Source of the DNA: Geothrix limicola
GTDB lineage: Bacteria; Acidobacteriota; Holophagae; Holophagales; Holophagaceae
Direction of reading: 5' to 3'
NCBI RefSeq assembly: GCF_030268085.1
Contig: NZ_BSDE01000005.1
Location: 62,001-126,000, forward strand
DNA: 64,000 nt
A program made the position numbers and the translations under genes. The notes under the pieces were generated by a model. The model searched no databases and was not told where the DNA came from. It saw nothing but the letters and a program-made list of their open reading frames with translations. Shown in pieces: positions 1 through 64,000 of the stretch (positions are counted from its first letter, which is position 1; the number at the start of each line of letters is the position of its first letter).

Positions 1-225
1 GCTGATGTCCAACAGGATCTGGGCCAGGTCCTGGATCGCTCCCCCGGGCCGCATGAGCTCCAGGGCGCCCAGCAGCAGGTCCCGATCCTCATCCAGGTGC
101 CGGACCAGCTCCTGGGTGCCTTCCAGCCGGGACTGGACGGCCCTGCATTCGGCCTCGAGCTTCCTTAGGTGTTCATCGCGCGCTTCCAGCGCTTGGTCCT
201 GCTTTCTGGCACGGAACAAACTCAT
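1..225 (-). CDS. N-terminal part of an unidentified coiled-coil protein (runs off the window)
   Basis: The reverse strand reads openly from an ATG at 225 to the window edge, giving 75 codons. The product begins MSLFRARKQDQALEARDEHL and is rich in Glu, Arg, Leu and Gln in a heptad-like pattern typical of a coiled coil, turning at about residue 60 into a less charged segment (LMRPGGAIQDLAQILLDIS). It diverges from cysS with 50 bases between the start codons. A coiled coil leading into a sensory domain such as GAF or HD-GYP is one possibility, but the visible part is too short to say. No function is assigned. Confidence 0.6.
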   Translation of the reverse strand, partial: MSLFRARKQDQALEARDEHLRKLEAECRAVQSRLEGTQELVRHLDEDRDLLLGALELMRPGGAIQDLAQILLDIS

Positions 226-275
226 CTGGACACCGGGGCTTTGGATGGAAGGCAAAAAGATGGTTTCCTAGAACC

Positions 276-1724
276 ATGAAGATGCGGCGGACCCTATCCC
301 TGTTCAACACCCTGACGCGGCGAGTGGACCCGGTGGTCCCCGTACAGGATGGGCAGATCTCCTTGTACACCTGTGGACCCACTGTCTACAACTACGCGCA
401 TATCGGAAACCTGCGGACCTTCCTGTTCCAGGACCTCCTCAAGCGCACCTTCCGCGCCGCCGGCTACGACGTCAAGCACTGCATGAACATCACGGACGTC
501 GAAGACAAGATCATCCGCGATTCCCAGGGCGGCCTGCCCGCCGATGCCTCCAACGAGGCCCGCCATGCGGCCATGAAGGCGCTCACCGACAAATTCACCG
601 CCATCTTCCTCGAGGACCTGGACACGCTGGCCATCCAGCGGGCGGACCACCTGCCCAAGGCCACGGCCTACGTCCCCCAGATGATCCGCCTCGTGCAGGA
701 TCTCGAGGCCAAGGGCCTGGCCTACGTGCGCGACGGCAGCGTCTACTACCGCATCGCCGGCCTCCCCCAGTACGGCTGCCTGGCCCACCTGGACCGCGAG
801 GGCATGCAGGCCGGTGCCTCCGTGGACGCGGACGAATACGAGCGCGACTCAGTCACCGATTTCGTGCTGTGGAAGGCCACCAAGCCCGGCGAACCTTCCT
901 GGGACAGTCCCTGGGGCCCCGGCCGGCCCGGCTGGCACATCGAGTGCTCGGCCATGGGCATGGAGCTGCTGGGCGAGCGCGTGGACATCCACAGCGGCGG
1001 CGTGGATCTCATCTTCCCCCACCACGAAAATGAGATCGCCCAGAGCGAAGGCTGCCTCGGCCACCGCTGGGTGAACCACTGGGTCCACGGTGAATTCCTC
1101 ATGGTCGAAGGTCAGAAGATGGCCAAGAGCCTGGGGAACTTCTTCACGCTGCGCGACCTCGTCGACAAGGGCGTGGACCCCACGGCGCTGCGCTACGCCA
1201 TCCAGAGCAACCACTACCGCAAGGTGCTGAACTTCAGCTTCGAGGGGCTGAGGGCCGCCGAGAATTCGCTCAAGCGCATCCGCGCCTTCCGCACGCGCAT
1301 GGAAGGTGATGGCCAGGCCGGCGGCGGTCCCTGGGCCGAGGCCATCGATCCCATGGCCCGCCTGGAGGTGGCCCGCGAAACCTTCTGGGCGGCCATGGCC
1401 GACGACCTCAACACGCCCGAAGCGCTGGCGGCGATCTTCACCCTCATCAGCGACCTGAACGCGCAGGACGACCACGTGGCGCTCACGCGGGAGGAACGCG
1501 ACGCTGTGCTGGCCTTCCTCGACGAGACGGATGCCATCTTCGCCGCCTGGCCCCACCTGTCGACGAGCCTGGATGCGGAGGTCGAAGCCCTCATCGAGGC
1601 CCGGAAGGCCGCCAAGGCCGCCAGGAACTGGGCCGAGGCCGATCGGGTGCGCGATCAACTGAAGGCCATGGGCATCGTGCTGGAGGACCGCAAGGACGGC
1701 AGCGTGGGCTGGCGCAAGGGATGA
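276..1724 (+). CDS. cysS: cysteinyl-tRNA synthetase
   Basis: This class I aminoacyl-tRNA synthetase charges tRNA-Cys with cysteine in the cytoplasm. The 482-residue length is normal for the family. The N-terminal Rossmann half carries CGPTVY with Cys33 and the HIGN signature at residues 42-45. The KMAKS loop is at about 281-285. The zinc ligands expected for CysRS are visible as Cys33, the Cys in HIECSAMGM (about 224) and the HHENE segment near 249-253. The C-terminal helical part ends in a tRNA-binding-like stretch (NWAEADRVRDQLKAMGI). The ATG at 276 is preferred because Leu-Phe-Asn-Thr follows within ten residues, as in homologues. The gene is followed by a repeat-rich region with two strong hairpins. 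Confidence 0.97.
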   Translation: MKMRRTLSLFNTLTRRVDPVVPVQDGQISLYTCGPTVYNYAHIGNLRTFLFQDLLKRTFRAAGYDVKHCMNITDVEDKIIRDSQGGLPADASNEARHAAMKALTDKFTAIFLEDLDTLAIQRADHLPKATAYVPQMIRLVQDLEAKGLAYVRDGSVYYRIAGLPQYGCLAHLDREGMQAGASVDADEYERDSVTDFVLWKATKPGEPSWDSPWGPGRPGWHIECSAMGMELLGERVDIHSGGVDLIFPHHENEIAQSEGCLGHRWVNHWVHGEFLMVEGQKMAKSLGNFFTLRDLVDKGVDPTALRYAIQSNHYRKVLNFSFEGLRAAENSLKRIRAFRTRMEGDGQAGGGPWAEAIDPMARLEVARETFWAAMADDLNTPEALAAIFTLISDLNAQDDHVALTREERDAVLAFLDETDAIFAAWPHLSTSLDAEVEALIEARKAAKAARNWAEADRVRDQLKAMGIVLEDRKDGSVGWRKG

Positions 1725-1730
1725 TGCTCT

Positions 1731-1766
1731 CCGGGGGTTCCGCGCTGCGCGCACACCCCCGGACCC
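1731..1766. repeat. palindromic intergenic repeat, copy A
   Basis: CCGGGGGT and ACCCCCGG arms flank a core of alternating GC (CGCGCTGCGCGC). Related copies lie at 1855-1886 (right half) and 1927-1966. All three sit between cysS and the convergent PstS-like gene. Confidence 0.7.
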
Positions 1767-1854
1767 CCGCGTCCGCCTTCGGCAAAGCCGCAGTCGGATT
1801 CTCCTCCTGACCTCCAGGAGTTCTCCCTACAGCGCATGCGCTGCGAGGAGCTAT

Positions 1855-1886
1855 GGCCGCGCTGCACGCACACCCCCGGACCCCCA
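1855..1886. repeat. palindromic intergenic repeat, copy B (partial)
   Basis: This copy keeps the right half of the element (CGCGCTGCACGCACACCCCC) but lacks the left arm. It runs directly into the first of the two identical hairpins downstream of cysS. Confidence 0.6.
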
Positions 1887-1889
1887 AGC

Positions 1890-1916
1890 AGAAACCCCGG
1901 CCGAGCCGGGGTTTCT
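1890..1916. terminator. strong hairpin terminator, first of two identical copies
   Basis: A perfect 12-bp stem (AGAAACCCCGGC with its complement) closes a 3-nt CGA loop. It is followed by TGTTC on the plus strand, and runs of A/T flank it. It lies downstream of cysS and of the convergent gene, so it can serve both strands. Confidence 0.75.
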
Positions 1917-1926
1917 GTTCCTATCC

Positions 1927-1966
1927 TCCGGGGGTCCCGCGCTGCGCGCACACCCCCGGGGCCCCC
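1927..1966. repeat. palindromic intergenic repeat, copy C
   Basis: This is a complete copy of the element, again immediately before an identical hairpin. The pair of repeat plus hairpin therefore looks like a tandem duplication of roughly 80 bases. Confidence 0.65.
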
Positions 1967-1970
1967 AAGC

Positions 1971-1997
1971 AGAAACCCCGGCCGAGCCGGGGTTTCT
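1971..1997. terminator. strong hairpin terminator, second identical copy
   Basis: The same 12-bp stem and CGA loop as at 1890-1916, followed by GCTTTCATT. It stands 26 bases beyond the stop codon of the minus-strand binding-protein gene, so it probably ends that transcript as well as cysS. Confidence 0.75.
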
Positions 1998-2022
1998 GCT
2001 TTCATTGACATCTTTGATCGCC

Positions 2023-3021
2023 TTAGCGGCTCAGGCGCTTCAAGGCGATGGTGAGGAATTCCGGGGGGCCGGGCAGCAGGCCCGAATCTGCCACGGCGTT
2101 CTGGCCTTCCTTGGTCAGGAGGAAGTGGATCACTTCGTTGATGGGCACCGGCAGGGGCTGTCCGGGGGTCCGGTTGAGGTAGGCGTAGAACAGGCGCGGC
2201 ATGGGGTACTTGCTGGTGGTGATGTTCTCCTGGTTCGGCATGCGCGCGTCTTCACCGTGGATGGGCACCACGGGAATCACCTTGTTGGCGAAGTACCAGG
2301 AGGACATGGATCCGAAGGCTATGCCCGCTTGGTCGGTCATGACGGCTTCGGCCAGGGAGGAGGAATCGTCACGGTCCTGGATGCCGGGGCGGAATTCCCC
2401 CTTGAGCATCGCTTTCTCCGCGAAGGTCGCCCGGGTGGTCGTCCCCTCGGCGCGGGCGTAAGCGTTGATGGGCATCTTGGCCCACTCGCCCTTGAGGCCC
2501 AGGTCGCCCCAGACGACCAGGGGGGCCTTGGCGCCCGCCAGCCGCGACTTGGAATAGATGGCATCCAGCTGCTCCATGGTGATGGAAGTCAGGGGATTGT
2601 TCTTGTTCACGAAGACGATGTTGGCGTCGAGGCAGACCGGGATGCGCATCGGCATGTAGCCGAACTTCGTCTGGAAGGCTTTGTTCTCGTCCGGAGTCAG
2701 TTCCCGGGCCGCGAGGATCAGCAGGCTCGAGCCGTCCAGCAGTTCCTTCACCGCATCCTTCGTGAGCTTGGATCGGTAGATCAGGTTGGCTTCCGGATGG
2801 CTTTTCCGGAACGCCGCGGACCATTCATCGCCGAGATCGGAAAGCTCGTCGGACCCCGAAAGGTTGATGGCCCCCTTCACCTGGTTCTGGGGCTGGTAGC
2901 CCGGGATCACCGAAGGGACCTTCGCGCGGGGCTGAGCCGACTGGGCCTGAAGAACCCCGAGACAGGACACCCCAGCCGCCAGGACCAGGCCAGAGACCAG
3001 ATGTGCGCGGTTCAAGTTCAT
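2023..3021 (-). CDS. PstS-like phosphate ABC transporter substrate-binding protein
   Basis: A secreted solute-binding protein of the phosphate-binding type (332 aa). It starts with a signal peptide (MNLNRAHLVSGLVLAAGVSC, cleavage probably near AQSAQ). The mature part opens with INLSGSDELSDLGDEW, the segment that holds the bound anion in PstS-like proteins, and continues with SKLTKDAVKELLDG, FVNKNNPL and the family's type-II binding-protein order. The ATG at 3021 is chosen over a TTG 15 bases upstream because GAAAGG lies 8 bases before it. No pstC, pstA, pstB or phoU is nearby, so the gene stands alone. The ligand is inferred from family only. Confidence 0.8.
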   Translation of the reverse strand: MNLNRAHLVSGLVLAAGVSCLGVLQAQSAQPRAKVPSVIPGYQPQNQVKGAINLSGSDELSDLGDEWSAAFRKSHPEANLIYRSKLTKDAVKELLDGSSLLILAARELTPDENKAFQTKFGYMPMRIPVCLDANIVFVNKNNPLTSITMEQLDAIYSKSRLAGAKAPLVVWGDLGLKGEWAKMPINAYARAEGTTTRATFAEKAMLKGEFRPGIQDRDDSSSLAEAVMTDQAGIAFGSMSSWYFANKVIPVVPIHGEDARMPNQENITTSKYPMPRLFYAYLNRTPGQPLPVPINEVIHFLLTKEGQNAVADSGLLPGPPEFLTIALKRLSR

Positions 3022-3275
3022 GAGGTGCCCTTTCAAAAAATGGATCCCAACCGGGTGCTGGACGGCCCAACATAATTGCCCAGCGGGTCATGATCGGACA
3101 TTCCCTCCTCGGATGTCCCATCAGCGACCTGGAAAAGTGATCCCTGTCACGGTCGCGACATCGAGTCTCCCGGATCGGCCCTGGCGGGCGAAAGCCCATG
3201 GGATCCTGGCCCCAGCCTTCGGTAGACTGCTGCATCACCCGGTGCCTTCCACGCAGAAATTTCAGGATCCCGCCC

Positions 3276-3632
3276 ATGACTCGCGTCCAGCGCCTCGCCG
3301 TCCTCGCCTTCAGCCTTGCCTGGGTGTTCCCCTCTCCCGCCCAGGAAGCCAAGGCCCGCACCCTCCCGCCCCACCACGCCAAGGCCGGTGTCCATTGCTA
3401 CGACTGCCATCAGGAGGAGAAGCCCACCAAGAAGGCTGTCGCGGCGGATTCCTGCATGACCTGCCACGGCGACTACCCCGCCATGAAGGCCCTGACCAAG
3501 GATGCGAAACCCAATCCCCACGATTCCCACCTGGGCGAGATCGTGTGCACCGAGTGCCACCGCCAGCATCAGCCGCCCGTCGTGAAGTGCCTGGAATGCC
3601 ACGAAGGCAAATTCAAATTCAATATCCGCTGA
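3276..3632 (+). CDS. small periplasmic tetrahaem c-type cytochrome
   Basis: The product has 118 residues. It has a signal peptide (MTRVQRLAVLAFSLAWVFPS, cut near AQEAK) and four CxxCH haem-binding motifs: CYDCH, CMTCH, CTECH and CLECH. Extra His residues (PPHHAK, HDSH, HRQHQ) can supply the second axial ligands. Motif order and spacing resemble the small tetrahaem cytochrome and the N-terminal domain of Shewanella-type flavocytochrome c. The likely role is electron transfer across the periplasm; the partner is unknown. The ATG at 3276 directly precedes the signal peptide; an in-frame ATG 78 bases upstream would add an implausible leader. It converges on the GT9 gene, 7 bases away. Confidence 0.88.
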   Translation: MTRVQRLAVLAFSLAWVFPSPAQEAKARTLPPHHAKAGVHCYDCHQEEKPTKKAVAADSCMTCHGDYPAMKALTKDAKPNPHDSHLGEIVCTECHRQHQPPVVKCLECHEGKFKFNIR

Positions 3633-3639
3633 AGCCCGA

Positions 3640-4635
3640 TTAGCCGAAAACCGTCCTAGACACGATCGCCTCGGACACGCGCTCCGGCAGCAGCTCTTCC
3701 ATGCACTGCCGCCGCTGGCAATCCCGTTCCCGGCAGGGCGAGCAGGAGATCCCCGTGCGCAGGACCCGGCCCGCCTCCGGGGGCAATCCCGCGATCACGG
3801 GATCGCTGGCGCCGTAGAGCCCCAGGGCCGGAACCCCCAGCACCACAGCCAGGTGGAGAAGCCCGGTATCCGGAGAGACCACCCGGTCGGCCTGGCGGAC
3901 GGCCGAGGCCAGCTGCCAGAAGCCCAGCCGCGGGAGGGCCGCGACACCGGTGGCCTCCGGCAACCAACTCCGCAGATCTTCTTCCTCGGGGCCGAGGGAC
4001 CACCGCAGGTCGCAGCGCTGTTTCAAAAGGCCCGCCAGGGTGATCCAGTGCCGCAGGGGCCAGCGCTTGATGGCACCTCGCCTCGAAGCGCCGGGGACCA
4101 GCACCACCCGGGGTTTCGCATCCTGCTGCCAGATCTCGCCGGGATCGGGAAGCGCCACGTCCTTCAGCACGGGCCGGAAGCGCCCGAGCCCCGGGATGCC
4201 CCGGCTGCGGCCGAAGGCCTCCGCCAGGCCCAGAGCCTGGTCGTACCGCGTCTGATGGCGGAAGGCCATGGGATGGGTCTGGAGCGATCCTGCGAACTCC
4301 TTGGTCACTCCGTCGCCCCAGCGTTCGGGGAGGGCCGCCAGCTTCGGGATGAGGGCCGCCTTGAGGATGCCGTGGAAGTCCAGGCTGGCCTCGGCGCCGC
4401 GCACCAGGGCGGCCACCCGCTTGAGTTCGCTGAAGGCCGAAAAGGGCGAGGACAGGCGCTTGCGCCGCACCACCACGGGCTCCAGCCAGGGCAGTGGCTC
4501 CAGCAGGAAGGCGTGGCGATCCTCGACCACGGCCCGGAAGCGCGCCTGCGGGAAGGCCTGGCGAAGGTTGGCCCAGGCCGGCATGACCCGGAGGATGTCA
4601 CCGAGGGCGGAGAGACGGAGCAGAACCAGATCCAT
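3640..4635 (-). CDS. glycosyltransferase family 9 (heptosyltransferase-like)
   Basis: A 331-residue enzyme of the ADP-heptose:LPS heptosyltransferase family. The N-terminus MDLVLLRLSALGDILRVMPA is the classic GT9 opening with the Ser/Gly-Asp acceptor-side motif. The C-terminal half carries VLVPGASRRGAIKRWP, and VSPDTGLLHLAVVLGVPALG is the nucleotide-sugar binding signature. It probably adds a heptose or related sugar to the lipopolysaccharide core on the cytoplasmic face of the inner membrane. The Cys-rich tail (SCSPCRERDCQRRQC) is unusual. AGGA lies 7 bases before the ATG. The gene diverges from the acyltransferase gene with about 30 bases between reading frames. Confidence 0.88.
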   Translation of the reverse strand: MDLVLLRLSALGDILRVMPAWANLRQAFPQARFRAVVEDRHAFLLEPLPWLEPVVVRRKRLSSPFSAFSELKRVAALVRGAEASLDFHGILKAALIPKLAALPERWGDGVTKEFAGSLQTHPMAFRHQTRYDQALGLAEAFGRSRGIPGLGRFRPVLKDVALPDPGEIWQQDAKPRVVLVPGASRRGAIKRWPLRHWITLAGLLKQRCDLRWSLGPEEEDLRSWLPEATGVAALPRLGFWQLASAVRQADRVVSPDTGLLHLAVVLGVPALGLYGASDPVIAGLPPEAGRVLRTGISCSPCRERDCQRRQCMEELLPERVSEAIVSRTVFG

Positions 4636-4664
4636 CCCTCCATCCTATTCGTTACGCTGGTGGC

Positions 4665-4742
4665 ATGAGCATGAAGCAGAAGCGAATGGCCACTTTGGCG
4701 AAGCCGAAGCCCGAAGGGCGCGACACAGAAGGTGCCGCGTGA
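4665..4742 (+). CDS. possible 25-codon leader peptide
   Basis: An ATG at 4665 opens a short frame (MSMKQKRMATLAKPKPEGRD, then TEGAA) whose TGA stop overlaps the GTG start of the following acyltransferase. The peptide is basic and rich in Lys and Pro. The arrangement suggests translational coupling, but the frame could be chance and no homologue can be tested here. Confidence 0.25.
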   Translation: MSMKQKRMATLAKPKPEGRDTEGAA

Positions 4743-5560
4743 ATTCTTTCGCCAAAGACCAGTCCAAGAACCCGCCGCCGACGAACTGGCTGGACCGCTT
4801 GCTCCGCCGGTTTTCGAGGGTGGCCTACGGACTGGCGGTGCTCCTGATGTACACCCTCGCCTCCACGGCCCTCGGGCTGGCCCTGGCCCCGGCCCTTTGG
4901 ATCTGGTCGGGCCTCCACGGCCTGGCCGCCAGCCTCCACGGACCCTGGCCCTGGATCCTGTCGGGCTTCGCGCTGGCCCTCTCCTTTTTCATCTTCGGGC
5001 TGGTGCTGCTGCTGGTGGTGCCCATCTACAACTGGGTGCTGCCCACGCGCGTGAAACCATTCAAGGGCGGCTACTACACCCTGCACGCCCTGCCCTGGTT
5101 CCTGCACAACGGCCTCTTCTACCTTGTGCGCTTCACCTTCCTGCCCTTCGTGACCCTCACGCCCTTCGGGGTCTGGTTCCTGAAGGCCATGGGCATGAAG
5201 ATCGGCCGCCACGCCTTCATCAACACGGAATACATCAGCGATCCACAGCTCATCAGCATCGGGGATGACGCGGCCCTGGGTGGCAGCGTGCGCATCTTCG
5301 CCCACTACGGGGGCGGCGGCAACCTGGTCATCGCCCCGGTCACGGTGGGCAACCGGGCCACCCTGGGCCTCGCCTGCTGCGTCATGGGGGACGTCATCAT
5401 CGGCGATGACGCCACCATTCTCCCGGAAAGCGTGCTGCTGCCGGGGAGCCGGGTGGGGGCGGGGGAGACCTGGGGCGGGGTCCCCGCGCGCCGGATCGAG
5501 CGTGAGGAGATGGAACGCATCAAAAACGAAATCCGGGGCATGAGCGAAACTCTGGGGTGA
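4739..5560 (+). CDS. membrane-anchored hexapeptide-repeat acyltransferase
   Basis: The product is 273 residues from a GTG at 4739. The N-terminal half has two strong membrane segments at about residues 28-58 and 72-100, plus a further hydrophobic stretch (FYLVRFTFLPFVTLTPFGVW). The C-terminal half is a left-handed beta helix of hexapeptide repeats (LISIGDDAALGG, LVIAPVTVGNRATLG, VIIGDDATILPESVLLPGSRVG) ending in GVPARRIER, the usual end of LbetaH acetyl/acyltransferases. It probably transfers an acetyl or acyl group to an envelope sugar or peptide precursor at the membrane; the substrate is unknown. No ATG fits this frame nearby. The last 31 codons are duplicated 177 bases downstream. Confidence 0.75.
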   Translation: MNSFAKDQSKNPPPTNWLDRLLRRFSRVAYGLAVLLMYTLASTALGLALAPALWIWSGLHGLAASLHGPWPWILSGFALALSFFIFGLVLLLVVPIYNWVLPTRVKPFKGGYYTLHALPWFLHNGLFYLVRFTFLPFVTLTPFGVWFLKAMGMKIGRHAFINTEYISDPQLISIGDDAALGGSVRIFAHYGGGGNLVIAPVTVGNRATLGLACCVMGDVIIGDDATILPESVLLPGSRVGAGETWGGVPARRIEREEMERIKNEIRGMSETLG

Positions 5561-5564
5561 CCCC
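5472..5564. repeat. direct repeat, copy 1 (3' end of the acyltransferase gene)
   Basis: These 93 bases cover the last 29-30 codons and stop codon of the acyltransferase. They recur at 5649-5741 with only two mismatches that I can see (AGATGG against AGCTGG and ACTCTGG against ACCCTGG), at a constant offset of 177 bases. Confidence 0.9.
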
Positions 5565-5869
5565 GCCTACGGTCTCGATGCTCACCCTCGCCGGGACCCG
5601 ACTCCGCTGGCTCCCTCGGAGCCCGCTGCGTCACCCGGCGGGGTTCGCGGGGCGGGGTCCCCGCGCGCCGGATCGAGCGTGAGGAGCTGGAACGCATCAA
5701 AAACGAAATCCGGGGCATGAGCGAAACCCTGGGGTGACCCCCAAGGTGGATCGCTCTGGCCGACTTGTGATGCCCAGCCCAGGGGGTAGGGCTAGCCAAG
5801 CCCAAAGGATCCCGGGACAATGGGGGTTCTTCTCTGGGGACCTCTCCCTTCTCACCATTGGTTGAAACG
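5565..5869. other. intergenic region holding a duplicated gene end
   Basis: This 305-base gap holds an 84-base GC-rich spacer (5565-5648), the second copy of the acyltransferase 3' end (5649-5741), and about 130 bases leading to the next gene. No open frame of its own and no clear promoter box could be picked out. Confidence 0.6.
5649..5741. repeat. direct repeat, copy 2 (orphan copy of a gene 3' end)
   Basis: This near-identical copy of 5472-5564 still encodes GVPARRIEREELERIKNEIR and the same stop codon, but has no upstream reading frame. It is a fossil of a local duplication or of a tail exchange. Confidence 0.88.
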
Positions 5870-6745
5870 ATGCGCACACCGGCCTTCCTTTCATGCATCC
5901 TCCTGCCCGCGGCCCTGATGGCCCAGGCCCCCTCCCTGGGCGACCGGGTGAAAGCCGAACGGCCCGTGGTCGAGAAGCTGATGGCGGACCTGAACTACCC
6001 CGAGGCCCGCAAGCATGCCGAGGCCCTGCTTCCCGCCACCCGCCCCGTCTTCGACAAGAAGGACAACACCACCCTCGTTCAGAGCGTGGCCGCCAACCTG
6101 GACATGGCCGAGGCCCTTCGCCTCGCCGCCGAGGCCGCCGATTCCGCGGGCGCCTGGGAAAAGGCCCTGGAATACGCCAAGACCGCCAAGTCTCTCGCGG
6201 GAGAGTGCTACGAGGGTGTGAAGGTGCCCTTCGAGCAGACGGTCGCCTGGTACAAGCAGTCCGGTACGCGGGCCAAGCAGGTGCTGGATGAGAATGCGGA
6301 CCGTATCAAGGAATTGAAGGGCAAGAGCGTCCTCGATCCCGGTGAGCGTCAGGAACTGGATCTGGCCCTTGGCGTCGAAAAGGAAATCGTCGATAGCGCC
6401 AAGTGGGTGAAGTTCTTCCAGACCTACCTGGATGTCACCAAGCGCGAGAGTGAAGCCTACGATCCCCTCGTCAAGGTGATGGAGGACAAGATCAAGGGCG
6501 AGGCCGACCAGGTGGCGGAATACAAGGCCGGCAAGGGCGAAGTCAGCAAGTGGGTCGAAGCGGTCGTTTCCAGCCCCGCCTATCTGGAAGCCCAGGGCGA
6601 CAAGGCCGGCCGGGCCCGCTGGCTCTACCGCCTCGCAACCCTGGACCCCGAGAACAAGAAGGTTCAGCACCAGTTGGATATCTTGAATGGCAAGGCGGTC
6701 GCCGCTCCCCCAGCCAAACCCGGCAAGAAGGGAAAGCAAGCCTAA
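5870..6745 (+). CDS. secreted helical protein of unknown function
   Basis: The product has 291 residues with a clear signal peptide (MRTPAFLSCILLPAALMAQA). The mature part is strongly alpha-helical and charged, rich in Ala, Glu and Lys. Segments such as YPEARKHAEALLPATRPVFD, AWEKALEYAKTAKSLAGECY and RARWLYRLATLDPENKKVQH look like irregular TPR-type helical pairs. It ends in a Lys/Pro-rich tail (KAVAAPPAKPGKKGKQA). The ATG at 5870 is used; a TTG 12 bases upstream is possible but lies ahead of the signal peptide. It precedes rnr on the same strand with a 27-base gap and may share its transcript. I do not recognise the family. Confidence 0.7.
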   Translation: MRTPAFLSCILLPAALMAQAPSLGDRVKAERPVVEKLMADLNYPEARKHAEALLPATRPVFDKKDNTTLVQSVAANLDMAEALRLAAEAADSAGAWEKALEYAKTAKSLAGECYEGVKVPFEQTVAWYKQSGTRAKQVLDENADRIKELKGKSVLDPGERQELDLALGVEKEIVDSAKWVKFFQTYLDVTKRESEAYDPLVKVMEDKIKGEADQVAEYKAGKGEVSKWVEAVVSSPAYLEAQGDKAGRARWLYRLATLDPENKKVQHQLDILNGKAVAAPPAKPGKKGKQA

Positions 6746-6772
6746 TCCTTTCCGGGCCTGTACCCTGAAGGT

Positions 6773-9088
6773 ATGGCCCGTCGCTCAGCCCCCCGCATCC
6801 CCGTCCGCGCACCCTCGCGCACCCCAGACCGGCGGGCCGCATCCCCAGCCCCGAGACCCCCCTCCACGAGAAACGGGGCCCCGGGGCTGCGACTGTACGA
6901 AACCTTCGAAGCCACCTTCATCGGCCATCCCGAGGGCACGGGCGGTTTCCTGAGGCTGCTGGGTGCCCCCAAGGGGCCTCGCATGGACCTCCTCGTCGAC
7001 TGGCGGGACACCCACGGCGCCATCCACGGCGACCGCGTGATGGCCGAGGTCAATGGCGAAGGCTGGGATGGGCGCCTCAAGGCCCGTGTGGTGGAGGTGA
7101 AGGGGCGCGGCGACCTGCCCCTGCCCGGCACCCTCCAGAAGCAGCCCTGGGGCTGGCGCGTGGTGCCCCTCGAGCCGCGGTTGTCCCAGATCATTTCCGT
7201 GCCTCCTACCGACCTGGCGGAGGATGGTGAGCTCGTCAGCGTGAAGCTGGACGCCGATCCCGAGGCCAAGCAGCTGCGCGGCACCGTCCTGGCGCGGCTC
7301 GGGAAGAGGACCGACCTCAAGATCGAGAACAAGCTCACGGCAGCCCTCTTCAACCTGCGCACGGAATTCCCGGATGCGGTCATGAAGGAGCTGGCCCCCT
7401 TCCCCACCCGCATTCCGGCCGAATGGATCCAGGGACGGGAGGATCTCCGCGAGACCCTCACCTGCACGGTGGACCCGCCCACCGCCAAGGATTTCGACGA
7501 TGCCATCAGCCTCGAAGTGCTGCCCAAATCCGAAGGCGGCGGCTGGCTGCTGGGCGTCCATATCGCCGACGTGAGCCACTACGTCGCAGAAGGCGGCCCC
7601 CTGGACGAAGAGGCCCGCCTGCGCGGCACCTCGGTCTACTTCCCGGACGAAGCCATCCCCATGATCCCCGAGCGGCTCAGCGGCGACCTGTGCAGCCTTC
7701 GCGAGGGCGTGGACCGGCTCACCATGACCGCCTGGATGACGATCTCCCCCGAGCTGGAGGTGGTTCAGACGCGCCTTTCGGAAAGCGTGATCCGCAGCGC
7801 CAAGCGCCTCACCTACGACGAGGTGAAGGAGGCCTGCATCGACCTGTCGACGCGCAAGCGCGCCGAACTCGGCGAGGCGCTCTGCGCCCTCCTGGATGAA
7901 TCGCTGGTGCTGTCCCGCCGCCTCACGCAGGTGCGCCTGGGCCGCGGCGCCATGAACCTGGATACCGAAGAGGCGGAATTCGTTTTCGACGAGGAAGGCT
8001 GCCCCGTGGACGCCCGGCGCTATCCCCGCCACGACGCCCACCGCATGATCGAGGAGTTCATGCTGCTGGCGAATGAAACCGTGGCGCGCTTCTTCACGCG
8101 AAAGAAGATCCCCACCATCTACCGCATCCATGACGAGCCCGACGCATTGAAGCTGGAGATCTTCGCCGAAGTCGCCCGCACCTTCGGACTGCTCAAGCCC
8201 AAGGAGACCCCGACTCCCGAGCACCTCAACGCCATGCTCGACAAGATCCGCGGCGGGCCGCTGGAGGCGATGATCAACACCCTGTTGCTGCGCAGCCTGA
8301 AGAAGGCCGAATACAACGTCGACAACATCGGCCATTCGGGCCTGGCGCTGCAGGATTACCTGCATTTCACGAGCCCCATCCGGCGCTATCCGGATCTCAT
8401 CGTCCACCGCCTCCTGCGCCAGGTGCTTCGCGGCAGGGCCCTGCCCGAAGGCCTACACAGCCACCTCGCCGTGCTCGCCAAGGGTGCCAGCGACAGCGAA
8501 CAGAAGGCCACGGAAGCCGAACGCGAGAACGACAAGTGGAAGGCCTGCCTCCTGATGAAGAGCCGCATCGGCCAGCGATTCAAGGGGCGCATCCAGGGCT
8601 ATTCGGCCAAGGTCGCCTTCGTCACATTGGATTCGCCCTTCGTGGAGGTGGGTGTGCCACTCGCCGCCCTGGGCGGCAGCTTCTGGGTGGATGAGCACCG
8701 CACCAAGGCCACGGGACTGCGGGGCTCCGTCGTGCTCACCATCGGCGACGCGGTGGAAGTCGAGGTCACCGCCGTGGATGAGGATCTGCGCCGCATCAGC
8801 GCCTGGATCACCGAGGCGAAGGCGCAGGATGCCCACGGCAAGGCCTTCCAGTTCGTGCCCACCCTCGCAGCGCCGGCCACCCTTCGGGAAAGCGATCTGG
8901 AGCCGCCCCGCCGCGGCCGGGGTGAAGCGCGGACGACGCGCGCGCGAAGCGATGCCCCCCCCAAGGGCCGCCCACCCAAGAAGGCCCGCGAGGCGAGTGG
9001 AAAGGCCCGGCCGGAAAAGACCACTCGCGAAGCCCATCCCAAGCCGCCGAAGGGCAGCGTCCGCGGATCGGGCCGCAAGAAACGCTAG
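6773..9088 (+). CDS. rnr: ribonuclease R (RNB-family 3'-5' exoribonuclease)
   Basis: The product has 771 residues. Order of parts: a basic Arg/Pro-rich N-terminal tail (1-45), cold-shock-like domains (about 45-200), the RNB catalytic domain (about 215-550), an S1 domain (about 590-680) and a Lys/Arg-rich C-terminal tail that helps bind structured RNA in this family. The catalytic acidic cluster is in VDPPTAKDFDDAISLE near residues 233-248, followed by GVHIADVSHYV. HFTSPIRRYPDLIVHRLL is the conserved RNB end motif. It degrades structured RNA, including mRNA and defective rRNA, to short ends. Its stop codon overlaps that of the convergent hybrid kinase in a shared CTAG. Confidence 0.95.
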   Translation: MARRSAPRIPVRAPSRTPDRRAASPAPRPPSTRNGAPGLRLYETFEATFIGHPEGTGGFLRLLGAPKGPRMDLLVDWRDTHGAIHGDRVMAEVNGEGWDGRLKARVVEVKGRGDLPLPGTLQKQPWGWRVVPLEPRLSQIISVPPTDLAEDGELVSVKLDADPEAKQLRGTVLARLGKRTDLKIENKLTAALFNLRTEFPDAVMKELAPFPTRIPAEWIQGREDLRETLTCTVDPPTAKDFDDAISLEVLPKSEGGGWLLGVHIADVSHYVAEGGPLDEEARLRGTSVYFPDEAIPMIPERLSGDLCSLREGVDRLTMTAWMTISPELEVVQTRLSESVIRSAKRLTYDEVKEACIDLSTRKRAELGEALCALLDESLVLSRRLTQVRLGRGAMNLDTEEAEFVFDEEGCPVDARRYPRHDAHRMIEEFMLLANETVARFFTRKKIPTIYRIHDEPDALKLEIFAEVARTFGLLKPKETPTPEHLNAMLDKIRGGPLEAMINTLLLRSLKKAEYNVDNIGHSGLALQDYLHFTSPIRRYPDLIVHRLLRQVLRGRALPEGLHSHLAVLAKGASDSEQKATEAERENDKWKACLLMKSRIGQRFKGRIQGYSAKVAFVTLDSPFVEVGVPLAALGGSFWVDEHRTKATGLRGSVVLTIGDAVEVEVTAVDEDLRRISAWITEAKAQDAHGKAFQFVPTLAAPATLRESDLEPPRRGRGEARTTRARSDAPPKGRPPKKAREASGKARPEKTTREAHPKPPKGSVRGSGRKKR

Positions 9089-12000
9089 CCGAGCTCCCGC
9101 AGCAGGCTCTTCAGCTTCGCGAGGGCATAGGGCTTGGCCAGCAGGGTCACGCAGGGGATCCGCCGGACCAGGTCCAGGGCCTCCTCGTCGGCCCGGCCCG
9201 TCGCCAAGAACACGGGCAGGCTGGGGCGGAGCTCGCGGATGCGCACCAACGCGGCGGCACCTCCCATGCCGGGCATGTTGAGATCCAGGATGACGGCATC
9301 GAGAGCCAGGCCTTCCTCCACGACCTTGACGGCCTCCTCCCCGCTGGTGGCGAGGGTCGGCCGGTGGCCCAGCAGTTCCAGGAGCTGGCAGGTGCTCTGC
9401 TGCAGCAGTTCGTCGTCATCCACCACCAGGATGTTCCGGGCCGAAGCGGCGGCGGGGGCGGCGCTCAGCGGGGCCACCGCCTGGCCTTCCTGCAGGCTCG
9501 CCGGCAGGCAGATCCGCACGACCGTCCCCGCGCCGGGGTGGCTGTCCAGGACGAGGGTGCCCCGGTGGGCCTTCACCGCCCCATGGACGATGGAAAGGCC
9601 CAGCCCCGTGCCCTTCCCCTGGGGCTTGGTCGTGAAGAAGGGATCGAGGGCCTTCTCCAGCACTTCGGGCGACATCCCGACGCCCGTGTCGCCCACCTCC
9701 AGGCACACGGAACCCACGCCCTCGTTATGGGTACGCAAGGTGAGGGTGCCTCCTTCCGGCATGGCATCCACCGCATTGACGCACAGATTCATCAGCGCGT
9801 GACTCAGGGAGGAAGGATCCCCCTGGATGGACCGGATGTCATTCGCAAGGTCCATTTCCAGGCTCACCTTCTGCAAGGTGGTGCGCTCCAGGAGGGCGAC
9901 CTGGTCCCTCACCAGGTCATTCAGGTTCACCAGGCTCTCCTCGGCCAGCCCCTTCCGGGCGAATCCCAGCAGCCCCTGCACCAGCGCCCGCCCCCGCAGG
10001 CAGGCCTTCTCGATGGTATCCAGGCTCTTGCGCAGCGGCGTCCCTTCCGGCGCCTCCATCTGCTGGATGGAAGCCAGCGACAGGATGGCCGCGAGCACAT
10101 TGTTCATATCGTGGGCCACACCCCCCGCAAGACTGCCAAGGCTTTCCAGCTTCTGTGACTGGGCCATCTGCGCTTCCATCTGGCGGCGTTCCGCCTCCCG
10201 CTTCAGGGTCTCGGTGATGTCCTCCTTCACCGCCACGAAGTGCGTGATCTCACCGCCATCGTTGCGCAGCGGCGAGATCTTGGCCTGCTCCCAGTAGAGC
10301 GATCCGTCCTTGCGCCGGTTGTGGAACCGTCCTTCCCACACCCGGCCCGCCAACAGGGTCTCCCACAAGGTCCGATAGTCGCTGGCCGAGGTTTCTCCGG
10401 ATTTGAAGATCCTCGGCGTCTGGCCGCCGAGCTCCTCCATCGTGTACCCCGAAGCGTGCAGGCAGGCCGAGTTCACGTATTCGATGTGTCCCGCCGTGTC
10501 CGTAATGATGACGGTGACCGGGCTCTGCTCCAGGGCTGCATAGGCCTTCCGCAGCATCTCTTCGGCGCGCTTGCGCTTGGTAATGTCCCGCGCCGCGGCG
10601 AACACCCCCAGGACCTCGCCCGCCTTGTTCCGGTAGACCGAGGCGTTGTAGAGCACCTCCGTGATCTGCCCCGAGACGTGGCGCACGGCCAACGGATAAT
10701 CCAGCACATGGCCTGCGGAAAACACCTGCCGGTAGCCGGCCCGGGCCATCTCGGGATCCGTGAAGAAGCCTGCGAAATCCTGACCGATCAGGTGGTCCCG
10801 GGTGAGACCGGTGATCTTCTCCGTGGCCGTGTTCACGTCCGTGATGGTCCCTTCCGGGCTGATGGTGACCAGCGGATCGAGGCTGGTTTCGATGAGGGTC
10901 CGGGCGTAGGCCGAGGCCTCCCGCAGCGCCTCGTCGGCCCGCTTGCGCTCGGTGATGTCGCGCGTGACGGCCAGGTACGACGTGATCTGCCCGTTCTCAT
11001 CCCGGAGGGGCGCGGCATGGGTATCCATCCAGCGGCGCGCACCCTTCAAGCCCACCATTTCGAATTCGCCCGTGGCGGGTTCCCCCCGGAGGGCCTTGTT
11101 CGAAATCGCCAGGAAGGCTTCCCGGTGTTCCGGCACCACCAGATCGAGCAGGGGCTGCCCCTGGACCTGATCGAGCCTTTCCGCCTCCACCATGGCCAGC
11201 CCGGCGGCATTCATATCGAGCAGGCGTCCCTCCCTGGAGACCACCTTCACGCATTCCGGTTCGCTCTCCAGGATGCTTCGAAGCCGGCTTTCGCTGGCGC
11301 GCACTCGCCGTTCGGCCTGCACCCGTTCCGTCAGATCGTTGAAAATCACGAGGACCCGGTCCCCCACCGGGGTTCCCTGGATCTCGATGGTGCGCCGCGT
11401 CCCGTTTTTGCAGGTGATGTCGTACATCTGGTCCAGGTTCAGGTCGCCATCCTCCGCCTGGGCCCGGTCGACGCCCTCGGTCCAGGATTTCAGCACCTGG
11501 GCGCGGTAGTCCGGATCCGGATAGGCCAGCTTCCACCAATGATCCAGATCGGGAATGTCCGCCTGCGTGTAGCCGAAGAGGGCCTCGAATCGAGGATTGA
11601 TGAATTCGATCTTGCCAGCCGCGGTGCAGACGCCCACCGGAATGGGCGCGGCCATCACCATGCGCTGGAAGCCCAGCTCACGGTTCTGCAGCTCTGCCTG
11701 GTTTTCGACGATCTGATCCAAGAGGCGGTCGAAGGCCTTGCCGAGGCGGGAGAGTTCATCCTCCCCCTTGAAGCCCGTCCTCGCACGGAGGGCCCCCTTC
11801 TCCACCTGGGCCATGGTGTGGAGCAGGTGGTCCACCTTCCGCGTGACCAGCGCGTCCATCAGCACGAACAGGAGGAGCGCGACGAGAAACCAGGCCGCCA
11901 GGATCCACAGGGCCTCCACCATCAGCTGATGTCGCTCCTGCGCAAAGCTGCTGGAGAGATCGAACGAAATGAAGAGCAGGCCTTCCCGCTGATCCCGCAG

Positions 12001-12453
12001 GGTGCCCGGCACCAGGTCGAGTTCCATCGGGAAATAGCCCGCGAGCGAAGCCTCCCCGGAGGCGCCCAGGCGATCCCGGTGCTCGGCCAAGAGGCGGGAG
12101 GCCTCAGCCCCGTCGAAGCCCTCCACGGCCGAAGAGGGGCCTCCGATCCACTGCCGCTGGGTCGAGAAACGCACCCGCCCTTCGCCGTCCACCAGGGCCA
12201 TGGCCCGGATCCGCGGATCCAGGGCCGCGTCGGTGAAACGCCGTTCCGCCAGTTCCCGTTCGCCGCGCGCGAGCAGGTCCGCGAGGGAATTCCGCATGGC
12301 GAAGGACTGGACTTCCAGCACCGCGGCCGTGTCCTTCATCACGCGGTCGAGTTCGCGCGCGTAGTGCAAGGAGACGAAGGCCGCGCACCCCAGAATCGCC
12401 ATCGCGGACAGGAGCAGGGGAATCGCCAGGCGAAGGCGGATGCGGGAGGCCAA
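9085..12453 (-). CDS. hybrid sensor histidine kinase with four PAS domains and a receiver
   Basis: The product has 1122 residues. Order: membrane segment (about 8-30), periplasmic sensor region, second membrane segment (about 180-200), HAMP (about 205-255), four PAS/PAC repeats (about 260-750), HisKA with GSLAGGVAHDMNN (phospho-His near 780), HATPase (DTGVGM near 924, then TGLGLSIVHG) and a C-terminal receiver with Asp in VILDLNMPGMGG near 1055. It should sense a periplasmic or membrane signal and pass phosphate to a partner not seen here. The start is TTG at 12453, supported by GAGG six bases before it, inside the end of the upstream gene. Only 3 bases separate it from the SBP lipoprotein gene, so the two are one operon. 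Confidence 0.92.
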   Translation of the reverse strand: MASRIRLRLAIPLLLSAMAILGCAAFVSLHYARELDRVMKDTAAVLEVQSFAMRNSLADLLARGERELAERRFTDAALDPRIRAMALVDGEGRVRFSTQRQWIGGPSSAVEGFDGAEASRLLAEHRDRLGASGEASLAGYFPMELDLVPGTLRDQREGLLFISFDLSSSFAQERHQLMVEALWILAAWFLVALLLFVLMDALVTRKVDHLLHTMAQVEKGALRARTGFKGEDELSRLGKAFDRLLDQIVENQAELQNRELGFQRMVMAAPIPVGVCTAAGKIEFINPRFEALFGYTQADIPDLDHWWKLAYPDPDYRAQVLKSWTEGVDRAQAEDGDLNLDQMYDITCKNGTRRTIEIQGTPVGDRVLVIFNDLTERVQAERRVRASESRLRSILESEPECVKVVSREGRLLDMNAAGLAMVEAERLDQVQGQPLLDLVVPEHREAFLAISNKALRGEPATGEFEMVGLKGARRWMDTHAAPLRDENGQITSYLAVTRDITERKRADEALREASAYARTLIETSLDPLVTISPEGTITDVNTATEKITGLTRDHLIGQDFAGFFTDPEMARAGYRQVFSAGHVLDYPLAVRHVSGQITEVLYNASVYRNKAGEVLGVFAAARDITKRKRAEEMLRKAYAALEQSPVTVIITDTAGHIEYVNSACLHASGYTMEELGGQTPRIFKSGETSASDYRTLWETLLAGRVWEGRFHNRRKDGSLYWEQAKISPLRNDGGEITHFVAVKEDITETLKREAERRQMEAQMAQSQKLESLGSLAGGVAHDMNNVLAAILSLASIQQMEAPEGTPLRKSLDTIEKACLRGRALVQGLLGFARKGLAEESLVNLNDLVRDQVALLERTTLQKVSLEMDLANDIRSIQGDPSSLSHALMNLCVNAVDAMPEGGTLTLRTHNEGVGSVCLEVGDTGVGMSPEVLEKALDPFFTTKPQGKGTGLGLSIVHGAVKAHRGTLVLDSHPGAGTVVRICLPASLQEGQAVAPLSAAPAAASARNILVVDDDELLQQSTCQLLELLGHRPTLATSGEEAVKVVEEGLALDAVILDLNMPGMGGAAALVRIRELRPSLPVFLATGRADEEALDLVRRIPCVTLLAKPYALAKLKSLLRELG

Positions 12454-12456
12454 GGG

Positions 12457-13383
12457 CTACCTCGCGGGGGAAAGGAGGTGTGCGGGATCTACGGGACGTG
12501 CGAGGAGGTGCCTCTGGAACATAAGATCGGCCAGGCGCCGGGCCGGGGCCAGCAGACTGCCCTCGCGCATCCGCCGGTCCGCCGCCGCATCGGGGAAGAC
12601 GAGCCCCTCCAGGGACCGGCGGAAGGCCGCAGGGTCGAGGCCTTCGCGGGGCGCCATCCTACGGATGGCTTCATCCGGGTGGGCCTGCAGGAAATCCAGA
12701 GCCTTGAACCAGGCCTCGCGGATCTGGGCGACCCATTCGGGGTGGGCCCGGGCGGCCTCTCCACGGATCACCAGCACGTCGAAGATCTCCTCCGGGATGC
12801 TGCGGCTGTCGAAGAGCACCTTCGCGCCCTCGGCCAGAAGGCGGGTCCGCGTAGGCTCGAAGGTCACCACCGCATCCACCGCGCGGCTGCGGTAGGCCCT
12901 TTCGTGGGCGCCTTCGGTGATCGGAACCAGGTTCACCTCGTCCGGACGGAGCCCCGCCTGATCCAGGGCACGGCTGAACAGGTAGGCTCCCACGCCCGTG
13001 TTCTCCACGCCGACGCGGCGGCCCTTCAGGCCTGACAAAGTACCAATCTCCGGGCGCCCCAGCAGGGCGTCGCCGCCGTGGGACACATCCATCACCAGCA
13101 CCACCTGGAGGTCCACGCCGTCCTGGAGCAGGAGGAAGGTTTCATCCAACGTCAGGGCGGCGGCCGACACCCGCCCGGCCCGCAGGGCCCGAATGCAATC
13201 GCTGGAGGTGGACATTTCCTCCAGATGGAAGGTCTTGGGATCCAGCGCCCCGATCTGCCTGGCGAGGTAGAGCGGCTCGTAGCCGGGCCAGACGTTGGTC
13301 GCCACCTGGACGGGCCCGGGTCGCGGCCGCTCGCAACCCAGAGGCAGGAGCAGCGTCAGAAGAAAGAGCAGACCGCGGAACAT
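12457..13383 (-). CDS. NMT1/THI5-like substrate-binding lipoprotein
   Basis: A 308-residue solute-binding protein with a lipoprotein signal (lipobox LPLGC, Cys17). The mature part opens with VATNVWPGYEPLYLARQIGA, the hallmark of the NMT1/SsuA/TauA binding-protein group, and continues with SSDCIRALRAGRVSAAALTL, LKGRRVGVENTGVGAYL and VDAVVTFEPTRTRLL. Such proteins bind small organic molecules such as nitrate, sulfonates or thiamine precursors; the ligand here is unknown. No permease or ATPase gene is adjacent. Instead the gene is directly followed by the hybrid kinase. The inference is a sensory role, delivering a ligand signal to the kinase. The ATG at 13383 precedes the lipoprotein signal exactly. 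Confidence 0.82.
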   Translation of the reverse strand: MFRGLLFLLTLLLPLGCERPRPGPVQVATNVWPGYEPLYLARQIGALDPKTFHLEEMSTSSDCIRALRAGRVSAAALTLDETFLLLQDGVDLQVVLVMDVSHGGDALLGRPEIGTLSGLKGRRVGVENTGVGAYLFSRALDQAGLRPDEVNLVPITEGAHERAYRSRAVDAVVTFEPTRTRLLAEGAKVLFDSRSIPEEIFDVLVIRGEAARAHPEWVAQIREAWFKALDFLQAHPDEAIRRMAPREGLDPAAFRRSLEGLVFPDAAADRRMREGSLLAPARRLADLMFQRHLLARPVDPAHLLSPAR

Positions 13384-13504
13384 GGTTCCTGGACTCCGGC
13401 GCGAGGCGTGCCAACTCATCGGCCGCGCAGGCATCCCAGAGAAATTCCAGCCGATATGGATTTCGACGGGACGGACCCCGGACCATGGTGGGATACCCCT
13501 CGGC

Positions 13505-14026
13505 ATGGTGAACTGGAGCATGGCCCTCGCCCCTGCCCCCACCATCTGCCTCGGCGTCGACCCTGGGTCCCTGGCCTGCGGGTGGGCCGTGGTATCCCGG
13601 TTGGGATCACGCCTGGAGCTTCTTGCGGCAGGGGTGATCCGCAGCCCCCGCGGCGCCGATTTCGACCAGCGCATCCTGGGCATCCACGAAAAGCTGGCCG
13701 AGGCGATCGCCGCACACCGGCCCCAGTTCATGGCCGTGGAATCCCCCTTCGTGGAAAAGAATGCCGCCACCGCCCTGAAGCTCGGCCAGATCCGCGGAGG
13801 CATCCTGCTCACGGCCGGTCTGCATGGCCTGCCGGTGGGCGACTACAACCCCATGCAGGTCAAGAAAGCCGTCAGCGGCTACGGCTGGGCGGACAAAGGC
13901 CAGGTGGGGAAGATGGTGATGACCCTCCTGAACCTGAAGGAGCCCCTGGCCGCCGACGCGGCCGACGCGGCAGCCGTGGCCATCGGTCATCTTCTGGCGA
14001 CCCGGCGGGTTGGACCCCAAGCATAA
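13505..14026 (+). CDS. ruvC: Holliday junction endodeoxyribonuclease RuvC
   Basis: This nuclease resolves Holliday junctions together with RuvAB. The product is 173 residues, the usual length. The acidic catalytic residues are visible: Asp in LGVDPGSLACGWAVV (about 19), Glu in FMAVESPFVEKNAATALKLG (about 79), and the Asp pair in AADAADAAAVAIGHLL near the C-terminus. The start may be ATG 13505 or ATG 13520 (MALAPAPTICLGVDPG). Neither has a strong ribosome site, and most homologues begin only a few residues before the first Asp. ruvA and ruvB are not in the window. It diverges from the SBP gene with about 120 bases between. Confidence 0.93.
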   Translation: MVNWSMALAPAPTICLGVDPGSLACGWAVVSRLGSRLELLAAGVIRSPRGADFDQRILGIHEKLAEAIAAHRPQFMAVESPFVEKNAATALKLGQIRGGILLTAGLHGLPVGDYNPMQVKKAVSGYGWADKGQVGKMVMTLLNLKEPLAADAADAAAVAIGHLLATRRVGPQA

Positions 14027-14036
14027 ACGTCCTCGA

Positions 14037-14124
14037 TGTCATGTTTTTCAAGGACTTCGCGAATTGTCATGACGATCGTGACAAAAATCCTCGTAACTCA
14101 TGACATTTCTTGTGATGCCTGTCA
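14037..14124. promoter_or_regulatory. cluster of TGTCA half-sites (candidate operator region)
   Basis: Five TGTCA/TGACA pentamers occur in 88 bases of locally AT-rich sequence: at 14038, 14066, 14079 (inverted), 14101 (inverted) and 14120. The pair at 14064-14084 forms a 21-base imperfect palindrome with TTGTCA and TGACAA arms. The region precedes the 66-aa gene at 14182. The regulator is unknown. Confidence 0.4.
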
Positions 14125-14181
14125 CTAGCCTAAGTCATCGGCAATGACGATGATGATGTCCAGGAAGCACACGGAGCCGCC

Positions 14182-14382
14182 ATGCACATGGACACCGCAG
14201 CGCGACAGCACAACCCAGCCTTTTGGACCACCGCCGAGCGGCTGCATGAAGTCTTCAACCAGCTCGAGCGCCAGATGAGCTGCTCGCCCCGCGGCCTTGC
14301 CGTGCTCCGCCAGGTGCAGGCCCTGGAAGCCGAGCTCGAAGCCGAAGTCATGCACAGCAGCCGCCGCATCGCCGCCGCCTGA
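14182..14382 (+). CDS. small hypothetical protein (66 aa)
   Basis: The ATG at 14182 opens MHMDTAARQHNPAFWTTAER and the frame ends cleanly before a strong terminator. The body is predicted helical (LHEVFNQLERQM, then VLRQVQALEAELEAEVMHSS), consistent with a small coiled-coil or helical-hairpin protein with no signal peptide and no membrane segment. CGGAG stands about 7 bases before the start. Support for reality is its own promoter-like AT-rich upstream region, a ribosome site and a dedicated terminator 17 bases after the stop. No family is recognised. Confidence 0.6.
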   Translation: MHMDTAARQHNPAFWTTAERLHEVFNQLERQMSCSPRGLAVLRQVQALEAELEAEVMHSSRRIAAA

Positions 14383-14398
14383 CCGATCCCTTCCCGTG

Positions 14399-14427
14399 CA
14401 AGAGGCCCGGCGCTGCCGGGCCTCTTG
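14399..14427. terminator. strong bidirectional hairpin terminator
   Basis: A perfect 13-bp stem (CAAGAGGCCCGGC and its complement) closes a 3-nt GCT loop. It lies between the 66-aa gene and the end of the convergent M56-transglycosylase gene, so it probably stops both transcripts. Confidence 0.8.
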
Positions 14428-14448
14428 CTGTACCGATGGCTGCACTTT

Positions 14449-16188
14449 CTAGGGCTTGGGCTTCGCCATCTGAAGGCTGAAGGAAGCCCAGCTTCCGTCC
14501 ACATTCACCTGGGTTTCACCCTTCAGGCCCGAGCCCTCGTCTTCCACGCGAACCACCAGCGGGCCCGTCTTCGGGGCCTTCATCCGCACATTGGGTTGGG
14601 ATTCTTCCCAGGACCCAGCCTTCGAGGAGGCATCGCCCCCCTGCTCACCGATCCGAATAGAGGCACCGGGTCCAGGCTGCCCGCCGGGCTGGAGGTCCAC
14701 TTTCAGAGGTCCGCGGCGACTGACGCGAAGATGAACCATCAGATCCTCACCCACGCGGCGGATAACGCCCTGGACTTCGCCTTCCGCCAAGGGCACCTCG
14801 GGCTGCACGGCCTTCGCCTTCAGCACGTCCATCACGAGGGCACGGTAGTGGATCGCCTCTTCGGTGATGCGCCCCTCGTCCAGGGCCTTCTCGCCGCAAT
14901 TGTAGGCGGCCACGGCCTTGGTGAGGTCACCCTGGTAGTGGTCGAGGAGGAAGCGCAGGTACTTCGCGCCCGCGGCCATGACCTGGGCGGGATCACCCAG
15001 ATCCTTGGCGCCGTAGGCCCGGGCGGTCTCGGGCATGACCTGGAGCAGGCCCATGGCGCCGAGCGGGCTCTTGGCCTTGGCGTAGAAGCCGCTCTCCACC
15101 CAGGCCATGCTGCGAAGCAGCTGGGGATCGAGCCCTTCCTTCACTGCGAGGGCATCCACCTGGGCCACGAGGGCCGCGGGCGCGGGAATGGACGTCTGGG
15201 CAGGCAGGGCCGCCTGCAGGGCCAGGGCCGCGCCTGGAACCAGCAGCAGGGAAAAGAGGCTCCAGGGCGCGCCGACTCTGGGCCGGGGCGATAACAGTCG
15301 TTCGATACGGTGCAGCAAGTGTCCTCCTCGGGCCGCGTGGGCCGGGAACAGGCTTCGTTGGAAAGACGGCTGGAGATCGTCCAGCGCGTTGAGGGCCAGG
15401 GCCAGGCGCCGCGGATCGCCCAGGCTCTGAGCCGCCAGATCATCCGCCAGCTCTTCGCGTTCGGCGCGGATCCTCGCCGAGAGCCACCAGATGGCCGGAT
15501 GGAAAAACAACAGGGTTTCAAGAAGTCCCTGGAGCAGGTTGAAGAGGAAGTCCTGGCGGCGCACGTGGGCCAGCTCGTGGGCCAGCAGAGCTTCCAGGTA
15601 GGCCGGAGGGAGGCTGGTGAGCAAGGTCGCCGGCAGGATCACCACGGGCTTCCAGAAGCCCATCGCCAGGGGCGTGTCGCCCCATTCGCCGAGCAGGAGC
15701 CGCACCTTCCGCCCCAGGCCCATGGCGCAGGCCAACTGCTCCAGCCTCTGCTGCCAGGCCTCCGGTGCGGTCCTCCCCTGCCGCCTCCAGCGAAGGCTGA
15801 GGGCGAAACCACCACCCAGGCGCAGGGCCATGCAGGAAGCCCCGACCGCCCAGATCATCACCAGCTGCGCCAGGTGGGGCTGCAGGGCGGCTTCCAGCCT
15901 TGGCAGCCAGGGCGCGGACGAGGCTGGCCCCGCGGGCCCACGGGGCACGGTTCCTGAAACCGGATCCGCCAGGGCCACCAACCGGGCTTCCAGCGGGACG
16001 GGACGGTGGAACTGCCAGCCCGTGAGGCCGGGCAGGACGAGGCAGAGACCCAGGACGAGGCCATGCATCCGGTGGCGGAGGCCGAGGGGCAGGAATGGAC
16101 CACATCCGGCGGCCAGAAGCACCAGCAGGGCGGCCTGCCAGGCAGCGTGGACCAGGGTCCAGCCCAGGACCTGAACCAGGGCGCTCAT
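14449..16188 (-). CDS. M56 (BlaR1/MecR1-like) membrane metallopeptidase fused to a lytic transglycosylase domain
   Basis: The product has 579 residues. The N-terminal half is an M56 integral membrane protease: hydrophobic segments at about 1-55, 105-130 and 310-330, the zinc motif HELAH near residue 205, and AEREELADD with a further zinc-site Glu. The C-terminal half is not a penicillin-binding sensor as in BlaR1. It is a soluble-transglycosylase-like domain (about 335-450) with catalytic Glu in AWVESGF, then SPLGAMGLLQVMPETARAYG and AVAAYNCGE, followed by a beta-rich tail. It follows the BlaI-type gene with a 4-base overlap. The inference is a sensor that reads peptidoglycan state and triggers repressor cleavage. 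Confidence 0.85.
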   Translation of the reverse strand: MSALVQVLGWTLVHAAWQAALLVLLAAGCGPFLPLGLRHRMHGLVLGLCLVLPGLTGWQFHRPVPLEARLVALADPVSGTVPRGPAGPASSAPWLPRLEAALQPHLAQLVMIWAVGASCMALRLGGGFALSLRWRRQGRTAPEAWQQRLEQLACAMGLGRKVRLLLGEWGDTPLAMGFWKPVVILPATLLTSLPPAYLEALLAHELAHVRRQDFLFNLLQGLLETLLFFHPAIWWLSARIRAEREELADDLAAQSLGDPRRLALALNALDDLQPSFQRSLFPAHAARGGHLLHRIERLLSPRPRVGAPWSLFSLLLVPGAALALQAALPAQTSIPAPAALVAQVDALAVKEGLDPQLLRSMAWVESGFYAKAKSPLGAMGLLQVMPETARAYGAKDLGDPAQVMAAGAKYLRFLLDHYQGDLTKAVAAYNCGEKALDEGRITEEAIHYRALVMDVLKAKAVQPEVPLAEGEVQGVIRRVGEDLMVHLRVSRRGPLKVDLQPGGQPGPGASIRIGEQGGDASSKAGSWEESQPNVRMKAPKTGPLVVRVEDEGSGLKGETQVNVDGSWASFSLQMAKPKP

Positions 16189-16559
16189 CCCTTCTCCTTG
16201 CCAAGGGCTGCGAGAATGCGGGCCTTCTCCTTGGGGCTCACCCGGCCCGAGCGGAGCGCGGCCAGCACGAGGGCGGCCGCCGATCCGCCGAAGAGGCGCT
16301 CGGTGAGGTCGGCGACCAGGCCGCCCTCCATGGCCGCACGGCTGGGAACGGCCGCGTAGACATGGCTGCGCTGGCTTTCATCACGGGTCACGAGGCCCTT
16401 CTCCAGCATCACCTGCAGCATGCGGAGGACGCCCGTGTAGGCGTACGCCTCCCGCAAGTTCAGCTGGGCGTGCACCTCCTTCACCGAGGCGGGGCCCAGT
16501 TCCCAGAGGATCTGGAGGAATTTCAGTTCCACTTCGGTGGGCTTGACGGGACGCGGCAT
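16185..16559 (-). CDS. BlaI/MecI-family transcriptional repressor
   Basis: A 124-residue winged-helix repressor. MPRPVKPTEVELKFLQILWE is the typical start of the Penicillinase_R family, followed by SVKEVHAQLNLREAYAYTGV (helix-turn-helix) and MLQVMLEKGLVTRDESQRSH (wing). The C-terminal part (about 80-124) is the dimerisation region that the partner M56 protease cleaves in known systems. The stop codon overlaps the start of the M56 gene by 4 bases, so the two are translationally coupled. Just upstream, a promoter with TTGACA at -35 is overlapped by two 16-base operators, so the pair is probably autorepressed. Confidence 0.92.
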   Translation of the reverse strand: MPRPVKPTEVELKFLQILWELGPASVKEVHAQLNLREAYAYTGVLRMLQVMLEKGLVTRDESQRSHVYAAVPSRAAMEGGLVADLTERLFGGSAAALVLAALRSGRVSPKEKARILAALGKEKG

Positions 16560-16567
16560 GGGAATCC

Positions 16568-16597
16568 TACACAAGATGGTGTAGACAATTTTGTGTA
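16568..16597. promoter_or_regulatory. two overlapping BlaI-type operators
   Basis: 16568-16583 reads TACACAAGATGGTGTA and 16582-16597 reads TAGACAATTTTGTGTA. Both have TA(C/G)AC-N6-GTGTA arms and share two bases. Known BlaI/MecI operators have TACA/TGTA arms. They overlap the -10 region and start point of the repressor operon. Confidence 0.75.
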
Positions 16598-16615
16598 ATA
16601 AGCCGCGAATGTCAA
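16587..16615 (-). promoter_or_regulatory. promoter of the BlaI/M56 operon
   Basis: On the minus strand a perfect -35 TTGACA (16615-16610) is followed after 17 bases by AAAATT (16592-16587), a weak -10. The start point would fall inside the operator pair. Confidence 0.55.
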
Positions 16616-16620
16616 CCGCG

Positions 16621-16644
16621 AAAAGGGCACCCCTAGAGGTGCCC
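16621..16644 (-). terminator. terminator of the malic enzyme gene
   Basis: Read on the minus strand, a 7-bp GGGCACC stem with a 6-nt loop is followed directly by TTTT. It lies about 130 bases beyond the malic enzyme stop. The stretch between stop and hairpin shows only one further imperfect hairpin (near 16698-16722). Confidence 0.6.
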
Positions 16645-16774
16645 AAGGTCTCGGCCTCACCGATACGGGCCGGAAGGGGCTGGCGAAAACGGTCGCCCCG
16701 TGGGAGGAAAGAGAAACTCTTCCCACCCCCAGGCTAGGCGTCGGACCTGCGCCTTCAAGTGAAAAAAGGACGAA

Positions 16775-18505
16775 TCAATCTGCGTGACGAATGGTTCCCG
16801 GCCGATAAGAAGCGTACTTCGGTTCCCACTGGGCCTTGCTGATGATGGCCTCGATCTGGCTGTCGTCGAGAAGGCGCCCCAGCCCCTCGTTGCGGGCCTC
16901 GATGCCCACGGCCGCCGCCACTGCGGCTGACACCTGGCGGATGTCCTTCATCTCGGGCAGCAGCAGGCCCATGGCCTCCTGCGCGGGCGTCACGAACTCG
17001 CTGATGGCCCGGCTCGCGGCGAAGAACATGCGGTCCGTCACGCGCGAGGCCTTGCACACGAGGGCGCCAAGCCCCACCCCCGGGAAGATGTACATGTTGT
17101 TGCACTGCGAGGCCAGGAGGGTCTGCCCCTTCCAGTCCATGGGCGCGAAGGGGCTGCCCGTGGCCACCAGGCCCTTGCCGTCCGTGGCCTTCCACACGGC
17201 CTCAGGCGTGCACTCGCACTTGTGCGTGGGGTTCGATAGCGCGAGCACGATGGGGCGCTCCGAATGCTTGGCGGTCTCGGCGAGGATGGCCTCGCTGAAG
17301 AGCCCAGGCTGCGCCGTGACGCCGATGAGCACCGAAGGATGCGCGTTGCGGATCACATCCGCAAGACCGATGCGGGACGGATCATCCAGCTGCCAGCCCT
17401 GCACGGCCTCGTGGCGCTGGGCCAGCGGTTCCTGTGGGCCTTCGAGCAGCGGGTCGCCTTCGATGAGCAGACCCTGCATGTCCACGGCGAAGATGTGCTT
17501 GCGCGCCTCCTCCGCCGAGAGACCTTCCTCTTTCAGCATGGCGAGAATGTTCAGGGCGATTCCCGTGCCCGCCTGGCCCATGCCCACGATGACGTAGCGC
17601 TCATCCTGGAAGCGGCTCTTCTTGATGCGCATGGCGGTCATCAGGGCGGCGAGGGCCGTGGAACCCGTGCCTTGGATATCGTCGTTGAACGATAGGATGC
17701 GCTCGCGGTAACGATCCAGGTTCTTGAAGGCCGTCTGCTTGGCGAAATCCTCCCACTGCAGCAGCGCACCGGGGAAGTTGCGCTTCACGCCGAGGATGAA
17801 CTTTTCCACCAGCTCCTCGTACTCCGCACCCCGCAGGCGGGGCCTGCGGATGCCCAGGTAGAGCGGATCTTCGAGCAGGCGCGGATTGTTGGTGCCCACG
17901 TCCAGGCACATGGGCAGGCAGACGGCGGGATGCACGCCGCCGACCGCCACGTAGAGGCTCACCTTGCCCACGGAAATGCCCATGCCGTCCGATCCGAGAT
18001 CGCCCAGGCCGAGGATGCGCTCGCCGTCCGTCACCACGATGAGGTTCACCTGCGGCTGGGAAAGGCCCTGGAAGATCTGATCGATGTTGGCGATGTTGTC
18101 GGGCGTGATGTAGATGCCCCGGTACCGGCGCTGGATGTGGCTCATCTGCATGCAGGCCTGGCCCACGGTCGGCGTGTAGACGATGGGCACCATTTCTTCG
18201 AGGTGATCGAGGAGCAGGCGGTAGAACAGGGTTTCGCTGCGGTCCTGGAGGCCCGCCAGATAGATGTAGCGTTCGAGATCGTCGGGCTTGCGGAGGAAGG
18301 CCTCGTAGGCGCGGTTGGCCTGGGTGTCCAGGCTCGATACGCCCGAGCGCAGCATGCCGTCCAGGCCCAGGCTGAGCCGCTCCTCCTTCGTGAAGGCCGA
18401 GGCCTTGTTGAGGTGGGAATCGTTCAGGAGCTGCCTGCCCCGGAGGTAGACCTCGTAGTAGTCCTCGCCGGTCAATGGGTCGATCTTGAACCCGAAGGTC
18501 TTCAT
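16775..18505 (-). CDS. maeA: NAD(P)-dependent malic enzyme (large, MaeA/SfcA type)
   Basis: The product has 576 residues and oxidatively decarboxylates malate to pyruvate, making NADH or NADPH. It belongs to the long-chain malic enzyme type: VPIVYTPTVGQACMQMSHI is the N-terminal malic domain signature with the catalytic Tyr, FILGVKRNFPGALLQWEDF and SFNDDIQGTGS hold the metal-binding acids, and VGMGQAGTGIALNIL is the dinucleotide-binding loop. SNPTHKCECTPEAVW is the conserved C-terminal piece. The ATG at 18505 is preferred over upstream candidates because AAGGGGG lies 6 bases before it. The gene is monocistronic, with a terminator downstream. Cofactor choice cannot be read by eye. Confidence 0.93.
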   Translation of the reverse strand: MKTFGFKIDPLTGEDYYEVYLRGRQLLNDSHLNKASAFTKEERLSLGLDGMLRSGVSSLDTQANRAYEAFLRKPDDLERYIYLAGLQDRSETLFYRLLLDHLEEMVPIVYTPTVGQACMQMSHIQRRYRGIYITPDNIANIDQIFQGLSQPQVNLIVVTDGERILGLGDLGSDGMGISVGKVSLYVAVGGVHPAVCLPMCLDVGTNNPRLLEDPLYLGIRRPRLRGAEYEELVEKFILGVKRNFPGALLQWEDFAKQTAFKNLDRYRERILSFNDDIQGTGSTALAALMTAMRIKKSRFQDERYVIVGMGQAGTGIALNILAMLKEEGLSAEEARKHIFAVDMQGLLIEGDPLLEGPQEPLAQRHEAVQGWQLDDPSRIGLADVIRNAHPSVLIGVTAQPGLFSEAILAETAKHSERPIVLALSNPTHKCECTPEAVWKATDGKGLVATGSPFAPMDWKGQTLLASQCNNMYIFPGVGLGALVCKASRVTDRMFFAASRAISEFVTPAQEAMGLLLPEMKDIRQVSAAVAAAVGIEARNEGLGRLLDDSQIEAIISKAQWEPKYASYRPGTIRHAD

Positions 18506-18612
18506 GGCTGCCCCCTTCTCCACGCGCCCCGCATGGATCTGGCCCCATCCAGGTTCCTGAACCATCGGCTTCCGCACGGGTCCAGTTTACTTCCACCACC
18601 CGGGCGACTGGG

Positions 18613-20625
18613 TCACATCGGAGCCGGGGCGCTCACCAGAAGGCCCGCCAGTTCGCGGGCCGACTTCACGGGCGGTGCACAACTATGGCCCCGGCAGACG
18701 AAGGCCAGCACGTGTCCCCCGGCCGATCCACGCCCTTCGTGCAGGGGCAGCAGCTGATCCGCCGAGACCGACAGCACGCGTCCGGGCAAGTAGCGGCGGT
18801 GGACCTCGCGAAGCATCTCCTGCACGGTGGCATGGGCGGGATCGCCAGATAGCGCCACATCCAGATGATCCCGAAGGGTCAGGTCGACCACACCCAGAAG
18901 GCCGAGGAAGGCGCGCGGCGCCCGCTGCATCCAAGGGCCGAAGCAGCGCAGCGTGCGCTCCGCCGCCAGACGGAAATCCTCCCGCTGAAGGTGGCGCGAG
19001 AGCCGCAGCAGCGCCCGTGCAGCGAGGGTATTGCCGCTGGGGATGGCGTTGTCGAAGCCCGGCTTCTGCCTAAAGATCAGATCCGTCTGATGGGCCTCCG
19101 TACTGAAGAATCCACCCTCGACGGGATCCATGAACCGCGCCAGCAGATCCTCTCCGAGTGTCTCGGCCCAGTTCAGCCAGGCCCAGTCGAAGTCGGATTC
19201 GAAGAGGTCGATGAGCCCTTCCATCACCGCCGCGTGATCCTCCAGGAAGCCTTCCGTATGGGCGCGGCCTTGGCGCCACACTCGAAGCAACCGCCCACCG
19301 TGCCAGAGGTCCCGGTGCAGGAAGGTCGCGCAGGCCTGGGCCGCCTCCAGGTAGCGTGGATCGCCCAGCACCTGATGGCCGCGGGCCAGGGCCGAGAGCG
19401 CGAGCCCGTTCCAGGCCGCGAGCACCTTGTCGTCCTTGCCGGGCCGCACGCGACGGTCGCGCCAGAGCCGCAGCTTCTCGCGGAGGGCGCGGTCCTCGGC
19501 ATCGGGCAGGCGCGCGCCGGCCTCGCAGGAGAAGCGGTGGACGACGCTCTTGCCGTGCTCGAAAGTTCCGCCGGCCGTGATGCCGAAGGCCTCGCAGAAG
19601 CGCGGGCCGTCGACGTCTCCCAGAGCCTCGCGCACATCCTTCGGAGTGAACGCGTAGAACTTCCCCTCCTCGCCTTCGCTGTCGGCATCCTCGCTGGAAT
19701 GGAAGCCGCCGCTGGGATCGCGGAGGTCGCGCAGCAGGTAGTCCAGCGTGTCGCGGGCCACCTGGGCGTAGCGCACCTCGCCCGTGGCCTGGAAGGCCGC
19801 CAGGTAGCAGCAGGCCAACTGCGCGTTGTCGTAGAGCATCTTCTCGAAGTGGGGCACCAGCCAGTGGGCGTCCACGCTGTAGCGCGCGAAGCCGCCGCCC
19901 AGGTGGTCGTACATGCCGCCTTCCCACATGGCGTCCAGGGTGCGCCGCGCCATGGCCTGATCCTCGGCGGATCCGCGGGCCAGGATGAGATCGATGGCCA
20001 TCTGCTGGGGGAATTTCGGCGCGGGGCCGAAGCCGCCCCAGCGGGCATCAAAGCCGCGCCGCAGCTGGACCATGGCCGCTTCGAGAACGGCCGGGCCGGG
20101 CCGTTCGGTGCCGGCCTCCACCTCCGCCTGGCGCTTCAATTCCGCCGTGAGTTTTTCCGCCTGCTGCAGCAGGCCCTGGCGATCCTCCCGCCACAGTTCG
20201 GCGATGCGGGTGAGCAGGGGAACGAAGCCGGGCATGCCTCCGCGGGATTCGGGGGGGAAATAGGTGCCGCCGTAGAAGGGCTCGAGATCGGGCGTGAGCC
20301 ACACGCTCATGGGCCAGCCACCCCGCCCCGTCAGCGTTTGCACGGCATCCATGTAGAGGTCGTCCAGGTCGGGCCGCTCCTCGCGGTCCACCTTGATGCT
20401 CACGAAGTGGGCGTTCAGCACCTCGGCCACGGCCGGATTCTCGAAGCTTTCCCGCTCCATGACATGGCACCAGTGGCAGGCGCTGTATCCGATGCTGAGG
20501 AAGATGGGCTTCTGCTCGGCCTTGGCCTTGGCCAGGGCCTCCTCACCCCAGGGGTGCCAGTCCACGGGGTTGTGGGCGTGCTGGAGCAGGTAGGGGCTCA
20601 GGCTTTCCGAAAGACGATTGGGCAT
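18613..20625 (-). CDS. DUF255 thioredoxin-fold / YyaL-type protein
   Basis: The product has 670 residues. The N-terminal thioredoxin-like domain (about 1-170) begins [20 protein letters not shown] and carries the redox motif CHWC at residues 50-53 ([18 protein letters not shown]), followed by [13 protein letters not shown] and [13 protein letters not shown]. The rest is an alpha/alpha toroid related to glycoside-hydrolase and N-acylglucosamine epimerase folds ([39 protein letters not shown]). The family is widespread (YyaL in bacteria, SPATA20 in animals), and its substrate is still unclear. The ATG at 20625 matches the family start; the open frame further upstream is antisense to ffh. Confidence 0.92.
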
Positions 20626-20728
20626 TATCCCGACTCCATCGGTCAGGATTATGCCTGAAGTTCGGATAGGCGCGGGAGAAAGCCCCTTCTGGCCGATACA
20701 ATGATCGTTTGGTCCACACCGGGGTCCC

Positions 20729-22087
20729 ATGTTCGACAGCCTTACCCAGAAACTCAGCCAGGCGATGAAGTCCCTCCGGGGCCAGTCCAAGCTGACGGAA
20801 GCCAACCTCGAAACCGTGCTGCGCGAAGTCCGCATGGCGTTGCTGGAGGCCGATGTCCACGTCAGCGTGGCCCGCACCTTCCTCCAGCGCGTCAAGGAGA
20901 AGGCCCTGGGTGCCGAGGTCATGCAGGGGCTGAATCCCGCCCAGGCCTTCATCGACATCGTCCACCGCGAACTGGTGGAGATCATGGGCGGCCAGGCCCC
21001 CGAACACCCCATCGCCTTCGCCGCGAAACCCCCGACCGTCGTGATGATGGTGGGCCTCCAGGGCGCGGGCAAGACGACGAGCTGCGGCAAGCTGGCGGTG
21101 TTCCTGAAGAAGCTGGGACGGTCGCCCCTGCTCGTGCCCGCGGACGTCTACCGCCCCGCCGCCATCGAGCAGCTGCACGCGGTGGCGAAGGATGCCGGCG
21201 TGCCCTCCTTCCGCACCGAGGAGAAGAATCCCGTCGCCATCTGCGCCGCCGCCCTGGCCGAAGCGAAGCTGAAGGGCTGGGACGTGGTGGTGCTCGATAC
21301 CGCCGGCCGCCTGCACCTGGACGAAGCGCTCATGGAAGAGCTCGCCCAGATCAAGGCCGCCACCTCGCCCGACGAGATCCTCTTCGTCGCCGACGCCATG
21401 ACGGGGCAGGACGCGGTCCGCAGCGCCACGGCCTTCCACGAGAAGCTTGGCATCACCGGCGTCGTGCTCACCAAGACCGATGGCGACACCCGCGGCGGCG
21501 CGGCCTTCAGCATCAAGCAGGCCACGGGCCAGCCCCTCAAGTTCGTGGGCGAGGGCGAAAAGCTGGAGGATTTCCAGCGCTTCCACCCGGACCGCATGGC
21601 CCAGCGCATCCTCGGCATGGGCGACGTGCTCAGCCTCATCGAGCACGCCAAGGACAAGATCGACGAGAAGGAAGCCGAGGTCATGGCCAAGCGCCTGGCC
21701 AAGAACCAGTTCACACTGGAAGATATGCGAAAGCAGTTCCAGCAGGTGCAGAAGATGGGCTCCATGAGCAAGATCCTGGGCATGCTGCCGGGCATGGGTC
21801 AGATCAAGGAACAGCTGGCCACCGTGGCCACGGACAAGCGCATCAAGCACCTCGAAGCCATCATCAATTCCATGACGCCCGCCGAGCGGAACAACCACAA
21901 CCTGCTGGATGGCAAGCGCAAACGCCGCATCGCCGCGGGCTGCGGACGTCCCGTGAGCGAGATCAACCAACTGATCAAGCAGTACGTCGAAACGAAGAAG
22001 ATGATGGGGCAGATGAACGATCCCAAGTTCATGGCCCGGATGCAGCGCATGGCCAAGATGGGCCCCGGCCCCAACCTTCCCTTCTGA
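20729..22087 (+). CDS. ffh: signal recognition particle protein Ffh
   Basis: The GTPase of the signal recognition particle binds 4.5S RNA and nascent signal sequences and delivers ribosomes to FtsY. The product has 452 residues, the family norm. Order: helical N domain (1-90), G domain with P-loop GLQGAGKTT at 109-117, [20 protein letters not shown] and TKTDGD, and the Met-rich M domain (about 330-452; [52 protein letters not shown]). The ATG at 20729 gives the usual [10 protein letters not shown] start. It is followed after 4 bases by a TPR-protein gene, so the two are likely cotranscribed. Confidence 0.97.
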
Positions 22088-22091
22088 TGCC

Positions 22092-23579
22092 ATGAGCCGC
22101 CCCCGGTCCGCCTCGATCCGAACCAGACTCTGGATCCTCGCGGCCCTGGCGGTGATCGCCTTCGGAACCCTCAGCGTCTTCCTCGCCCGGCCCGCCCCCG
22201 TGGACCGCGTGCTGATGCTGGCCTCCTCCTTCGACAGCCAGGGGAAAGAAGTGGGTGCGGGTTTGGAGACCCTGCTTTCGGACTGCCTGGAGGTGCTCAG
22301 CGGGGCGACGGTCGCCCACGCGCCCGCCCTGCCCGCCCCGGCGGACCTGCGCCGCCTCCCGCTGCAGACACGCCTGCTCCGGTTCCACGGGCGCCGTGAC
22401 GGCGACCGGCTGGGCCTGACTCTGGAATGGAACACGGTGGCACGCCTCCTGTCCAACGAGCCCTGGACCCCGCAGACCAGCCCATCTCAGGATCCTGTGA
22501 AGGCCATGAGCGATCTCTTCGAGCACTGGCCCCTCAGCCTCCGCTTCCATCAGACGGGTGCACTCATCCCGGCCTCGGCCCCGCGCTTCTGGCTCCTGTT
22601 GGAGGGCCTGTCGATCCGGGATGACCAGTCCGCCGTCGACCACCTCGCCGCCGCCCAGGCGCTGGTCGAGGCGGAACCGCGCTGCGCCTCGGCCTGGGCC
22701 GCCCTGGGCGACCACCTCTACCGCAGTTTCTGGGTGAACCCCGATCAGGCCGGCATCGGATTGAACTCGCGTACCCACCATGCCTTCGACATGACGGCGA
22801 TGCTGGTCCCCGGCCACCCCAGGGCCACCTTCCTCTGGTCCCTGATGCTGACGGACACCGGCAACCAGCGGATGGCCCTGCGCATCCTCCGGGACGCGGT
22901 CCGCCTGCGTCCGGGCATGCCGGATCTGTACCTGGGCATGGCCTACGCCGGGCGGACCTCGGGCCTGTTGGCGGGGGCTTGTCGGGCCCTGGCCCGGCGG
23001 GAGGACCTGCTGGGCCACCTAGCCACCCCGTCGTCCTGGTTCACCGAAACCACCTACCTCTACCTGGGCGATCAGGCGGCCTTCGCCCAAGAGCTGGCGC
23101 GGGCGAGCACCACGCGGCGGGATGCCAACATCCTCTTCTACCAGGGCTATTTCGCCCTCCTTCAGGGCCGGCCCAAGCAGGCCCTCGAATGCATGCGCGC
23201 CGGGAGCGACCCCGCCATGGCGCCCATCCCCTTCCGCGACCTCTGCCGCGTGTACCGCGCCTACCTCGAAGGCCGCCCGAAGGAAGGTCTAGCCGAACTC
23301 CGCGAGATCGACGATGTGCGAGGGAAGCTCCGCATCCCCGACGGCGAATGGACCTTCAAGGAAGCCGAGGCCTATTCCCTGCTCGGCGATGCGGACCGTG
23401 GTATCGACTGCGCCACCCGCGCCTTCGTGCAGGGGTTCAGCTGCGCCGCCTGGTACGAAACCTCCCCCTTCCTCGTCCGGGTTCGCGAACACCCGCGCTG
23501 GCCCACGCTGCGCCGGAACATCCGGGAGCGGCAGGCGGTGCTGGAGGGCAGTTTCCCGCCCTCGGCCTTCGGCGGTTAG
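22092..23579 (+). CDS. membrane-anchored TPR-like protein of unknown function
   Basis: The product has 495 residues. One N-terminal membrane segment (about 11-32, LWILAALAVIAFGTLSVFLA) is followed by a large extracytoplasmic part. The middle and C-terminal regions hold helical pairs of TPR or Sel1 character: AAQALVEAEPRCASAWAALG, MALRILRDAVRLRPGMPDLY, ANILFYQGYFALLQGRPKQA, and EAEAYSLLGDADRGIDCATR. The segment at about 45-115 resembles the extracytoplasmic regions found in regulators of the CadC/winged-helix-TPR kind, but no DNA-binding domain is present. It lies 4 bases after ffh. The function is unknown. Confidence 0.75.
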   Translation: MSRPRSASIRTRLWILAALAVIAFGTLSVFLARPAPVDRVLMLASSFDSQGKEVGAGLETLLSDCLEVLSGATVAHAPALPAPADLRRLPLQTRLLRFHGRRDGDRLGLTLEWNTVARLLSNEPWTPQTSPSQDPVKAMSDLFEHWPLSLRFHQTGALIPASAPRFWLLLEGLSIRDDQSAVDHLAAAQALVEAEPRCASAWAALGDHLYRSFWVNPDQAGIGLNSRTHHAFDMTAMLVPGHPRATFLWSLMLTDTGNQRMALRILRDAVRLRPGMPDLYLGMAYAGRTSGLLAGACRALARREDLLGHLATPSSWFTETTYLYLGDQAAFAQELARASTTRRDANILFYQGYFALLQGRPKQALECMRAGSDPAMAPIPFRDLCRVYRAYLEGRPKEGLAELREIDDVRGKLRIPDGEWTFKEAEAYSLLGDADRGIDCATRAFVQGFSCAAWYETSPFLVRVREHPRWPTLRRNIRERQAVLEGSFPPSAFGG

Positions 23580-23600
23580 GGGCTGGTACGCAATTAACGC

Positions 23601-23629
23601 TTGGGACTTGGGGCCATCCGAGATACACT
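23601..23629 (+). promoter_or_regulatory. promoter of rpsP
   Basis: TTGGGA (23601-23606) and TACACT (23624-23629) are separated by 17 bases, close to sigma-70 consensus. The -10 ends 20 bases before the rpsP start codon, with GGGAG between. Confidence 0.65.
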
Positions 23630-23649
23630 TTCCTGCTCAGGGAGTGCCC

Positions 23650-23892
23650 ATGCTTTCGATTCGTCTTGCTCGCAATGGTGCCAAGAAGCGCCCGTTCTAC
23701 CACATCGTCGTCTCTGAAAACGACCGCATTCCCACCGGCCGCGCCGTGGAAGTGCTCGGTTTCGTGAACCCCATCGCCGGTGCCGGCGAGGCGGTTCGCA
23801 TCGATGTGGAGAAGGCCAAGTCCTGGCTGCAGAAGGGCGCTCAGCCCTCCAAGACCGTGCTCGACCTGTTCAAGAAGAACCAGGTCATCTAG
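23650..23892 (+). CDS. rpsP: 30S ribosomal protein S16
   Basis: This 80-residue ribosomal protein binds 16S rRNA and helps small-subunit assembly. MLSIRLARNGAKKRPFYHIV is the typical S16 start, followed by DRIPTGRAVEVLGFVNPI. The C-terminus (SWLQKGAQPSKTVLDLFKKN) matches the family end, and the length is normal. The ATG at 23650 has GGGAG 5-6 bases upstream. It heads an rpsP-KH-rimM run and has its own promoter, but a terminator lies directly behind it, so its level can exceed that of the genes downstream. Confidence 0.97.
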   Translation: MLSIRLARNGAKKRPFYHIVVSENDRIPTGRAVEVLGFVNPIAGAGEAVRIDVEKAKSWLQKGAQPSKTVLDLFKKNQVI

Positions 23893-23908
23893 CCCGTCTC
23901 AGAGTCAC

Positions 23909-23940
23909 GAAAGCCGGGCCGAGGTCCGGCTTTCTTTGTT
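23909..23940 (+). terminator. intrinsic terminator or attenuator after rpsP
   Basis: A 9-bp stem (GAAAGCCGG with CCGGCTTTC) closes an 8-nt loop and is followed by TTTGTT. It sits between rpsP and the KH-protein gene, so read-through would be needed for the downstream genes unless they have their own promoter. Confidence 0.75.
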
Positions 23941-23955
23941 CCATGCGGAGCGACC

Positions 23956-24204
23956 ATGAACTTCGAAGCCTTCCTGAGCGATGTGCTGACCCCGCTGCTG
24001 GACCATCCCGAAGCCTTGCGGGTGGAGATCAGCGGTGAAGGCCGGCGGCGCGACGTGCTGGTCTTCGCCGATCCCAAGGACCGCGGACGCATCATCGGCA
24101 AGCACGGGCGCATGATCTCGGCGCTGCGCACCCTCTGCAAGACCGCCGGCGAAAAGGCCGGGCTGTCCGTCGACCTCGAGCTGTACGACGGGGACGAGGC
24201 TTAG
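23956..24204 (+). CDS. khpA: KH-domain RNA-binding protein KhpA
   Basis: An 82-residue single KH-domain protein of the YlqC/KhpA family. The RNA-binding GxxG loop is in RGRIIGKHGRMISALRTL (GKHG at about 56-59). Family members bind ribosomal and other RNAs and work with KhpB in several bacteria. It lies between rpsP and rimM, the usual site for this gene. AGCG or GGAG-like bases stand just before the ATG at 23956, and the stop is 4 bases before rimM. Confidence 0.9.
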   Translation: MNFEAFLSDVLTPLLDHPEALRVEISGEGRRRDVLVFADPKDRGRIIGKHGRMISALRTLCKTAGEKAGLSVDLELYDGDEA

Positions 24205-24208
24205 CGCC

Positions 24209-24754
24209 ATGCTCCTTGCTGGCCATCTCGCGAAGGTGCAGGGGCTCAAGGGCGAGTTCCTTTTCCACGCTGTCATGGACGATCCCGAGCGGCTGGAGGG
24301 CATGGAGGGCCTGGTGCTGGCCCCGCCCCAGCTCGATCTTGAGCATGCCCAGCCCGCGCCACCGGCCCGCGACACGAGCCTGCGCAGCTTCCGCTGGCAC
24401 CAGGACCGGCCCTGCCTCGCCTTCGCGAACGTGCCCGACCGCACCGCCGCCGAACCCCTCAAGGGATGGGCACTCTGGATGCCTGAATCCGCCGCCACGC
24501 TGGATGAAGGCGAAAGTTTCCGCCACCAGTGGATCGGCTGCGAGGTCTTCATCGCCGGGAAGAAGGTGGGCGAGGTGCTGCGCCTCGATCCCGGCCCGGC
24601 GGGCTATGACATGGTGGTGATGCGCGACCTGCGTCCCGGACGGACCGGCCAGCGCGACATCCCCTACATCAAGGCCTGGTGGACCCTCGACCTGCCCAAC
24701 CGCCATTTGGACCTCGACCCGCCCGAAGGGTTGCTGGACGTGAACCTCGTCTGA
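24209..24754 (+). CDS. rimM: 16S rRNA processing protein RimM
   Basis: The 181-residue product helps mature the 16S rRNA 3' domain and binds S19. MLLAGHLAKVQGLKGEFLFH is the RimM N-terminal beta-barrel start (G-x-x-x-x-x-G-LKGE), with PCLAFANVPDRTAAEPLKGW in the middle. The C-terminal PRC-barrel part runs WIGCEVFIAGKKVGEVLRLD to DIPYIKAWWTLDLPNRHLDL, where the conserved PY.... motif is recognisable. It is a little longer and more divergent than most. The usual next genes trmD and rplS are absent; a DUF4442 gene follows instead. Confidence 0.88.
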   Translation: MLLAGHLAKVQGLKGEFLFHAVMDDPERLEGMEGLVLAPPQLDLEHAQPAPPARDTSLRSFRWHQDRPCLAFANVPDRTAAEPLKGWALWMPESAATLDEGESFRHQWIGCEVFIAGKKVGEVLRLDPGPAGYDMVVMRDLRPGRTGQRDIPYIKAWWTLDLPNRHLDLDPPEGLLDVNLV

Positions 24755-24771
24755 AGCCGAGAATCGAAGGC

Positions 24772-25257
24772 ATGTCCCCCTCCTTCGAGCGCTTCAAACA
24801 GACCTTCGGCATGCGGCTCTTCGGCTGGCTGAAGATTCCTCTGCTCGCCTCCGTGCGCCCCAGCGTCGTCGAGCTCAGCGAAAGCCGCTGCGTGGTGCGC
24901 GTGCCCCTGCGGCGCTGGACGAAGAATCACCTGGGCTCCATGTACTTCGGCGCGCTGGCCATCGGCGCCGATTGCGCCGGGGGCCTGCTGGCCATGGATC
25001 AGATCAAGCGCTCGGACCAGCCGGTCTCGCTGGTCTTCAAGACCTTCCAGGCCACCTTCCTGAAGCGGCCCGAGTCCGATGTCTACTTCATCTGCGAGGA
25101 CGGCGCGGCCATCCGCGATCAGGTGGGTCGCGCCCTGGCCTCGGAGGAACGCATCACCGAGCCCATGCGCATCCAGGCCGCCGTGAAGCTGCCAGACGGG
25201 GCCTTCGAACCCGTCGCCGAGTTCGTGCTGGAGCTGAGCCTCAAGCGCCGCGGGTGA
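24772..25257 (+). CDS. DUF4442 hotdog-fold protein (first of two in the window)
   Basis: The product has 161 residues. It begins SPSFERFKQTFGMRLFGWLK and carries the DUF4442 pattern VRVPLRRWTKNHLGSMYFGA, with Asn-His-Leu-Gly-Ser-Met-Tyr-Phe-Gly forming the turn before the long hotdog helix, then LVFKTFQATFLKRPESDVYF. Hotdog proteins of this group are related to acyl-CoA thioesterases; the substrate is unknown. The ATG at 24772 is 17 bases after the rimM stop, so it probably shares that transcript. A second, divergent DUF4442 gene is at 34941. Confidence 0.82.
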   Translation: MSPSFERFKQTFGMRLFGWLKIPLLASVRPSVVELSESRCVVRVPLRRWTKNHLGSMYFGALAIGADCAGGLLAMDQIKRSDQPVSLVFKTFQATFLKRPESDVYFICEDGAAIRDQVGRALASEERITEPMRIQAAVKLPDGAFEPVAEFVLELSLKRRG

Positions 25258-25272
25258 TCCACCCCCAGCGGT

Positions 25273-25839
25273 TCAGGATTCCGCGACCAGCGCCTCGATC
25301 CCGCGGATGCACCGGATCGTGCTGGCCTCGAAGGATCCGACGACCTGCAGGGTCTCCGCCAGGATGGCGAGCACCTCCTCCCGGTTCACCCGCTCCCTTC
25401 GCGGGCGCTGCTCCAGCTGTTCCCGGGTGGCCCCGGCCAGCTTGGTCCGCCGGGTTTCCAGTTCCTGCCGCACGAAGCCCCACCACTGATGGAATTTCCG
25501 CACCCGCCGGAGGGCCTTGCGAAGGAACTCCGCGTCCTTGGGTTCCTTTTCCAGCTGCGTTTCCAGGTCCTTCATCAATGCCGCGAGGTTGCCCTGGAAA
25601 TCTGGCCCCAGCGGCGTGCCGGCATCAAACAGCTCCGCTCCGAAGGCCTTGCGCAGGTCCTCGAAATCCGCGCGCTGCGTGAATCGGCTTGAAGCCTGCG
25701 CCGAGGCCCGCCGCAGCTCCTCCACCATGACATGGACCAGCTGCAAGGCCTGTCTGGCTTTCCGCACCTCGGCCCGCTCGCAACCGGAGAAGACCATCAG
25801 GGGCAGCGTCAGGCCCAGGCAGAACCGCGCAAGACCCAT
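25273..25839 (-). CDS. hypothetical helical lipoprotein
   Basis: The product has 188 residues. The lipoprotein signal LTLPLMVFSGC puts the lipid-bearing Cys at residue 20. The mature chain is highly charged and helical (ERAEVRKARQALQLVHVMVE, EPKDAEFLRKALRRVRKFHQ, TRRTKLAGATREQLEQRPRR) with no enzymatic motif I can see. It converges on the DUF4442 gene, 15 bases away. It is a lipoprotein of unknown function, probably periplasm-facing. Confidence 0.72.
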   Translation of the reverse strand: MGLARFCLGLTLPLMVFSGCERAEVRKARQALQLVHVMVEELRRASAQASSRFTQRADFEDLRKAFGAELFDAGTPLGPDFQGNLAALMKDLETQLEKEPKDAEFLRKALRRVRKFHQWWGFVRQELETRRTKLAGATREQLEQRPRRERVNREEVLAILAETLQVVGSFEASTIRCIRGIEALVAES

Positions 25840-25895
25840 GATCCAGCCGCTCCTGAATTCCTATCGTCTGATCGCGCAGAGCCCTTGAACTTCCT

Positions 25896-26510
25896 TCAGG
25901 CGCTGACCTTGCCGAGGTGCAGCACGAACTTCTGGATGCCCGCCAGCAGCATCTCGATGGCGATGGCCGTGAGCACGAGCCCCATGAGGCGTTCGAAGGC
26001 CATGGTGACCTGCTCGCCCAGGAAGTCCGCGATCTTCTCAGCGGAGCCCAGCACCACGGCGGAGACGGCCATGGCCACCGAAATGGCCCCCATCCACTCC
26101 CACATGCGATGGGGTTCGCGGCTCACCAGCAGCAGCACGGTGGCGATGGCCGAGGGCCCGGCGATGAAGGGGATCGCCAGGGGCACCAGGAAGGGCTCGC
26201 CGTGGATGGGATGCCCCGCCCGGCCTTCGGGATGCGGGAAGACCATCTTCAGGGCGATGAGGAAGAGGATCACGCCGCCCGCGATGCCCAGCGAGGTGTC
26301 CGTCAGGTGCATGAGCTTCAGCACCCGCTGGCCGAAGAGCGCGAAGAACACCAGGATCGCGAAGGCGAAGACCACCTCGCGCACGATGATGCGCTGGCGC
26401 CGGGCCGGATCCACCTGGCGCAGCAGGCCCACGAAGAGCGGGATGTTCCCCAGCGGGTCCGTGACCAGGACCAGGAGCACGATGGCAGAGATGAACGAGG
26501 ATGAGTCCAT
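25896..26510 (-). CDS. MarC-family (UPF0056) integral membrane protein
   Basis: The product has about 204 residues with six hydrophobic segments. FISAIVLLVLVTDPLGNIPL is the characteristic MarC start with the DPLGN motif, and the internal repeat carries VPLAIPFIAGPSAIATVLLL, the second family motif. It is an inner-membrane protein. The family was once linked to multiple antibiotic resistance, but its function is unsettled. ATG 26510 is used; an in-frame ATG at 26522 is equally possible. A DUF962 gene lies upstream on the same strand. Confidence 0.9.
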   Translation of the reverse strand: MDSSSFISAIVLLVLVTDPLGNIPLFVGLLRQVDPARRQRIIVREVVFAFAILVFFALFGQRVLKLMHLTDTSLGIAGGVILFLIALKMVFPHPEGRAGHPIHGEPFLVPLAIPFIAGPSAIATVLLLVSREPHRMWEWMGAISVAMAVSAVVLGSAEKIADFLGEQVTMAFERLMGLVLTAIAIEMLLAGIQKFVLHLGKVSA

Positions 26511-26563
26511 GGCCTCAAGCATAACTCTGGGGTCACGCCTCCCTCGTCAGCCCTGTGCCCCCG

Positions 26564-26866
26564 TCAGGACCGGGCGAAGACCTTGGCGGCCCACCAGCGC
26601 AGCCCCACCAGCAGGAAGCGCCAGTCCTTGAAGAACTCCGGCGGCTTCCCCTCCACCGCGTGGCCCAGGAACTGGAAGGCCCATCCCACCGCGAAGCACA
26701 GCAGGCCTGCCTTCCAGAGCCCGTGAACCAGGGGCGCCGCCAGCAGGAGCAGGACCGACAGCGCCACCAGGGGGATGCCCACCGTGTGGCAGGCCCGGTT
26801 CACCGGGTGCTGGTGGCTCCGCCCATAGGCCTGGATCCAGTCGGACATGGGTCTGGATCCAAGCAT
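26564..26866 (-). CDS. DUF962 / Mpo1-like membrane protein
   Basis: The product has 100 residues. SDWIQAYGRSHQHPVNRACH and TVGIPLVALSVLLLL match the DUF962 (YGL010w/Mpo1) pattern with the conserved Y..H..P.N...H..G.P; GHAVEGKPPEFFKDWRFLL is the second His-containing motif. Yeast Mpo1 is an Fe(II) dioxygenase acting in alpha-oxidation of 2-hydroxy fatty acids, and the His residues here are in place. Two or three membrane helices are present. The start may be ATG 26866 or 26848 (MSDWIQ). It lies 23 bases after sppA on the same strand. Confidence 0.85.
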   Translation of the reverse strand: MLGSRPMSDWIQAYGRSHQHPVNRACHTVGIPLVALSVLLLLAAPLVHGLWKAGLLCFAVGWAFQFLGHAVEGKPPEFFKDWRFLLVGLRWWAAKVFARS

Positions 26867-26889
26867 TCAGGCCTCCTGGAGGTCGGGGC

Positions 26890-28665
26890 TTACTTCAGAT
26901 CGAGGTCGAAGGGCATCCGGGCATAGACACCCTTCGGATCGTTGAGGGCCGCCATGTGCTCGAACTGGACCTTGAAGGCGTCCGCCAGCGCTTCGACCGG
27001 GCCGGCCTTGGTCAGGCGCCGCGACTTGCCCTGCCCCAGGTTCTTGAGCAGATCGCGGAGGGCGTCGGGCTCATGTTCGGGGCCCGTGACGTAGAAATCG
27101 TTCTCGGCCTTGGCCGCCTTGGCGGCGTATTTCACCGCCTCGCCCAGGCCGCCCAGCTCGTCCACCAGGCCCAATTTCCGCGCTTCCAGTCCCGACCAGA
27201 CGCGCCCCTGAGCGATCTCGTGGACCGCCTCTTTCTTCATCCTGCGGCTGTCGGCGACCTTGCTGATGAACTGCTCGTAGATGTGGTCCACCACGCCCTG
27301 GATGCGATTGAGTTCGACGTCGCTCTTGGGCCGGGTCAGGGTCATGGGGTTGGCCAGCTTGGCGGTCTGCACGCTGTCCCAGGTGATGCCGTGCTCGTTG
27401 GCCAGCTTCTTCACGTTGGGCAGCAGTCCGAAGACGCCGATGGAACCGGTGAGGGTGGTGGGCTCGGCGAAGATGCGGTCGCCGTAGGTGCTGATCCAGT
27501 AGCCGCCGGAGGCCGCCACGGGACCCATGGAGATGACGACGGGCTTGACCTTCTTCGTCAGCACGACTTCGCGCTGGATGAGCTCAGAGGCCGAGGCGCT
27601 GCCACCGCCGCTGTTCACACGCATGACGACGGCTTTGACACGGTCGTCCATCCGCAGTTTGCGCAGTTCCCGGCTGACCCGCTCGCCGCCGATCTGATTC
27701 GGCCGGCCTTCGCCATCCACGATGTCGCCTTCGGCCACCAGCACGGCGATGCGGGTCTTGCCCGAGGCGGCCTCGCCCGGGATGCCCGCGTAGGTGGCCA
27801 GGGTGATCTGGGGGAAGTCCTTGTCCTTCGCCTGCTTCCCGGCCAGCTTCTTCAGTTCGTCGAGCACCTCGTCGTAAGGGGCGATGCGATCCACCAGGCC
27901 CAGGGCCTTGGCATCCGCTGCCTCCACCACACCCTTTTCGTCGGCAATGGCCTGGATGTCCGCTGGCGATTTCCGGCGGTCCTTGGCGACCGTGTCCTTC
28001 CACTCGCCCCAGATATCGTCCAGCAGCTTCTGGATCTGCTCCCGGTTGGCATCGCTCATGCGGTCCGTGATGAAGGGCTCCACGGCGCTCTTGTACTTGC
28101 CCACGCGGGTGACCTGGACTTCCACGCCGTATTTCTTGAAGGCCTCGCCGAAGAACATGGGCTCGCTGGCCAGGCCGTTCACTTCCATCTGCCCGAAGGG
28201 ATTGAGGAACACGGTGGTGGCACCCGCGGCCAGGTAGTAGTCCCGTTTGGTCCAGCCCAGGTTGTAGGCCAGAACGGGCTTCTTGGCCTTGAAGCGCTGG
28301 AGGGCCTCGCGGAGTTCGCGCAGCTGGGCGGGGCCCGCGCCCTGCAGGTTGCCCGTGAGGAAGAGGCCCGAGATCTTCGGATCCGAGGCCGCGCGGTCGA
28401 GGGCTTCGATGGCCGCCGGAAGGGCCTGGCTGCGAGCACCGCCGCCGCCGAGCATGTCGCCGATCGCCTCGCCAGGATCGGATTCGCGCTCGCCGTCGGT
28501 GAGGTTCGTATCCAGGTCGAAGACCAGCACGGCCCTGCTCGGCACCGTGGGCTTGCCCGAGGCACCGATGATGGCCACCAGCCCGAAGAAGAGCAGGAAA
28601 GCCATGCCTCCGGCCACCATCAGGGCCAGCAGCGTGGCGAAGAAACTCTTGAAAAAGCCCTTCAT
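26890..28665 (-). CDS. sppA: signal peptide peptidase SppA, 67-kDa type
   Basis: This membrane-bound serine/lysine protease removes and degrades leftover signal peptides. The product is 591 residues, the long E. coli-type form made of two tandem S49 domains. One N-terminal membrane segment lies at about 8-38. The catalytic Lys is expected in VTRVGKYKSAVEPFITDRMS (about residue 187). The nucleophile Ser is in MGPVAASGGYWIS (about 386), followed by GSIGVFGLLPNVKKL. The C-terminal part ends IAQGRVWSGLEARKLGLVDE, a strong S49 signature. ATG 28665 begins directly before the membrane anchor. It may be cotranscribed with the FMN reductase gene upstream (54-base gap). Confidence 0.95.
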   Translation of the reverse strand: MKGFFKSFFATLLALMVAGGMAFLLFFGLVAIIGASGKPTVPSRAVLVFDLDTNLTDGERESDPGEAIGDMLGGGGARSQALPAAIEALDRAASDPKISGLFLTGNLQGAGPAQLRELREALQRFKAKKPVLAYNLGWTKRDYYLAAGATTVFLNPFGQMEVNGLASEPMFFGEAFKKYGVEVQVTRVGKYKSAVEPFITDRMSDANREQIQKLLDDIWGEWKDTVAKDRRKSPADIQAIADEKGVVEAADAKALGLVDRIAPYDEVLDELKKLAGKQAKDKDFPQITLATYAGIPGEAASGKTRIAVLVAEGDIVDGEGRPNQIGGERVSRELRKLRMDDRVKAVVMRVNSGGGSASASELIQREVVLTKKVKPVVISMGPVAASGGYWISTYGDRIFAEPTTLTGSIGVFGLLPNVKKLANEHGITWDSVQTAKLANPMTLTRPKSDVELNRIQGVVDHIYEQFISKVADSRRMKKEAVHEIAQGRVWSGLEARKLGLVDELGGLGEAVKYAAKAAKAENDFYVTGPEHEPDALRDLLKNLGQGKSRRLTKAGPVEALADAFKVQFEHMAALNDPKGVYARMPFDLDLK

Positions 28666-28719
28666 GACAGCTCCGGGAAAACCATTAAGGATGGCACGAA
28701 CAATACGATGCCTCGCGGA

Positions 28720-29262
28720 CTACCCGCGCAGGCGGGAAGCCAGGCCCAGGAATCCGTCGAGAACCTTCGGAACGGAGGTCGCCGTGCGGGCGTCCGTGGG
28801 GGCACCATCAGCATCCAGCTGCTGATCCGCGTGGGGCACCGTGATCGCCTCGGGCAGCACGAGGGCGCCCATGTTGGCGAGCGTCACGCGCCAGGCCATG
28901 AGACCGCGCGCGCCGCCGAAGGCCCCGGGGCTGGCGGCGCACAGCAGCACCGGCAGGCCCATCCAGGGGCTCGGCCGCATCGTGCTGAGCCAATCCACGG
29001 CGTTCTTCAGGTGGCCGGGAATGCCGGCGTTGTATTCGGGTGAGACGATGACGAGGCCCTGGGCCTCGCGCAGCGCGGCGTACAGCGCCTGGGCCGCCTC
29101 GGCGGGCGCGACGCCATCCTCGTAGAGGGGCAGGCGGAGCGCCTCCGAAGCGAAGGTCGAAACCTCGTGGCCGCGGGCCTCCAGCGCTCCGGCGAGGTGG
29201 CGCAGCAGGCGCGTATTCAGGGATTCGGATCGAAGGCTTCCACCCATCACGATCAATCGCAT
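28720..29262 (-). CDS. NADPH-dependent FMN reductase-like flavoprotein
   Basis: A 180-residue flavodoxin-fold reductase. MRLIVMGGSLRSESLNTRLL carries the FMN phosphate-binding GGSLRSxSLN motif, and VIVSPEYNAGIPGHLKNAVD is the second signature (SPEYN.....LKN..D). Family members reduce FMN, quinones, azo compounds or metals with NAD(P)H. A redox or quinone-detoxifying role is the safest inference. ATG 29262 is chosen because it begins the Rossmann-like strand; an upstream ATG lies 27 bases away. The divergent bacilliredoxin gene starts 70 bases away and carries the shared TTGGTAAACTTT element. Confidence 0.9.
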   Translation of the reverse strand: MRLIVMGGSLRSESLNTRLLRHLAGALEARGHEVSTFASEALRLPLYEDGVAPAEAAQALYAALREAQGLVIVSPEYNAGIPGHLKNAVDWLSTMRPSPWMGLPVLLCAASPGAFGGARGLMAWRVTLANMGALVLPEAITVPHADQQLDADGAPTDARTATSVPKVLDGFLGLASRLRG

Positions 29263-29291
29263 GGCATCTCCATATGTGATCTGGATCAATC

Positions 29292-29313
29292 TTGACTCAA
29301 TTGGTAAACTTTT
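29292..29313 (+). promoter_or_regulatory. candidate Rrf2/IscR-like operator, copy 1
   Basis: TTGACTCAATTGGTAAACTT lies 19 bases before the bacilliredoxin start. The 12-mer TTGGTAAACTTT recurs exactly at 50249-50260 before the Nfu gene, in the same TGAC-N4 context. TTGAC and GTAAA form an imperfect inverted repeat with a 7-base centre. Confidence 0.5.
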
Positions 29314-29331
29314 TCATCCCTGGAGGATGTC

Positions 29332-29760
29332 TTGTCCAACTATCCCGAATACATGGTCGCCCCGATGCGTGAAGAACTCGTTCAGGCCGGCTTTCAGCAG
29401 CTGATGACGCCTGCCCAGGTGGATGAGGCCCTGCAGCGGCCCGGCACGACGCTGCTGGTGGTGAACAGCGTCTGCGGCTGCGCCGCCGCCGGTGCGCGCC
29501 CCGGCGTGACCGAGGCCCTGCGCTCGCAGGGGTTGAAGTTCGACCACCTGGTCACGGTCTTCGCCGGCATGGAGAAGGAAGCCACGGCCCAGGCCCGCGA
29601 GTATTTCGAAGGCGCCATGCCCACCAGCCCCCAAGCCGCGATCCTCAAGGACGGCCAGCTGGTCCACCTCATGCAGCGCGCGGATTTCCTCGGCCACGAA
29701 CCCAGGGAAATCGCCGCCACCCTGAGCGCCGCCTACCGCCAGACCGTCGCCGCCAGCTGA
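29332..29760 (+). CDS. bacilliredoxin (BrxA/BrxB family)
   Basis: The 142-residue product has the family's CGC active site at 48-50 (VVNSVCGCAAAGARPG). MSNYPEYMVAPMREELVQAG is the expected N-terminus and TVFAGMEKEATAQAREYFEG the conserved middle part. In Firmicutes these proteins remove bacillithiol from protein thiols; elsewhere a general thiol-reductase role is likely. The start is TTG at 29332 with GGAGG 5 bases upstream; the nearby ATG at 29327 is out of frame. The gene diverges from the FMN reductase. A 22-base element shared with the Nfu gene precedes it, suggesting thiol- or iron-sulfur-linked control. Confidence 0.9.
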   Translation: MSNYPEYMVAPMREELVQAGFQQLMTPAQVDEALQRPGTTLLVVNSVCGCAAAGARPGVTEALRSQGLKFDHLVTVFAGMEKEATAQAREYFEGAMPTSPQAAILKDGQLVHLMQRADFLGHEPREIAATLSAAYRQTVAAS

Positions 29761-29849
29761 CATAAACGAGGGGGGACCGCCACGTGGCGTCCTGACCAAG
29801 TCCGGCCCACCACGTCTAGTCTGCTACGTTTGGGGATCCACGGATTCCC

Positions 29850-31199
29850 ATGCGTCTAAGCCCATGCCTTCTCACGTTCGCTCTGCCCCTGGTGGGTCAG
29901 GTGCCCTCGGCCTTCGTCGAGGAACTGGAGCCTTCCACGCTGTCTCTGCCCATCCGGGTGGACCTTGCGCCCCTGCTGAAACAGGTGGAGGCGCAGGTGC
30001 CCCTGTCGCCGCCCAACATCGAGACTTGGGGTGAGATCAAGGGCAAGCCCAGGTCCTATTTCCGCTTCAACCTCATCCGGGAGCCCCTGAGCGTGCACGT
30101 GAAAGGCGCCCAGGTCTCCGTGCGCGTGGTGGCGAATTTCGGCATGGACGTGGGGCTTCGGACCCTCGGCAACCACTACACCGTGATGGGCTCCTGCGGC
30201 CGCAATCCCGAGCCTCCGCGGCGGGTCATGCTCGACCTGAATACCAGCATCGGCCTGCTGCCGAGCTGGGGCGTCGAGCTGCGGCAGACGGCCTTCGAAG
30301 TGACCCCCCTCAACACCTGCGAAGTCACCTTCCTCGGCTTCGACATCACCGACCAGGTGACGGCAGGCATGAAGGAGAACCTGAAGGCCGGGGCGGACAC
30401 GTTGGCCCGGCTGGTGCGTGAGAACGCCTTGGCCCGGCAGAAGGCCCAGGAAGCCTGGGTCCAGTTCAGCCAGCCCATCGAACTGGGGAAGGATCTCTAC
30501 CTCGTGTTCCAGCCCCGGCACGTGCGCCTGGCACCGCTGAGCACCCAGGGACGGACCCTCGTCATCACGCCGGAAATCGAAGCCCAGCCCCGCCTGGTGC
30601 TCGGCGCCAGGCCCCAGGCGGAGACGACGCCCCTGCCCGACCTGGAGTTGAATGCGAGCCCCAGGCCCGGTTTCAGGCTGCGCGTGGAAGCCGATCTCGC
30701 CTACACCCACGCCAGCCAACAGCTCGCCGCCCAGGTGGTGGGCAAGACCTTCGAAACCGCCAAGGGGCGCTTCGAGATCACCTCGGCGCGGGTCTGGGGC
30801 GATCAGGGCAAGGCCCTGCTCGAGATCGGGCTGAAGGGCCGCATCACGGGCAAGGTCACGCTCTCGGGCAAACCCCTCTCGGACCCCGCCACCAGCTCGC
30901 TCCGCCTCGCCGACCTCGACTTCACCCTGGACAGCCAGAGCTGGCTGGCCCGCATGGGTGACTGGATCTACCACTCGGACCTGCAGAAGCTCATCACCGA
31001 CAAGGCCCACTTCCTCATGGACCAACAGTTCCAGGGGCTGCGCGACATGGTGCAGACCGGCCTCAACCGCCAGCTGGCCCCGAACCTGAGGCTCAGCGGC
31101 AGCCTCAAGGCCTTCCGCGTGGCGGCCGTCACCACGGGCCCCGACGGCTTCAAGTCCCAGGCCTACCTGGAGGGAGAGGTCCAGGTGGACATGAAGTAG
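29850..31199 (+). CDS. DUF4403 family secreted protein
   Basis: The product has 449 residues. A short signal peptide (MRLSPCLLTFALPLVGQVPS) precedes PSTLSLPIRVDLAPLLKQVE, the family's opening strand. The DUF4403 pattern continues with paired barrel-like repeats, for example ITPEIEAQPRLVLGARPQAE, LQKLITDKAHFLMDQQFQGL and LRLSGSLKAFRVAAVTTGPD. Proteins of this group are predicted to fold as lipid-binding tubes of BPI/TULIP character, but the ligand is unknown. A candidate promoter (CTGACC, 17 bases, TCTAGT) lies at about 29795-29823. It ends 21 bases before the CoA-transferase gene. Confidence 0.82.
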   Translation: MRLSPCLLTFALPLVGQVPSAFVEELEPSTLSLPIRVDLAPLLKQVEAQVPLSPPNIETWGEIKGKPRSYFRFNLIREPLSVHVKGAQVSVRVVANFGMDVGLRTLGNHYTVMGSCGRNPEPPRRVMLDLNTSIGLLPSWGVELRQTAFEVTPLNTCEVTFLGFDITDQVTAGMKENLKAGADTLARLVRENALARQKAQEAWVQFSQPIELGKDLYLVFQPRHVRLAPLSTQGRTLVITPEIEAQPRLVLGARPQAETTPLPDLELNASPRPGFRLRVEADLAYTHASQQLAAQVVGKTFETAKGRFEITSARVWGDQGKALLEIGLKGRITGKVTLSGKPLSDPATSSLRLADLDFTLDSQSWLARMGDWIYHSDLQKLITDKAHFLMDQQFQGLRDMVQTGLNRQLAPNLRLSGSLKAFRVAAVTTGPDGFKSQAYLEGEVQVDMK

Positions 31200-31220
31200 G
31201 CTGGAGGGTGGAGCGTTCGA

Positions 31221-32339
31221 ATGCCCAAGCCTCTTTCCCACTTCAAGATCGTGGACCTGTCCTGCGTGCTCGCCGGCCCCTTCTCCACCCAGCTGCTGGC
31301 GGATTTCGGCGCCGAGGTGCAGAAGCTGGAGCCCCCCGAAGGCGATCCCACGCGCGGCTGGGGCCCGCCCTTCGAAGAGGCTGAAACCGGTGAAAGCGCC
31401 TACTTCCGCGCCGCCAACCGCGGCAAGCGCTGCCGCACCATCGACCTGCACACGGAAGAGGGCAAGGCCACCCTCTTCGAGCTGCTGAAGGACGCCGACG
31501 TCCTCGTCGAAAACTTCCGCGCCGATTCCGCCGACCGGCTGGGACTGGGCTGGAAGCGGCTTCACGCCAAATTCCCGAAGCTGATCCTCGCCTCGGTGCG
31601 CGGCTTCGCGTCCGATGTCACCGCCTCCCGCCGCGCGGGCTACGACTTCATCATCCAGGCCGAAAGCGGCTGGATGGCCATCACTGGTGAGCCAGAAGGC
31701 CGTCCCATGAAGGTCGGTGTGGCCCTCGTCGACGTGCTCGCGGGCCTCTACTGCGCCAACGGCATCCAGGCCGCCCTACTCCATCGCGAACGCACGGGCG
31801 AGGCCCTCCATATCGAAGTACCTCTTATGGAAGCGGCCCTGGCAGGGTTGGTGAACGTCGCCGCCGGCGCCCTCATGACTGGGGAAGCCCCCAAGCGCTG
31901 GGGCAATGCCCATCCCCAGATCGTCCCCTACCAGTCTTTCCGCTGCAGTGACGGCGACGTGGCCATCGGCGTCGGCAGCGACCGCCAGTTCGAAGTCCTG
32001 GCCATGTGGCTGGGCCTGGACCTGGATGCGCGGCCGGAGTGGCGGAAGAACCGCGGCCGCGTGAAGGACCGCGAGGAACTCGTCGCCCTCATCGAGGCCC
32101 GGACCCGCACCTGCACCGTCGATGACGTCCTCGCCATGTGCGAATCCAACGCCATTCCCGCCAGCCGCGTGCGCAGCGTGGACGAGGTGCTGTTCCGCCA
32201 GGGCGGCACCCTCCACAACCTGCTGCAACCGCTCTTCGAAGTGGAAACCAACACCATGGTGCCCACCCTCGCCTCGCCCATCCTTCTGAACGGCGAGCGG
32301 GCCTGCGCGCCCCTGCCCCCGCCCCGCTGGAAGCCATGA
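31221..32339 (+). CDS. class III CoA-transferase (CaiB/BaiF family)
   Basis: The product has 372 residues. KIVDLSCVLAGPFSTQLLAD FGAEV-type opening, then VLVENFRADSADRLGLGWKR and the catalytic Asp in RRAGYDFIIQAESGWMAITG (about residue 142), are family III signatures. HIEVPLMEAALAGLVNVAAG and RWGNAHPQIVPYQSFRCSDG follow in the usual order. Such enzymes move CoA between carboxylic acids through an aspartyl-CoA intermediate; the acid is unknown here. Its stop overlaps the start of the DUF721 gene as ATGA, so the two are translationally coupled though unrelated in function. Confidence 0.93.
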   Translation: MPKPLSHFKIVDLSCVLAGPFSTQLLADFGAEVQKLEPPEGDPTRGWGPPFEEAETGESAYFRAANRGKRCRTIDLHTEEGKATLFELLKDADVLVENFRADSADRLGLGWKRLHAKFPKLILASVRGFASDVTASRRAGYDFIIQAESGWMAITGEPEGRPMKVGVALVDVLAGLYCANGIQAALLHRERTGEALHIEVPLMEAALAGLVNVAAGALMTGEAPKRWGNAHPQIVPYQSFRCSDGDVAIGVGSDRQFEVLAMWLGLDLDARPEWRKNRGRVKDREELVALIEARTRTCTVDDVLAMCESNAIPASRVRSVDEVLFRQGGTLHNLLQPLFEVETNTMVPTLASPILLNGERACAPLPPPRWKP

Positions 32340-32731
32340 AGCGCACCCCGCGCCTGGTCCCCCTGGGAGCCCGCCAGCCCAACCAGAAGGCCGAGGCGCG
32401 CCTGCGCCAGGCCTGGCCTTTCGTCGTGGGCCCCGCGCTCGCGGAGCGCACCCGCCCCCTGCGCGTGGAGCGGGACATCCTCGTCATGGGCTGCTGGGAG
32501 CTCTCTCGCATCGCGCCCCTGCGCGAAGCCGCCACCGCCGTCTGGCCCCAGATGCGCGACCGCATCGAACGCGCCCTGGGCCTGAGCCTTCGTGGCCTCC
32601 AGATCGTGCCCTGCGACCCACCGCCCAAGGCGCCCGACACCCCCAAGGAGGCCGATCCCCTTCGCCGCGCCCTTCGCCTTCTGGAGGCGCGGCGACAGGA
32701 AAGGATCCGCCTCGGACTCGAATCCGAATAG
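32336..32731 (+). CDS. DUF721 family protein (DciA-like)
   Basis: The product has 131 residues. It carries the DUF721 core AEARLRQAWPFVVGPALAER followed by TRPLRVERDILVMGCWELSR and VWPQMRDRIERALGLSLRGL, the pattern of the KH-like domain of DciA, which loads the replicative helicase in many bacteria lacking DnaC. The C-terminus is a short charged tail (ALRLLEARRQERIRLGLESE). DciA function is inference from family. The ATG overlaps the CoA-transferase stop. tRNA-Pro follows after 46 bases. Confidence 0.8.
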   Translation: MKRTPRLVPLGARQPNQKAEARLRQAWPFVVGPALAERTRPLRVERDILVMGCWELSRIAPLREAATAVWPQMRDRIERALGLSLRGLQIVPCDPPPKAPDTPKEADPLRRALRLLEARRQERIRLGLESE

Positions 32732-32737
32732 GCAGGC

Positions 32738-32766
32738 TGGACGCACCGCCCGGTTTCAAGTACAGT
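32738..32766 (+). promoter_or_regulatory. promoter of tRNA-Pro
   Basis: TGGACG (32738-32743) and TACAGT (32761-32766) are spaced by 17 bases and end 11 bases before the first base of the tRNA. Confidence 0.55.
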
Positions 32767-32776
32767 CAAACCTTCG

Positions 32777-32899
<123 letters not shown>

Positions 32900-32908
32900 A
32901 TGAACCGA

Positions 32909-32931
32909 ACGAGAGGATTCGAACCTCCGAG
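32909..32931. repeat. inverted copy of the tRNA-Pro T-arm
   Basis: CGAGAGGATTCGAACCTCCG matches the reverse complement of the tRNA T-arm at 32826-32848. Together with the hairpin between them, the tRNA 3' end and this copy form one long inverted structure. The last bases of the copy open the first unit of the tandem array. Confidence 0.85.
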
Positions 32932-33046
32932 TGGGATCGCGGAGACAGCGCGGTGCGCTGTCAGGAGCGAGACCGGCGACTGGCGCAGCCAGGCGCAGTT
33001 CGAATCCCGCCCGGGTGGGTCGGTGCCCCAGAAGGGTAAGCGGCCG
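32923..33046. repeat. tRNA-adjacent tandem array, unit 1 (124 bp)
   Basis: Conserved blocks, in order: ACCTCCGAGTGGGAT, a variable hairpin (ACAGCGC/GCGCTGT), GAGCGAGACCGGCG, a CTGGCGCAGCCAG hairpin, CAGTTCGAATCCCGC, GGGTGGGTCG, and GCCCCAGAAGGGTAAGCGGC. There is no reading frame that I would call a gene. Confidence 0.85.
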
Positions 33047-33171
33047 ACCTCCGAGTGGGATTTCGGAGGCGCCACTTGATGTGGCGCCGGAGAAAGACCG
33101 GCGGCTGGCGCAGCCAGACGCAGTTCGAATCCCGCACGAGTGGGTCGCCGCCCCAGAAGGGTGAGCGGCCA
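33047..33171. repeat. tRNA-adjacent tandem array, unit 2 (125 bp)
   Basis: Same block order as unit 1. The variable position holds a different hairpin with 8-bp arms GGCGCCAC/GTGGCGCC and a TTGAT loop, so the stem is kept while its sequence is replaced. Confidence 0.85.
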
Positions 33172-33360
33172 ACCTCCGAGTGGGATCGCGGAGACAGCGC
33201 AGGGGAGGCTCCGCCTCCCTGAGCCGGCAGGCGAAGGGGAGCACCGTGCAGGCCACGGTGCGTCAGGCGGAGTGTCGGGAGCGAGACCGGCGGCGGGCGC
33301 AGCCAGACGCGGTTCGAATCCCGCCCGAGTGGGTCGCCGCCCCAGAAGGGTGAGCGGCCA
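33172..33360. repeat. tRNA-adjacent tandem array, unit 3 (189 bp)
   Basis: Same flanking blocks. The variable region is longer (about 100 bases) and holds at least two hairpins, GGGAGGC/GCCTCCC and GCACCGTG/CACGGTGC, between the same GGAG-type borders. Confidence 0.85.
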
Positions 33361-33577
33361 ACCTCCGAGTGGGAGCGCTCGAAGCGAGCCAGATGCGTTC
33401 AAATCTCGATTCCAATACCTCGACACCAAAAACGGAGCACGCCCCAATGGCGCAGAATCTCCTTAGAAATCCGCGGTCAGACCACGTGCCACACCGGCTC
33501 CTTCTTTCGTGATCCGTGACCCGCCCGCTCCCAAGCTACAATGACCGGTTCCGCCCGCCGGGCGGGGAGTCCATCCG
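33361..33577. other. end of the array and leader of cutA
   Basis: The fourth unit is cut off after ACCTCCGAGTGGGA (33361-33374). A decayed T-loop-like piece (GTTCAAATCTCGATTCC) follows at about 33397. The rest leads to cutA; TACAAT at 33537-33542 could be its -10, but no good -35 is seen. Confidence 0.5.
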
Positions 33578-33904
33578 ATGACCGATGCATGCACGATCAT
33601 GACCACCTGCGGCAGCGAGGAAACCGCCCTCACCATTGCCGCCGCGCTGGTGGACCAGGCCTACGCCGCGTGCGTGAACATCCTTCCCAGCATCAAAAGT
33701 TATTACTATTTCAAAGGTGAGACCCACCTGGATGAAGAGGTCATGCTGATCATCAAGACCACCCGGGAGCTCTTCCCCCAGGTCTCAGACGTGATCACCG
33801 ACCTACACACCTATGAGGTCCCGGAAATCCTGATGTTCTCCGTGGAGGAGGGCTCCGAGCCCTTCCTCGACTGGATCCGTCAGAGCGTGAACCGGCTGGC
33901 CTGA
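33578..33904 (+). CDS. cutA: divalent-cation tolerance protein CutA
   Basis: The 108-residue product is of usual length for this trimeric, ferredoxin-like-fold protein. [20 protein letters not shown] is the N-terminal signature, followed by [20 protein letters not shown] and [40 protein letters not shown] is the conserved C-terminal block. CutA was linked to copper tolerance in E. coli, and its exact role remains debated. It stands 34 bases before glpX on the same strand. Confidence 0.95.
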
Positions 33905-33938
33905 CCCCACCGACTCAACGACCCCCTGGAGCGATCTC

Positions 33939-34919
33939 ATGGAACATACCCTGTCTCTCGAATTCCTGCGGGTGGTTGAACAAGCCGCCATCGCCTGTTC
34001 CACGTCCATCGGACATGGCCGCCGCAAGCACAGCGACAAGCTCGCCGTCGAAGCCATGCGCAAGGCCATGGAATCCGTGCGCATGGATGCCACCATCGTC
34101 ATCGGCGAGGGCGAGCGGGACGAAGCGCCCATGCTCTACATCGGCGAGAAGGTCGGCATGGGTCCGGATCTGGACGGCCACCATCCCCAGGTCGATATCG
34201 CCGTGGATCCCCTGGAAGGCACCAACCTCTGCGCCATGGGCGCGCCCAACGCCATCGCCGTGCTGGCGGCGACCGAAAAGGGCGGCCTGCTCCACGCCCC
34301 CGACCTCTACATGGAGAAGCTGGTGGTCGGCCCTTCCGCCAAGGGCAAGGTGAGCCTCGACGCCCCGGTCCAAGACACCCTCAAGATCATCGCCCAGTCC
34401 CTCAACCGCCAGGTCTCTGAAATCACCGTCAGCGTGCTGGACCGTCCCCGCCACGAGCAGCTCATCGCCGACATCCGCAGCGCGGGCGCCCGCATCCAGC
34501 TCATCGGCGACGGTGACCTGAGCGCCGCCATCAGCGCCGCCGTCAGCGGCACGGGCATCCACGCGGTCATGGGCACGGGCGGCGCGCCCGAAGGCGTGCT
34601 TTCCGCCGCGGCCCTGAAGTGCCTCAACGGCGAAATCCAGGGCCGCCTCAAAGTCGATACCAACACCGCCAGCCGCGAGAAGGCCGAGGCCATGGGCGTC
34701 GATTTCGGCCGCATCTACTTCACCGACGACCTCTGCCCCGGCAAGGAGATCGTCTTCGCGGCCTGCGGCGTCACCCACGGCAACCTGCTCAAGGGCGTCA
34801 TGCACTTCGGCCACGGCGTGCGCACGTCGAGCCTGATCCTCACCTACGGCAGCCGCCAGGTCCGCTTCATCGACACCGTCCACATGAAGGAAGGCGAGTT
34901 CACGACCGTCCGTTTCTAG
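33939..34919 (+). CDS. glpX: class II fructose-1,6-bisphosphatase
   Basis: The 326-residue enzyme dephosphorylates fructose-1,6-bisphosphate in gluconeogenesis. [20 protein letters not shown] is the GlpX opening. The metal-binding acidic sites are in [20 protein letters not shown] and in [17 protein letters not shown], the Li-sensitive phosphatase motif. [20 protein letters not shown] is the substrate-binding Gly-rich loop. The length and all motifs are normal. CTGGAG stands about 5 bases before the ATG. It is followed after 21 bases by a DUF4442 gene. Confidence 0.96.
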
Positions 34920-34940
34920 TACCTCGCTACCACAAAGCCT

Positions 34941-35405
34941 ATGAGCGACGAATCCGTCCGCACCCGTCTCATCCGCTGGGGGTTCAATCTCTGGCCCTGC
35001 TACCGGGGCACGGGCGGACGGGTGACCTTCATCGCCCGCGACTGGCGGGAGGTGCGGGTGCGGCTGCCCCTCTCCTGGCGCACCCGCAACGTCGTCGGCA
35101 CCATCTTCGGCGGCAGCCTCTACGGGGCCGTGGATCCCTTCTACATGATCATGCTCATGAGGAACCTCGGCCCCGACTACGTCGTGTGGGACAAGGCGGC
35201 CTCCATCCGCTTCCGGAAACCCGGCCGAAGCCCCCTCTTCGCCTCCTTCCATCTGGATGAAGCCGAACTGGCGGAGATCCGACGCCTGCTCCAGGACCAG
35301 CCCAAGGTCGATCGCAACTACCTCGTCCTGCTCCGGGACGAGCAGGGCGCCGTCCATGCGGAAGTGGAGAAGGTCATCCACATATCCCTTCGTCAGCCTT
35401 CCTGA
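34941..35405 (+). CDS. DUF4442 hotdog-fold protein (second of two)
   Basis: The 154-residue product carries VRVRLPLSWRTRNVVGTIFG followed by GSLYGAVDPFYMIMLMRNLG, the DUF4442 turn-plus-helix, then VWDKAASIRFRKPGRSPLFA. It shares the domain with the 24772 gene but only distantly (RNVVGTIFGGSLYG against KNHLGSMYFGALAI). A thioesterase-like or acyl-binding role is inferred. It lies 21 bases after glpX and 32 before the first M13 peptidase. Confidence 0.82.
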   Translation: MSDESVRTRLIRWGFNLWPCYRGTGGRVTFIARDWREVRVRLPLSWRTRNVVGTIFGGSLYGAVDPFYMIMLMRNLGPDYVVWDKAASIRFRKPGRSPLFASFHLDEAELAEIRRLLQDQPKVDRNYLVLLRDEQGAVHAEVEKVIHISLRQPS

Positions 35406-35437
35406 TAGGCTTTTAGCCTCATCTTACGAGGTTATCA

Positions 35438-37462
35438 ATGGCTTTCCCTCTGCGCGCATCCCTCGGCCTCTGCCTCGGCCTGGCGGCCCTGTCGCTCGTG
35501 GCCCAGTCCAAACCCGGCGTCGATCCCGCGAACCTCGACACGACGGTGAGGCCCTGCGACGACTTCTATGCCTATGCCAATGGCGGCTGGCTCAAGACCC
35601 ACAGCATCCCCGCGGACAAGGCCCGCTACGGCGGCTTCGAGGAGCTGATCGACCACAACCGCGCCATCCTCCGGCAGATCCTGGAAGAGACCAGCGCCAA
35701 GAGCTCCTGGACCAAGGGCAGCATCCAGCAGAAGGTGGGCGATTTCTATGCCTCCGGCATGGACGAGGCCACCATCGAGAAGCGCGGCCTGGCCCCGCTC
35801 AAGCCCATCCTCGCCCGCATCGAAGGGCTGAAGGATGCCAAGCACCTCCCTGCCCTGCTGGCCAGCCTGCACAACCAGGGCTTCCCCGGCGCCTTCGGTT
35901 TCTTCGTGCGGCAGGACGCCAAGGCCTCCACCCACTACCTGGGCTACCTGAGCCAGGGCGGCCTCGGCCTGCCGGACCGGGACTACTACCTGAAGGACGA
36001 CGCCCGCAGCCGGGAGTTCCGGGCCAAATACGAAGCCCATGTCGCCCGGATGTTCGTGCTGGCAGGAGATCCGCCCGCCCTCGCCGCCGCCCGCGCGAAG
36101 GTGGTGCTGGACCTGGAAACCCGCATGGCCCAGGCCCAGTGGACCCGCGTGGAGCTGCGCAATCCCCAAAAGACCTACAACAAGCGCACCCTCGACAAGC
36201 TGGCGGAAGAAGCCCCCGGTTTCGACTGGAAGGGCTACTTCCAGGCTCGCGGCGTCAAGCTGGCTGACCTGAACCTCAGCCAGCCCTCGTATTTCCAGGC
36301 CTTCGCCAAGCTGGCCTCCGAGGTGCCCGCCCCCCAGTGGCGCACCTACCTCCGCTGGCATGCACTCAGCGCCGCGGCCAACCAGCTGCCCAAGGCCTTC
36401 GGCGATGAAGCCTTCGCCTTCCACGGCAAGGTGCTGAACGGCACGCCGGAGCAGGAGCCGCGCGCCAAGCGCATCGAAGCGGCCACGGATGGCCTGCTGG
36501 GCGACGCCCTGGGCCAGCTCTACGTCAAGACCGCCTTCCCGCCCGAATCGAAGCAGCGGGTGCTCGCGATGATCGAGAACATCCGGGTGGCCCTCAGCGA
36601 GCGCATCACCAACCTCGACTGGATGGGCGCAGACACCAAGCAGCAGGCGCTCAAGAAGCTCGCGGCCATCACCGTGAAGATCGGCTATCCGGACAAGTGG
36701 AAAACCTACGCCTTTGACATCAAGCGCGACGACTACTACGGCAATGCCCGCAGGGCCGTGGCCTTCCGCATCCAGGAAAACCTCGCGAAGCTCGGCAAGC
36801 CCATCGACCGCACCGAGTGGAACTGGTCGGCGCCCACGGTGAACGCCTCGTACAACCCCACCATGAACGACATCACCTTCCCCGCCGGCATCCTCCAGCC
36901 GCCCTTCTTCGATCCCAAGGCCGACGACGCCGTGAACTACGGGGCCATCGGCTTCGTCATCGGCCACGAGATCACCCACGGCTTCGACGACAGCGGCAGC
37001 CAGTACGACGCCCAGGGCAACCTCGAGAACTGGTGGACCGACGCGGACAAGAAGGCCTATGAATCCCGCACAGACCTCGTCGTGAAGCAGTACGACGCCT
37101 ACGAGCCCCTCAAGGGCGAACACGTGAACGGCAAGCTCACCCTGGGCGAGAACATCGCCGACATCGGCGGTCTCAAGATCGCCTTCGCGGCCTATCAGAA
37201 CAGCCTGAAGGGCAAGCCCACGCCGGCCCCCATCGACGGCTTCACCGGGCCCCAGCGCTTCTTCCTCGGCGCCGCCACGGTGTGGCGCAACCACATCCGC
37301 GAAGCCGCGCTGTCCGTGCGGCTGAAGACCGATCCCCACAGCCCGGGCCGCGAGCGCGTGAACGGCCCCCTGTCCAACCTGCCCGAGTTCTACGAGGCCT
37401 TCGGCTGCAGCGATGGCCAGGCCATGAAGCGCGACGCCAAGGTGCGTCCGGCCATCTGGTAG
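35438..37462 (+). CDS. M13-family (neprilysin/PepO) metallopeptidase, first copy
   Basis: The product has 674 residues. A signal peptide (SLGLCLGLAALSLVAQ) is followed by the M13 N-terminal domain (VRPCDDFYAYANGGWLKTHS). The zinc site is GHEITHGFDDSG (HExxH near residue 510) with the third ligand in ENIADIGGLKIAF (near 571). VNASYNPTMNDITFPAGILQ precedes it and RVNGPLSNLPEFYEAFGCSD ends the chain as in the family. It degrades short peptides outside the cytoplasm. The paralogue follows immediately (36-base gap), indicating a tandem duplication with clear divergence. Confidence 0.95.
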   Translation: MAFPLRASLGLCLGLAALSLVAQSKPGVDPANLDTTVRPCDDFYAYANGGWLKTHSIPADKARYGGFEELIDHNRAILRQILEETSAKSSWTKGSIQQKVGDFYASGMDEATIEKRGLAPLKPILARIEGLKDAKHLPALLASLHNQGFPGAFGFFVRQDAKASTHYLGYLSQGGLGLPDRDYYLKDDARSREFRAKYEAHVARMFVLAGDPPALAAARAKVVLDLETRMAQAQWTRVELRNPQKTYNKRTLDKLAEEAPGFDWKGYFQARGVKLADLNLSQPSYFQAFAKLASEVPAPQWRTYLRWHALSAAANQLPKAFGDEAFAFHGKVLNGTPEQEPRAKRIEAATDGLLGDALGQLYVKTAFPPESKQRVLAMIENIRVALSERITNLDWMGADTKQQALKKLAAITVKIGYPDKWKTYAFDIKRDDYYGNARRAVAFRIQENLAKLGKPIDRTEWNWSAPTVNASYNPTMNDITFPAGILQPPFFDPKADDAVNYGAIGFVIGHEITHGFDDSGSQYDAQGNLENWWTDADKKAYESRTDLVVKQYDAYEPLKGEHVNGKLTLGENIADIGGLKIAFAAYQNSLKGKPTPAPIDGFTGPQRFFLGAATVWRNHIREAALSVRLKTDPHSPGRERVNGPLSNLPEFYEAFGCSDGQAMKRDAKVRPAIW

Positions 37463-37497
37463 CCCAGTCCAAAGCCCGCCCGAAAAAAGGAAACCGC

Positions 37498-39528
37498 ATG
37501 AAGAACCGATCCTCCCTGCTCGTCCTGGCGCTCGTCCCGGCGCTGGTGGCGCCCCTCTCCGCCCAGACGGCCTACAAGGGGTTCAATCCCGCGAACCTCG
37601 ACGCCACCGTGAAGCCCACCCAGGACTTCTTCCAGTTCGCCGTGGGCGGCTGGGCCAAGCGCACCGCCATCCCCGCCGAATACGACCGCTACGGCGTGGA
37701 TCAGGAAATCGACACCCGCACCCACCAGATCCTGAAGGAGATCCTGGAATCCGCCGCCGCGGCCAAGGCGGCTGCCGGTTCCGAGGCCCAGAAGGTCGGC
37801 GATTTCTACGCCAGCGGCATGGACGAAGCAGGTCTCGAGGCCCAGGGCATCGCCCCGCTGAAGCCCTTCTTCGCCCGCATCGACGCGGTGAAGGATCCCG
37901 CGAGCCTCGTGGCCGTCATGGCCGACCTGCACCGCATGGGCGCCTCCGCGGGCTTCTACTTCGGCGTCGAACAGGACGACAAGGAGAGCAGCCGCTACGC
38001 CATGATGCTGGGCCAGGGCGGTCTCGGCCTGCCGGACCGGGACTACTACCTGAAGGATGATGCCAAGTCGAAGGAACTCCTCGCCGCCTACCGCGCCCAC
38101 GTGGCGAAGATGCTCAGCCTGGCGGGCCTCGATCCCAAGGAGGCCGATCGCATCCTCGCCCTGGAAACCCGACTGGCCAAGGCCAGCATGACCCGCGTGG
38201 AACAGCGCGATCCCAACGCCATCTACCACGCCATGAGCCCCGCCCAGTTGAAGACGGTCGCGCCCGGCTTCCCGGCGGACCTCTACCTGAAGACCCTGGG
38301 GCTGCCCGTGCCCGATCATTTCGTCGTCCGCCAGCCCGCCTTCATGGCCGAACTGGGCCGCATGATCCAGGAGCTGCCCGCCGACCAGTGGCGCGTCTAC
38401 CTGCGCTGGCACCTGCTGCGCAGCAGCGCCTCCGCCCTGCCCAAGGCCTTCGAGCAGGAAGCCTTCGCCTTCTACGGCACCAAGCTGCAGGGCACCACCG
38501 CCCAGCACCCCCGCTGGAAGCGCGTGATGTTCGCCGCGGACCGCGGACTGGGCGAGGCCCTGGGCAAGCTCTACGTACAGAAGGCCTTCCCCGCCAGCAG
38601 CAAGGCCAAGGTGCTGGAGATGGTCGAGAACCTGCGCACGGCCCTGAAGGCGCGCATCGAAGGCCTCGAGTGGATGAGCGCCCCCACCAAGCTCAAGGCC
38701 AAGGAGAAGCTGGCCGCCATCCGCGTGAAGATCGGCTACCCCGATGTCTGGCGCGACTACAGCAAGCTCGACATCCGCCACCAGCCCTACGTCCTCAATG
38801 TCATGGAGACCCGCCGCTTCGAGTTCCAGCGCCGCCTCGCCAAGCTCGGCACGCCCATCGACCGCAACGAATGGGACATGACGCCCCAGACCAACAACGC
38901 CTACTACAACCCCACCATGAACGAGATCGTCTTCCCGGCGGGCATCCTGCAGCCGCCCTACTTCGACGCCACGGCCGATGACGCGGTGAACTACGGCAAC
39001 ATCGGCGCCACCATCGGCCACGAGATGACCCACGGCTTCGACGACGAGGGCCGCCAATACGACGCCCAGGGCAACCTCAAGAGCTGGTGGACCGCCGAAG
39101 ACGAGAAGGCCTACAACGTCCGCGCCGAGCTGGTGGCCAAGCAGTTCGACGCCTACGAGCCGCTGCCGGGCCTGCACCTGAACGGGCACCTCACCCTCGG
39201 TGAAAACATCGCCGATCTGGGTGGCCTCAAGATCGCGTGGGACGCCTGGAAGCTCAGCCAGAAGGGCAAACCCGCCCAATCCGGAGTTGACGGCAAGATC
39301 GAAGGTTTCACCCCCGAGCAGCGCTTCTTCCTGGGCTACGCCGAGACCTGGCGCACCCTCGTGCGCGAAGAGGCCACCCGCCTCTACGCCAACACCGATC
39401 CCCACAGCCCCGCCAAGTTCCGCGTCAACGGCCCCCTGTCCAACCTTCCCGAGTTCTATGAAGCCTTCGGATGCAAGGACGGCGACGCCATGAAGCGGCC
39501 CGAAAAAGAACGCCCGGCCATCTGGTAG
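37498..39528 (+). CDS. M13-family (neprilysin/PepO) metallopeptidase, second copy
   Basis: The 676-residue product has a signal peptide (SSLLVLALVPALVAPLSAQ) and the same domain order as its neighbour. HExxH is in GHEMTHGFDDEG near residue 508, and the distal Glu lies in ENIADLGGLKIAWD. The end RVNGPLSNLPEFYEAFGCKD is almost identical to copy 1, while N-terminal halves differ more. This suggests an old duplication with retained catalytic core and diverged specificity. The ATG at 37498 begins the signal peptide; the longer upstream frame is antisense/overlap of copy 1. The C69 gene follows after 33 bases. Confidence 0.95.
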   Translation: MKNRSSLLVLALVPALVAPLSAQTAYKGFNPANLDATVKPTQDFFQFAVGGWAKRTAIPAEYDRYGVDQEIDTRTHQILKEILESAAAAKAAAGSEAQKVGDFYASGMDEAGLEAQGIAPLKPFFARIDAVKDPASLVAVMADLHRMGASAGFYFGVEQDDKESSRYAMMLGQGGLGLPDRDYYLKDDAKSKELLAAYRAHVAKMLSLAGLDPKEADRILALETRLAKASMTRVEQRDPNAIYHAMSPAQLKTVAPGFPADLYLKTLGLPVPDHFVVRQPAFMAELGRMIQELPADQWRVYLRWHLLRSSASALPKAFEQEAFAFYGTKLQGTTAQHPRWKRVMFAADRGLGEALGKLYVQKAFPASSKAKVLEMVENLRTALKARIEGLEWMSAPTKLKAKEKLAAIRVKIGYPDVWRDYSKLDIRHQPYVLNVMETRRFEFQRRLAKLGTPIDRNEWDMTPQTNNAYYNPTMNEIVFPAGILQPPYFDATADDAVNYGNIGATIGHEMTHGFDDEGRQYDAQGNLKSWWTAEDEKAYNVRAELVAKQFDAYEPLPGLHLNGHLTLGENIADLGGLKIAWDAWKLSQKGKPAQSGVDGKIEGFTPEQRFFLGYAETWRTLVREEATRLYANTDPHSPAKFRVNGPLSNLPEFYEAFGCKDGDAMKRPEKERPAIW

Positions 39529-39561
39529 CCGCGACCTTCACACCGTTTCCAAAGGATCCAC

Positions 39562-41211
39562 ATGCGCCTACGCCCCATTGCCCTTCTGGCCACCCTCCTC
39601 GCCGCCGGCGCGGGGCTGGAGGCCTGCACCAACCTGCTCGTGACCAAGGGCGCGAGCAAGGACGGCTCCACCATGATCACCTACGCCGCCGACAGCCACA
39701 CGCTCTACGGCGAGCTGTACTACAAGCGCGGCGGCCGCCACCTGGCCGGTGAGCGGCGCGATATCCGCGAGTGGGACAGCGGCTTCACCTTCGACACGGG
39801 CAAGCTGCTCGGCAGCATCCCCGAAGCGCCCGTGACGTACACCCGCGTGGGCAACATGAACGAGCACCAGCTCGTGATCGCCGAGACCACCTTCGGCGGC
39901 CGCAAGGAGCTGCAGGTGCCCAGCGGCATCATCGACTACGGCAGCCTCATCTACATCGGCCTGGAGCGCGCCAAGACGGCCCGCGAAGCCATCCAGGTCA
40001 TGACGAGCCTGGCGGAGGAATTCGGCTACGCCTCCGAAGGCGAAAGCTTTTCCATCGCCGATCCCAACGAAGTCTGGATCCTCGAAATGATCGGCAAGGG
40101 CAAGGGCCAGAAGGGCGCCCTCTGGGTGGCCTACAAGCTGCCGGACGGCACCATCAGCGCCCACGCCAACCAGGCCCGCATCCGCCAGTTCCCCCAGAAC
40201 GATCCCAACAACGCCCTCTTCAGCAAGGAAGTGATTCCCTTCGCCAAGTCCCACGGCTACTTCAAGGGGGAGGACAAGGACTTCAGCTTCGCCGACGCCT
40301 ACGCACCCCTCACGTTCGGCGCCCTGCGCGCCTGCGAGGCCCGCGTGTGGAGCCTCTTCCGCCGCGCCGCGCCCAGCCAGAACCTCTCCATCGACTACGT
40401 GAAGGCCGTGAAGGGCGCCAAGCCTCTGCCCCTCTTCGTCAAGCCCGACCAGAAGCTGGATGTACGCGACGCCATGGAGCTCATGCGCGATCACTTCGAG
40501 GGCACCGAATTCGACATGACCAAGGATGTCGGCGCCGGTCCCTACAAGCTGCCCTACCGCTGGCGCCCCATGAACTTCAAGGTGGACGGCCAGGAGTACC
40601 TGCACGAGCGCGCCATCAGCACCCAGCAGACCGGCTTCTCCTTCGTGACCCAGAGCCGCTCCTGGCTGCCGGATCCCGTGGGCGGCGTGATCTGGTTCGG
40701 CGTCGATGACACCTACACCACCTGCTACGTGCCCATCAGCTGCGCCATCAAGGAGCCGCCCAAAGCCTACGCCATCGGCACGGGGAACTTCAGCGAGTTC
40801 AACTGGGATAGCGCCTTCTGGACCTTCAACTTCGTGGCGAACTACACCTACACCCGCTGGAGCGACATGATCGTCGACGTCCAGAAGGTGCAGCGCGAAT
40901 TCGAGGGCCGCTTCGTCGCCGACCAGGCCGAGGTGGACCGCACGGCCCTGAACCTCTACAAGCAGGATCCCGGGCTCGCCCGGGAGTACCTCACCCAGTA
41001 CGCCGCGAAGAACACCGAGCAGCTCATGGCCCGCTGGAAGAAGCTGGGCGAGTTCCTCATCTGGAAGTACCTCGACGGCAACGTGCGCAACGAAAAGGGC
41101 GAGGTCACCCACCCCAATGCCCCCGAGGACTGGCTGCGCTGCATCGTCAAGGACCACGGCGACGTCATCAAGGTGAAGAAGGTCGAGGGGCTCGCTCCGG
41201 ACGAGGAGTAG
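39562..41211 (+). CDS. C69-family dipeptidase (PepD type)
   Basis: The product has 549 residues of the Ntn-hydrolase peptidase family U34/C69. A signal-like segment (LLATLLAAGAGLEA) ends before CTNLLVTKGASKDGSTMITY, where Cys22 would be the N-terminal nucleophile after processing. VTYTRVGNMNEHQLVIAETT, SEGESFSIADPNEVWILEMI and SAHANQARIRQFPQND are family motifs. It cleaves dipeptides with broad specificity. Placed after two M13 peptidases and before an aminopeptidase and OPT transporter, it fits a peptide-breakdown chain in the periplasm. A strong terminator follows. Confidence 0.93.
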   Translation: MRLRPIALLATLLAAGAGLEACTNLLVTKGASKDGSTMITYAADSHTLYGELYYKRGGRHLAGERRDIREWDSGFTFDTGKLLGSIPEAPVTYTRVGNMNEHQLVIAETTFGGRKELQVPSGIIDYGSLIYIGLERAKTAREAIQVMTSLAEEFGYASEGESFSIADPNEVWILEMIGKGKGQKGALWVAYKLPDGTISAHANQARIRQFPQNDPNNALFSKEVIPFAKSHGYFKGEDKDFSFADAYAPLTFGALRACEARVWSLFRRAAPSQNLSIDYVKAVKGAKPLPLFVKPDQKLDVRDAMELMRDHFEGTEFDMTKDVGAGPYKLPYRWRPMNFKVDGQEYLHERAISTQQTGFSFVTQSRSWLPDPVGGVIWFGVDDTYTTCYVPISCAIKEPPKAYAIGTGNFSEFNWDSAFWTFNFVANYTYTRWSDMIVDVQKVQREFEGRFVADQAEVDRTALNLYKQDPGLAREYLTQYAAKNTEQLMARWKKLGEFLIWKYLDGNVRNEKGEVTHPNAPEDWLRCIVKDHGDVIKVKKVEGLAPDEE

Positions 41212-41244
41212 GCCCTGGGCTGAAAACCTGCGGTTTTCAGGTGG

Positions 41245-41272
41245 AACGGCCCCGCACGCGGGGCCGTTTTTT
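41245..41272 (+). terminator. intrinsic terminator after the C69 gene
   Basis: A 10-bp stem (AACGGCCCCG/CGGGGCCGTT) with a CACG loop is followed by TTTT. A second 9-bp hairpin (CTGAAAACC/GGTTTTCAG) lies just before it at about 41219-41239. Confidence 0.88.
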
Positions 41273-41384
41273 CAAGGTCTTTTCCATGCGCAGGGCCCGC
41301 CTTGCGGGAGCTGCGCTACCTCGTGCGCTTGTGACTGCCACCTACGCCCAGCCATGCCATCATGGCCGGTTCCCCGAGGTCCCC

Positions 41385-43163
41385 ATGCACCGCCCCGATC
41401 CGCATTCCTACTACGATGCCGCCCAGCCCAAGGCCCGCCGTCTGCGCCTGAAGCTCGGGGTGGATTTCCAGGCCAAGCGCATCGACGGCGAGGTGGTGCT
41501 GGAGTTCGGCGGCGCCGCGTCCGGGCCGCTCGATCTCGATACCAAGGGCCTGGAGATCCACACCGTGCGGGTGGCCGGCCACGGCCCGGTGGCCTGGGAA
41601 CTGAGCGAGGCCGATCCCATTCTCGGCCAGCGTCTGCACATCAGCCTGCCCCAGGGCGCGCAGGAAGTCGCCATCACCTATCGCACGGGCGCCGACGCCA
41701 TGGCCCTGCAGTGGCTGGATCCCGAGCAGACCGAAGGCAAGGTCGCGCCCTACCTCTTCAGCCAGTGCCAGCAGATCCACGCGCGCACCATGGTGCCCTG
41801 CCAGGACACGCCCATCGCCCGCATCGCCTACCAGGCCGAGGTCATCGTGCCCGAAGGTCTCACGGCCGTGATGTCCGCGGGCCCCGCCGGTGACGAGGCG
41901 CTGGAGGACGGCCGCCATCTCTTCCGCTTCTCCATGCCCCAGCCCATCCCCTCGTACCTGATGGCGCTGGCCGTGGGCCGCCTGGAATCCCGCGATTTGA
42001 GCCCCCGCGCCCGCGTGTGGGCCGAACCCGAGACCGTCGCCTCCGCCGCCTGGGAGTTCGCGGGCGTCGAGGAGATGATCGTGAAGGCCGAGGGGCTCTT
42101 CGGAGCCTACCCCTGGGACCGCTACGACATGCTCGTACTGCCGCCCTCCTTCCCCTACGGCGGCATGGAGAACCCGCGCATGACCTTCCTCACGCCCACC
42201 CTGCTGGCGGGGGATCGCAGCCTGGTGGACGTGGTGGCTCACGAACTGGCCCACAGCTGGACGGGCAACCTCGTCACCAACGCGAGCATGGAGCACTTCT
42301 GGCTGAACGAGGGCTTCACCGTCTGGGCCGAGCGCCGCATCCTGCGCCAGCTTCACGGCGATGACGCCGCGGCCCTGGGCTGGGCCATGGGGCAGAAGGC
42401 CCTGGAGGACAGCTTGGCGCGCTTCAAGGACGAGCCCCACCTCACGGTGCTGCGCCTGCACCTGGAGGGTATCGATCCCGACGACGCCTTCTCCAGCATT
42501 CCCTACGAAAAGGGCGCGCGGCTCGTGGCGGCCCTGGAAAAGGAAGTGGGCGAGGACCGTTTCCTCCGCTTCATCCGCGAATACATGGACGCCTTCCGCT
42601 TCACCTCCATCACCACCGAGCAGTTCTGCACCTTCGTGGACGAGAAGCTGCCGGGCGCCCTGGCGGCCGTGAATGCCGACGCCTACCTGAACCAGCCCGG
42701 GCTCCCCGCGACGGCGCCTGAATTCCACAGCGCACAGCTGGACGGACTCACGGCCCTGGCCGAAAGCTGGTCCCAGGGCGGGCGGCCCAGCGCCCAGCAG
42801 ATCGCCTCCTGGAAACCCGCCGAACTGCAGGTCTACCTCCAGAAGCTGCCCCGCCAGCTTTCGCAGGCCGACTGCGCGTGGCTGGACGAGCACTTCAAGC
42901 TCATGGGCCGCGGCAATCACGAGATCCTCGTGGAATGGCTGACCCTGGCCGCCACCGCGGACTACGAGCCGGCCTTCCCCCGCATCCGCGAGGTGCTGGC
43001 GCGGGTGGGCCGCATGAAGTACCTGCGTCCGCTCTACGGCGCCCTGGGCCAGCACGCCCGCACCCGCGCCCTGGCCCGCGAGATCTTCGCCGCCGCCAGC
43101 CCCGGCTACCACGGCCTGTCGCGCCGCGTGGTGGCGTCCGTCCTCGAAGCCTATCCCGCGTAA
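41385..43163 (+). CDS. M1-family aminopeptidase (LTA4-hydrolase-like)
   Basis: The product has 592 residues. FPYGGMENPRMTFLTPTLLA is the GGMEN substrate-anchoring motif in its LTA4H-like version. The zinc site is HELAHSWTGN at about 286, with the third ligand in LNEGFTVWAERRIL. The N-terminal beta domain (PLDLDTKGLEIHTVRVAGHG) and C-terminal helical repeat domain are both present, matching leukotriene A4 hydrolase-type aminopeptidases of bacteria. There is no signal peptide from ATG 41385 (MHRPDPHSYYDAAQPKARRL), so a cytoplasmic role after peptide uptake is likely. A repeat element separates it from the OPT transporter. Confidence 0.92.
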   Translation: MHRPDPHSYYDAAQPKARRLRLKLGVDFQAKRIDGEVVLEFGGAASGPLDLDTKGLEIHTVRVAGHGPVAWELSEADPILGQRLHISLPQGAQEVAITYRTGADAMALQWLDPEQTEGKVAPYLFSQCQQIHARTMVPCQDTPIARIAYQAEVIVPEGLTAVMSAGPAGDEALEDGRHLFRFSMPQPIPSYLMALAVGRLESRDLSPRARVWAEPETVASAAWEFAGVEEMIVKAEGLFGAYPWDRYDMLVLPPSFPYGGMENPRMTFLTPTLLAGDRSLVDVVAHELAHSWTGNLVTNASMEHFWLNEGFTVWAERRILRQLHGDDAAALGWAMGQKALEDSLARFKDEPHLTVLRLHLEGIDPDDAFSSIPYEKGARLVAALEKEVGEDRFLRFIREYMDAFRFTSITTEQFCTFVDEKLPGALAAVNADAYLNQPGLPATAPEFHSAQLDGLTALAESWSQGGRPSAQQIASWKPAELQVYLQKLPRQLSQADCAWLDEHFKLMGRGNHEILVEWLTLAATADYEPAFPRIREVLARVGRMKYLRPLYGALGQHARTRALAREIFAAASPGYHGLSRRVVASVLEAYPA

Positions 43164-43167
43164 AGAT

Positions 43168-43275
43168 CCACCACGGAGGCACCGAGGACACGGAGGTTTC
43201 ACGGAGAAAATGATCGTTTCCTCCGTGTTCTTTGCTCCGTGATCTCCGTGTCTCCGTGGTGAATCCTTTCTCTCC
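43168..43275. repeat. CACGGAG-type palindromic repeat, copy 1
   Basis: CCACCACGGAGGC at the left and TCTCCGTGGTGAATCCTTT at the right enclose alternating ACGGAGG and CTCCGTG pieces, making a long imperfect palindrome. A second copy is at 54077-54187. Both lie immediately before a gene's ribosome site. Confidence 0.85.
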
Positions 43276-43292
43276 CTCCGACAGGAGCACCC

Positions 43293-45347
43293 ATGTCCCA
43301 CGGATCTGAACCTCAGGAAATCAAGGGTCTGCCCAGCAATGCGCGGCGCCCCTTGGCGCCCGGCGAGTCCTACATCCCCCTGGTGCCCCAGGATGGCGTG
43401 CCTGAAACCACCTCCCGGGCCATCATCATGGGCCTGATCTTCTGCGCGATCTTCAGCATGGCCGCGGCCTACCTGGCGCTGAAGGTGGGCCAGGGCATCG
43501 AGGCCGCCATCCCCATCGCCATCCTGGCCGTGGGCCTGAGCCGCTTCTACTCCCGACGGAGCACGATCCTGGAAAACGTCATCATCCAGAGCATCGGCGC
43601 CAACAGCAGCCACGTGGTGAGCGGCGCCGCCTTCACCATTCCGGCCCTCTACGTCCTGGCCAACACGCCGGGCAGCGGCGTGCCCAATCCCACGCTGTGG
43701 CAGGTCTGCCTCGTGAGCTTCCTGGGCGGCTGCGTGGGCATCCTCTTCATCCTGCCCCTGCGCCACCACTTCATGGTCGAGAACCACGGCATCTTCCCCT
43801 GGCCCGAAGCCACCGCCACCGCCGAGATCCTCGTGACGGGCGAGAAGGCCGGCAACCAGGCCAAGGAACTGGCCGTCGCGGCGGGCATCGGCGCCCTCTA
43901 CGACGCCCTCACCAGCATCTTCCGCGTCATGGGCGAGAACATCACGCTCAAGACGGTCTGGGTGGGCACGGCCCTCCGCGAGCGCTTCTTCGCCTTCAAC
44001 TTCCTCAACAACGCCGCGACCATGGGCATCGGCTACATCATCGGCCTGCGCTACAGCGCGGTCATGGCCGCCGGCTCCATCTTCAGCATGTTCGTGCTGG
44101 TGCCCCTCTTCCACGCCATCGGCCAGCACGTGCCCGTCATCATCGCGCCGGGCACCAAGCTCATCGCCGACATGAGCCCCGAACAGGTCTTCTTCTCCTA
44201 CGTCCGCATCATCGGCGTGGGCGCCATCGCGGGCGCGGGCGTCATGGGCGTGCTCGCCTCCATGCCCAACATGATCCGCTCCATCATCAGCAACATGAAG
44301 GCCCTGCTGGCCGGCGAAGCGCCGGAGGCCGAAGCCGTCGTCGTCAAGCGCACGGACCGCTCCCTGTCGGGCGGCATGATCGCCGTGGGCCTGGTGGCCT
44401 GCGCCCTCGGCACCCTGCTCTTCCTCAGCTTCGGCGTGGGCATCCAGCACGCCTTCATCCCGGCCCTGGTGGCCACCCTCGTCATCATGGTCATCGCCTT
44501 CTTCTTCGCCCCCGTGGCGGCCCGCGCCATCGCGACCATCGGCACCAACCCCATCAGCGGCATGACCATGCTGACCCTGGTGATCACGGGCGGGCTCATG
44601 CTGAAGCTCCACTTCACCGGCGGCTACGGCATGTTCCTCACCATGATGGTGGGCGGCATCGTGTGCACGGCCCTCGCGGCCTCGGGCGCCTTCAGCACCG
44701 ACCTCAAGATCGGCCACTGGATCGGCGCCACGCCCGCCCGGCAGATCGGCTGGAAGTTCGTGGGCACCTTCGTGGCGGCGCTCTTCACGGGCCTGGCCAT
44801 GTGGCTGCTGGCCAACCAGAAGCTGCCGGACGGCGCCTACGCCATCGGCACCAACGCCCTGCCCGCCCCCCAGGCCAGCGCCATGAAGGCCATCCTCGAA
44901 GGCATCTTCGGGACCGTATCGATGCCCCTCCGCTGGTACGCCTTCGGCCTCGGCATCATGCTTTCCATCGTGCTGCGCATGGTGGAGCTGCCCGCGCTCG
45001 GCTTCGCGCTGGGCATGTACCTGCCCATCGAACTGAACACCCCCCTCTTCCTGGGCGGCCTCATGGCCCACTGGGTGAACCGGCCCAAGAAGGGCACCTC
45101 CGAGGCTGACGCCAAGGCCCGCGAAAGCCGCGGCGTACTCATCGCCAGCGGCCTCATGGCCGGCGGTGCCATCATGGGCGTCATCGCGGCGGCCGTGAAA
45201 GCCAAGGACACCTGGCGCGAGGGTTTCCCCGTCCTCAGCGAGGCCCAGGCCACCGGCGCCCTGGGCGAGTGGATCGGCCTGGCCGCCCTCGTCTGCCTCT
45301 GCCTCTACGTGGTTGTCTACAGCCGCCGCGCCAAGGGCGAAGCGTAG
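43293..45347 (+). CDS. OPT-family oligopeptide transporter
   Basis: The product has 684 residues and about 15 hydrophobic segments. SYIPLVPQDGVPETTSRAII and GLIFCAIFSMAAAYLALKVG GQGIEAAIP are the family's N-terminal signature, with NVIIQSIGANSSHVVSGAAF following. OPT proteins import oligopeptides or metal-chelate compounds by proton symport. Directly after four peptidase genes, peptide uptake is the best inference. It sits in the inner membrane. ACAGGAG lies 7 bases before the ATG. A GGAGGA-rich repeat follows the stop. Confidence 0.93.
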   Translation: MSHGSEPQEIKGLPSNARRPLAPGESYIPLVPQDGVPETTSRAIIMGLIFCAIFSMAAAYLALKVGQGIEAAIPIAILAVGLSRFYSRRSTILENVIIQSIGANSSHVVSGAAFTIPALYVLANTPGSGVPNPTLWQVCLVSFLGGCVGILFILPLRHHFMVENHGIFPWPEATATAEILVTGEKAGNQAKELAVAAGIGALYDALTSIFRVMGENITLKTVWVGTALRERFFAFNFLNNAATMGIGYIIGLRYSAVMAAGSIFSMFVLVPLFHAIGQHVPVIIAPGTKLIADMSPEQVFFSYVRIIGVGAIAGAGVMGVLASMPNMIRSIISNMKALLAGEAPEAEAVVVKRTDRSLSGGMIAVGLVACALGTLLFLSFGVGIQHAFIPALVATLVIMVIAFFFAPVAARAIATIGTNPISGMTMLTLVITGGLMLKLHFTGGYGMFLTMMVGGIVCTALAASGAFSTDLKIGHWIGATPARQIGWKFVGTFVAALFTGLAMWLLANQKLPDGAYAIGTNALPAPQASAMKAILEGIFGTVSMPLRWYAFGLGIMLSIVLRMVELPALGFALGMYLPIELNTPLFLGGLMAHWVNRPKKGTSEADAKARESRGVLIASGLMAGGAIMGVIAAAVKAKDTWREGFPVLSEAQATGALGEWIGLAALVCLCLYVVVYSRRAKGEA

Positions 45348-45360
45348 GTCCCCGACGAAA

Positions 45361-45491
45361 GGAATTTTGAAAGCTGAGGAGAACGGAGGAGCTGAGGAAA
45401 GCGGAGAAAAACCGAGTGGCTACGCGCCATACCTCCGCTCTCCTCCGCTCCTCGGCTTTCCTCCGCTTCTTCTATTCCGTTCTCTTTTTCC
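45361..45491. repeat. GGAGGA/TCCTCC inverted repeat, copy 1
   Basis: AGCTGAGGAGAACGGAGGAG on the left faces CTCCGCTCCTCGGCTTTCCT on the right, then ATTCCGTTCTCTTTTTCC. A related element is at 47641-47736. The two flank the sigma/anti-sigma operon. Confidence 0.8.
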
Positions 45492-45552
45492 AGGTTCGGA
45501 TCAACACTTTCCTCGCCCCCCCGGTATGGATAGGTGAGGGAGGAATCGTGAC

Positions 45553-46185
45553 GTGTTTCCGGGATCCGAGGCCGCGCTGATGGACGAGGGGATCGCCTCC
45601 CTTCCGGAAGCGTCGGCGCAGGATCCGCTGGCGCAGTTGGTGCGCCGCATCCGTGGTGGAGAGGCCGAGGCCTTCGAGCCCCTGATGGCGCGCACGGAGG
45701 CACGAATTCTCGCCTTGGCCTGGCGCATCCTGGGGGACCGGCACCTGGCCGAAGACGCCGCGCAGGAGACTTTTCTCCGCGTGTTCCGCTCCCTCCACAC
45801 CTACCGTCTGGGCGAACCCTTCGAGGCCTGGATGATCCGCATCGCCGTGAACGTCTGCCGTGACCTGGCTCGTAAACGCGGCCCACTGCCCGTGCCCCTG
45901 GACTTGCTGGATGTCCTTGAAGGCGATGCGGCTTCCCTGGGCGCCGAAGAAGCCGTCCTCCTCCAGCAGCGCCGCGCCCTGGTCCGCCAGGCCCTCGCCG
46001 GCCTGCCCCAGGCCGAACGCACGGCCCTCGTGCTGCGCGACCTCGAAGGCCTCAGCACCGAGGAGGTGGCCCGCATCCTCGGCGTGCGCCCCGTCACCAT
46101 CCGATCCCAGGTTGCCTCGGCGCGCACCAAGCTCCAGGCCCACTGCGCGCGCCTGACAACCCCGCCCCAAGGAGGACGCCCATGA
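45553..46185 (+). CDS. ECF-type RNA polymerase sigma factor
   Basis: The product has 210 residues. Region 2 is RRIRGGEAEAFEPLMARTEA through LAEDAAQETFLRVFRSLHTY, and region 4 is LPQAERTALVLRDLEGLSTE followed by EVARILGVRPVTIRSQVASA. It directs RNA polymerase to a stress or envelope regulon. The start is GTG 45553, with GGAGG nine bases upstream; ATG 45580 is an alternative. The ATG of the anti-sigma gene overlaps its end by 4 bases, and the secretin-like gene overlaps the anti-sigma gene in the same way, so all three are one coupled operon. The target promoters are not identified. Confidence 0.93.
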   Translation: MFPGSEAALMDEGIASLPEASAQDPLAQLVRRIRGGEAEAFEPLMARTEARILALAWRILGDRHLAEDAAQETFLRVFRSLHTYRLGEPFEAWMIRIAVNVCRDLARKRGPLPVPLDLLDVLEGDAASLGAEEAVLLQQRRALVRQALAGLPQAERTALVLRDLEGLSTEEVARILGVRPVTIRSQVASARTKLQAHCARLTTPPQGGRP

Positions 46186-46796
46186 CGCCGCATGTCCTCA
46201 AACACCTGCCCCTCTGGATCGAAGGCGACCTCGCCGGGACCGAGTCGGCGGCCGTCGAAAGCCACCTCGCCGAATGCCCCGCCTGCCTCGAAGCCGCTGA
46301 AGCGTTGCGCGCCAGCCAGGCCCGGCTGCGGGAGGCCATGGCCTCGCCCTTCGATGCCTCCGATGCGGTGCGCCTGCGCTGCTCGGTGATGGACCAGATC
46401 CGCGCCGAGCCAGCCCCCAGGCCCATTCTGCACCTCGCAAGCCGGCCCGCCCTGCTCACGGCCAGCGCGGCGGCCCTGCTCCTCGCATCGCTGGTCTGGC
46501 GCTTCGAACGCGGACGCTCCGTCCATTCCGCACCGCCCCCTGCTCCTCCTCCAACGAGCGCAGCCTTGTCCGCCGAACCCGATCCGAAGCCAGCCCCCAC
46601 TGAATCCCGATCGGCCCTCCGATACGAGACCCAGGCTCGCATCCGACCTGCATCCAGGCACGGCACCGAGTCCCTACCCTCGGGCATGCCCGCCCGCATC
46701 GAATTCCAGACCGCAGATCCGACCATCCGCATCATCTGGCTGGCCCAGGCCACGCCGCCTTCCGAACCCAGTTCCACCCCAGAGGAGAAGTCATGA
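46182..46796 (+). CDS. zinc-finger anti-sigma factor
   Basis: The product has 204 residues. The N-terminal ZAS domain has His28-x3-Cys32-x2-Cys35 (VESHLAECPACLEAAE), which binds zinc and the sigma factor. One membrane segment follows at about 87-106 (PALLTASAAALLLASLVWRF), then a Pro/Ser-rich extracytoplasmic region of about 100 residues. It overlaps the sigma gene by 4 bases and the next gene by 4 bases. It should hold the sigma factor inactive at the membrane until a signal on the outer side releases it. Confidence 0.92.
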   Translation: MTPHVLKHLPLWIEGDLAGTESAAVESHLAECPACLEAAEALRASQARLREAMASPFDASDAVRLRCSVMDQIRAEPAPRPILHLASRPALLTASAAALLLASLVWRFERGRSVHSAPPPAPPPTSAALSAEPDPKPAPTESRSALRYETQARIRPASRHGTESLPSGMPARIEFQTADPTIRIIWLAQATPPSEPSSTPEEKS

Positions 46797-47620
46797 TGAT
46801 TCTTCGTTCCCTCGCCCTGAGCGCCTTGCTGGTCCCGACCCTCGGCGCCCAGACATCTCCCGCCGCACCGGCTCCTCAGGCCAGACCTGCTGAACCAGAT
46901 CTGACAACCCTGCGCGCCATGAAAAGCAAAGTATTCATGGTGCAGCATCGCGATCCCAACGTGCTCGTTCGGGCTCTTCGTGCCCTCGGCAGCGGTGTGA
47001 ACGGATCCACCCTGAACTACACGAACGATGGCGGCATCAACACCCTCAGTGCACGTGATTTCCCAGAGAATTTGGCCGCCATCGAAGAGGCCCTAAAGCG
47101 CCTGGACGTGCCGGCAACCACTCAGAGGACCGCGGCCGTAGAGTTGACACTTCACGTCCTTTTTGCAACCAAGGGCCCCATCACAGATGCCGGGTTGCCC
47201 GCGGATCTCCAAGACGTCGTGAAACAGCTTAAAAGCACTCTCGCCTACCGCGGCTACACGCTGGCTGCCAGTTTCGTCCAGCGTGTGCAGATCCAGGATA
47301 ACGAGCGAAGTGAAACCGGCGGCCTGGGCCATGTTCCGCCAAGCGTGCTGGGCTCAGTAGGCGACAAGGACATGTCGAGCCTGAAAGTGGAATGGTCCGC
47401 ACGAGGACTGAGGCTGGAAACCCCTTCAGAAGGACCAACCACCCTCTTCATGGGTTCCTTTCGCCTCGACCTGGTGGAGGAAATGGTCAACGTCGCGGGC
47501 ACATTGGCCAAGTTCAATACACCCCTCTCCCTTCGTGAAGGTGAAAAAGTAGTCGTCGGAACGTCGGTCGTGAAGGACCATGGCGTCGTTGTCGTACTCA
47601 CATCCAAGCGCGTGAACTAG
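46793..47620 (+). CDS. secreted protein with a secretin-N (NolW-like) domain
   Basis: The product has 275 residues with a signal peptide (SLALSALLVPTLGA). Residues about 45-105 (KVFMVQHRDPNVLVRALRAL through FPENLAAIEEALKRLDVPAT) follow the NolW/secretin short-domain pattern ending in LDVP. The C-terminal half (VELTLHVLFATKGP, LKVEWSARGLRLETPSEGPT, EGEKVVVGTSVVKDHGVVVV) resembles the beta-rich core found in secretin-related proteins, but no pore-forming secretin domain is evident. It is coupled to the sigma and anti-sigma genes by a 4-base overlap. It may monitor or form an envelope assembly under that sigma factor; this is inference. Confidence 0.75.
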   Translation: MMILRSLALSALLVPTLGAQTSPAAPAPQARPAEPDLTTLRAMKSKVFMVQHRDPNVLVRALRALGSGVNGSTLNYTNDGGINTLSARDFPENLAAIEEALKRLDVPATTQRTAAVELTLHVLFATKGPITDAGLPADLQDVVKQLKSTLAYRGYTLAASFVQRVQIQDNERSETGGLGHVPPSVLGSVGDKDMSSLKVEWSARGLRLETPSEGPTTLFMGSFRLDLVEEMVNVAGTLAKFNTPLSLREGEKVVVGTSVVKDHGVVVVLTSKRVN

Positions 47621-47640
47621 CAGAGCGCTTCAGCCCGCGA

Positions 47641-47736
47641 AAGGAATGGTGGAAGCGGAGAAGAGGAGCCATCCAACCTCTCCGCTTTCCTCCGCACCTC
47701 AGTTCTCCTCCGCTTCATGAATTCCGTTTCTTTTCC
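47641..47736. repeat. GGAGGA/TCCTCC inverted repeat, copy 2
   Basis: GGAATGGTGGAAGCGGAGAA faces TCTCCGCTTTCCTCCGC and TTCTCCTCCGCTTCATGAAT, then TTCCGTTTCTTTT as in the copy at 45361-45491. It lies just after the secretin-like gene. The remaining 100 bases to the inositol-phosphatase gene show nothing else. Confidence 0.75.
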
Positions 47737-47844
47737 GAACGACTCAAACCTTCACACCGTCGAGCCGATGGAGCCGCAGACCTGAGAATGGCGCGCTAAC
47801 GCTTGGCCGTCGTGCGACGCGCCGGCCGCACCCAGAGCCTCGGG

Positions 47845-48633
47845 TCAGCTCGCCCCATGCTCCTTCGTGCATCCCAGTAGGTCCTGAACGACGCCCCGGG
47901 TGCCCGTCACCACGCTGCCGGTGTTGAACCAGGTCTGTCCGCCTTCCCAATCCGTGATGCAGCCGCCGGCCTCCTGCAGGAGCAGTACGCCCGCGGCCAT
48001 GTCCCAGGGCTGGAGGCCCAGCTCGAAGTAACCATCGAAGATGCCGCAGGCCGTGTGGGCCAGGTCCAGCGCGGCGCTGCCGGCACGGCGGATGCCCATG
48101 GCGCGGGGGAAGACCCGGCCCAGGGCTTCGTTGAACTTCGGCCAGCGGTCCCCCAGCTGATAGGCGAAGCCCGTGGCGAGATAGGCGCCGTCCAGGCCTC
48201 CCTGCTGCGACACGCGCATGGGCTTGCCGTTCCAGGTGGCGCCCATGCCCCGCACGGCCACGAAACAATCTCCGCGCAGGGGATCGAGCACGCAGCCCGC
48301 CACGGGGCCTTCCGCGTCCCACAGGGCCACGGAGACGCACCAGTGGGGAAAGCCCTGGACGAAGTTCAGCGTGCCGTCGAGGGGATCGACGATCCAGCGG
48401 ATCTCGGCGCTGCCCGAACTCCCGGACTCCTCGCCGAGGAAGCCGTACTGGGGAAAGCGGAATTCCAGCTCGGCGCGGATGGCGGCTTCGGAGGCGCGGT
48501 CCGCATCGCTCACGAAGTCGTTCTTGGTCTTTTCGTTGATCATGCCGGGCTCGAGTTTCCGGAAATACCCCAGCAGCACCTTGCCGCCGGCCTCGGCCGC
48601 AGCCACACATGCATCCCGTTGCGCGTCGAACAT
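47845..48633 (-). CDS. inositol monophosphatase-family phosphatase
   Basis: The product has 262 residues. The Li-sensitive phosphatase motifs are complete: FLGEESG (metal-binding Glu pair), WIVDPLDGTLNFVQGFPHWC (DPLDGT), and GLQPWDMAAGVLLLQEAGG (the WDxAAG motif). It hydrolyses myo-inositol phosphate or related sugar phosphates, and could also act on FBP or NADP; the substrate cannot be told by eye. ATG 48633 gives MFDAQRDACVAAAEAGGKVL, a normal start. The SDR gene ends 2 bases before it on the same strand, so the pair forms an operon. Confidence 0.93.
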   Translation of the reverse strand: MFDAQRDACVAAAEAGGKVLLGYFRKLEPGMINEKTKNDFVSDADRASEAAIRAELEFRFPQYGFLGEESGSSGSAEIRWIVDPLDGTLNFVQGFPHWCVSVALWDAEGPVAGCVLDPLRGDCFVAVRGMGATWNGKPMRVSQQGGLDGAYLATGFAYQLGDRWPKFNEALGRVFPRAMGIRRAGSAALDLAHTACGIFDGYFELGLQPWDMAAGVLLLQEAGGCITDWEGGQTWFNTGSVVTGTRGVVQDLLGCTKEHGAS

Positions 48634-48635
48634 GA

Positions 48636-50099
48636 TCACCGTCCTCGCCTCGATTCTGTCACGGAGGCCTCGGCGCGTCGTTTGAGCGCGCGGATCAGGC
48701 CCGGGAAGACGAACCAGTGGAAGGGCAGGACGGCGTACCAGTAGAGCAATCCCAGCAGGCCGTGCGGTTCGAAGAAAGCCGTCTGCTCGAGCCGCGAGCC
48801 GGTGCCTTCGGGCCGGACGGTGAACTGCAGCCAGGCGTGGCCATCCAGTTTCATTTCGGAACGCAGGCGCAGCAGCCGGTCGGGTTCCAGGGCTTCGACC
48901 CGCCAAAAATCCACCGGATCCCCCACGCGGAGTTCGCGCGGATGCCGCCTGCCCCGGCGCATGCCCTTCCCGCCCAGCGCCCGGTCGAGGGTCCCCCGGA
49001 GCTGCCAGAGCCAGTTGCCTGCGGGCCATCCGCTTTCGCCGCCCAGGGCGCAGAAGGCCTGGAAGATGGTCCCGGGACGGGCCCGCACGTGCAGGGCGTG
49101 GCGCTCCAGCAGCATGCCTTCGTAGGCCCCCAGGGCCCGCCCCTCGGGCTCGCCGGCGAGGCTGGAAGCCCAGGTGGTCTCCACCGCATCCTCGTCCAGG
49201 CGCCGCAGGGCCAGTTCGAGGGCCTCCCGGTAGACCATGGGCCGCACACGGAAGGCCTCCAGCGCGCGGGGATCGCGCACCACCACTTCGGTCGTCATCC
49301 CCTCCACCAGGGGCTTCGCCAGGGCCATGGGAAGCGGCGTCACCAGCTCCACCCAGATGGCCGACAGGATCGGAAAGGGCACCCGCATGGGCAGGATGAC
49401 CCGGCGCAGCCCCCGGGCCTGGGCGTAGGCCAGCATCATGTCCCGGTAGTCGAGCACATCACCGCCGCCCACCTCATAGATGCCACTCAGATCGGGATGT
49501 TCGAGGGCCTCGGTGAGGTAGGCCAGCACGTCGCGCACGCCGATGGGCTGGCAGCGGGTCTTCACCCAGCGGGGCGTGATCATGAAGGGCAGGCGTTCCG
49601 TGAGGTGGCGCAGCATCTCGAAGCTGGCGCTGCCGCTACCCACGATCACGGCGGCCCGGAATTCCAGCACCGGCACACCCGAAGATCCCAGCGCGGCCCC
49701 CACTTCCTGGCGGCTGGCCAGGTGGTCGCTGCGGTGCCGCGTGGGATCCCCCAGGCCACCCAGGTAGATGATCCGGCGCACGCCGGCCCTGGCGCAGGCC
49801 TCGGCGAAGGTCGTGGCCTGGCGCAGATCCCGGCCCCGGAAGTCGGGACGGTCCTCGCCCATGGCGTGCACCAGGTAGTAGGCCTGGGCCACGCCCCGAA
49901 GCGCGGCCGCCAGGGCCTCGGGATCGGAGACATCGCCCTGGACCTTCTCGACGCCGGGCCAGGGCCGGCCCGCCAGGCGTTCCGGGTTGCGGGCCAGGCA
50001 GCGCACCCGGTGCCCAGCCGCCAGAAGGCGCGGCACCAGCCTGCCTCCGATATAGCCCGTGGCCCCCGTCACGAGGATGAGAGGTTTCCCCGGATCCAT
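48636..50099 (-). CDS. SDR-family NAD(P)-binding protein fused to a DUF2867 domain
   Basis: The product has 487 residues. The N-terminal part is an atypical short-chain dehydrogenase or NmrA-like fold: LILVTGATGYIGGRLVPRLL, GDVSDPEALAAALRGVAQAY and RRIIYLGGLGDPTRHRSDHL. The C-terminal part (about 310-487) is a DUF2867 domain (GNWLWQLRGTLDRALGGKGM, VGDPVDFWRVEALEPDRLLR, AWLQFTVRPEGTGSRLEQTA). YLVHAMGEDR and YEVGGGDVLDYRDMM fit this fusion class, whose substrate is unknown. ATG 50099 starts right before the Rossmann strand. A GTG at 50132 is also possible. It is the first gene of an operon with the phosphatase. Confidence 0.85.
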   Translation of the reverse strand: MDPGKPLILVTGATGYIGGRLVPRLLAAGHRVRCLARNPERLAGRPWPGVEKVQGDVSDPEALAAALRGVAQAYYLVHAMGEDRPDFRGRDLRQATTFAEACARAGVRRIIYLGGLGDPTRHRSDHLASRQEVGAALGSSGVPVLEFRAAVIVGSGSASFEMLRHLTERLPFMITPRWVKTRCQPIGVRDVLAYLTEALEHPDLSGIYEVGGGDVLDYRDMMLAYAQARGLRRVILPMRVPFPILSAIWVELVTPLPMALAKPLVEGMTTEVVVRDPRALEAFRVRPMVYREALELALRRLDEDAVETTWASSLAGEPEGRALGAYEGMLLERHALHVRARPGTIFQAFCALGGESGWPAGNWLWQLRGTLDRALGGKGMRRGRRHPRELRVGDPVDFWRVEALEPDRLLRLRSEMKLDGHAWLQFTVRPEGTGSRLEQTAFFEPHGLLGLLYWYAVLPFHWFVFPGLIRALKRRAEASVTESRRGR

Positions 50100-50238
50100 G
50101 AGGGAGGCGCCGGCGGGGCCCGGGGTAATCACGGGGCCTCGCCCTCGGGCCAGACGTCTCCCCTGCCGCTGGCAACCCTCAGCAGAACCCCGGATCGTGT
50201 CATGGAATCTCCGATTCCAAGTATGGCCCCTCGAAAAT

Positions 50239-50260
50239 CCTGACGAATTTGGTAAACTTT
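50239..50260 (+). promoter_or_regulatory. candidate Rrf2/IscR-like operator, copy 2
   Basis: CCTGACGAATTTGGTAAACT lies 15 bases before the Nfu start and shares TTGGTAAACTTT exactly with the site before bacilliredoxin at 29292-29313. Confidence 0.5.
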
Positions 50261-50274
50261 ATCGGGAGACCGCC

Positions 50275-50817
50275 ATGCCCAAGGTCATCAACATCGAACC
50301 CACCCCCAATCCGGATGCCCTGAAGTTCCTGGTGCACCCGGCCATCCTCAAGGCGGGTTCGCGCTCGTTCAAGGATTTCGGCGCGGCGGTGGGCGACCCG
50401 CTGGGCTCCTGCCTCTTCGGCTTGGGCAAGGTCACCTCCGTGTTCTACATGGACCGCTTCGTCACCGTAAACAAGGAGCCTTCGGCGGAGTGGAGCGATC
50501 TCATCGATCCCATCTGCGAGGCCATCGAGGATCTCAAGCTGCCCGAGAACGAGACGGGCGACACGGCGGCCCAGCTTTCGGGGGACGCTGACGCCACCCT
50601 GGAGCGCATCAACCACCTGCTGGACACCCGCATCCGCCCAGGCCTCGCCGGCGATGGCGGCGGCCTGGAGGTGATCTCCTTCGACGGCCAGACCCTGCAG
50701 ATCAGCTACCACGGTGCCTGCGGCTCCTGCCCCTCCTCCACCAGCGGCACCCTGCGCTACATCGAGGGGTTGCTGCAGGAGGAAATCAGTCCAAGCCTTC
50801 GCGTGGTCAGTTGGTAG
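50275..50817 (+). CDS. NifU-like (Nfu) Fe-S cluster carrier
   Basis: The product has 180 residues. The N-terminal Nfu_N domain (1-88) begins VINIEPTPNPDALKFLVHPA. The C-terminal NifU domain holds the cluster-binding CxxC at 149-152 (YHGACGSCPSSTSGTLRYIE) after RPGLAGDGGGLEVISFDGQT. It receives and passes on [4Fe-4S] or [2Fe-2S] clusters to target proteins. The ATG at 50275 has GGGAG 6 bases before it. It stands alone on the plus strand between the SDR gene (divergent) and the GAF gene, and shares a putative operator with bacilliredoxin. Confidence 0.93.
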   Translation: MPKVINIEPTPNPDALKFLVHPAILKAGSRSFKDFGAAVGDPLGSCLFGLGKVTSVFYMDRFVTVNKEPSAEWSDLIDPICEAIEDLKLPENETGDTAAQLSGDADATLERINHLLDTRIRPGLAGDGGGLEVISFDGQTLQISYHGACGSCPSSTSGTLRYIEGLLQEEISPSLRVVSW

Positions 50818-50913
50818 GAATCCCCTAAAACGTTCCAAACCCCTTGGCTTCATCGGATAGGGCTTGCGCCTCCGCAAAAGACCGGCAACCTAGAACAAAC
50901 CTCTGGAGCTCGC

Positions 50914-51909
50914 GTGGTCGTGGCCAAGCCCGTCAAGCGTCGTAGCGGCACCTCGGACCACCTGTCGGCCCTGTCGGACCTGCTACAGGACAGCCGCACG
51001 GACGCCGCGAAGCTCTTCGAGCAGGGTCTCGCGTTGCTCGTGCAGGCCCTGCGCGTGGATCAGGCGCTGCTGACGCGGGTCACCGCGCTGGGTCATGAGG
51101 TGGTCTGGTGGGCTTCCTCCCGCCGCACGGATACGAACGGCATCTTCGAATCGCCAGAAAAGGGATTCTGCCCGCTCGTCATCGCCCATCCCGAACGCAC
51201 GCTCACCATCCGGGACGCCGCCGCGGATCCGCGGTGGCGCAAATCCACGGGCTGCGTGGAACTCGGCCTCCACGCCTACGCCGGCGTGGCCCTGAAGGTG
51301 AAGGACCAGGTGCTGGGAACGCTCTGCGTGCAGCACCATGCGGCCCACCCCTTCACCCGCGCGGAGCTGGCCCTGCTCAAGACCATGGGGCACCTCATCG
51401 CGCGGACCCTGGAATCCGAGAACCTCAAGCAGGAACTCCAGGCTGCCCTGGACGCCCTGGAACTCAGCAGCGCCATCGTCGAAGACAGCGCCCTGCAGAG
51501 CGCGCGCTCGGGCCTTCCCAATCGTCGCTACCTCGAGATCTGGCTGCGCTCCGCGCTCTTCATGGCGCGCCGGCGGCGGGAACCCATGGCCCTCGCGCTG
51601 TGGTCGCAGCCCATGGTGAGTGGCACCAAGGGCAAGCTGGCCGCGGCTTCGACTCACCTGCGCGGTGAGGATCTCCTCGTCGAACTCTCCAGCGATCAGT
51701 ACCTGCTGCTCATGCCCCACACCAGCGATTCGGGCGCGGAAGTCCTGCTCACGCGCCTGCGCGGCATCCTCGGAGACCATCCGACCGGGGCCGCCCTCTG
51801 GCTTCCGGACGGAAAGGACATGACCTTGAAGTCGACTTTGCGACACGTCGCCAAAGCCTTCACTGACGCCAATCGGGAGAAGGTCCCGCTCGTCTGGAGC
51901 CGCGGCTGA
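50914..51909 (+). CDS. GAF-domain protein with a degenerate, shortened GGDEF domain
   Basis: The product has 331 residues and starts with GTG at 50914 (GGAG about 5 bases upstream). Residues about 25-170 form a GAF domain (LVQALRVDQALLTRVTALGH, DAAADPRWRKSTGCVELGLH, VALKVKDQVLGTLCVQHHAA). After a short helical linker (170-195) comes a GGDEF-like part: SGLPNRRYLEIWLRSALFMA matches the start, but the active loop reads SSDQY at 259-263 and the domain is about 30 residues short. It is unlikely to make cyclic-di-GMP. It may bind a nucleotide or act as a partner. Confidence 0.8.
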   Translation: MVVAKPVKRRSGTSDHLSALSDLLQDSRTDAAKLFEQGLALLVQALRVDQALLTRVTALGHEVVWWASSRRTDTNGIFESPEKGFCPLVIAHPERTLTIRDAAADPRWRKSTGCVELGLHAYAGVALKVKDQVLGTLCVQHHAAHPFTRAELALLKTMGHLIARTLESENLKQELQAALDALELSSAIVEDSALQSARSGLPNRRYLEIWLRSALFMARRRREPMALALWSQPMVSGTKGKLAAASTHLRGEDLLVELSSDQYLLLMPHTSDSGAEVLLTRLRGILGDHPTGAALWLPDGKDMTLKSTLRHVAKAFTDANREKVPLVWSRG

Positions 51910-51977
51910 AGCGGATCTCCCGACCTCATTGCTGGCTCATCATCGTCGTCCGTGGGATGATGAAAAGCTCTGGTACA

Positions 51978-51999
51978 GCCGGTTGAAGTCCGGCCTTTT
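51978..51999 (+). terminator. weak hairpin with U-run after the GAF gene
   Basis: GCCGG and CCGGC arms close a 7-nt loop and are followed by CTTTT. The stem is only 5 bp, so it is a weak terminator at best. The ribosome site of the E1 gene follows at once. Confidence 0.35.
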
Positions 52000-52007
52000 G
52001 GAGGTGG

Positions 52008-54071
52008 ATGTTGGACACTCCGACCCTGGTGAAAGCGGCCCTGAACGCACTGGATGGCTCCAATGCCCCCAGTCGCGAGGATCTCTGCCACTGGTATGAG
52101 CTGATGCACCTCGGACGCCTGCTGGACGACAAGGCGCCGAACTACTTGAAGCAGGCCATCGGCTGGTCCTATCACGCGCCCTGCGCGGGGCATGACGGCA
52201 TCCAGCTGGCGGCGGGCCTCGCTTTCCGCGCGGGCCGCGATTTCCTCTTCCCCTACTACCGCGACCTCCTGACCTGCCTCGCGGCGGGCCTCACCCCCGA
52301 AGAAATTCTGCTCAACGGCATTTCGAAAGCCACGGATGCCGCCGGCGCCGGGCGTCACATGAGCAACCATTTCGGGAAGCCCTCCATCGGCATCCAGAAT
52401 GTGTCCAGCCTCACGGGCAACCACACACAGCACGCAGTGGGCCTCGCCCGCGCCATCAAGTATTACGGCCGTGATTCCATCGTGTTCACCAGCCAGGGCG
52501 AATCCTCCCTCTCCGAGGGCTACTGCTTCGAAAGCATCAACGGCGCCGACCGCGAACAGCTGCCGGTGGTGTTCATCATCCAGGACAACGGCTACGGCAT
52601 CTCCGTGCCCAAGCGCGATCAGAGCGCCAACGAGCACATCTGCGACAACTTCAGCGGCTTCCCCAACCTGAAGATCATCAAGTGCGACGGCCTCGACTTC
52701 CCCGATTCCATGCGCGCCATGGAAGAAGCCCTGGCCTACGTCCGCACGGGCAAGGGCCCGGCCATGGTCTATGCGACCTGCGTGCGCATCGGCAGCCACT
52801 CCAACTCGGACCGCCACGAACTCTACCGCGATGACGCCGAGCGCGCCGAGGCCAAGGCCAAGGATCCCCTGCCGAAGTTCCGCGCCTACTGCCTGGAGAA
52901 CGGCCTCAGCGAGGAAGAGCTCAAGGCCATCGAGATCGACAACCAGGCCCGCTACCTGGCGGCCCACGACAAGGCCATGGCCGCGCCCAATCCGGAACCG
53001 GCCAGCATCCATGATTTCGTCATTCCGGAAGGTTGGGTCTCCACGCAGTACCCAGAGGGCACCCACCAGGCCAGCGGCGACAGCCTCAGCCTCATCGCGG
53101 CCCTGAACCAGACGCTCAAGGAAGAATTCCGCCACAACCCCGACACCTTCATCTGGGGCCAGGACATGGCCAACAAGGAGAAGGGCGGCATCTTCAACGT
53201 GTCGAAGGGCCTGCAGCAGGAGTTCGGCGAGAAGCGCGTCTTCAACGCGCCCATCGCGGAGGACTTCATCGTCGGCACCGCCAACGGCTTCTCGCGCCTC
53301 GACGACAAGATCCGCGTGGTGGTCGAAGGCGCCGAATTCGCCGACTACATCTGGCCTGCCGCCGAGCAGATCGTGGAAACGAGCCACGACTACTGGCGCA
53401 GCAACGGCCAGTTCTCGCCCAACATCACCATCCGCATCGCCTCCGGCGGCTACATCGGTGGCGGCCTCTACCACTCGCAAAATGTGGAAGGCTGGCTCAC
53501 CACCCTGCCGGGCATCCGCGTGGTGGTGCCCGCCTTCGCCGATGACGCGGCGGGCCTGCTGCGCACCGCCATGCGCAGCCGCGGCACCACCCTCTACCTC
53601 GAGCCGAAATTCCTCTACAACGCGAAGATGGCCCACGCAGTCGTGCCGCCGGACTTCGCCGTGCCCTTCGGCAAGGCCCGCGTCCGCCGCGAAGGCACCG
53701 ACCTCACCATCCTCGCCTACGGTACACCCGTGCACTTCGCGCTGGAAGCCGCGGCCAAGCTGGAGAAGGAAGGCAAGTCGGCGGAGGTCGTCGACCTTCG
53801 CAGCCTGAGCCCCCTCGACACCGACGCCATCGTGAAGTCCGTGAAGAAGACCCACCGCGTGCTCATCGCGCACGAGGACAAGGTCTTCGGCGGTTTCGGC
53901 GGAGAACTGGCCGCCATCGCCGCCTCGGAATGCTTCCCCTGGCTCGACGCCCCCGTCGAGCGCGTGGGCTCCGAATTCACGCCCGTGGGCTTCAACCGCA
54001 TCCTCGAACGCGCCACCCTGCCCAACGCCGACAAGGTGCTGGCCGCGGCGCGGAAGGTGCTGGCCTTCTAA
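52008..54071 (+). CDS. 2-oxoacid dehydrogenase E1, alpha and beta parts fused
   Basis: The product has 687 residues. Residues about 1-340 are the E1 alpha part: SYHAPCAGHDGIQLAAGLAF, then the thiamine-diphosphate region GESSLSEGYCFESINGADRE to VVFIIQDNGYGISVP. Residues about 360-687 are the E1 beta transketolase-like part: DTFIWGQDMANKEKGGIFNV, FNAPIAEDFIVGTANGFSRL, VVEGAEFADYIWPAAEQIVE and the C-terminal VRREGTDLTILAYGTPVHFA. It decarboxylates a branched-chain 2-oxoacid or pyruvate for an E2 partner. No E2 or E3 gene is adjacent. ATG 52008 has GGAGG 3 bases upstream. A CACGGAG-type repeat follows the stop. Confidence 0.93.
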   Translation: MLDTPTLVKAALNALDGSNAPSREDLCHWYELMHLGRLLDDKAPNYLKQAIGWSYHAPCAGHDGIQLAAGLAFRAGRDFLFPYYRDLLTCLAAGLTPEEILLNGISKATDAAGAGRHMSNHFGKPSIGIQNVSSLTGNHTQHAVGLARAIKYYGRDSIVFTSQGESSLSEGYCFESINGADREQLPVVFIIQDNGYGISVPKRDQSANEHICDNFSGFPNLKIIKCDGLDFPDSMRAMEEALAYVRTGKGPAMVYATCVRIGSHSNSDRHELYRDDAERAEAKAKDPLPKFRAYCLENGLSEEELKAIEIDNQARYLAAHDKAMAAPNPEPASIHDFVIPEGWVSTQYPEGTHQASGDSLSLIAALNQTLKEEFRHNPDTFIWGQDMANKEKGGIFNVSKGLQQEFGEKRVFNAPIAEDFIVGTANGFSRLDDKIRVVVEGAEFADYIWPAAEQIVETSHDYWRSNGQFSPNITIRIASGGYIGGGLYHSQNVEGWLTTLPGIRVVVPAFADDAAGLLRTAMRSRGTTLYLEPKFLYNAKMAHAVVPPDFAVPFGKARVRREGTDLTILAYGTPVHFALEAAAKLEKEGKSAEVVDLRSLSPLDTDAIVKSVKKTHRVLIAHEDKVFGGFGGELAAIAASECFPWLDAPVERVGSEFTPVGFNRILERATLPNADKVLAAARKVLAF

Positions 54072-54076
54072 CTGAC

Positions 54077-54187
54077 CCACCACGGAGACACGGAGGGCGC
54101 GGAGAAAAGCACACGGAGAAACCGGTTCGCCATCTTCCCCGTGATCCTTCCGTGCTCTCCGTGCCTCCGTGGTGAATCCTTCCTCTC
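54077..54187. repeat. CACGGAG-type palindromic repeat, copy 2
   Basis: Second copy of the element at 43168-43275, with the same CCACCACGGAG left end and CTCCGTGGTGAATCCTT right end, and different middle. It fills nearly the whole gap between the E1 and hydrolase genes. Confidence 0.85.
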
Positions 54188-54197
54188 CGAGGTCCCC

Positions 54198-55052
54198 ATG
54201 CAGTTCGGTCCCTGGGATGTCCAGATCGTCAGCGGCGGCACGTTCCGGCTGGATGGCGGTGCCATGTTCGGCACGGTGCCCAAGGTCGTGTGGAACAAGA
54301 TCTATCCCGCCGACGAGGAGAACCAGATCCTCATGGCCACCAACTGCCTGCTGATCCGCGGCGAGGTCGGCGGCAAGCGGCACGTCATCCTCGTGGACAA
54401 CGGCAACGGCGACAAGGAGACCGACGACTTCATGGCGCGCTTCAAATTCGAAGGCCGCGGCGTGTTGGACGCCAACCTCGCGAAACTCGGTGTGAAGCCC
54501 GAAGACATCACCCTCTGCATCCTCACCCACCTCCACTTCGACCATGCGGGTGGCAGCACGCGTTTCGATGCAACTGGGAACCCCGTCCCCAGCTTCCCGA
54601 ATGCGCGCTACCTGGTGCAGGCGAAGGATCTCGCGGATGCCAAACACCCCCACCTGCGCGTGAAGGCCAGCTACCTGCCCAAGACCTGGGAGCCCCTGGA
54701 GGCCGCGGGTCTCCTCGACACCGTGGACGGCATCGCCGAGATCCTGCCGGGCATCTCTGTGCGTCCCGCCCCGGGCCACATCGAGGGCCTGCAGAACGTC
54801 GTGATCGAAGGGGGCGGTCGGCGCCTCGTCTACCTGGCCGACCTCATCCCCACGGCCCGCCACATCCAGCCCGCCTGGGTCATGGGCTACGACCTGGACG
54901 TGGTCACCTGCGTAGACGAGCGCCTGAAGCTCCTCGCCGAAGTCGCCGGCACGGACACCGTGTGCGTCTTCGAGCACGATCCCGAGATCCCCGCGGGCAC
55001 TGTGAGCCGGGACGCCAAGGGGCGATACGCCGTCGAGCCAGTCCAGCTCTAA
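54198..55052 (+). CDS. metallo-beta-lactamase-fold hydrolase
   Basis: The product has 284 residues. The zinc motif is ILTHLHFDHAGG (HxHxDH with His111, His113, Asp115, His116). Other zinc-binding positions are in RPAPGHIEGLQNVVIE and LVYLADLIPTARHIQP. There is no signal peptide. The fold serves thioesterases, lactonases and glyoxalase II, and the substrate is unknown. The start MQFGPWDVQIVSGGTFRLDG is supported by GAGG 5 bases upstream at the end of the repeat element. The E1 gene lies on the same strand but is separated by the repeat. Confidence 0.9.
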   Translation: MQFGPWDVQIVSGGTFRLDGGAMFGTVPKVVWNKIYPADEENQILMATNCLLIRGEVGGKRHVILVDNGNGDKETDDFMARFKFEGRGVLDANLAKLGVKPEDITLCILTHLHFDHAGGSTRFDATGNPVPSFPNARYLVQAKDLADAKHPHLRVKASYLPKTWEPLEAAGLLDTVDGIAEILPGISVRPAPGHIEGLQNVVIEGGGRRLVYLADLIPTARHIQPAWVMGYDLDVVTCVDERLKLLAEVAGTDTVCVFEHDPEIPAGTVSRDAKGRYAVEPVQL

Positions 55053-55151
55053 TCCAAACGGATTAGCGCCCTCGGAAACAGCCCTCGAAGACCGTTTTCC
55101 GGGAATCAATCCCCCGTTGGAAGCATCCAAGGCTGCACCCCGGGAGGGCTC

Positions 55152-56276
55152 ATGCGTCTTGGAATGGCTCCGCTCCTTCTGGCCGCTCTGCTCGCCTGCG
55201 GAGGTGGCAACCACACCAACTCGCCTGCCCCTCCGCCACCACCACCCCCCACGGGCGGTCAGTTCTCCGTGGCCACCGTCGTCTCAGGGCTCGCCCAGCC
55301 CACGGCCATGGCCCTGGTCCCCGACGGCCGCATCCTGGTCTGTGAACAGGGCGGCACCCTGCGCGTGGTGAAAGGCGGCACCCTCCTGGCCACGCCCTTC
55401 CTCACTGTGCCCGTGAGCGCCTCCGGCGAACGCGGACTCATCGGCGTGACCGTGGATCCGGCCTTCGCCACCAACGGCTATGTCTACGTCTACTACACCG
55501 CCCCCACGCCGGCGGTGCACAACCGGCTGAGCCGCTTCACGGCCTCGGGGGATCAGGCCCAACCGGGCAGCGAGGTCGTCCTGCTGGATCTGGACAACCT
55601 GAGCTCGGCCACCAACCACAATGGCGGGGGCCTGCATTTCGGGCCCGACGGAAAGCTCTATGTCGGCGTCGGTGAGAACGCCACCGGCAGCAACGCCCAG
55701 ACTCTCAGCAACCTGCTGGGAAAGCTGCTCCGGATCAACCCCGATGGCAGCGTGCCCGCCGACAATCCCCTACTGGCCCAGACCTCGGGCAAGAACCGGC
55801 TCATCTGGGCCCTGGGTCTGCGGAATCCCTACACCTTCGCCTTCCAGCCAGGCACCGGCCTCCTGCTCATCAACGACGTGGGCCAGGACACCTGGGAGGA
55901 GATCAACAAGGGCCAAGCCGGCGCGAACTACGGCTGGCCCGCCACCGAGGGCATGACCTCCAATCCGGCCTACGTATCTCCGATCTACACCTATCAGCAT
56001 GGCCTTAACGACGTGAACGGCTGCGCCATCGTAGGCGGCGATTTCTACGATCCCGCCACGCCGACCTTCCCCGCCGCCTTCCTGCACCAGTACCTGTTCA
56101 TGGACTACTGCGGCGGATGGCTCCGCCGGCTGGATCCCGCCACGGGCCTCGTGAGCGATTGGCTGACGGGCTTCTCCAGCCCCGTGGACCTCCGCGTGGC
56201 ACCGGACGGCTCGGTCCTCGTCCTCGGCCGGGGCGGCGGTGGCACCCTGCAGCGCGTCACGTACACGACGCCCTGA
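55152..56276 (+). CDS. PQQ-type sugar/sorbosone dehydrogenase lipoprotein
   Basis: The product has 374 residues. The lipoprotein signal LLLAALLAC puts lipid on Cys16. A Pro-rich linker (SPAPPPPPPPTGG) leads to a six-bladed propeller: VATVVSGLAQPTAMALVPDG, GERGLIGVTVDPAFATNGYV, NHNGGGLHFGPDGKLYVGVG, ALGLRNPYTFAFQPGTGLLL and DVGQDTWEEINKGQAGANYG. This is the glucose/sorbosone dehydrogenase pattern with the catalytic His in NHNGGGLHFG. It oxidises sugars or alcohols outside the inner membrane using PQQ; the substrate is unknown. Its stop is one base from that of the convergent glgC. Confidence 0.93.
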   Translation: MRLGMAPLLLAALLACGGGNHTNSPAPPPPPPPTGGQFSVATVVSGLAQPTAMALVPDGRILVCEQGGTLRVVKGGTLLATPFLTVPVSASGERGLIGVTVDPAFATNGYVYVYYTAPTPAVHNRLSRFTASGDQAQPGSEVVLLDLDNLSSATNHNGGGLHFGPDGKLYVGVGENATGSNAQTLSNLLGKLLRINPDGSVPADNPLLAQTSGKNRLIWALGLRNPYTFAFQPGTGLLLINDVGQDTWEEINKGQAGANYGWPATEGMTSNPAYVSPIYTYQHGLNDVNGCAIVGGDFYDPATPTFPAAFLHQYLFMDYCGGWLRRLDPATGLVSDWLTGFSSPVDLRVAPDGSVLVLGRGGGGTLQRVTYTTP

Positions 56277-56277
56277 T

Positions 56278-57495
56278 TCAGAATTTGTAGGCCTCGGGCA
56301 CGACGACGATGCCCTTGCTGGAACGGGTGAAGCGCCGCGCGTCCTTCTCCTCATCCAGGCCGATGGTCTCGCCGGGCGGGATGACCACGTGCTTGTCCAC
56401 GATGCAGCGGCGCACCTTCGCCCCCTCGCCCACGACCACATGGTCGAAGAGGATGGCGTCTTCCACCTCCGCCTCCTCGCGGACGTGGACGCGGGAAGCC
56501 AAGATGGAATGGCGCACGGCGCCCCCGACGATGACCGTGCCGGCGCCCATGATGGAATTGGTCATCAGGCCGTCCCGCCCGCTCGCGCCGGGCACCATGC
56601 GGGCAGGCGGGTTCTGGCCGTGGTAGGTGCGGATGGCCCAGTCCCGCTGGTAGAGGTCCAGGGGCGGCACGGGCTTGAGCAGGTCCATGTTCGCCTCGTA
56701 GTAGGCGTCGATGCTGCCCACATCCCGCCAGTAGCGGTCCGGCGTGACGCGGCCCCGGGAGCCGCCGAACTCGTAGGCGTAGACGCGGTGGCTGGCGATC
56801 ATGCGGGGGATGAGGTCCTTGCCGAAATCATGGCTGGAGGCGGACCTGGCGCTGTCCTCACGCAGGGCCTCGATGAGGAGCCCCTTCGGGAACACATAGA
56901 TGCCCATGGAGACGAGGGCCGTCTGCGGATCGTCCGGCATGGGCTTGGGGTGGTCGGGCTTTTCCTGGAACTCGACGATGCGCGATTCTTCGTCGATGGC
57001 CATGACGCCGAAGGCGCTGGCCTCCTCGAGGGGCACCTTCATGCAGGCGATGGTCAGGTCGGCGGCCTTCTCGTCGTGGGCCGCAAGGAGGGCCGCGTAG
57101 TCCATGCGGTAGATGTGGTCGGCCGCCAGGATCAGCACCTTGTCGGCGCTGTTGCGCTCCAGCAGGAAGAGGTTCTGACCGATCGCATCCGCCGTGCCCG
57201 TGTACCAGGAGGCTCCCGTGCGCATCTGGGGCGGCACCTCGGTGATGTACTCGCCGCATTCGGGATTGAAGATGGCCCAGCCATCCCGGAGGTGCTTGTG
57301 CAGGGAATGGGATTTGTACTGGGTCAGCACCAGGATGCGGCGCAGCCCCGAGTGGAGGCAGTTGGAGAGCGTGAAATCGATCACCCGGTACTTGCCGCCA
57401 AAGGGCACGGCCGGCTTGGCGCGGTCCGCCGTCAGGGGTTGCAGCCGCGACCCGCTTCCGCCCGCGAGCAGGATGGTGAGCGTCTGTGCCGGCAT
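56278..57495 (-). CDS. glgC: glucose-1-phosphate adenylyltransferase
   Basis: The 405-residue enzyme makes ADP-glucose for glycogen synthesis. [20 protein letters not shown] and [20 protein letters not shown] are the nucleotide-binding and substrate loops. The tail is a left-handed beta helix ([40 protein letters not shown]). ATG 57495 begins [13 protein letters not shown]. Length is normal. No other glg gene is in the window. The long open frame on the opposite strand is a shadow of this gene. Confidence 0.95.
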
Positions 57496-57670
57496 GGAAC
57501 CTCCCGATCCTGGTGGCAGGCGCCCCGGGCCCGGGGCCGCCGGCTCCGGCCAACATGCGCCCTCTCCCCCGTTGAATCAAGCCCGTTCCCGGGAGCCTCC
57601 GATCTCCCCGGACGGGCTCCGGCTCCGGCCGCGTCCCGCGCTAGACTAGAACCTTCAGAGCAGGAGACCC

Positions 57671-58108
57671 ATGGCCTTCACCCCCGGATCCAGGCGCGGC
57701 GCGATGGCGGACATCAACATGACGCCGCTCATCGACGTGATGCTGGTGCTGCTGATCATCTTCATGATCGCGGCGCCCATGATGACGACGGGCGTGGACG
57801 TGAAACTTCCCGAGAGCCGCACGGGCCGCAATCTGGAAAGCGAGGCCCTCACGGTGTCGGTCACTTTCGACGGGCGGCTGCAGTTCGGTCAGGCCTTCAT
57901 GCCCCTGCCCGTGCTCGCCAACCAGCTGAAGGCCAAGGCCCAGAGCGGCGGCAAGCGCCCCGTGCTCGTGCGCGCGGATCACAACGTGCCCTATGGCCGC
58001 GTCATCCAGGTGGTGGACGCCATCCGCGAGGCCGGATTCACCCAGGTGGGCTTTGTCACAGCCGCCGCGCCCGCGGCGCCCCCCATCGACCTCGCCGCCG
58101 CGAAATGA
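57671..58108 (+). CDS. ExbD/TolR-family biopolymer transport protein
   Basis: The product has 145 residues. The N-terminal ADINMTPLIDVMLVLLIIFM carries the Asp-containing membrane helix (about 17-40) that couples proton flow to energy transfer. VLVRADHNVPYGRVIQVVDA and AGFTQVGFVTAAAP are the conserved periplasmic parts. It normally works with a TolQ/ExbB channel protein, which is absent here. The stop overlaps the start of the TonB-like gene as ATGA. It may serve a TonB- or Tol-like energised system. Confidence 0.92.
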   Translation: MAFTPGSRRGAMADINMTPLIDVMLVLLIIFMIAAPMMTTGVDVKLPESRTGRNLESEALTVSVTFDGRLQFGQAFMPLPVLANQLKAKAQSGGKRPVLVRADHNVPYGRVIQVVDAIREAGFTQVGFVTAAAPAAPPIDLAAAK

Positions 58109-58920
58109 GCCAGGACCTCCAAGCCTACCTCCGCAGCCGCGCCCACCTCGGCGAGCTCCGCTGGGCGCCGGGCCTGGCCCTGAGCCTGGGCCTGCACCTG
58201 GCCCTGGGCCTGCTCTTCTTCTGGCCCCGGGGCGGAGCCTCTGACAAGCCCGAGGAGGCGAAGATCACCTGGGTGAACCTGCCCGCCGCCATGGCCGGTG
58301 CCTCCGGCGGCTCCGAGGCCCAGGAAATCGGCAAGTCCGGCGAGCGCCTGCGGCGCGTGGAGGACGTGGCGCCCGTGCGAGAGACTGCCCCCTCGGCCAC
58401 GGCCCCCGATCCCTTCGCGACGAAGACCACCAAGGCTGCGGCCAAGGGTGACAACAAGGATGCGGCGAGCCAGGGCACCGGAACCACCACGGCCAAAGGC
58501 AAGACCGCCGCCACGAACCCCGTGGCCGGCGCCGTGGGCGCGGGCAACGGCGCGGCCTTCGGCACGGGCAGCGGCATCCCGGGCCTCAATCCCACCTCGG
58601 GCGTGCAGGGCGGCGTGGGCCTGGTGGGCGGCGTCGATGGCGACTTCCCCTACACCTGGTACCTGCAGCAGGTGCAGACCCGCATCACCTCGAACTGGAA
58701 CCGCGTCTCCAGCACCCAGGGCCGCGTGCAGATCTACTTCCGCATCGCCAAGGACGGCAGCCTCGATCGCGTGCGCGTCGAGATCCCCAGCGGCAACGCC
58801 GCCATGGACGAAAGCGCCCGCATGGCCGTGCTGCGCTCGGCGCCCCTGCAGCACCTGCCCGAGGGTTTCGACGGGCCCTACCTCGGCGTGCGCTTCTGGT
58901 TCACCTACCTGGGCAACTGA
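58105..58920 (+). CDS. TonB-like energy-transducing protein
   Basis: The product has 271 residues. The N-terminal membrane segment (about 21-40) includes SLGLH, the SxxxH motif that contacts ExbB in TonB. A long Ala/Thr/Lys/Gly-rich spacer (about 90-175) crosses the periplasm. The C-terminal domain (about 180-271) has YTWYLQQVQTRITSNWN and VQIYFRIAKDGSLDRVRVEI, the TonB_C/TolA-like fold. ATG 58105 overlaps the ExbD stop. A longer upstream frame antisense to glgC was rejected. It probably passes energy to an outer-membrane receptor or envelope complex. Confidence 0.9.
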   Translation: MSQDLQAYLRSRAHLGELRWAPGLALSLGLHLALGLLFFWPRGGASDKPEEAKITWVNLPAAMAGASGGSEAQEIGKSGERLRRVEDVAPVRETAPSATAPDPFATKTTKAAAKGDNKDAASQGTGTTTAKGKTAATNPVAGAVGAGNGAAFGTGSGIPGLNPTSGVQGGVGLVGGVDGDFPYTWYLQQVQTRITSNWNRVSSTQGRVQIYFRIAKDGSLDRVRVEIPSGNAAMDESARMAVLRSAPLQHLPEGFDGPYLGVRFWFTYLGN

Positions 58921-58937
58921 GCGCGTACACTCGCAGG

Positions 58938-60155
58938 ATGCTTCCCCTCCTTCCCCTGGCCGCCCTCGTCGCCCAAGCCCCGGCCCCCGTCGCCCCGGCA
59001 GGCGGCATGATGACCGCGGTGACGGCCGAGCCCAGGGAGGTCCGCCCCGGCGATTCGGTGCTGCTGACCTGGGCCTTCCCGCAGATTCCGCAGATCCGTC
59101 TGGAACCGGGCGGCATGGTGCTGCCGGGGAAGTACCAGGTGACGCTGCGCCCGGCCTACACGACCACGTACCGCGTCTTCGATGGGCGGCCCGGCGGGGC
59201 TGAACTGGGGCATGCGGACGTGCGCGTGACGCCAGGCATGGCCCTGGGCGATCCGGCCCGCATCTGCGCCTTCGAGGCCAGCACCAAGGCCGTGCTGCCC
59301 GGCGAACCCGTCGTGCTGCGCTGGGAATGCGCGGGCAGCGCCAAGGTGCGCCTGGAGCCCGGCGGCCTCGAACTGGACGGCAAGAGCGAAGTCACCGTCA
59401 CACCTTTGGAGAGCACCCGCTACACCATCACCGCCAACAACGCCGCCGGCGGCCAGAGCCGCACCGTCGAAGTCTCGGTGCTGGGGCACCTGGCGGCCGC
59501 CCTGCCGGCCCCGGCCTCCGTGTGCACCTTCGAAGCGAGCCGCGCCGTCGTGAAGCCCGGCGAACAGGTGGACCTCCGCTGGCTCTGCCAGGGCAATGCC
59601 CGGGTGCGCCTGGAACCCGGCGGCCTCGAGCTGGACGGCCAGTCCAGCATCGCCGTCGTGCCCGACAAGACCACGGTCTACACGCTCAGCGTGAGCAACC
59701 TCATGGGCGGATCCTCCCGCAGCGTGGAGGTGCGCGTGGAAGCGCCGCGGCGCGTGCTCACGGAAAAGGATCTGGAAAGCGCCGAGGAGGCCGCCAAGCC
59801 CCTGGACCGCATGGACGTGACCGAAGCCCTGCATTGGGGTGAGACCAAGCGCGGGGCCGCCCCCGAAGGCTCCTGGACCCTGCGCCTGGTGGTGTCGGGC
59901 CGCGCCGATGGCCTTCGCACCGTGGCACGGGCCGCGGGACCCAAGGCCAGCGAAGTCCTCGTGCTGCCCTTCCTGCGAAAGGATGGCCTGCGATTCTGGC
60001 AGGCCTGCTATGGCACCTACCCGAGTCGCGCCAAGGCCTGGAAGGCCTGGCGCACGGCGCCATCCTCCCTTCGCAAGGCCTTCCGGGACGCCCTGCCCCA
60101 GCGGATGCCCGCCGAATCAGCCGCCCCGCCCGTGGAAACCGCTACTGGCGAGTGA
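58938..60155 (+). CDS. secreted protein with repeated Ig-like domains and a SPOR-like C-terminus
   Basis: The product has 405 residues. A signal peptide (MLPLLPLAALVAQA) precedes three Ig/beta repeats of about 90 residues, each with PG.....W......RLEPGG: SVLLTWAFPQIPQIRLEPGG, VVLRWECAGSAKVRLEPGGL and VDLRWLCQGNARVRLEPGGL. The C-terminal part (about 310-390, WTLRLVVSGRADG through FWQACYGTYPSRAKAWKAWR) resembles a SPOR peptidoglycan-binding domain. It follows the TonB-like gene after 17 bases. A wall-bound adapter or scaffold is possible; this is inference. Its end overlaps the convergent secreted-protein gene by about 14 bases. Confidence 0.72.
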   Translation: MLPLLPLAALVAQAPAPVAPAGGMMTAVTAEPREVRPGDSVLLTWAFPQIPQIRLEPGGMVLPGKYQVTLRPAYTTTYRVFDGRPGGAELGHADVRVTPGMALGDPARICAFEASTKAVLPGEPVVLRWECAGSAKVRLEPGGLELDGKSEVTVTPLESTRYTITANNAAGGQSRTVEVSVLGHLAAALPAPASVCTFEASRAVVKPGEQVDLRWLCQGNARVRLEPGGLELDGQSSIAVVPDKTTVYTLSVSNLMGGSSRSVEVRVEAPRRVLTEKDLESAEEAAKPLDRMDVTEALHWGETKRGAAPEGSWTLRLVVSGRADGLRTVARAAGPKASEVLVLPFLRKDGLRFWQACYGTYPSRAKAWKAWRTAPSSLRKAFRDALPQRMPAESAAPPVETATGE

Positions 60156-60660
60156 CTTCCACCGTGAAGGGATCGCCGATCATGTTTTCATCCAGGCTGT
60201 CCACGATGAAGTAGACGGTGCGCGCCTCCTTCGCCGGGTTCTTGTAGGTGGCCATGGGCTCACCGGTGGGGATGCGGTTCTGCAGCAGGCCTTCTTCCAG
60301 GCGGCCCCAGGCGTTCACCCCCAGCACACGGAACCAGGCCTTCCGGCCTTCCACCACATGCACCTTCACGCTTCCGCCCCCGGGTACCTCAATGGCATAG
60401 GCACGCCATCCGCTGATGTTCGGCACCTTGTCCTTCACGCGGCAACTTCCGGCGGGTAATTGAAGCGCCGGAATGGAAGGCCCTCTCCGAGCCACCATGC
60501 GGGCCTGTCCCATGATGTCCCGATCCGCGCCCGCATCACGGCCCTGAGGTGTCATGGGACCTCTGGGCGCGGCGGCGAGATCCTTGGCCTCCAGTTCTGG
60601 AAGCGGCACCGCGGGAGCTTGGGCGACCAGTGCGGGAACGGCGAGCAGCAGGGTCAACAT
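60142..60660 (-). CDS. secreted protein of unknown function
   Basis: The product has 172 residues with a signal peptide (MLTLLLAVPALVAQAPAVPL). The mature part is beta-rich near the C-terminus (WRAYAIEVPGGGSVKVHVVE, KAWFRVLGVNAWGRLEEGLL, ARTVYFIVDSLDENMIGDPF). No Cys-rich or enzymatic motif is visible. ATG 60660 has GGAGG 5 bases upstream; a GTG two codons earlier is less likely. It lies 60 bases beyond lpxB on the same strand. I do not recognise the family. Confidence 0.68.
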   Translation of the reverse strand: MLTLLLAVPALVAQAPAVPLPELEAKDLAAAPRGPMTPQGRDAGADRDIMGQARMVARRGPSIPALQLPAGSCRVKDKVPNISGWRAYAIEVPGGGSVKVHVVEGRKAWFRVLGVNAWGRLEEGLLQNRIPTGEPMATYKNPAKEARTVYFIVDSLDENMIGDPFTVEVTRQ

Positions 60661-60720
60661 GGGCACCTCCGTTTATTTAGATGGTCGGATGGAGCATAAC
60701 GTTGATCCCGCATTGCGAAA

Positions 60721-61848
60721 TCAGAGCTTTTTCAGCAGGTCCTCGGCCACGCGCCCCGCGGCGCCGGGTTCGCCGAGGTGCCCCCGCACCTCTCCCAGGT
60801 CGGCCCGGATGCGCCGGGCCTGGTCCGGATCCAGCAGGCGGCTCAGTTCAAGCGCCAGCCGTTCGGGCTGGACGTCGTCCTGCAGCAGTTCCGGAGCCAC
60901 CTCGCGGCGGGACACCACGTTGGCGAGGCCGAAGTGGGGCACCTTCACGATGCGCTTGGCGAGCTGGTACGTGAGGCCATTCAGCTTGTAGACGATGGCG
61001 AAGGGGGTTCCCAGCAGGGCGGTCTCCAGGGTGGCCGTGCCCGAGGCCACCAGGGCGGCGTCCGCATAGGCCCGGGCCGCGTAGGTGCGCCCCTGGACCA
61101 GGGTCACGGGAGCCTCCCCGAGGTAGGACCGCACGAAAGCCGGATCCAGGGTCGTCGCCACCGGCAACACCCACTGGATCTCGGGCCGCTCCCGTCGCCA
61201 GCGGTGGGCCAGGGCCGCCATGGGTGGCAGCAGGCGCTGGATCTCCCCCGTACGGCTCCCCGGCAGCAGCGCCACCAGCGGCTTCGAAGGATCCAGACCC
61301 GTTTCGGTGAAGAAGGCCTCGCGCCCGCATTCGGGCTTCACCACTTCCACGAGGGGGTGCCCCACGAACCTGGCGTCCACGGGATAGCCCTGGAAAAGCT
61401 CCGGTTCGAAATCGAAGAGGCAGTAGAGCGTGTCCAGCAGGGTGCCCAATTTGGGAATGCGCCCCTTCTTCCAGGCCCAGACCTGGGGGCACACGTACTG
61501 GTGCAGCTTCACGCCGGGCATCTGTTTGCGGAGAGACGCGGCCAGGCTCAGGTTGAAGCCCGGGTAGTCGATGAGCAGGGCGCCGGAGATGGCCTCCTCC
61601 TTCGCGGCGGCGAGGATCGCCTGCTTGAGCCGGTTCAGCTGGGGCAGATGCTTGATGACCTCGATGAAGCCCACGACGGCGAGATCTTTTACGTCCGCCA
61701 ACTTGCGATCCAGGTAGGGCGTCATGCGCGGGCCGCCGACACCGACGATGCGCAGGTCCGGGCGGCGGGCCTTGAGTTCGCGCAGCAGCTCGGCACCGTG
61801 GAGATCGCCGGAATCCTCGCCGGCGATCACAAGCAGAGTCCGATTCAT
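60721..61848 (-). CDS. lpxB: lipid-A-disaccharide synthase
   Basis: The 375-residue GT19 enzyme joins UDP-2,3-diacylglucosamine and lipid X to make the lipid A disaccharide. TLLVIAGEDSGDLHGAELLR is the LpxB opening with the GExSGDxxGA motif. LIDYPGFNLSLAASLRKQMP and HQYVCPQVWAWKKGRIPKLG are further signatures, and GSRTGEIQRLLPPMAALAHR lies near the nucleotide site. It acts at the inner membrane's cytoplasmic face. The upstream unknown gene overlaps its start by 4 bases (ATGA), so they are translationally coupled. Presence of lpxB shows a Gram-negative outer membrane with lipid A. Confidence 0.95.
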   Translation of the reverse strand: MNRTLLVIAGEDSGDLHGAELLRELKARRPDLRIVGVGGPRMTPYLDRKLADVKDLAVVGFIEVIKHLPQLNRLKQAILAAAKEEAISGALLIDYPGFNLSLAASLRKQMPGVKLHQYVCPQVWAWKKGRIPKLGTLLDTLYCLFDFEPELFQGYPVDARFVGHPLVEVVKPECGREAFFTETGLDPSKPLVALLPGSRTGEIQRLLPPMAALAHRWRRERPEIQWVLPVATTLDPAFVRSYLGEAPVTLVQGRTYAARAYADAALVASGTATLETALLGTPFAIVYKLNGLTYQLAKRIVKVPHFGLANVVSRREVAPELLQDDVQPERLALELSRLLDPDQARRIRADLGEVRGHLGEPGAAGRVAEDLLKKL

Positions 61849-62537
61849 GAATGCCCCCGCCGACTTTCGGGGTTCAGGTGCTGACCGAAGACCAGGCTGT
61901 CGTCAGGCACCACGGGCCTTCCGAGGGCGGTCGTCGGCATTTCAGCGGGAAACAGCACGGGCGGATGGGCGGCCTCCAGCGCTGCGGCCTCGCTGCGAAA
62001 CGTCTGCGGATCCTCGGCGGCCAGGGCCATGTCCCACCGGTAGCCCAGGGCCTGCAGGGGACGCAGGTCTGTCCCGGGTTCGCAGACGCCGCACCAGAGC
62101 CGATCGGCGAGGGGTTCGGCATCCAAGATGCCGGGATGCCAGCAGAATCCCACGGCCTCTCCATGGGCCTGCCGGAGCAGGTCCAGCATAGCGGATTCGG
62201 CACCGGGTTCCAGGCGCAGCGCCAGCTTGATGCCGCGACCCGAGGTGGCTTCCAACAGCGTTTCCAGCTGTCCCAGGATCCTGAATCCGGCTTCGCGGGT
62301 CTGCGGGCGACCCACGGGGATGACGAGGAAATCCGCACCTAGGCCGTGGCGCAGCACCTCCATGCCCTCCTCCACCGGCGCTTCGCCGGGCAGGTGGACA
62401 GCATGCACGGCCAGCCCACGCCGCACGGCCGAGGGCCACTGCGCATGCAGGCCGCCCTCCCACCGGAGCATGAGGGGCCCCAGGGAGAGCCAGGGCGTTG
62501 GATCGGAATGGGACGAAATCAGGGGCACGAACCGCAT
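61845..62537 (-). CDS. protein of unknown function, coupled to lpxB
   Basis: The product has 230 residues from ATG 62537 (MRFVPLISSHSDPTPWLSLG). It has no signal peptide or membrane segment. Alternating beta/alpha segments (GLAVHAVHLPGEAPVEEGME, LGADFLVIPVGRPQTREAGF, GIKLALRLEPGAESAMLDLL, AVGFCWHPGILDAEPLADRL, GYRWDMALAAEDPQTFRSEA) suggest a TIM-barrel-like fold of the xylose-isomerase/AP-endonuclease type, but the metal-site residues are not clear. A start at ATG 62567 would also fit. It precedes lpxB with a 4-base overlap. The start of the DUF2203 gene diverges about 28 bases away. Confidence 0.6.
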   Translation of the reverse strand: MRFVPLISSHSDPTPWLSLGPLMLRWEGGLHAQWPSAVRRGLAVHAVHLPGEAPVEEGMEVLRHGLGADFLVIPVGRPQTREAGFRILGQLETLLEATSGRGIKLALRLEPGAESAMLDLLRQAHGEAVGFCWHPGILDAEPLADRLWCGVCEPGTDLRPLQALGYRWDMALAAEDPQTFRSEAAALEAAHPPVLFPAEMPTTALGRPVVPDDSLVFGQHLNPESRRGHS

Positions 62538-62565
62538 GGGTTTATCATGGAGCAACGGAGGCACC

Positions 62566-62928
62566 ATGGGCCGCATTTTCACCCTGGACGAAGCGCGGGC
62601 CATGATGCCCCAGGTGAAGGCCACCACGGGACCTGTCTACACACTCGCCGCGAGCCTTGCCGAGGAATTGAACGAAGCGGAAGAGGCCAATGATGAGGCC
62701 CGCGCCGAGGCGCTCCGGGATCGGCTGCAGATCCTCGTGCAGAGCTGGCAGCAGAGCATGCAGGATCTGGAGGCCGAAGTGAAGGGCCTCTGGCTCGTGG
62801 ACTTCGATTCGGGCGATGGTTATTGGTGCTGGGCCTATCCCGAGGATGACCTCGGCCACTGGCACAGCTACGAAGGCGGCTTCGGGTCCCGTGTGCCCGC
62901 CGATCAGCGGCCGGGCGTGCAGGCCTAA
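62566..62928 (+). CDS. DUF2203 family protein
   Basis: The product has 120 residues. It starts GRIFTLDEARAMMPQVKATT, has a charged helical middle (SLAEELNEAEEANDEARAEA), and ends with the family block EVKGLWLVDFDSGDGYWCWA YPEDDLGHWH, then GGFGSRVPADQRPG. GGAGG lies 4 bases before ATG 62566. The function of the family is unknown. The last codon overlaps the ATG of the alkyltransferase-like gene (TAATG), so the two are coupled. Confidence 0.88.
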   Translation: MGRIFTLDEARAMMPQVKATTGPVYTLAASLAEELNEAEEANDEARAEALRDRLQILVQSWQQSMQDLEAEVKGLWLVDFDSGDGYWCWAYPEDDLGHWHSYEGGFGSRVPADQRPGVQA

Positions 62929-63347
62929 TGGCCAAGGCCAAGTCCATGCAACCCGCAGAGAAGAACGATCCAGCGCCCGATTTCCGAACGCTGGTGCTGG
63001 CGATCGTGGCGAAGATCCCCAAGGGCAAGCTGGCCTCGTACGGCCAGGTGGCGGCCCTGGCGGGTTTCCCGCAGCGGCCGAGGCAGGTGGGCATGGTGCT
63101 CTCGGGCCTGCCCGAAGGCACGAAGCTGCCCTGGCACCGCGTGGTCAACACGCAGGGCTACGTGCCCAGCCGCGGCCGCTGGTGGGGCGCCTTCGAGCAG
63201 ATCGGGCGCCTGCGCGACGAAGGCATCGAGGTGGATGACAAGGGCAATCTCGACCTCGAGGCCCATCGGTGGAATGGGGAAACGAAGAAGCCAAGAACCT
63301 CCACGAAGAACACGAAGGTAGGCCCGAGGACGCGAAACAAGCCGTAA
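62928..63347 (+). CDS. alkyltransferase-like DNA-repair protein (ATL, MGMT family)
   Basis: The product has 139 residues of the MGMT DNA-binding fold. IPKGKLASYGQVAALAGFPQ is the helix-turn-helix region and RQVGMVLSG follows. The active-site motif reads PWHRVVN instead of PCHRVV, so the acceptor Cys is replaced by Trp: this is an ATL protein, which flags O6-alkylguanine for nucleotide-excision repair instead of removing the alkyl group. The last 20 residues (TKKPRTSTKNTKVGPRTRNK) are encoded by a stretch that looks like a dispersed intergenic repeat and are not part of the family fold. Confidence 0.9.
   Translation: MAKAKSMQPAEKNDPAPDFRTLVLAIVAKIPKGKLASYGQVAALAGFPQRPRQVGMVLSGLPEGTKLPWHRVVNTQGYVPSRGRWWGAFEQIGRLRDEGIEVDDKGNLDLEAHRWNGETKKPRTSTKNTKVGPRTRNKP
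63283..63320. repeat. GAAGAAC/CACGAAG-type repeat inside the ATL gene's 3' end
   Basis: ACGAAGAAGCCAAGAACCTC and CACGAAGAACACGAAGG form a short-period repeat of a type common between bacterial genes. Here it is read as the C-terminal tail of the ATL protein. Confidence 0.6.
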
Positions 63348-63388
63348 TGCCCTTCAGGCCTTTCTTCCTGGCTTTTGCGGAGGTCTGT

Positions 63389-63856
63389 TTACTGCCCTGC
63401 CCCGCTCGGCAGGTGGCACTGGGTGCAGGCAGCGCGCTCGGGATGGGGGGCCTTGGCGCCGTGGCGGGGTTCCTTGCCGTGGCAGGCCACGCAGACTTCG
63501 CGCATGTGGACATGATGCGGGATGGTGGGAGGCGCGCCCGGGAAGGTGGCGCGGTTGGGGCCAGGCAGCTCCTTCTCGGCCTTGAAGGCATTGCCCCGGA
63601 AGGGCTTCGCGGCCTGCTGCTCGATGTGGCAGGCGCGGCAGTTGGCGATCATGCGGTGGGGCAGGTCCGGGGCGCCGGAATCCGGCACCCCATGGCAATC
63701 CGTGCAGGCCTGGCCCTTCTCCACGGGATGCGGAATGACCGGCGGGGCGTAAGGCGTCATCTGCCGCTCAAGCTTGGAGGCGGCCTTGGGCTTCACTGGG
63801 CCCGCGCCCAGGCCCAGGGCTGCGATGGAGAGGACGATCAGCAGGGCGGCGCGCAT
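63389..63856 (-). CDS. napB: NapB-like periplasmic nitrate reductase cytochrome with four haem motifs
   Basis: The product has 155 residues. A signal peptide (MRAALLIVLSIAALGLGAGP) precedes four CxxCH motifs: CTDCH, CRACH, CVACH and CTQCH. The middle two, in NCRACHIEQQAAKPFRG and APPTIPHHVHMREVCVACHG, match the di-haem NapB core. The outer two are extra. It passes electrons to NapA in the periplasm. ATG 63856 is overlapped by the napA stop (TGATG), so the two are coupled. GGAG lies 8 bases upstream. The quinol-side partner (NapC/NapH type) is not in the window. Confidence 0.85.
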   Translation of the reverse strand: MRAALLIVLSIAALGLGAGPVKPKAASKLERQMTPYAPPVIPHPVEKGQACTDCHGVPDSGAPDLPHRMIANCRACHIEQQAAKPFRGNAFKAEKELPGPNRATFPGAPPTIPHHVHMREVCVACHGKEPRHGAKAPHPERAACTQCHLPSGAGQ

Positions 63857-64000
63857 CACACCCGCTCCAGCCGGGCCGAGCATTTCTTGTAGTCGGGTTC
63901 GGCCGATATTGGACAGTAGCTATCCAAAGTCAGGAGGTTCGCCAGCAGGCTTTCATCGAAGAAGGGGATGAACAAGTGCCCCTTCTGGACCTTGCAGCGG
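63856..64000 (-). CDS. napA: periplasmic nitrate reductase catalytic subunit, C-terminal end (partial)
   Basis: The last 47 codons of a minus-strand gene read RCKVQKGHLFIPFFDESLLA, then LTLDSYCPISAEPDYKKCSA RLERV and a TGA. The block G(H)xF(V/I)PFFDE, the TLD..CPIS segment and the D(Y/F)KKC ending are the C-terminus of NapA, the molybdopterin and [4Fe-4S] nitrate reductase. The gene enters from beyond the window edge. Its stop overlaps the napB start, so the operon order is napA-napB. Confidence 0.85.
   Translation of the reverse strand, partial: RCKVQKGHLFIPFFDESLLANLLTLDSYCPISAEPDYKKCSARLERV

Follow-up and report, generated by a model that had tools for sequence, protein, structure and literature searches.

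What a BlaR1-type membrane protease responds to when a lytic transglycosylase domain occupies the place of the penicillin-binding sensor, and which genes it might then control, is the question raised by a locus in a 64,000-nucleotide stretch of the Geothrix limicola genome (contig NZ_BSDE01000005.1; the window hereafter, to which coordinates refer unless stated otherwise). BlaR1 and MecR1 have been studied almost entirely as drug-resistance sensors; many M56/BlaI pairs carry a different C-terminal part, and for few of these is the signal known. The initial annotation took positions 14449-16559 as an M56 sensor protease fused to a lytic transglycosylase domain, with a BlaI repressor, a span that comprises the fusion gene and blaI, with the operators considered below (16568-16597) falling just outside it.

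Protease and transglycosylase domains in one reading frame

The fusion gene (14449..16188, minus strand) is a single uninterrupted ORF of 579 aa within which both domains are found, Pfam Peptidase_M56 matching residues 106-250 (89.1 bits, cut-off 31) and Pfam SLT residues 347-437 (79 bits, cut-off 21.3). A scan of bacterial genomes yielded, from Geothrix strains and MAGs, 12 near-full-length fusions of 62-65% identity and one partial one. A frameshift or sequencing join between two separate genes, which the initial annotation saw as fatal to its proposal, is excluded by the clean frame and because 12 other Geothrix-type loci, several of them from named strains, hold the fusion end to end. With the neighboring ORF at 16185-16559 (minus strand) belonging to the Penicillinase_R/BlaI family, both the fusion and its repressor partner are borne out, and the architecture of M56 protease, SLT lytic transglycosylase domain and BlaI is close to certain.

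The domain search and structure prediction that had been called for support the fusion and a BlaR1-like topology. In an AlphaFold2 model built on a 39-row alignment (mean pLDDT 87.8, pTM 0.59), residues 1-306 (15271..16188, minus strand) form three N-terminal transmembrane helices, a re-entrant helix and a gluzincin core, and residues 8-292 superpose on BlaR1 (8ext/8exs) with Z 19.7 over 240-250 residues at an rmsd of 3.3-4.2 (VIA-align). The protease motifs H204-E205-x-x-H208 and E245-x-x-x-D249 are kept, the former as an invariant HELAH at residues 204-208 (15565..15579, minus strand; BlaR1 H201-H205) and the latter, which supplies the third zinc ligand (15442..15456, minus strand; BlaR1 E242xxxD246), in 39/39 fusions; H204, E205, H208, D213, E245 and D249 are invariant among those aligned. 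The numbering offset of +3 from S. aureus BlaR1 agrees with the ligands H201, H205 and E242 given for that protein (PMC9834060). A fourth transmembrane helix, TM4, follows at residues 309-327 (15208..15264, minus strand; Kyte-Doolittle hydropathy peak 310-328), and positive stretches after TM1 and TM3, as expected of cytoplasmic segments, are consistent with the BlaR1 topology. Given TM4, the SLT and following domains are placed in the periplasm, and the protein is predicted to span the inner membrane, the zinc protease being on the cytoplasmic side and the transglycosylase and beta-sandwich domains on the other.

Occupying the position of the BlaR1 penicillin-binding sensor, after TM4, is the SLT domain (residues 334-460; 14809..15189, minus strand). 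In the same model residues 331-463 match family-1 lytic transglycosylases (Slt70, LtgA, MltF, MltC and MltE) with Z 13-17 over ~130 residues at an rmsd of ~2.2. The Glu-Ser, GLLQ and AYNxG motifs place it, together with the domain match itself, among the SLT-type lytic transglycosylases (PF01464). Loss of catalytic residues on alignment would have spoken against a functional fusion; they are kept, as E365-S366, G377-x-x-G-[LM]-LQVMP and AYN-C-G, with Glu-Ser and YNxG in 39/39 fusion proteins checked and with E365, S366, Q383, P386, Y429, N430 and G432 invariant among those aligned. The codon for Glu365, which aligns with the catalytic Glu of lytic transglycosylases, is at 15094..15096 (minus strand). 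Slt70, LtgA, MltF and MltE are free or anchored to the outer membrane, whereas this domain, for all its likeness to them in fold and catalytic motifs, is fused to a signaling protease. The remaining residues, 461-579 (14452..14808, minus strand), are modeled as a nine-stranded Ig-like beta-sandwich (pLDDT ~81-89), to which Foldseek gives weak matches among Ig-like sandwiches (best E 2.6e-3).

How far this makes the protein a BlaR1 depends on the breadth of the definition. With an M56 domain above cut-off, a blaI in the same operon, a HEXXH...ExxxD site and the four-helix BlaR1 fold, it belongs to the BlaI-M56 (BlaR1-like) systems in the broad sense, and shares with BlaR1/BlaI and MecR1/MecI of S. 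aureus and B. licheniformis (PMC9834060) the gene pair, the operators at the blaI promoter, the gluzincin site, the transmembrane/protease fold and the periplasmic C-terminal sensor position. In the narrow sense it does not belong. The NCBIfam blaR1_generic model gives 44.3 bits against a cut-off of 400, the match being confined to the M56 part, and Pfam, AlphaFold2 and structure search find no class-D beta-lactamase-like penicillin-binding domain at the C-terminus, SLT and the beta-sandwich being there instead. Further, BlaR1 Tyr261, which lies beside the zinc site, is near strictly conserved and is required for induction in B. licheniformis (PMC9834060), whereas the equivalent here is Leu264, invariant in Geothrix, a change that could alter control of the protease.

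Operators at blaI and at a deacetylase gene

The blaI gene (16185..16559, minus strand) overlaps the fusion gene by 4 nt and encodes a winged-helix repressor of 124 aa (Pfam Penicillinase_R 80.9 bits, cut-off 22.6). On its 5′ side and the same strand are a -35 box, TTGACA (16610..16615), and then two adjoining 16-mers (16568-16597), O1, TACACAAAATTGTCTA (16582..16597), over the predicted -10, and O2, TACACCATCTTGTGTA (16568..16583), a perfect TACAC-N6-GTGTA. Together they make a double operator (TACACAA..TTGTnTA) that lies across part of the blaI promoter. Both 16-mers are kept in all Geothrix loci that reach that far, and the -35 box is kept through the Geothrix alignment, with most of the surrounding spacer having diverged. 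Among same-genus fusion genomes the operator, O1 included, is present in 20/21 (Geothrix fermentans DSM 14018 carries the fusion and the double operator), the exception, G033, being one whose contig begins 6 nt before the gene. Wherever the contig allows, blaI is directly upstream of the fusion gene, apart from one insertion, in a Geothrix MAG (L016, ~4240-4930), of an A+T-rich gene whose small product looks secreted; no third gene is seen in the operon in the window. From the conservation of these sites BlaI, presumably as a dimer, very probably controls its own operon.

The spacer that separates blaI from the malic enzyme gene also contains a strongly conserved structured element (16613-16734, minus strand), composed of a GGGAAGAG..CTCTTTCC hairpin, a GGGGCGACCGTTnnCGCCAGCCCC hairpin, GGCC..GGCCGAGAC and a GGGCACC..GGGTGCCC-TTTT terminator. 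It occurs as a single copy in 37/47 same-genus genomes, fusion-free ones included, and matches no Rfam family (the only Rfam match in the window is a tRNA gene at 32778-32851, plus strand). Covariation is weak because the sequence hardly varies, and the element is a candidate orphan small RNA.

The initial annotation reckoned that the regulon need not be a beta-lactamase, and proposed that other copies of the operator be sought. The regulon as given here is based on operator pattern scans, exact for TACACAANNTNRTNTA in 47 same-genus genomes and with one mismatch allowed in 21 fusion genomes. The exact scan gave 44 matches, all of them at blaI or at one particular polysaccharide deacetylase gene, bar one stray in a fusion-free genome; the reversed control gave 4. 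The extra operator, present in five genomes, is always directly upstream of that same gene; allowing a mismatch added a sixth such site (G056) and otherwise returned only blaI promoters. In the source genome the second site is TACACAAACTTGTATA (G000:C3:655193-655208), 24 nt before the start codon of a gene outside the window (G000:C3 654236-655168). No operator match lies near a beta-lactamase, and a beta-lactamase regulon is rejected; the expectation of another kind of regulon is thus upheld, with a second, secreted-enzyme target in six genomes.

The product of the source-genome gene, 311 aa, has an N-terminal signal-like stretch and the motifs TFDDGP, NHTVTH and LLHH of CE4 enzymes, of which it is a member by PF01522 (60.8 bits, cut-off 23.1). 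Its best PDB matches are peptidoglycan GlcNAc deacetylases of the PgdA type, with the NCBIfam PgdA equivalog model giving 48.2 bits against a cut-off of 400. The substrate is not fixed by this, since CE4 enzymes act on several polysaccharides; action on peptidoglycan is reasonably likely. Orthologs (at least 73% identity) are present in 6/47 same-genus genomes, in 6/6 cases with the fusion and in 6/6 with the operator, a co-occurrence with the fusion of hypergeometric p ~0.005. On this pattern, control of the deacetylase by BlaI is highly probable wherever its promoter has the operator. In the other 15/21 same-genus fusion genomes the ortholog is missing and the one-mismatch scan finds no other operator, therefore the output there must be either that same operon or genes under weaker sites.

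In genus g6 a deacetylase ortholog (70-76%) is the divergent neighbor of blaI-M56 at four loci (one each in G064 and G065 and two in G066), where deacetylase and blaI share intergenic operators. SLT is seen whole in G064 and at the first G066 locus; in G065 and at the second G066 locus the stretch or contig ends inside the M56 gene, with the protein match still reaching SLT (residues 4-396/397). The G066 genome thus has two copies (L247 and L256) of the divergent module. In G063, also of g6, the ortholog (62%) is on a different contig from blaI-M56, and its promoter has an operator of the g6 and not the Geothrix type, the common word of 13 nt, TTTATCGTACATT, being reached in 1/500 shuffles; the operator has changed together at the two places. 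(The longest-common-word test is uninformative for G000, G019 and G056, whose operator halves differ, and those cases are carried by the pattern search.) No operator is found at the deacetylase orthologs of three fusion-free genomes, G059, G060 and G062. In genera g7-g9, which have no ortholog of the 60-75% class, the operator search returns mostly blaI promoters and one weak match (L244), and deacetylase relatives at 49-51% in G073 and G077 are without a recognizable operator. A locus in the latter genome (L230; G077:C1:3492500-3500500) has tandem blaI-M56 operons, the first with SLT and the second without, and with differing operators.

Control of these sites by paralogous BlaI proteins was considered and rejected, cross-talk being unlikely because the two other blaI genes of the source genome sit behind a different operator, TACGAA..TTCGTA. 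The M56-TonB/BlaI pairs of this genome and genus have the blaI-M56 operon in common with the fusion system and differ from it in lacking SLT and in their operator; the paralogous M56 proteins of the source genome have non-enzymatic C-termini (TonB-like; coiled and Pro-rich). In several genomes of Geothrix the operon of such a pair also holds a related deacetylase gene. Six other genomes of the genus (L190, L191, L192, L193, L194 and L195) show, on one strand, the gene row deacetylase (~46% identity), in some a ~400-aa protein, blaI and M56, with a switch of this other type, and pairing of an M56 switch with a deacetylase is therefore recurrent.

Distribution and origin of the fusion

Within the class, of which 93 genomes were surveyed, the fusion is present in 21/47 same-genus genomes (20 full-length, 1 partial) and also in other genera of the family, Holophagaceae. 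Elsewhere M56-SLT fusions are found in G376 and G299, both Acidobacteriota, and in a Polyangia MAG (L058), each beside a blaI-like gene, and in trees of both the SLT part and the M56 part these three stand apart from the Holophagaceae fusions. An M56 tree in which all fusions are held as one clade is rejected at p-AU 0.0025, a value to be read with the long branches in mind and with the constrained group having been chosen after the matches were seen. A single origin of all M56-SLT fusions is rejected on that basis and, with due caution, recurrent fusion is the simplest reading of the trees. Pelomonas sp. CA6 has an M56 protein (L057:4656-6506) whose C-terminus, judged by eye only, resembles a serine D-Ala-D-Ala peptidase (SxxK-like SISKLMTALV) and may put a wall enzyme of another kind in the place of the sensor.

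What the switch may sense

The reading favored here, to which we give a probability of roughly 0.6, is of a BlaR1/BlaI-type switch with a lytic transglycosylase domain in place of the penicillin-binding sensor, derepressing a wall deacetylase in a manner reminiscent of SigV/RsiV. BlaI would sit on the two adjoining operators over its own promoter and, in genomes that have the secreted polysaccharide deacetylase, on the promoter of that gene as well. The transglycosylase domain, probably the sensor, would bind or turn over glycan strands or muropeptides, or its substrate would change during wall damage, and the signal would pass through TM4 to the zinc protease. By homology to BlaR1, which directly cuts BlaI once its sensor is occupied (PMC9834060), the protease would then cut BlaI, allowing expression of the blaI-fusion operon and the deacetylase. 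Wall glycan stripped of N-acetyl groups would be poorly attacked by lysozyme-like and lytic enzymes, and this would close a feedback loop. The initial proposal, that sensing or cutting of peptidoglycan by SLT sets off the cleavage of BlaI, fits everything seen, and we infer a domain that reads wall glycan or muropeptides and a deacetylase that hardens the wall; that the whole serves as wall-damage feedback is an even bet. PgdA-type deacetylation does shield wall glycan from lysozyme, and SigV induces it in response to lysozyme (PMC5608400, PMC4183432). If the inference holds, the likeness to SigV/RsiV is one of regulated proteolysis upon a wall-lytic threat, with outputs there that include peptidoglycan deacetylase (pgdA, pdaV); unlike the fusion and BlaI, SigV/RsiV are a sigma and anti-sigma factor, RsiV binding lysozyme itself, are described in Gram-positives and have no homology to the present proteins (PMC4183432, PMC5608400).

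The invariance of the catalytic residues in all fusions could also be expected of an effector, i.e. a membrane-anchored lytic transglycosylase that remodels peptidoglycan and is kept at its level by BlaI autoregulation, with M56 tuning expression. The operon being the only detectable target in 15/21 same-genus fusion genomes, and the existence in the family of stand-alone SLT proteins homologous to the fusion's domain, are in keeping with that. It is nevertheless unlikely: SLT replaces the sensor, after TM4 and beside blaI, in an arrangement that arose more than once, and a self-contained enzyme would have no need of a further operator in front of a gene for polysaccharide modification. Another reading has SLT just tie the sensor to the sacculus, with a different signal such as a beta-lactam or membrane stress being read by the transmembrane part or the beta-sandwich. 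The M56 paralogs of this genome, with their non-enzymatic C-termini, do imply that M56 signaling can do without an enzyme at that end, yet with catalytic and binding motifs alike fully conserved, and no serine beta-lactamase/PBP domain detected by Pfam in the fusion protein, the chance of this being correct is slight.

A different doubt concerns the polymer. Both ligand and output could be another GlcNAc polymer, chitin oligomers or an exopolysaccharide, bound by the SLT/GH23-like fold and modified by the deacetylase, as the fold is also that of GH23-type chitinases (3w6b-3w6f, Z 13.6-14.1) and CE4 includes chitin and NodB deacetylases. Against this, the sequence likeness is to peptidoglycan enzymes (SLT Pfam, NCBIfam murein transglycosylase models and T7 gp16 peptidoglycan transglycosylase) and the best PDB matches of the deacetylase are PgdA-type, making it quite improbable. 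Returning to the wall-glycan switch, a bolder form can be entertained. Transglycosylases use the N-acetyl group of MurNAc in catalysis, so strands from which a MurNAc deacetylase had removed it would no longer be cleavable, and the loop could be closed in this way; deacetylation of GlcNAc would chiefly counter enzymes of the lysozyme type. The domain might be a catalysis-coupled sensor, an active transglycosylase reading the cleavability of, or damage to, the cell's own peptidoglycan, with BlaI proteolysis switching on an N-deacetylase that leaves the glycan uncleavable. Diderm bacteria would then have a closed homeostatic loop made out of the parts of beta-lactam resistance, and would have put its sensor fusion together independently on more than one occasion. 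In this full form it is a doubtful, though tentatively offered, extension.

Searches of an open-access literature collection found no report of M56/BlaR1 with a transglycosylase domain, or of BlaI with a polysaccharide deacetylase, a result that does not extend to subscription journals, where a prior description may exist. The present analysis adds a likely regulon that is conserved and has co-evolved, along with evidence for repeated fusion. In place of the beta-lactamase or PBP2a of BlaR1/MecR1, and of their class-D-type penicillin-binding domain, comparative genomics gives one M56/BlaI pair a likely target gene, for a polysaccharide deacetylase, and a plausible ligand class, wall glycan, which would be seen by a lytic transglycosylase domain with its Ig-like sandwich. 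Whether a wall hydrolase domain can be the receptor for repressor proteolysis becomes a directly testable question in culturable, non-pathogenic Geothrix, related strains of which also carry the deacetylase.
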